Shown here in pieces: positions 1 through 8,108 of a DNA stretch of 8,108 nucleotides (position 1 is its first letter; every line of letters starts with the position of its first letter). The translations under genes and the position numbers were made by a program. The notes below the pieces were generated by a model. It was not told the DNA's origin. It searched no databases and saw only the letters and a list, made by a program, of their open reading frames with translations. Source of the DNA: Desulfobacterales bacterium (GTDB taxonomy: Bacteria > Desulfobacterota > DSM-4660 > Desulfatiglandales > Desulfatiglandaceae); the NCBI GenBank assembly GCA_022013615.1, contig JAKLQB010000250.1:1-8108 (forward strand), in the 5' to 3' direction.

Positions 1-717
1 ATTGGAGAAGTCCACAACAACCCGGAGCATCATCTCATACAAGTCCAGATTCTCCAGGCCCTCATGAGCCGATACGCGCCCCTGACCGTAGCCATGGAAT
101 TTTTTAACAAGACTCAGCAACCAGTCTTAGACCATTATATGGACGGATCAACTACCGAAGCTACCGAAACAGTATTCCTGAAAGACGTGGGCTGGGATAA
201 AAACTGGGCATACGCCTACCACTTTTACCGCCCCCTACTGTTAATGACAAAAGAAAAAGGCCGGAAAATCCTCGCCATCAACGCGCCTAATAACATTGTA
301 AAAAAAGTGGCCAGATCCGGTCTCAGCAGCCTGGATCCAAGCGAACGAAATCAACTGGCAAGCCATATCAACCTAAAAAATGAAAGTCATCGTACATATT
401 TACGCAAGATCTACGAAAAACACACACACCAGGATTTGAAAAGGTTTGACTTTTTCTACCAGGCACAGTGTGTCTGGGAAGACGCCATGGCCGAAAACAT
501 TGCAAAGTATTTAAGTAAAACCAAAGAAAAACTGGTTGTCCTTGCGGGCAACGGGCATATTATTAACAAATACGGAATCCCGAACCGGACCCTAAGCCGA
601 ATTAAAATCCCAATGGCCACGATCCTCCTGCAGCCTCTGACCGGTCCTTTAAACATAGAAAGAAAAATGGCTGACTATATCTGGCTGACGGGCGACTGTT
701 CAAGATATAACTTTTAG
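1..717 (+). CDS. ChaN/DUF399-family putative haem-binding lipoprotein-like protein, 5' end cut by window
   Basis: The reading frame is open from base 1, so the true start lies left of the window; the ATG at 64 is internal. The first visible residues, IGEVHNNPEHH followed by a Gln-rich helix and AVAMEFF, match the N-terminal GE-H-D/N-N-x-x-H-H signature of the ChaN-like (DUF399, Tiki/TraB-related) fold. Near the end, LAGNGHIINKYGIPNR matches the second conserved block (a/vGxGHxxxxxGIPxR). 238 residues are visible, so most of the mature domain is present. Campylobacter ChaN is an iron-regulated lipoprotein that binds haem; in other bacteria the role is less clear and metal-dependent hydrolysis has been proposed for relatives. 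Any signal peptide or lipobox would be upstream and cannot be seen. It ends 37 bp before the Nudix gene on the same strand, so co-transcription is plausible. The family call is firm, the exact role is not. Confidence 0.85.
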   Translation: MGEVHNNPEHHLIQVQILQALMSRYAPLTVAMEFFNKTQQPVLDHYMDGSTTEATETVFLKDVGWDKNWAYAYHFYRPLLLMTKEKGRKILAINAPNNIVKKVARSGLSSLDPSERNQLASHINLKNESHRTYLRKIYEKHTHQDLKRFDFFYQAQCVWEDAMAENIAKYLSKTKEKLVVLAGNGHIINKYGIPNRTLSRIKIPMATILLQPLTGPLNIERKMADYIWLTGDCSRYNF

Positions 718-754
718 AGTCAAACTCAAAACGTTTTATGAAGATTTATAGATA

Positions 755-1312
755 ATGACTCATCACGACCCCGAATTTCAATTCTGCCCTGTTTGCGGCA
801 ACAGGCTTGATTCTTCAAAACTGAAAACAAATGAACCGCGCAGGCCTGTCTGTCCTTCGTGCAATTTTGTCTTTTACCTGGATCCAAAGGTTGTCGCCTG
901 CTCAATATTGGAGATGGATAGTAAAATCGTACTCCTGAGGCGCGGCATAAATCCTCAAAAGGGGAAATGGGTCATGCCGGGCGGGTATGTTGATCGCGGG
1001 GAGGAGGTAAAGGCCGCGGCAATCAGGGAGACCGAAGAAGAATGCGGGGTCAAAACACGAATCAATATGCTCCTTGGTGCCTATTCCTATTCCGGGCAGG
1101 TTCCGGTAGTGCTTGTGTACGTTGCACAATATGTCTCCGGAGACCTGATTTCAGGAGATGAGACCCTGGAAGCCAAGTTGTTTTCAGAAAAGCAGACCCC
1201 ATGGGCGAATCTGGCTTTCCAGAGCACAGTAGATGCCCTCAAAGATTATTATGCAATCAAAAATAAAGGAGGAAAAATCCCAACAGATGGAGATAAAACC
1301 CCAGAGGATTGA
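755..1312 (+). CDS. Nudix hydrolase with N-terminal zinc ribbon
   Basis: The 185-residue protein has two parts. Residues 11-36 form a zinc ribbon (CPVC at 11-14, CPSC at 33-36), and residues 45-165 form a Nudix fold. The Nudix box runs from G77 to V99 and fits Gx5Ex7REUxEExGU exactly, with E83, R91-E92 and E95-E96 as expected Mg2+-binding and catalytic residues; the usual hydrophobic U at 93 is Thr. Such enzymes cleave nucleoside diphosphates linked to another group (ADP-ribose, NADH, Nudix-type cofactors). The zinc ribbon resembles NudC, but the NADH-pyrophosphatase SQPWPFPxS array is absent and the protein is shorter than NudC, so the substrate cannot be assigned. No clear Shine-Dalgarno precedes ATG 755. 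The last 26 bp overlap hisD and hold the hisD ribosome binding site. The C-terminal tail after residue 168 is polar and probably disordered. Confidence 0.88.
   Translation: MTHHDPEFQFCPVCGNRLDSSKLKTNEPRRPVCPSCNFVFYLDPKVVACSILEMDSKIVLLRRGINPQKGKWVMPGGYVDRGEEVKAAAIRETEEECGVKTRINMLLGAYSYSGQVPVVLVYVAQYVSGDLISGDETLEAKLFSEKQTPWANLAFQSTVDALKDYYAIKNKGGKIPTDGDKTPED
1267..1272 (+). promoter_or_regulatory. Shine-Dalgarno for hisD inside the Nudix gene
   Basis: AGGAGG at 1267-1272 lies inside the 3' end of the Nudix coding region. It favours ATG 1287 as the hisD start over the upstream in-frame ATGs at 1233 and 1251, which would add 18 or 12 residues of low-complexity sequence. The 14-nt spacing is longer than usual, so initiation may depend on coupling with the terminating ribosome of the upstream gene. 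Confidence 0.6.
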
Positions 1313-2579
1313 AGACCTTAGTCCTGAAAAAAAGAAAACTGTTATGAAAAGGTCTATGGAAGACATCTCATCTATCTATGAAGATATCCGCCGGATTGTA
1401 GACGATGTCAAAACCCGCGGCGATGCCGTTGCCCTGGAACACTACCGCAAGCATAAGCACGACATTGCTCCTTCCGACCTGGAAGTCACTAAAGAGGAGA
1501 TAGCAGCGGCCTATAAACAGGTGGATACCAAAGTCGTTGACTGCCTGAAAACGGCGGCCCAAAACATCTCTAAATTCCACCAGGCACAGCTTGAGCGCGA
1601 GATGTGGTCCATAGAGGTGAGAGACGGTATATTGGCTGGCCGCATCACCAGATCAATGGATATTGTGGGGTGTTACATACCGGGAGGGACGGCAGCATAC
1701 CCGAGCTCGGTTCTGATGACCGTGCTCCCTGCCAGGGTTGCAGGCGTGGGTCAGATAGTAGCCGTGACGCCCCCAGGCAAGGGAATGGTGGCAAATCCAG
1801 CTACGCTGGTGGCGGCGGATATTGCGGGTTGCAACCGAATTTTCAAGGTGGGAGGGCCATGGGGCATTGCAGGCCTGGCCTACGGTACTGAGACGATGCC
1901 CAGAGTGGACAAGATCGTGGGGCCCGGGAACAAGTATGTGACCGCTGCCAAGATGCTGGTATACGGGCACGTTGGTATCGATTCACCTGCCGGGCCGAGC
2001 GAGTCTTTGATCCTCTCTGATCACACTGGAGACCCGGAATGGATAGCATGGGACTTCTTGTCCCAGGTGGAACACGACCCGGATTCAGCCGCTGTGCTCA
2101 TTACCCCAATAGAGAAAATAGCAGAGGAGGTCTGCGAGATCATAAACAGGGAGTATGATTCTCTTCCCAGAAAGGAGATCTTTGAGTCGTCCCTCACCAA
2201 ACACTCTTATGTGCTCATTGCAAAAGATATGGAGCAGGCCATTGATTTTACCAACGAATATGCTGCTGAACATCTACAGATTCTTACCCAGGACCCGTTT
2301 ATTACCCTGAACAGGATCAAGCATGCAGGCTCCATTTTTTTGGGACCTTATGCCCCGGTTCCAGTGGGTGATTATGCTTCCGGGACCAACCACGTCCTGC
2401 CCACCGGTCAGTGTGCACGGATGTTTTCCGGGCTGTCTGTGGACGATTTCATCAAAAAACCCACATTCCAATACCTTAGCAAAAAAGGCCTGGCCAGTTT
2501 GAAGGACATTGTTGTCACCCTGGCGGAAGCGGAAGGACTTCCCATTCATGCAAGAGCAGTGAAGGCCCGGTTTAAATAG
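1287..2579 (+). CDS. hisD: Histidinol dehydrogenase
   Basis: The 430-residue protein has the length of E. coli HisD (434). HisD oxidises L-histidinol to L-histidine in two NAD+-dependent steps, the last reactions of histidine synthesis. Family motifs are in order: [10 protein letters not shown] at 131-140, [11 protein letters not shown] at 212-222, AGPSE at 235-239, [14 protein letters not shown] at 361-374. The zinc ligands known from the E. coli enzyme align as Q260, H263, D362 and H421, and the catalytic Glu-His pair is E328-H329; substrate-contact positions S238, H369 and E416 also fit. Numbering starts at ATG 1287; the reading frame is open further upstream to 1233. No other his gene is in the window, so hisD stands apart from a his operon here. 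Some HisD homologues act on other polyol or amino-alcohol substrates, so a paralogue is possible, although all catalytic residues are kept. Confidence 0.9.
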
Positions 2580-2651
2580 ACTTGATTCACATGACAATAG
2601 CTGTTAAAGATTGGTAGAATTTTTTCTATTTTAGAAAGGAGGTTCGAAGAT

Positions 2652-3089
2652 ATGGCAGACATAAAAGGCTACAATATGCCGGATGAGCTTTATTATCACA
2701 AGGATCATAGCTGGGCTCGAGTGGAAGGGACTAAAGTGACCGTGGGCATGAATGATTTCTTCCAGAAGGAATCAGGAGACATTGTTTTCATTGATCTTCC
2801 TGAAGAGGAAGATGATGTGGAACAGGGAGAAATCTGCGGGAAGATTCAATCCAGAAAATGGATCGGAAAACTGGTGGCTCCGGTGTCTGGGGAAATTGTG
2901 GAGATAAACGAAGAACTGGAGGAAGATACGAGCCTCATCAATACTGATCCTTATGGCAAAGGCTGGATTCTGGTGATTGAGGCCGGGGATCTGGATTCGG
3001 AATTGGGAAATTTAATGCAGGGTGAGGCACTTATCGACTTCATAGATCAAGAAGTAAAAATAGCCGAAGAGGAAAAGGCAAAGGCTTAA
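2652..3089 (+). CDS. gcvH: GcvH-like lipoyl-carrier protein
   Basis: The 145-residue protein aligns throughout with glycine cleavage H protein: YHKDHSWARVEG at 15-26, GDIVFIDLP at 42-50, APVSGEIVEINEEL at 76-89 and INTDPYGKGWI at 96-106. The lipoylated lysine should be K69, because the Pro of PVSG lies eight residues after it, as in GcvH. The surrounding motif is QSRKW rather than the usual ESVKA, and the PEVGD turn is replaced by acidic PEEEDD. H proteins carry aminomethyl groups on a swinging lipoyl arm between GcvP, GcvT and lipoamide dehydrogenase; related H-like carriers serve other complexes. AAAGGAGG at 2635-2642 is an excellent Shine-Dalgarno, 9 nt before ATG. The acidic, Lys/Glu-rich C-terminus (from about 132) exceeds the typical length of about 128. 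gcvT and gcvP are not in the window, while a lipoate ligase follows, so the protein may be an H-like paralogue. Confidence 0.85.
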   Translation: MADIKGYNMPDELYYHKDHSWARVEGTKVTVGMNDFFQKESGDIVFIDLPEEEDDVEQGEICGKIQSRKWIGKLVAPVSGEIVEINEELEEDTSLINTDPYGKGWILVIEAGDLDSELGNLMQGEALIDFIDQEVKIAEEEKAKA

Positions 3090-3091
3090 GG

Positions 3092-3126
3092 CGATTGAAT
3101 ATTGACGATTGACGATTGAATATTTA
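3092..3126 (+). repeat. Heptamer quasi-tandem array, left arm
   Basis: Three exact copies of CGATTGA (3092, 3106, 3113) and two variants (ATATTGA at 3099, ATATTTA at 3120) give five units of period 7, starting 3 bp after the gcvH-like stop codon. ATTGACGATT at 3101-3110 and 3108-3117 recurs inverted at 3338-3347. Function unknown; it resembles the short tandem heptamer repeats reported from cyanobacterial genomes in organisation only. Confidence 0.75.
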
Positions 3127-3320
3127 TGGGTAGTGATTTTTTTTAAAAAATAGTCAATGATGGTCTCGTAAAAAGACCTAATTTGTGTTTCTTGCGCCCA
3201 TAACCATCTGATACTCCAATATATAAAATATTCTTTTTGTGTGTTTTGCCTGCCCCGTTAAATTCTTTGAAAAAGACAGCATAACGTATTTAACCAGGGT
3301 GCCTTTTTGTGGCAATACCA
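3127..3320. other. Non-coding core between inverted heptamer arrays
   Basis: No ORF of note is present. T8A6 at 3137-3150 is followed by a small hairpin with stem GGTCT (3162-3166) and AGACC (3174-3178) and a 7-nt loop. The rest is AT-rich with no recognised motif. With its flanking arrays the unit spans about 257 bp, a size compatible with a miniature mobile or dispersed element, but no target-site duplication could be recognised. Confidence 0.45.
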
Positions 3321-3348
3321 GTCAATAGTCAATCGAAAATCGTCAATT
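3321..3348 (-). repeat. Heptamer quasi-tandem array, inverted right arm
   Basis: GTCAATA, GTCAATC, GAAAATC and GTCAATT follow each other with period 7. Read on the minus strand they give ATTGAC-type units like those at 3092-3126; AATCGTCAAT at 3338-3347 is the exact complement of ATTGACGATT at 3101-3110. The two arrays could pair across the core. Confidence 0.65.
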
Positions 3349-3418
3349 TTTGGAAAAATACGCATTGAATTTGAACTCTTCCCAAAACCGGGATGACTAT
3401 TATTCTCAATAACACATA

Positions 3419-4486
3419 ATGCCCCCATACTGGCGTCTATTCAAAAACCACTCAAGGCCTGTCTCCGCCGCCAAAGGACTGGCGGTGGATGACACCTTGC
3501 CTCAATCGGTGGCACACAATAACTCCCCACCCATCCTTAACCTTTACACCTTTGTTCCGTCAGTCAATGTAGGGAAATACCAGGACATTGAGTCGGCCCT
3601 GAAGCTTGACAGATGCCGCGGCCGTGGCATTGAATTCAGCCGTAGAAGTACGGGGGGAGGGACTGTAATTATGGGGCCTGACATCGTAGCACTCGGCCTG
3701 GGCATTAATGTGGATTATCCTGGCCTAAAGAAGGGGGTCGGCGGGGTTTTTGAGTCCTTAAGCCTTGTCCTGATAAGGGCTCTTGGAAAACTGGGCATTC
3801 AGGCCTATTTCCAGCCCAAAAATGACCTGGAGGTGGGTGGTAAAAAAATTGCCGGGCTTTCTGCCGCATCGGAGGAGGGCAAAAGTTTGCTCTTTCACAC
3901 GAGCCTTTTGGTGGATTTTGATATCGCCTTAATGACCGATATTATGAATACGCCTTTGATCAAGATCCGCGACAAGGGGTATAACTGCTTCAGCCAGCGC
4001 ATGACCACAATAAGGCAGGAACTTGGCCGGGATGTTCCCGTAAGCAAGGCGATGGAAGCCGTTGAAGAGGCATTTGAAGAGGAATTTAATATCCGTTTCA
4101 AGGAGGATGCCCCGGATGCGTGGGAAGAGAAGACAATCCAGCGATTCATTGAGGAAAGATATACCAATCCGGAATGGATCTTTTCCCACAAACACCCAAG
4201 GGCCAGAATGGGCATAGGGCAACTAAAGAGCAAAGGCGGTCTTCTGGAGATCTATCTTTCGCTCTCGGGCGGCTCCATTGAAAATGTCCTGATAACTGGT
4301 GATTTCTTCTCCACAAGTGAAGACATACACCGGCTTGAAAATGCCCTCAAATGGACTTCTGCCCGCAAAGAAAGTATAGAAAAGAACCTGTCATCCGTAT
4401 GGCATGAGGATACGATTTACGGCCTGGATGTGCCCACTCTTACCAGGGCTATCTTGAAGGCCAAGGAAAACCAGGTAAGACTCTAA
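3419..4486 (+). CDS. lplA: Lipoate-protein ligase, LplA-LplB fused
   Basis: The 355-residue protein is a bipartite ligase. LplA enzymes activate lipoate or octanoate with ATP to the acyl-AMP and transfer it to a lysine of a carrier domain. The catalytic domain covers about residues 5-255: WRLF at 5-8, LAVDDTL at 21-27 (the nMAxDEal helix), RRSTGGGTV at 75-83 (acyl-AMP loop), KNDLEVGGKKIAG at 134-146 with K143 as the expected catalytic lysine, and NPEW at 250-253. The accessory (LplB-type) domain covers about 262-350, with KGGLLEIYLSL and ITGDFF at 292-297. The His that usually follows RRxxGGGxV by one residue is replaced (V83-I84-M85). No Shine-Dalgarno is visible before ATG 3419; TATTAT at 3398-3403 may be a -10 element giving a very short leader. 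It lies between a GcvH-like carrier and a radical SAM gene, so the carrier is its probable substrate. The fused layout recalls sLpl(AB) ligases. Confidence 0.87.
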   Translation: MPPYWRLFKNHSRPVSAAKGLAVDDTLPQSVAHNNSPPILNLYTFVPSVNVGKYQDIESALKLDRCRGRGIEFSRRSTGGGTVIMGPDIVALGLGINVDYPGLKKGVGGVFESLSLVLIRALGKLGIQAYFQPKNDLEVGGKKIAGLSAASEEGKSLLFHTSLLVDFDIALMTDIMNTPLIKIRDKGYNCFSQRMTTIRQELGRDVPVSKAMEAVEEAFEEEFNIRFKEDAPDAWEEKTIQRFIEERYTNPEWIFSHKHPRARMGIGQLKSKGGLLEIYLSLSGGSIENVLITGDFFSTSEDIHRLENALKWTSARKESIEKNLSSVWHEDTIYGLDVPTLTRAILKAKENQVRL

Positions 4487-4539
4487 CCGGGAATGCGAAA
4501 ATGGAAATAAGAAGGGCCGGCTTCAGACAAAATATTCTA

Positions 4540-4570
4540 TCTTCGCGTTCTTTGCGTCTTTGCGGTGAAA
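4540..4570 (+). repeat. Dispersed CTTTGCGT-type repeat supplying a ribosome binding site
   Basis: CTTCGCGT, CTTTGCGT and CTTTGCGG follow almost head to tail, ending in TGAAA. This phrase is, from general knowledge, a widespread intergenic repeat in environmental bacteria. Its end contributes GGTGA at 4564-4568, the only Shine-Dalgarno-like match before ATG 4576 (7-nt spacer). The frame through the repeat is open back to ATG 4501, which would add 25 residues that look like translated repeat rather than protein. Confidence 0.65.
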
Positions 4571-4575
4571 TAAAA

Positions 4576-5613
4576 ATGGACAAACAACAGAGCCCCAAAT
4601 ATGCAAAAATGAGCCAGGCCACGGCTATTTCTCTCGGACTGGTCAGGGGCAGGATGTATCGTGGTGCGGTCAACAGGTGCGTCAATCTGCTGGCCCATTA
4701 TCCAGAGGGCTGTTCTGCCAACTGCGCCTATTGCGGTCTTGCTAAAAAGCGACCCGGAACTTACCACGACAAGAGCTTTATCCATGTCCCATGGCCTGTC
4801 TTTCCCACGGGCCAAATCATTAGCGCCATCAACAATGCCCCCTCCTATGTAAAGCGCACATGCATCTCCATGATAACCAACGGAAAATGCCGCCAGGCAA
4901 CCCTTGAGATGACCCAGCGGTTGAATGATGAGACTGCACTTCCCATATCCATCCTCATTGCCCCCACCATCCTCGAAGAAGACGACCTGGCTGAGATGAA
5001 AGAGAGCGGGGTTGATAAGATCGGGGTGGCCGTTGATCTCGCCACACCGGAACTGTTCGACAAATATCGTGGAAAAGGGGTTTCCGGCCCCCACAAATGG
5101 GAAAAATACTGGGAGATCATGGAAACGGCCCTTGTCATCTTTGGGCATCCAAATGTGGGCGCTCATCTGATGGTAGGGATGGGGGAAACAGAAGAACAGA
5201 TGGTCTCCATCATGAACAGGCTCTGGCAGATGGGCGTGGTGAGTCACCTCTTCTCTTTTTTTTCCGAGGAAGATTCCAGTCTGGCCGACAGGCCCCAGCC
5301 ACCCTGGCCTGCCTATCTGAGGATTCAATTGGCACGCTACATTATCGAAGAGAACCTCGGTAGCAACCAGGATATGAGTTTTGACAAGGCAGGCCGCATT
5401 ATTGATTTCGGCCTTGCCTCTGACCTTCTGGCGAGTATTATCAGTTATGGTAAAGCCTTCATGACCAGCGGGTGCCTCGGCCCGGATGGACAGGTGGCCT
5501 GCAACCGGCCCTTTGGCAACTGCCTGCCGGATGTGAATCAATGGAACTATCCGTATCTTCCCAACGAAGAAGAGCTCGACCTCATCCGGCAGAATATCTT
5601 TAATGTTGAATAG
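4576..5613 (+). CDS. Radical SAM protein of lipoyl/biotin-synthase type, LipS1/LipS2-like
   Basis: The 345-residue protein carries the radical SAM cluster motif CSANCAYC (C46, C50, C53), followed by GLAKKRP. SAM-binding strands are consistent with ISMITNG at 97-103, ISILIAPT at 124-131, GVAVD at 150-154 with RGKGVSGPHKW after it, and HLMVGMGETE at 197-206 (the GE loop). The C-terminal block at 299-316 holds C300, C309 and C316 (SGCLGPDG, ACNRPFGNC), which could bind a second Fe-S cluster. Sulfur-inserting enzymes such as LipA and BioB use an auxiliary cluster as sulfur donor. The overall pattern is BioB/ThiH-like rather than classic LipA, which has CxxxxC-xxxxxC before the radical SAM motif. 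The neighbouring carrier and ligase suggest a lipoyl synthase of the LipS1/LipS2 kind; which of the two cannot be decided here. The start is set at ATG 4576 because upstream codons lie in a dispersed repeat. A methylthio- or biotin-type role remains possible. Confidence 0.8.
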   Translation: MDKQQSPKYAKMSQATAISLGLVRGRMYRGAVNRCVNLLAHYPEGCSANCAYCGLAKKRPGTYHDKSFIHVPWPVFPTGQIISAINNAPSYVKRTCISMITNGKCRQATLEMTQRLNDETALPISILIAPTILEEDDLAEMKESGVDKIGVAVDLATPELFDKYRGKGVSGPHKWEKYWEIMETALVIFGHPNVGAHLMVGMGETEEQMVSIMNRLWQMGVVSHLFSFFSEEDSSLADRPQPPWPAYLRIQLARYIIEENLGSNQDMSFDKAGRIIDFGLASDLLASIISYGKAFMTSGCLGPDGQVACNRPFGNCLPDVNQWNYPYLPNEEELDLIRQNIFNVE

Positions 5614-5642
5614 TTACCGCACAGCTCAGCGGTAAAAAAAAG
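5614..5642. terminator. Stem-loop directly after the radical SAM gene
   Basis: TTACCGC (5614-5620) and GCGGTAA (5629-5635) form a perfect 7-bp stem with an 8-nt loop, starting at the base after the stop codon. The homopolymer after it is A on the plus strand, so it lacks the U-tract for plus-strand termination and fits the minus direction better. It may act as a 3'-end stabiliser or a weak terminator. Confidence 0.45.
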
Positions 5643-5645
5643 AAT

Positions 5646-5677
5646 TGTAGGTTGGGTTGAGGCTCGAAACCCAACAT
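5646..5677 (+). repeat. GTTGGGTT...AACCCAAC hairpin repeat
   Basis: GTTGGGTT (5651-5658) pairs with AACCCAAC (5668-5675) over a 9-nt loop. From general knowledge, TAGGTTGGGTT...AACCCAACA is a phrase dispersed in intergenic regions of many unrelated bacteria. A single copy is seen here. Confidence 0.6.
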
Positions 5678-5702
5678 AATGCCCGTTTTGGTAAAAAAGC
5701 TT

Positions 5703-5731
5703 TTGACACAATATTTGGAAGGTGATAGATT
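5703..5731 (+). promoter_or_regulatory. Sigma70-type promoter of the tRNA pair
   Basis: TTGACA (5703-5708), a 17-nt spacer and TAGATT (5726-5731, 4 of 6 to consensus). Transcription would start at about 5738, some eight bases before tRNA-Lys, typical for a tRNA operon. Confidence 0.7.
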
Positions 5732-5745
5732 AAAAAATTACAATT

Positions 5746-5822
5746 GGGCCGTTAGCTCAGTTTGGTAGAGCAGCGGACTTTTAATCCGTTGGTCGCGAGT
5801 TCGATTCTCGCACGGCCCACCA
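5746..5822 (+). tRNA. tRNA-Lys (UUU)
   Basis: A complete 77-nt cloverleaf: acceptor stem GGGCCGT/ACGGCCC, D arm with GCTC/GAGC, anticodon stem GCGGA/TCCGT closing a loop CTTTTAA with anticodon TTT at 5780-5782, TpsiC arm GCGAG/CTCGC with TTCGATT, discriminator A at 5819 and an encoded CCA at 5820-5822. The gene follows a good promoter and precedes tRNA-Glu by 106 bp, with which it is probably co-transcribed. Confidence 0.97.
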
Positions 5823-5928
5823 TATTCGAATACCTGATACTTCGGTAAAAAGATACATTGGACCCTCTCTGAGGTGAATACCTCGACGGTGACCATTTTT
5901 ACGCTATAAACCACGCTGTTCACATAGC
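5823..5928 (+). other. Spacer between tRNA genes
   Basis: No gene seen. A small hairpin GAGGT (5871-5875)/ACCTC (5880-5884) with a GAAT loop lies near the middle; it may mark an RNA-processing structure between the two tRNAs, but this is speculative. Confidence 0.4.
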
Positions 5929-6006
5929 GTCCCCATCGTCTAGTCCGGTCCAGGACACTGGCCTTTCACGCCGGCAACACCGGTTCGAATCCGGTTGGGG
6001 ACGCCA
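5929..6006 (+). tRNA. tRNA-Glu (UUC)
   Basis: A complete 78-nt cloverleaf: acceptor stem GTCCCCA/TGGGGAC, anticodon stem CTGGC/GCCGG with loop CTTTCAC and anticodon TTC at 5965-5967, TpsiC arm with GGTTCGAATCC, discriminator G at 6003 (usual for bacterial tRNA-Glu) and an encoded CCA at 6004-6006. No separate promoter was recognised, and a terminator follows ten bases later. Confidence 0.97.
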
Positions 6007-6015
6007 ATGTATCCT

Positions 6016-6058
6016 AAAAGGGGGTTTGCTGTATATTCATGGCAAGCCCCTTTTTTTT
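6016..6058 (+). terminator. Rho-independent terminator of the tRNA-Lys/tRNA-Glu unit
   Basis: GGGGTTTGC (6021-6029) pairs with GCAAGCCCC (6042-6050) with one G-T wobble, over a 12-nt loop, followed by T8 (6051-6058). The AAAA before the stem lengthens the pairing with the T run and could let it act in both directions. Confidence 0.92.
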
Positions 6059-6059
6059 A

Positions 6060-6238
6060 GCCATAACGGCGTGAAAGAACAGCCTTTCACGTCCCGCTGC
6101 AAGCAGATAGGGAGTTGGGCCCATTTCTAAATCAGTAAATTGCCTGCGGACTGATATACCGGCTTATAATCAGGGTAAGGGCTTCATTCTTCACAGACAT
6201 TCGTTTTTTATAGAGAATGAAGGCCTATCTCAAATGCT
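6060..6238. other. Structured intergenic region with successive hairpins
   Basis: No gene seen. Three inverted repeats follow one another: CGTGAAAG (6070-6077)/CTTTCACG (6084-6091), extendable by a G-T and a G-C pair; ATCAGT (6131-6136)/ACTGAT (6150-6155); and CTTCATTCT (6182-6190)/AGAATGAAG (6214-6222) over a 23-nt loop, with GG/CC pairs outside a G-G mismatch. They could belong to a small RNA or to the leader of a transcript from the TATAAT at 6165. Confidence 0.45.
6140..6170 (+). promoter_or_regulatory. Promoter candidate with perfect -10
   Basis: A consensus TATAAT at 6165-6170 is preceded by TTGCCT at 6140-6145 (4 of 6), with a long 19-nt spacer. A transcript from about 6177 would begin almost exactly with the 6179-6225 stem-loop. 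The -35 match and spacer are weak points. Confidence 0.4.
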
Positions 6239-6268
6239 GTGATAAAACCTTTAAAATCCCTTGAGTGC

Positions 6269-6304
6269 TTGACAAAACAGCCTCTTGATTTAACATTTGT
6301 TAAA
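6269..6304 (+). promoter_or_regulatory. Promoter with overlapping palindromic operator
   Basis: A consensus TTGACA (6269-6274), a 16-nt spacer and TAACAT (6291-6296, 4 of 6) form a promoter. TTTAACA (6289-6295), two bases and TGTTAAA (6298-6304) form a perfect palindrome over the -10, where a dimeric repressor would block polymerase. The palindrome and the -35 consensus are seen directly; repression is inferred. The regulator is unknown. Confidence 0.5.
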
Positions 6305-6353
6305 CAATATAGTATTATACCAATTTCAAACCTAATTAAGGAGGCCCAATGTC

Positions 6354-6434
6354 ATGAAAATACTATCAATGGATGTGAGCAGGCGGTTTTTTACTGCTGC
6401 ATTGTCGGCTTCGTCTTCGACCAAAAAGGTTTAA
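6354..6434 (+). CDS. Possible 26-residue small ORF or leader peptide
   Basis: AAGGAGG at 6338-6344 stands 9 nt before ATG 6354, a near-ideal ribosome binding site, downstream of the promoter at 6269. The product begins MKILSMDVSRRFF and ends after 26 residues. A T6 run lies at 6387-6392; losing or gaining bases there would join the frame to a reading frame that continues to 6484 and would give a product of about 42 residues. It may therefore be a real small protein, a regulatory leader peptide or a frameshifted remnant. I recognise no family. A competing frame with GTG at 6239 (81 codons) lacks a ribosome binding site and looks less likely. Confidence 0.25.
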   Translation: MKILSMDVSRRFFTAALSASSSTKKV

Positions 6435-6565
6435 TGGCCAACCTGACATTTGAAGGCTCGAAGTACACCATACTGAAAAAGTAAAAAACAAGGCCGAGAT
6501 TCAAAAAAGTTTCACAGCAATTTAGATGTGCCCTTTCCATCTCCCTTTCAGGAAAAGGCAGTGGT

Positions 6566-6628
6566 ATGCCCCCAGAAATCTGCCCTAACTGTGCTTCGCT
6601 GAAAATTGTGAGAAATTGGGAAAAATAG
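6566..6628 (+). pseudogene. Possible transposase zinc-ribbon remnant
   Basis: A 20-codon frame contains CPNCASLKIVRNWEK before TAG at 6626. CPxCxSxxIVxNG-x is the first half of the zinc ribbon that begins many IS transposases, including IS1-type InsA. Dropping one base near 6616 would give RNGKNSSF, closer to the family pattern. No catalytic domain, terminal inverted repeat or target duplication was seen, so the match, about 15 residues long, could be chance. Confidence 0.25.
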
Positions 6629-6659
6629 CAGTTTTCGTTCAGACTCTATTTATGAAATA

Positions 6660-6668
6660 TGCTACAAT
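6660..6668 (+). promoter_or_regulatory. Extended -10 promoter before the zinc-ribbon protein gene
   Basis: TGCTACAAT at 6660-6668 fits the extended -10 pattern TGnTATAAT with one mismatch. A transcript would start near 6675, giving a leader of about 33 nt with the AAGGTGG ribosome binding site at 6693-6699. No good -35 was found, which extended -10 promoters do not need. Confidence 0.5.
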
Positions 6669-6707
6669 TACTACCTGAGAATTTGGGTTATAAAGGTGGG
6701 AGTATAA

Positions 6708-7103
6708 GTGGTTAAGAAATATCGCGTGCTTTTTCACGGCTTAATTGAGGATAAAACATTCTTCAAGACCCAAATGACACGCCTGGGCGCACCTTCAGGG
6801 ACTGTGGACAAAATAATCCGTGAGGCCCCGATTATTTTAAAAGGGGACTTGACTTTGGGTGATGCAAGGCAATATGCCGATGTCGTTCAAGATGCAGGCG
6901 GCATGGTCACGATTCAGGAAAACGGGTACTTTGAAGAATCAACGCGAATTGATTCTTCGAATTCCTTCGTTTTTTTCAAGGATATTACCATGTGTCCTGA
7001 ATGCGGGTTAAAACAGCCAAAAGGAAAAATCTGCGAAAGATGCGGATTTAGACTTAAAAATGAAGAAAAGGGGCAAGGGAAACAAAACACCTCAGGTCAT
7101 TGA
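6708..7103 (+). CDS. Small protein with L7/L12-C-like domain and C-terminal zinc ribbon
   Basis: The 131-residue protein starts at GTG 6708, set by AAGGTGG at 6693-6699 (8-nt spacer). Residues 4-70 have the pattern of a small alpha/beta domain seen in many deltaproteobacterial proteins and similar to the ribosomal L7/L12 C-terminal fold: a strand RVLFHGLI, a helix, KIIREAPIILKGDL, then ARQYADVVQDAGGMVTIQ. Residues 71-92 form a linker, and CPEC (96-99) with CERC (109-112) form a zinc ribbon. The tail is basic and Gln/Lys-rich. No enzyme motif, signal peptide or membrane segment is present, so it is probably a cytoplasmic protein binding nucleic acid or protein, but its function is unknown. It overlaps the next gene by 44 bp, which suggests coupled translation. 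Confidence 0.75.
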   Translation: MVKKYRVLFHGLIEDKTFFKTQMTRLGAPSGTVDKIIREAPIILKGDLTLGDARQYADVVQDAGGMVTIQENGYFEESTRIDSSNSFVFFKDITMCPECGLKQPKGKICERCGFRLKNEEKGQGKQNTSGH

Positions 7104-7626
7104 TCTGGAGGAGGGCCGACTCCTTTTGGCGGTCAGGAAAGGATACAGAAACTGGGAAAGCCGGTTTAAAGAGGAATTCGGCCTGGAGACCAAGCTTTCC
7201 CAAATCTCTTTTAAGACACTTTCATTCCTGGCGCAGGGGAAGGATAAGGGAACCTTTTATCTCTATGACCTGATTATGAACCTTCAGGGCTTAGGTTCCG
7301 GGTTTGAATTCAATGAATTAAGCCCGAAGAAAAAAATGGCTATTATTGACCAGTACCTCTTTATGCTGGACCTGATTCGTTTTGAATGCATGAAAAGGCT
7401 GGGATGGCTTACGAGCTATCCCGGGGAGGATTTCACGTTAGTAGAGCTCATAAAAGGGTTTGACAGGCTGGCACCGAGTCTTCAGGCAAAGGTCCCCGTG
7501 CTCAGCCAGGACCACGCCGCATATGAGCAGTATTCTACAATGAATACCTATGATAAGGAAGGTTTTGTTAGAAAGCTGATCCCGGAAGTCTTGAAGGAGA
7601 TTCAGGATTACTCAACGACTTTGTAA
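7060..7626 (+). CDS. Conserved-looking hypothetical protein, function unknown
   Basis: I do not recognise this 188-residue protein. It starts within the 3' end of the zinc-ribbon gene (44-bp overlap) with no clear Shine-Dalgarno, so coupled translation is likely. The first 15 residues are basic (KKRGKGNK). The rest looks soluble and largely helical, with charged amphipathic stretches at 18-45, 85-115 and 165-185 and a Trp-Leu-Thr-Ser-Tyr-Pro-Gly turn at 116-122. No cysteine motif, nucleotide-binding loop, signal peptide or membrane span is visible. Base composition and codon use resemble its neighbours, which favours a real gene. Its 3' end overlaps the gene on the other strand by 19 bp. The shared transcript with the zinc-ribbon protein suggests a joint role. 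Confidence 0.7.
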   Translation: MKKRGKGNKTPQVIDLEEGRLLLAVRKGYRNWESRFKEEFGLETKLSQISFKTLSFLAQGKDKGTFYLYDLIMNLQGLGSGFEFNELSPKKKMAIIDQYLFMLDLIRFECMKRLGWLTSYPGEDFTLVELIKGFDRLAPSLQAKVPVLSQDHAAYEQYSTMNTYDKEGFVRKLIPEVLKEIQDYSTTL

Positions 7627-7865
7627 ACTGTATCGTTTTCCCGGACTCTTTCTTTCACCTTAACTCCCACCAGATCTCCCACCTTGACTTCATCCACAAC
7701 TTGATTGTCAATTTCCATGCTGGAGATTTCTTCCGTAAAGTCGGTGGTATGGCCCTTGTACCTCAGAATATCACCTTTCTTAATAGTTCCATTAGTAACC
7801 TCCAGAGCAGCGACACTGGGTTTTGCGAAAAACTTGACAATAACGGCAACCTGTTCTTCGGGCAT
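7608..7865 (-). CDS. EF-Tu/IF2 domain II-like small protein
   Basis: The 85-residue protein consists of a single beta-barrel resembling domain 2 of translational GTPases (EF-Tu, IF2): VAVIVKFFAKPSVAALEV at 6-23, NGTIKKGDILRYKGHTTDF at 25-43 (the GxIxxGDxI turn and the xGHTTDF strand), ISSMEIDNQ at 47-55 and VGDLVGVKV at 62-70. The GTPase domain is absent. Stand-alone copies are annotated as translation elongation factor-like proteins in bacteria and archaea; their role is not established. Two Shine-Dalgarno sequences precede the start on the minus strand: GGAGGT (7872-7877, 6-nt spacer) is used, and AGGAGG at 7888-7893 lies further up. Its 3' end overlaps the converging gene by 19 bp, so no separate terminator fits between them. 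Confidence 0.85.
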   Translation of the reverse strand: MPEEQVAVIVKFFAKPSVAALEVTNGTIKKGDILRYKGHTTDFTEEISSMEIDNQVVDEVKVGDLVGVKVKERVRENDTVYKVVE

Positions 7866-7871
7866 GATTAT

Positions 7872-7893
7872 ACCTCCGAATTAAACGCCTCCT
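7872..7893 (-). promoter_or_regulatory. Double Shine-Dalgarno of the EF-Tu-like gene
   Basis: On the minus strand GGAGGT (7872-7877) sits 6 nt before ATG 7865, and AGGAGG (7888-7893) sits 22 nt before it. The inner one decides the start; the outer one may act as a standby site. No promoter could be identified upstream with confidence. Confidence 0.6.
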
Positions 7894-7960
7894 AATTTTT
7901 CCAACTTACTGAAATTAAGCAGCTTTTTTCCCTCACACATGGAATGAAAATACGCTAAGT

Positions 7961-8011
7961 GCATGGAGCATGGAGTTTTTTCGCTTTGCACTATGCTCTT
8001 TGCCCTATGCA
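7961..8011. repeat. Heptamer arrays in two orientations
   Basis: GCATGGA is repeated at 7961 and 7968. From 7984 four heptamers follow in alternation: CTTTGCA, CTATGCT, CTTTGCC and CTATGCA (7984-8011), a 14-bp compound period. The second array, read on the minus strand, gives GCAT-type units similar to the first, so the two are roughly inverted. This upstream region of the EF-Tu-like gene otherwise holds no gene. Confidence 0.65.
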
Positions 8012-8018
8012 ATAACTC

Positions 8019-8058
8019 CCATTATTCCATTATTCCATCATTCCAGTATTCCAACATT
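8019..8058 (+). repeat. CCATTATT octamer array
   Basis: Five octamers in a row: CCATTATT at 8019 and 8027, then CCATCATT, CCAGTATT and CCAACATT, the last three varying at positions 4 and 5. The constant positions are CCA and ATT. This is a 40-bp microsatellite-like array of a kind common between genes in Desulfobacterota. Confidence 0.75.
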
Positions 8059-8059
8059 C

Positions 8060-8080
8060 TCCCCGCTGTTTCAGCGGGGA
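8060..8080. other. Strong GC-rich hairpin
   Basis: TCCCCGCTG (8060-8068) and CAGCGGGGA (8072-8080) pair perfectly over a TTT loop. It is followed by GAGCGAAGCGAA and, about 20 bases later, T5. The distant T-run makes it a poor intrinsic terminator. It could be a REP-like repeat or the tail of a gene beyond the window. Confidence 0.5.
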
Positions 8081-8108
8081 TGAGCGAAGCGAACTGACTT
8101 TTTATTTA

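Follow-up and report, generated by a model that had tools for sequence, protein, structure and literature searches.

A carrier, ligase and LipS2-type radical SAM gene triad of Desulfobacteraceae-type bacteria: a probable lipoate-assembly module with LipS1 encoded elsewhere

Results

Overview of the module

Three genes in a row behind hisD, encoding an H-protein-like carrier (GcvHx), a lipoate/octanoate-protein ligase (LplAx) and a radical SAM protein (LipS2x), probably constitute a lipoate-assembly module that belongs to the sLpl-LipS1/LipS2 kind and is dedicated to its own carrier, with LipS1 encoded elsewhere in the genome. The arrangement is a variant of that known kind in which LipS1 is split off and LipS2 forms its own clade. 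From homology we infer the following division of labor: (i) LplAx would use ATP to load free octanoate (or lipoate) onto Lys69 of GcvHx, (ii) LipS2x would place sulfur at C8, and (iii) an unlinked LipS1 (of the S1b clade described below, or S1a where that is the only one present) would place sulfur at C6. Once complete, the lipoyl arm would serve GcvHx, from which electrons or a thiol-bound group would pass to a redox complex.

Three genes kept in one order

The window (the whole stretch analysed, 8,108 nucleotides) was checked for open reading frames, and the three genes were recovered on one strand at the coordinates assigned to them earlier. Pfam and NCBIfam matches bore out the original prediction of a carrier, a fused LplA-LplB ligase and a radical SAM protein (Table 1). 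The fused label is correct because LplAx matches both LplA-B_cat (1e-37) and Lip_prot_lig_C (7e-10). Its relatives of solved structure are 1vqz, 5ij6 and 2ars, and it scored 98.9 bits with the NCBIfam LplAB model (cut-off 550).

Table 1 Features of the triad locus in the window.
Feature	Positions	Strand	Evidence or remark
hisD	1287..2579	+	PF00815 3.4e-160; conserved upstream neighbor
GcvHx, H-protein-like lipoyl carrier, 145 aa	2652..3089	+	Pfam GCV_H PF01597 9.1e-36
Cys62, 7 residues ahead of lipoyl Lys	2835..2837	+	C in best 120 of 2775 homologues
Lys69, predicted lipoyl lysine, motif CGKIQSRKWIGKLVAPVSGE	2856..2858	+	K in best 120 of 2775 homologues
Intergenic stretch	3090..3418	+	38-nt imperfect inverted repeat, arms 3098-3135 and 3313-3350
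LplAx, two-domain lipoate/octanoate-protein ligase, 355 aa	3419..4486	+	PF21948 + PF10437
LipS2x, LipS2-type radical SAM sulfur-insertion enzyme (predicted function), 345 aa	4576..5613	+	NF053743 203.7 bits
CX3CX2C radical SAM cluster motif, Cys46/Cys50/Cys53	4711..4734	+	28/28 LipS2x, 11/11 LipS2a
Cys96, counterpart of T. kodakarensis LipS2 auxiliary ligand C85	4861..4863	+	Order and alignment to L136
Cys105, extra Cys typical of LipS2x	4888..4890	+	28/28 LipS2x, 0/11 LipS2a
Cys300 + Cys309, counterparts of auxiliary ligands C276 + C279	5473..5502	+	28/28 LipS2x
Cys316, extra Cys of LipS2x	5521..5523	+	In 120 of best 120 of 5345 homologues

The triad recurs in a single order of Desulfobacteraceae-type bacteria, where many genomes have it. 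Given that 23 of 25 LipS2x loci fetched from genomes of the family have the order carrier-ligase-LipS2x, the exceptions (L050 and L063) being loci in which the contig start falls inside the ligase, the triad is more than a chance arrangement. Three nearer kin of the window stand outside this count: L003 has the full gene row with a shortened carrier, L002 opens at the ligase and L001 just ahead of LipS2x. The hisD gene, for which we chose the start at 1287 (the longest reading frame opens at 1233), precedes the triad in 22 of the 25 loci and is probably a place marker outside the function of the module. In 26 other loci the gap between carrier and ligase has a median of 13 nt and a maximum of 229.

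Across 30 triad loci, the window among them, searches with positive controls found no LipT, LipS1, GlcD-, HdrD- or CCG-like gene. Open reading frame picking from 29 loci and the window gave 22 carriers and 27 ligases, short or overlapping frames being lost. The absence of gcvT, gcvP, lipA and lipB had been remarked upon as odd. The absence holds for the window but is no oddity, because the window spans just 8 kb; lipA, gcvP and further PF21948 proteins sit elsewhere in the genomes of relatives. A literature search, mostly of titles and abstract openings, gave no account of a LipS2-carrier-ligase triad in Desulfobacterota.

LipS2x resembles LipS2 rather than biotin synthase

The radical SAM protein, previously described as of BioB/LipS type, is LipS2-like rather than a biotin synthase by its NCBIfam scores, conserved cysteines and tree position. 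NCBIfam models, rather than named reference sequences, were used to assign LipS1 and LipS2 identity. The best model for LipS2x was the LipS2 model NF053743, although the score was under the cut-off of 270, and the bioB model gave 26.7 bits (cut-off 225). The curated LipS2 cut-off was considered as a membership test and set aside as uninformative: 1 of 297 phylum genomes passes it (44 match at 1e-20), and the LipS2 proteins of LipT/LplA/LipS1 clusters also fall short, at 224.7 and 227.1. LipS2x formed its own clade (100/100) in a tree that excluded S2a_G012 for its length of 216 aa. The longest LipS2x reading frame runs from 4501 to 5613; translation more likely begins at the ATG at 4576, since similarity to relatives starts at about residue 21-29 of that frame.

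The auxiliary-cluster ligands of T. kodakarensis LipS2 are C85, C276 and C279 (PMC9585515). Their counterparts in LipS2x were assigned by way of L136, a stand-in for the T. kodakarensis sequence that passes the curated cut-off and carries the auxiliary pair as CX2C, and Cys96, Cys300 and Cys309 so assigned are present in 28/28 LipS2x proteins. By this assignment LipS2x keeps the cysteine ligands of both LipS2 clusters. A sequence search of the PDB with LipS2x gave no match; its predicted structure (pLDDT 86.3) had BioB and lipoyl synthases as nearest folds.

LipS1 is usually present, away from the triad

The LipS1 missing from the locus is usually present in relatives, 40 of the 50 that have LipS2x encoding it, unlinked to the triad wherever it was seen. 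Hence, the earlier proposal of a lipoate-assembly module stands as regards a LipS2-type protein within a conserved three-gene set, but a single radical SAM gene as the whole pathway is probably not the rule. With the LipS2x class set at 56% identity or more, in hand-sorted lists that LipS2 proteins weaker than 1e-90 escape and in which G010 (LipS2x, two fragments), G009 and G013 (LipS2a) were classed from fragments, LipS1 was found in 28/38 genomes having LipS2x as the only LipS2 versus 8/28 genomes without LipS2 (Fisher p 4e-4); the first count becomes 27/37 on correction for G343, where a LipS2a fragment adjoins LipS1. For genomes of at least 3 Mb the figures were 19/25 versus 1/7 (p 0.006).

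A distinct LipS1 clade, S1b, tracks LipS2x. The S1b proteins grouped together (23/23, 100/100). The tree omitted G338 for its long branch, L149 and L156 because they repeat the G030 and G011 loci, and any phylum locus that had no LipS1 of >240 aa. The 24 S1b rows comprise 20 in LipS2x genomes, four in genomes without detected LipS2 and none in genomes with LipS2a alone. Both genes lie on the one contig of G015 (LipS2x at 3978002, LipS1 at 2201976) and of G332 (4094351 and 2890069). LipS1 and LipS2 genes can thus sit more than 1 megabase apart, and a survey requiring synteny would recover the pathway incompletely. Twelve LipS2x genomes have a second LipS2 and only one of these, G029, has S1b, so LipS2x in the others would need to borrow S1a. 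G002, a close relative of the window, has only an S1a-type LipS1.

LipS1 was not found at E<=1e-20 in 10 of the 50 LipS2x genomes, six of which are of 3.1 to 4.9 Mb; among those without detected LipS1 are G001 and G003, which with G002 are the window's close relatives, and three genomes obtained by asking for 90% completeness (G005, G017 and G022). One reading of these genomes is that LipS2x acts without LipS1 in some hosts to leave an 8-mercaptooctanoyl (one-thiol) arm on GcvHx, for which Cys62, retained throughout the best 120 of 2775 carrier homologues, could give the second thiol of a mixed disulfide. T. kodakarensis LipS2 by itself is reported to yield the 8-mercaptooctanoyl product (PMC9585515). 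We regard this reading as unlikely given the co-occurrence of LipS1, the tracking of LipS2x by S1b and the presence of both genes in the single-contig genomes. Moreover, LipS1 was found in 21 of the 24 LipS2x genomes chosen by the 90% completeness request, and three missing is about the expectation from incompleteness of up to 10%.

The carrier and its candidate client

By its sequence GcvHx belongs among "KW-type" carriers, which have an SxKW lipoyl site and are encoded beside FAD-oxidase (GlcD-like) and Fer4-CCG (HdrD-like) proteins. Its own site is SRKW, and in the carrier tree it grouped with the GlcD/HdrD-linked carriers. Cys62, the sole cysteine of the window carrier, is also C in the G061 orthologue, whereas the position is F in 11/11 GcvP-linked rows (nine of them different) and in 6/7 GlcD/HdrD-linked rows.

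In the sister lineage G061 a single run of genes reads CCG, carrier (65%), GlcD, HdrD, unknown, ligase (56%), LipS2, cytochrome c7, polyprenyl synthetase and LipS1. Its carrier, ligase and LipS2 are orthologous to the triad members, and LipS1 is in the same run. Placement of GcvHx among KW-type carriers beside GlcD/HdrD-like proteins makes it most likely that electrons or a thiol-bound group are handed to such a redox complex, and we infer that GcvHx probably partners a GlcD/HdrD-like complex. More tentatively, and with rather less than even confidence, we suggest that the lipoate-dependent system is an undescribed one: in Desulfobacteraceae-type bacteria GcvHx would move electrons or a thiol-bound group on its lipoyl arm for a FAD/Fe-S complex of GlcD/HdrD-like type, and the arm would be maintained by split LipS1/LipS2 machinery of its own, also in hosts that lack glycine cleavage and 2-oxoacid dehydrogenases. 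A polyprenyl synthetase gene adjoins LipS1 in G061 and one lies near S1b in 10/22 loci; this was considered as the relic of a split operon and rejected, as identity was only 30-37%. Shared descent of S1b and the G061 LipS1 was also set aside, the base of the LipS1 tree being open.

It is quite unlikely that GcvHx is instead a true LbpA, the carrier of an sHdr-type sulfur-metabolism system, perhaps run reductively. The two would work similarly, each being a GcvH-like carrier that has a ligase and LipS proteins to itself; LbpA too has a single domain and carries lipoate (PMC6067878). The G061 run also has Fer4-CCG and CCG proteins. However, GcvHx lacks the two conserved cysteines near the LbpA N- and C-termini (PMC6067878) and has one cysteine ahead of the lipoyl lysine, the neighbors in G061 are GlcD/HdrD-like rather than hdrC1B1A-hyp-hdrC2B2, and no shdr genes were found among the window's own genes. 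LplAx also retains the small C-terminal domain said to be missing from the LplA of sulfur oxidizers (PMC6067878).

Glycine cleavage probably does not account for the carrier

The carrier is named GcvH in public records. It shares family, lipoyl lysine (Lys69 aligns with the ESVK lysine of the GcvH structure 1onl) and model score (123.4 bits with TIGR00527, above the cut-off of 115.85) with the H protein of glycine cleavage that is lipoylated by LipB/LipA. An ordinary H protein supplied by a salvage ligase, with the radical SAM gene an incidental neighbor, is nevertheless highly unlikely, and this reading of the carrier is already disfavored. Relatives have an additional GcvH that adjoins GcvP and falls in another clade (100/100; 11 GcvP-linked rows from 12 loci, L196 giving none and two rows being duplicates), so that GcvHx appears to be something other than the glycine-cleavage H protein; moreover, its lipoyl site is SRKW rather than SVKA. 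The names "GcvH" and "biotin synthase" in databases are thus misleading for triad proteins.

Among genomes G001-G030, LipA was above cut-off in 25/30 and GcvP in 20/30, and in nine the two lie on the same contig within 11 kb. The original prediction had held that complete LipA/LipB with an ordinary GcvH elsewhere would speak against the module. Such genes occur in many relatives, but there the GcvP-linked GcvH is of the other clade, and searches of G015 detected neither LipA nor a LipB-like protein, and neither GcvP nor a 2-oxoacid dehydrogenase E2. This single-contig genome of 4.8 Mb has one PF21948 protein (LplAx), one LipS1 (S1b, unlinked), LipS2x as the only LipS2, and the carrier; four further GcvH domains all lack the lipoyl lysine. 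In G015 the module is therefore the only lipoate machinery found, and the lack of GcvP and E2 suggests that the carrier probably serves another redox enzyme, perhaps an undescribed one.

Discussion

Known lipoate users are few, namely the 2-oxoacid dehydrogenases, acetoin dehydrogenase, glycine cleavage and sHdr (PMC6067878, PMC10332631). A whole lipoate pathway with one acceptor and neither GcvP nor a PF00198-family E2 points to a further user (sHdr lies outside that search), and makes G015 a clean place to find it.

The triad shares with the sLpl(AB)-LipS1/LipS2 systems of Tanabe et al. 2023 (PMC10332631) a ligase and a LipS2-type radical SAM protein for a GcvH-like carrier, together with LipS1 in most relatives searched. 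It differs in that LipS1 is unlinked, LipS2x forms its own clade with two extra cysteines, and the locus lies behind hisD and has no LipT, a nearby LipT being a frequent rather than obligatory trait of that pathway. Genomes lacking LipS1 or LipS2 were excluded from the LipS tree of that study, and the word "Desulfo" is absent from its main text. The same bacteria also have LplA(about 520 aa)-LipT-LipS1a-LipS2a clusters with the same kinds of enzymes, but there LipS1 is adjacent and LipT present, and LipS2 is about 49% and LplA about 29% identical to the triad proteins.

The two additional cysteines conserved in LipS2x relative to LipS2a, together with the single radical SAM gene of the triad, might suggest that LipS2x inserts both sulfurs, in which case Cys105 and Cys316 would assist in holding or rebuilding a sulfur-donor cluster and LipS1 would serve other carriers, but this is very unlikely, since Cys105 is kept in 116 and replaced in four of the best 120 of 5345 homologues, and LipS2x has Cys316 in common with L148 and L150, each with an adjacent LipS1, and with L139, which has LipS1 in its wider locus (L250).

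Organization and conservation of the triad

The carrier, ligase and LipS-type radical SAM genes claimed by the original prediction do lie in a row on one strand, directly downstream of hisD. The nearest named relatives of the window are Desulfobacteraceae metagenome genomes (G001-G003; loci L001-L003), and all evidence on partner genes outside the window comes from genomes of relatives.

Features of the window and of G015, a single-contig relative
Feature	Position	Remark
chaN	window	cut at edge
NUDIX gene	window	between chaN and hisD
hisD	window	directly upstream of triad
GcvHx, carrier	2652-3089	same strand as LplAx and LipS2x
inverted repeat	3098-3135 / 3313-3350	38 nt, imperfect (79%), 177 nt enclosed
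LplAx, ligase	3419-4486	same strand as GcvHx and LipS2x
LipS2x, radical SAM	4576-5613	same strand as GcvHx and LplAx
tRNA-Lys, then tRNA-Glu	window	3' of LipS2x
two overlapping ORFs	6708-7626	131 and 188 aa; no Pfam/NCBIfam match at 0.001
85-aa protein	7608-7865 (-)	like EF-Tu domain 2/4 alone, slightly below Pfam cut-offs
GcvH-domain protein, longer	L241:3762-4760	G015; no lipoyl Lys
GcvH-domain protein, longer	L241:5252-5653	G015; no lipoyl Lys
GcvH-domain protein, longer	L242:4513-5841	G015; no lipoyl Lys
GcvH-domain protein, longer	L242:6433-9840	G015; no lipoyl Lys

In the family of G003 the radical SAM protein was matched in 27 of 28 genomes searched (90% completeness was requested, actual values not being displayed), and the matches were of two sorts, the LipS2x type (S2x, 63-90% identity) and another LipS2 type (S2a, 47-51%). 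S2x was found in 50 of 85 genomes of the order; in a phylum sample a LipS2 match at 1e-20 was present in 44 of 297 genomes, with S2x in 2 (L159, L165) of 30 loci inspected. Among the 25 S2x loci examined, from 24 genomes, 23 kept the carrier-ligase-LipS2x order and 22 had hisD upstream; the contig start falls within the ligase gene in L050 and L063, and L060 has the triad without hisD. The median carrier-ligase gap of 13 nt (26 loci) suggests that these two genes are co-transcribed; the flanking gaps (median about 106 nt) do not decide the matter for the neighbours. The window gap of 329 nt exceeds that of every one of the 26 loci and contains the inverted repeat, perhaps a small mobile element.

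L003 (MAG 4484_190.2) has a carrier ORF (6172-6537) shortened to 121 aa, with an intact lipoyl site and a novel C-terminus reaching the ligase gene, through either a true deletion or an assembly join. G016 has two hisD-carrier-ligase-LipS2x clusters (L054 and L073; LipS2x identity 75% and 71%), from either duplication or mixed assembly, and the LplAx match of G027 (L067:9025-10088) is split into two overlapping pieces by either a frameshift or an assembly error.

LipS2x and its probable LipS1 partner

For the radical SAM protein the top-scoring model was LipS2 (203.7 bits), with bioB at 26.7 bits. LipS2x retains CX3CX2C, and three of its cysteine residues are counterparts of those assigned as ligands of the auxiliary cluster in T. 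kodakarensis LipS2 (PMC9585515). Its AlphaFold model (pLDDT 86.3, pTM 0.87) had BioB, human LIAS, LipA, PylB and HydE as its nearest Foldseek neighbours (TM about 0.5). In the LipS2 tree a branch with 100/100 support set S2x (30 rows) apart from the other 38 rows, and the protein of G061, a genome in one contig of 3.4 Mb, adjoined S2x at 93/93. An extra residue, Cys105, was present in 28/28 S2x, 0/11 S2a and 116 of the best 120 of 5345 homologues; another, Cys316, was found in all 120 of these and also in L139, L148 and L150.

The radical SAM gene had been described as lone, which is true of the locus but not of most S2x relatives, where LipS1 lies elsewhere. LipS1 (E<=1e-20) was found in 24 of the 30 genomes G001-G030 and in 55 of 85 genomes of the order. 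It was present in 28/38 S2x-only genomes (27/37 once the mis-sorted G343 was corrected), 12/12 having both types, 7/7 S2a-only and 8/28 without LipS2, a co-occurrence for which p-values serve only as a guide because the genomes are related by descent and unequally complete. The LipS1 tree split at 100/100 into S1a (29 rows: 19 S2a genomes, 7 S2x-only, 3 without LipS2) and S1b (24 rows: 20 S2x genomes, of which G029 also has S2a, and 4 with no LipS2 found). S1b proteins keep three cysteines matching, by order, the auxiliary ligands of T. kodakarensis LipS1 (8/8 rows) and a C-terminal TCCS (24/24). No lip genes were seen adjoining S1b in the flanks examined, some ended early by contig ends. The S1b surroundings show partial conservation: one gene family, which we read from sequence as putative rimO, recurred in 16 of 22 loci. 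In the single-contig chromosomes of G015 and G332 LipS2x and LipS1 are both present, more than 1 megabase apart. A LipS1 partner unlinked to the triad is probable. That LipS2x acts without LipS1 in at least some hosts seems improbable given this co-occurrence, but in the set with 90% completeness requested LipS1 was found in 21 of 24 S2x genomes, and the three without it slightly raise the odds of that alternative and slightly lower those of the reading as a whole.

Lipoate inventory and the carrier

G015 (4,801,105 bases) has one LipS1, one LipS2 and, at 1e-5, a single protein with the ligase/LipB-type domain PF21948, namely LplAx. LipA was not found at 1e-20, GcvP at 1e-10 or 2-oxoacid dehydrogenase E2 at 1e-5, and four further GcvH-domain matches all lack the lipoyl lysine. 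Therefore, within these LipA, GcvP, E2, PF21948, GcvH-domain and LipS searches, the triad plus an unlinked S1b protein is the sole lipoate machinery of G015 and GcvHx its only evident lipoate target. Its tree neighbour G014 has the same inventory except for a weak match (29 bits) to the E2 family PF00198. Similar GcvH-domain matches in long frames occur in many of the 30 genomes.

Among G001-G030, LipA scored above its cut-off in 25 and GcvP was present in 20; in G026 GcvH, GcvP, LipA and a 250-aa PF21948 protein, which we read as LipB by size and place, share one contig. In the carrier tree GcvP-linked GcvH proteins (11 rows, 9 different) split at 100/100 from the GcvH-like carriers with SxKW at the lipoyl site (KW-type, 26 rows). 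Cys62 and the predicted lipoyl Lys69 of GcvHx are kept in the best 120 of 2775 homologues. Judged by the features tested, GcvHx differs from both gcv-type GcvH and LbpA, the carrier of the sHdr system, and we think that it is not a glycine-cleavage H protein.

The triad is likely to be a LipS2-type assembly module dedicated to GcvHx. The proposed sLpl(AB)-LipS1/LipS2 module is supported in part, as a variant: it would work like that pathway as described by Tanabe et al. (PMC10332631), from which it differs in its split-off LipS1, its lack of LipT and its own LipS2 clade.

A possible client of GcvHx

In G061 one run comprises genes for a CCG protein, the carrier (65% to GcvHx, identical CGKIQSRKWIGKLVAPVSGE motif), a GlcD-like FAD oxidase, an HdrD-like Fer4-CCG protein, an uncharacterised 292-aa protein, the ligase (56% identity), LipS2, cytochrome c7, a polyprenyl synthetase and LipS1. 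In G030, where part of the stretch reads N, the genes after a carrier of 53% identity encode, in order, GlcD-like, HdrD-like and uncharacterised proteins, ligase, LipT-like, LipS1, Fer4, CCG and LipS2. Because KW-type carriers associate with such GlcD/HdrD/CCG-like genes, a redox partner may be proposed for GcvHx. A GlcD/HdrD-like complex as its client is tentative and the weakest step, since no gene of the CCG, GlcD or HdrD kind was found close to the triad in any of 30 loci, the window among them. As a whole, we favour with reasonable confidence a split sLpl-LipS1/LipS2-type module with a dedicated carrier and perhaps a GlcD/HdrD-like partner.

Second KW-type carriers (47-49% identity) lie between Fer4-CCG proteins in G017 (L247:3365-9455), where a GlcD-like protein and a multihaem cytochrome are also encoded, and in G006 (L245:1-3898), where an LplA-like ligase is; these possibly belong to another lipoate-carrier redox system.
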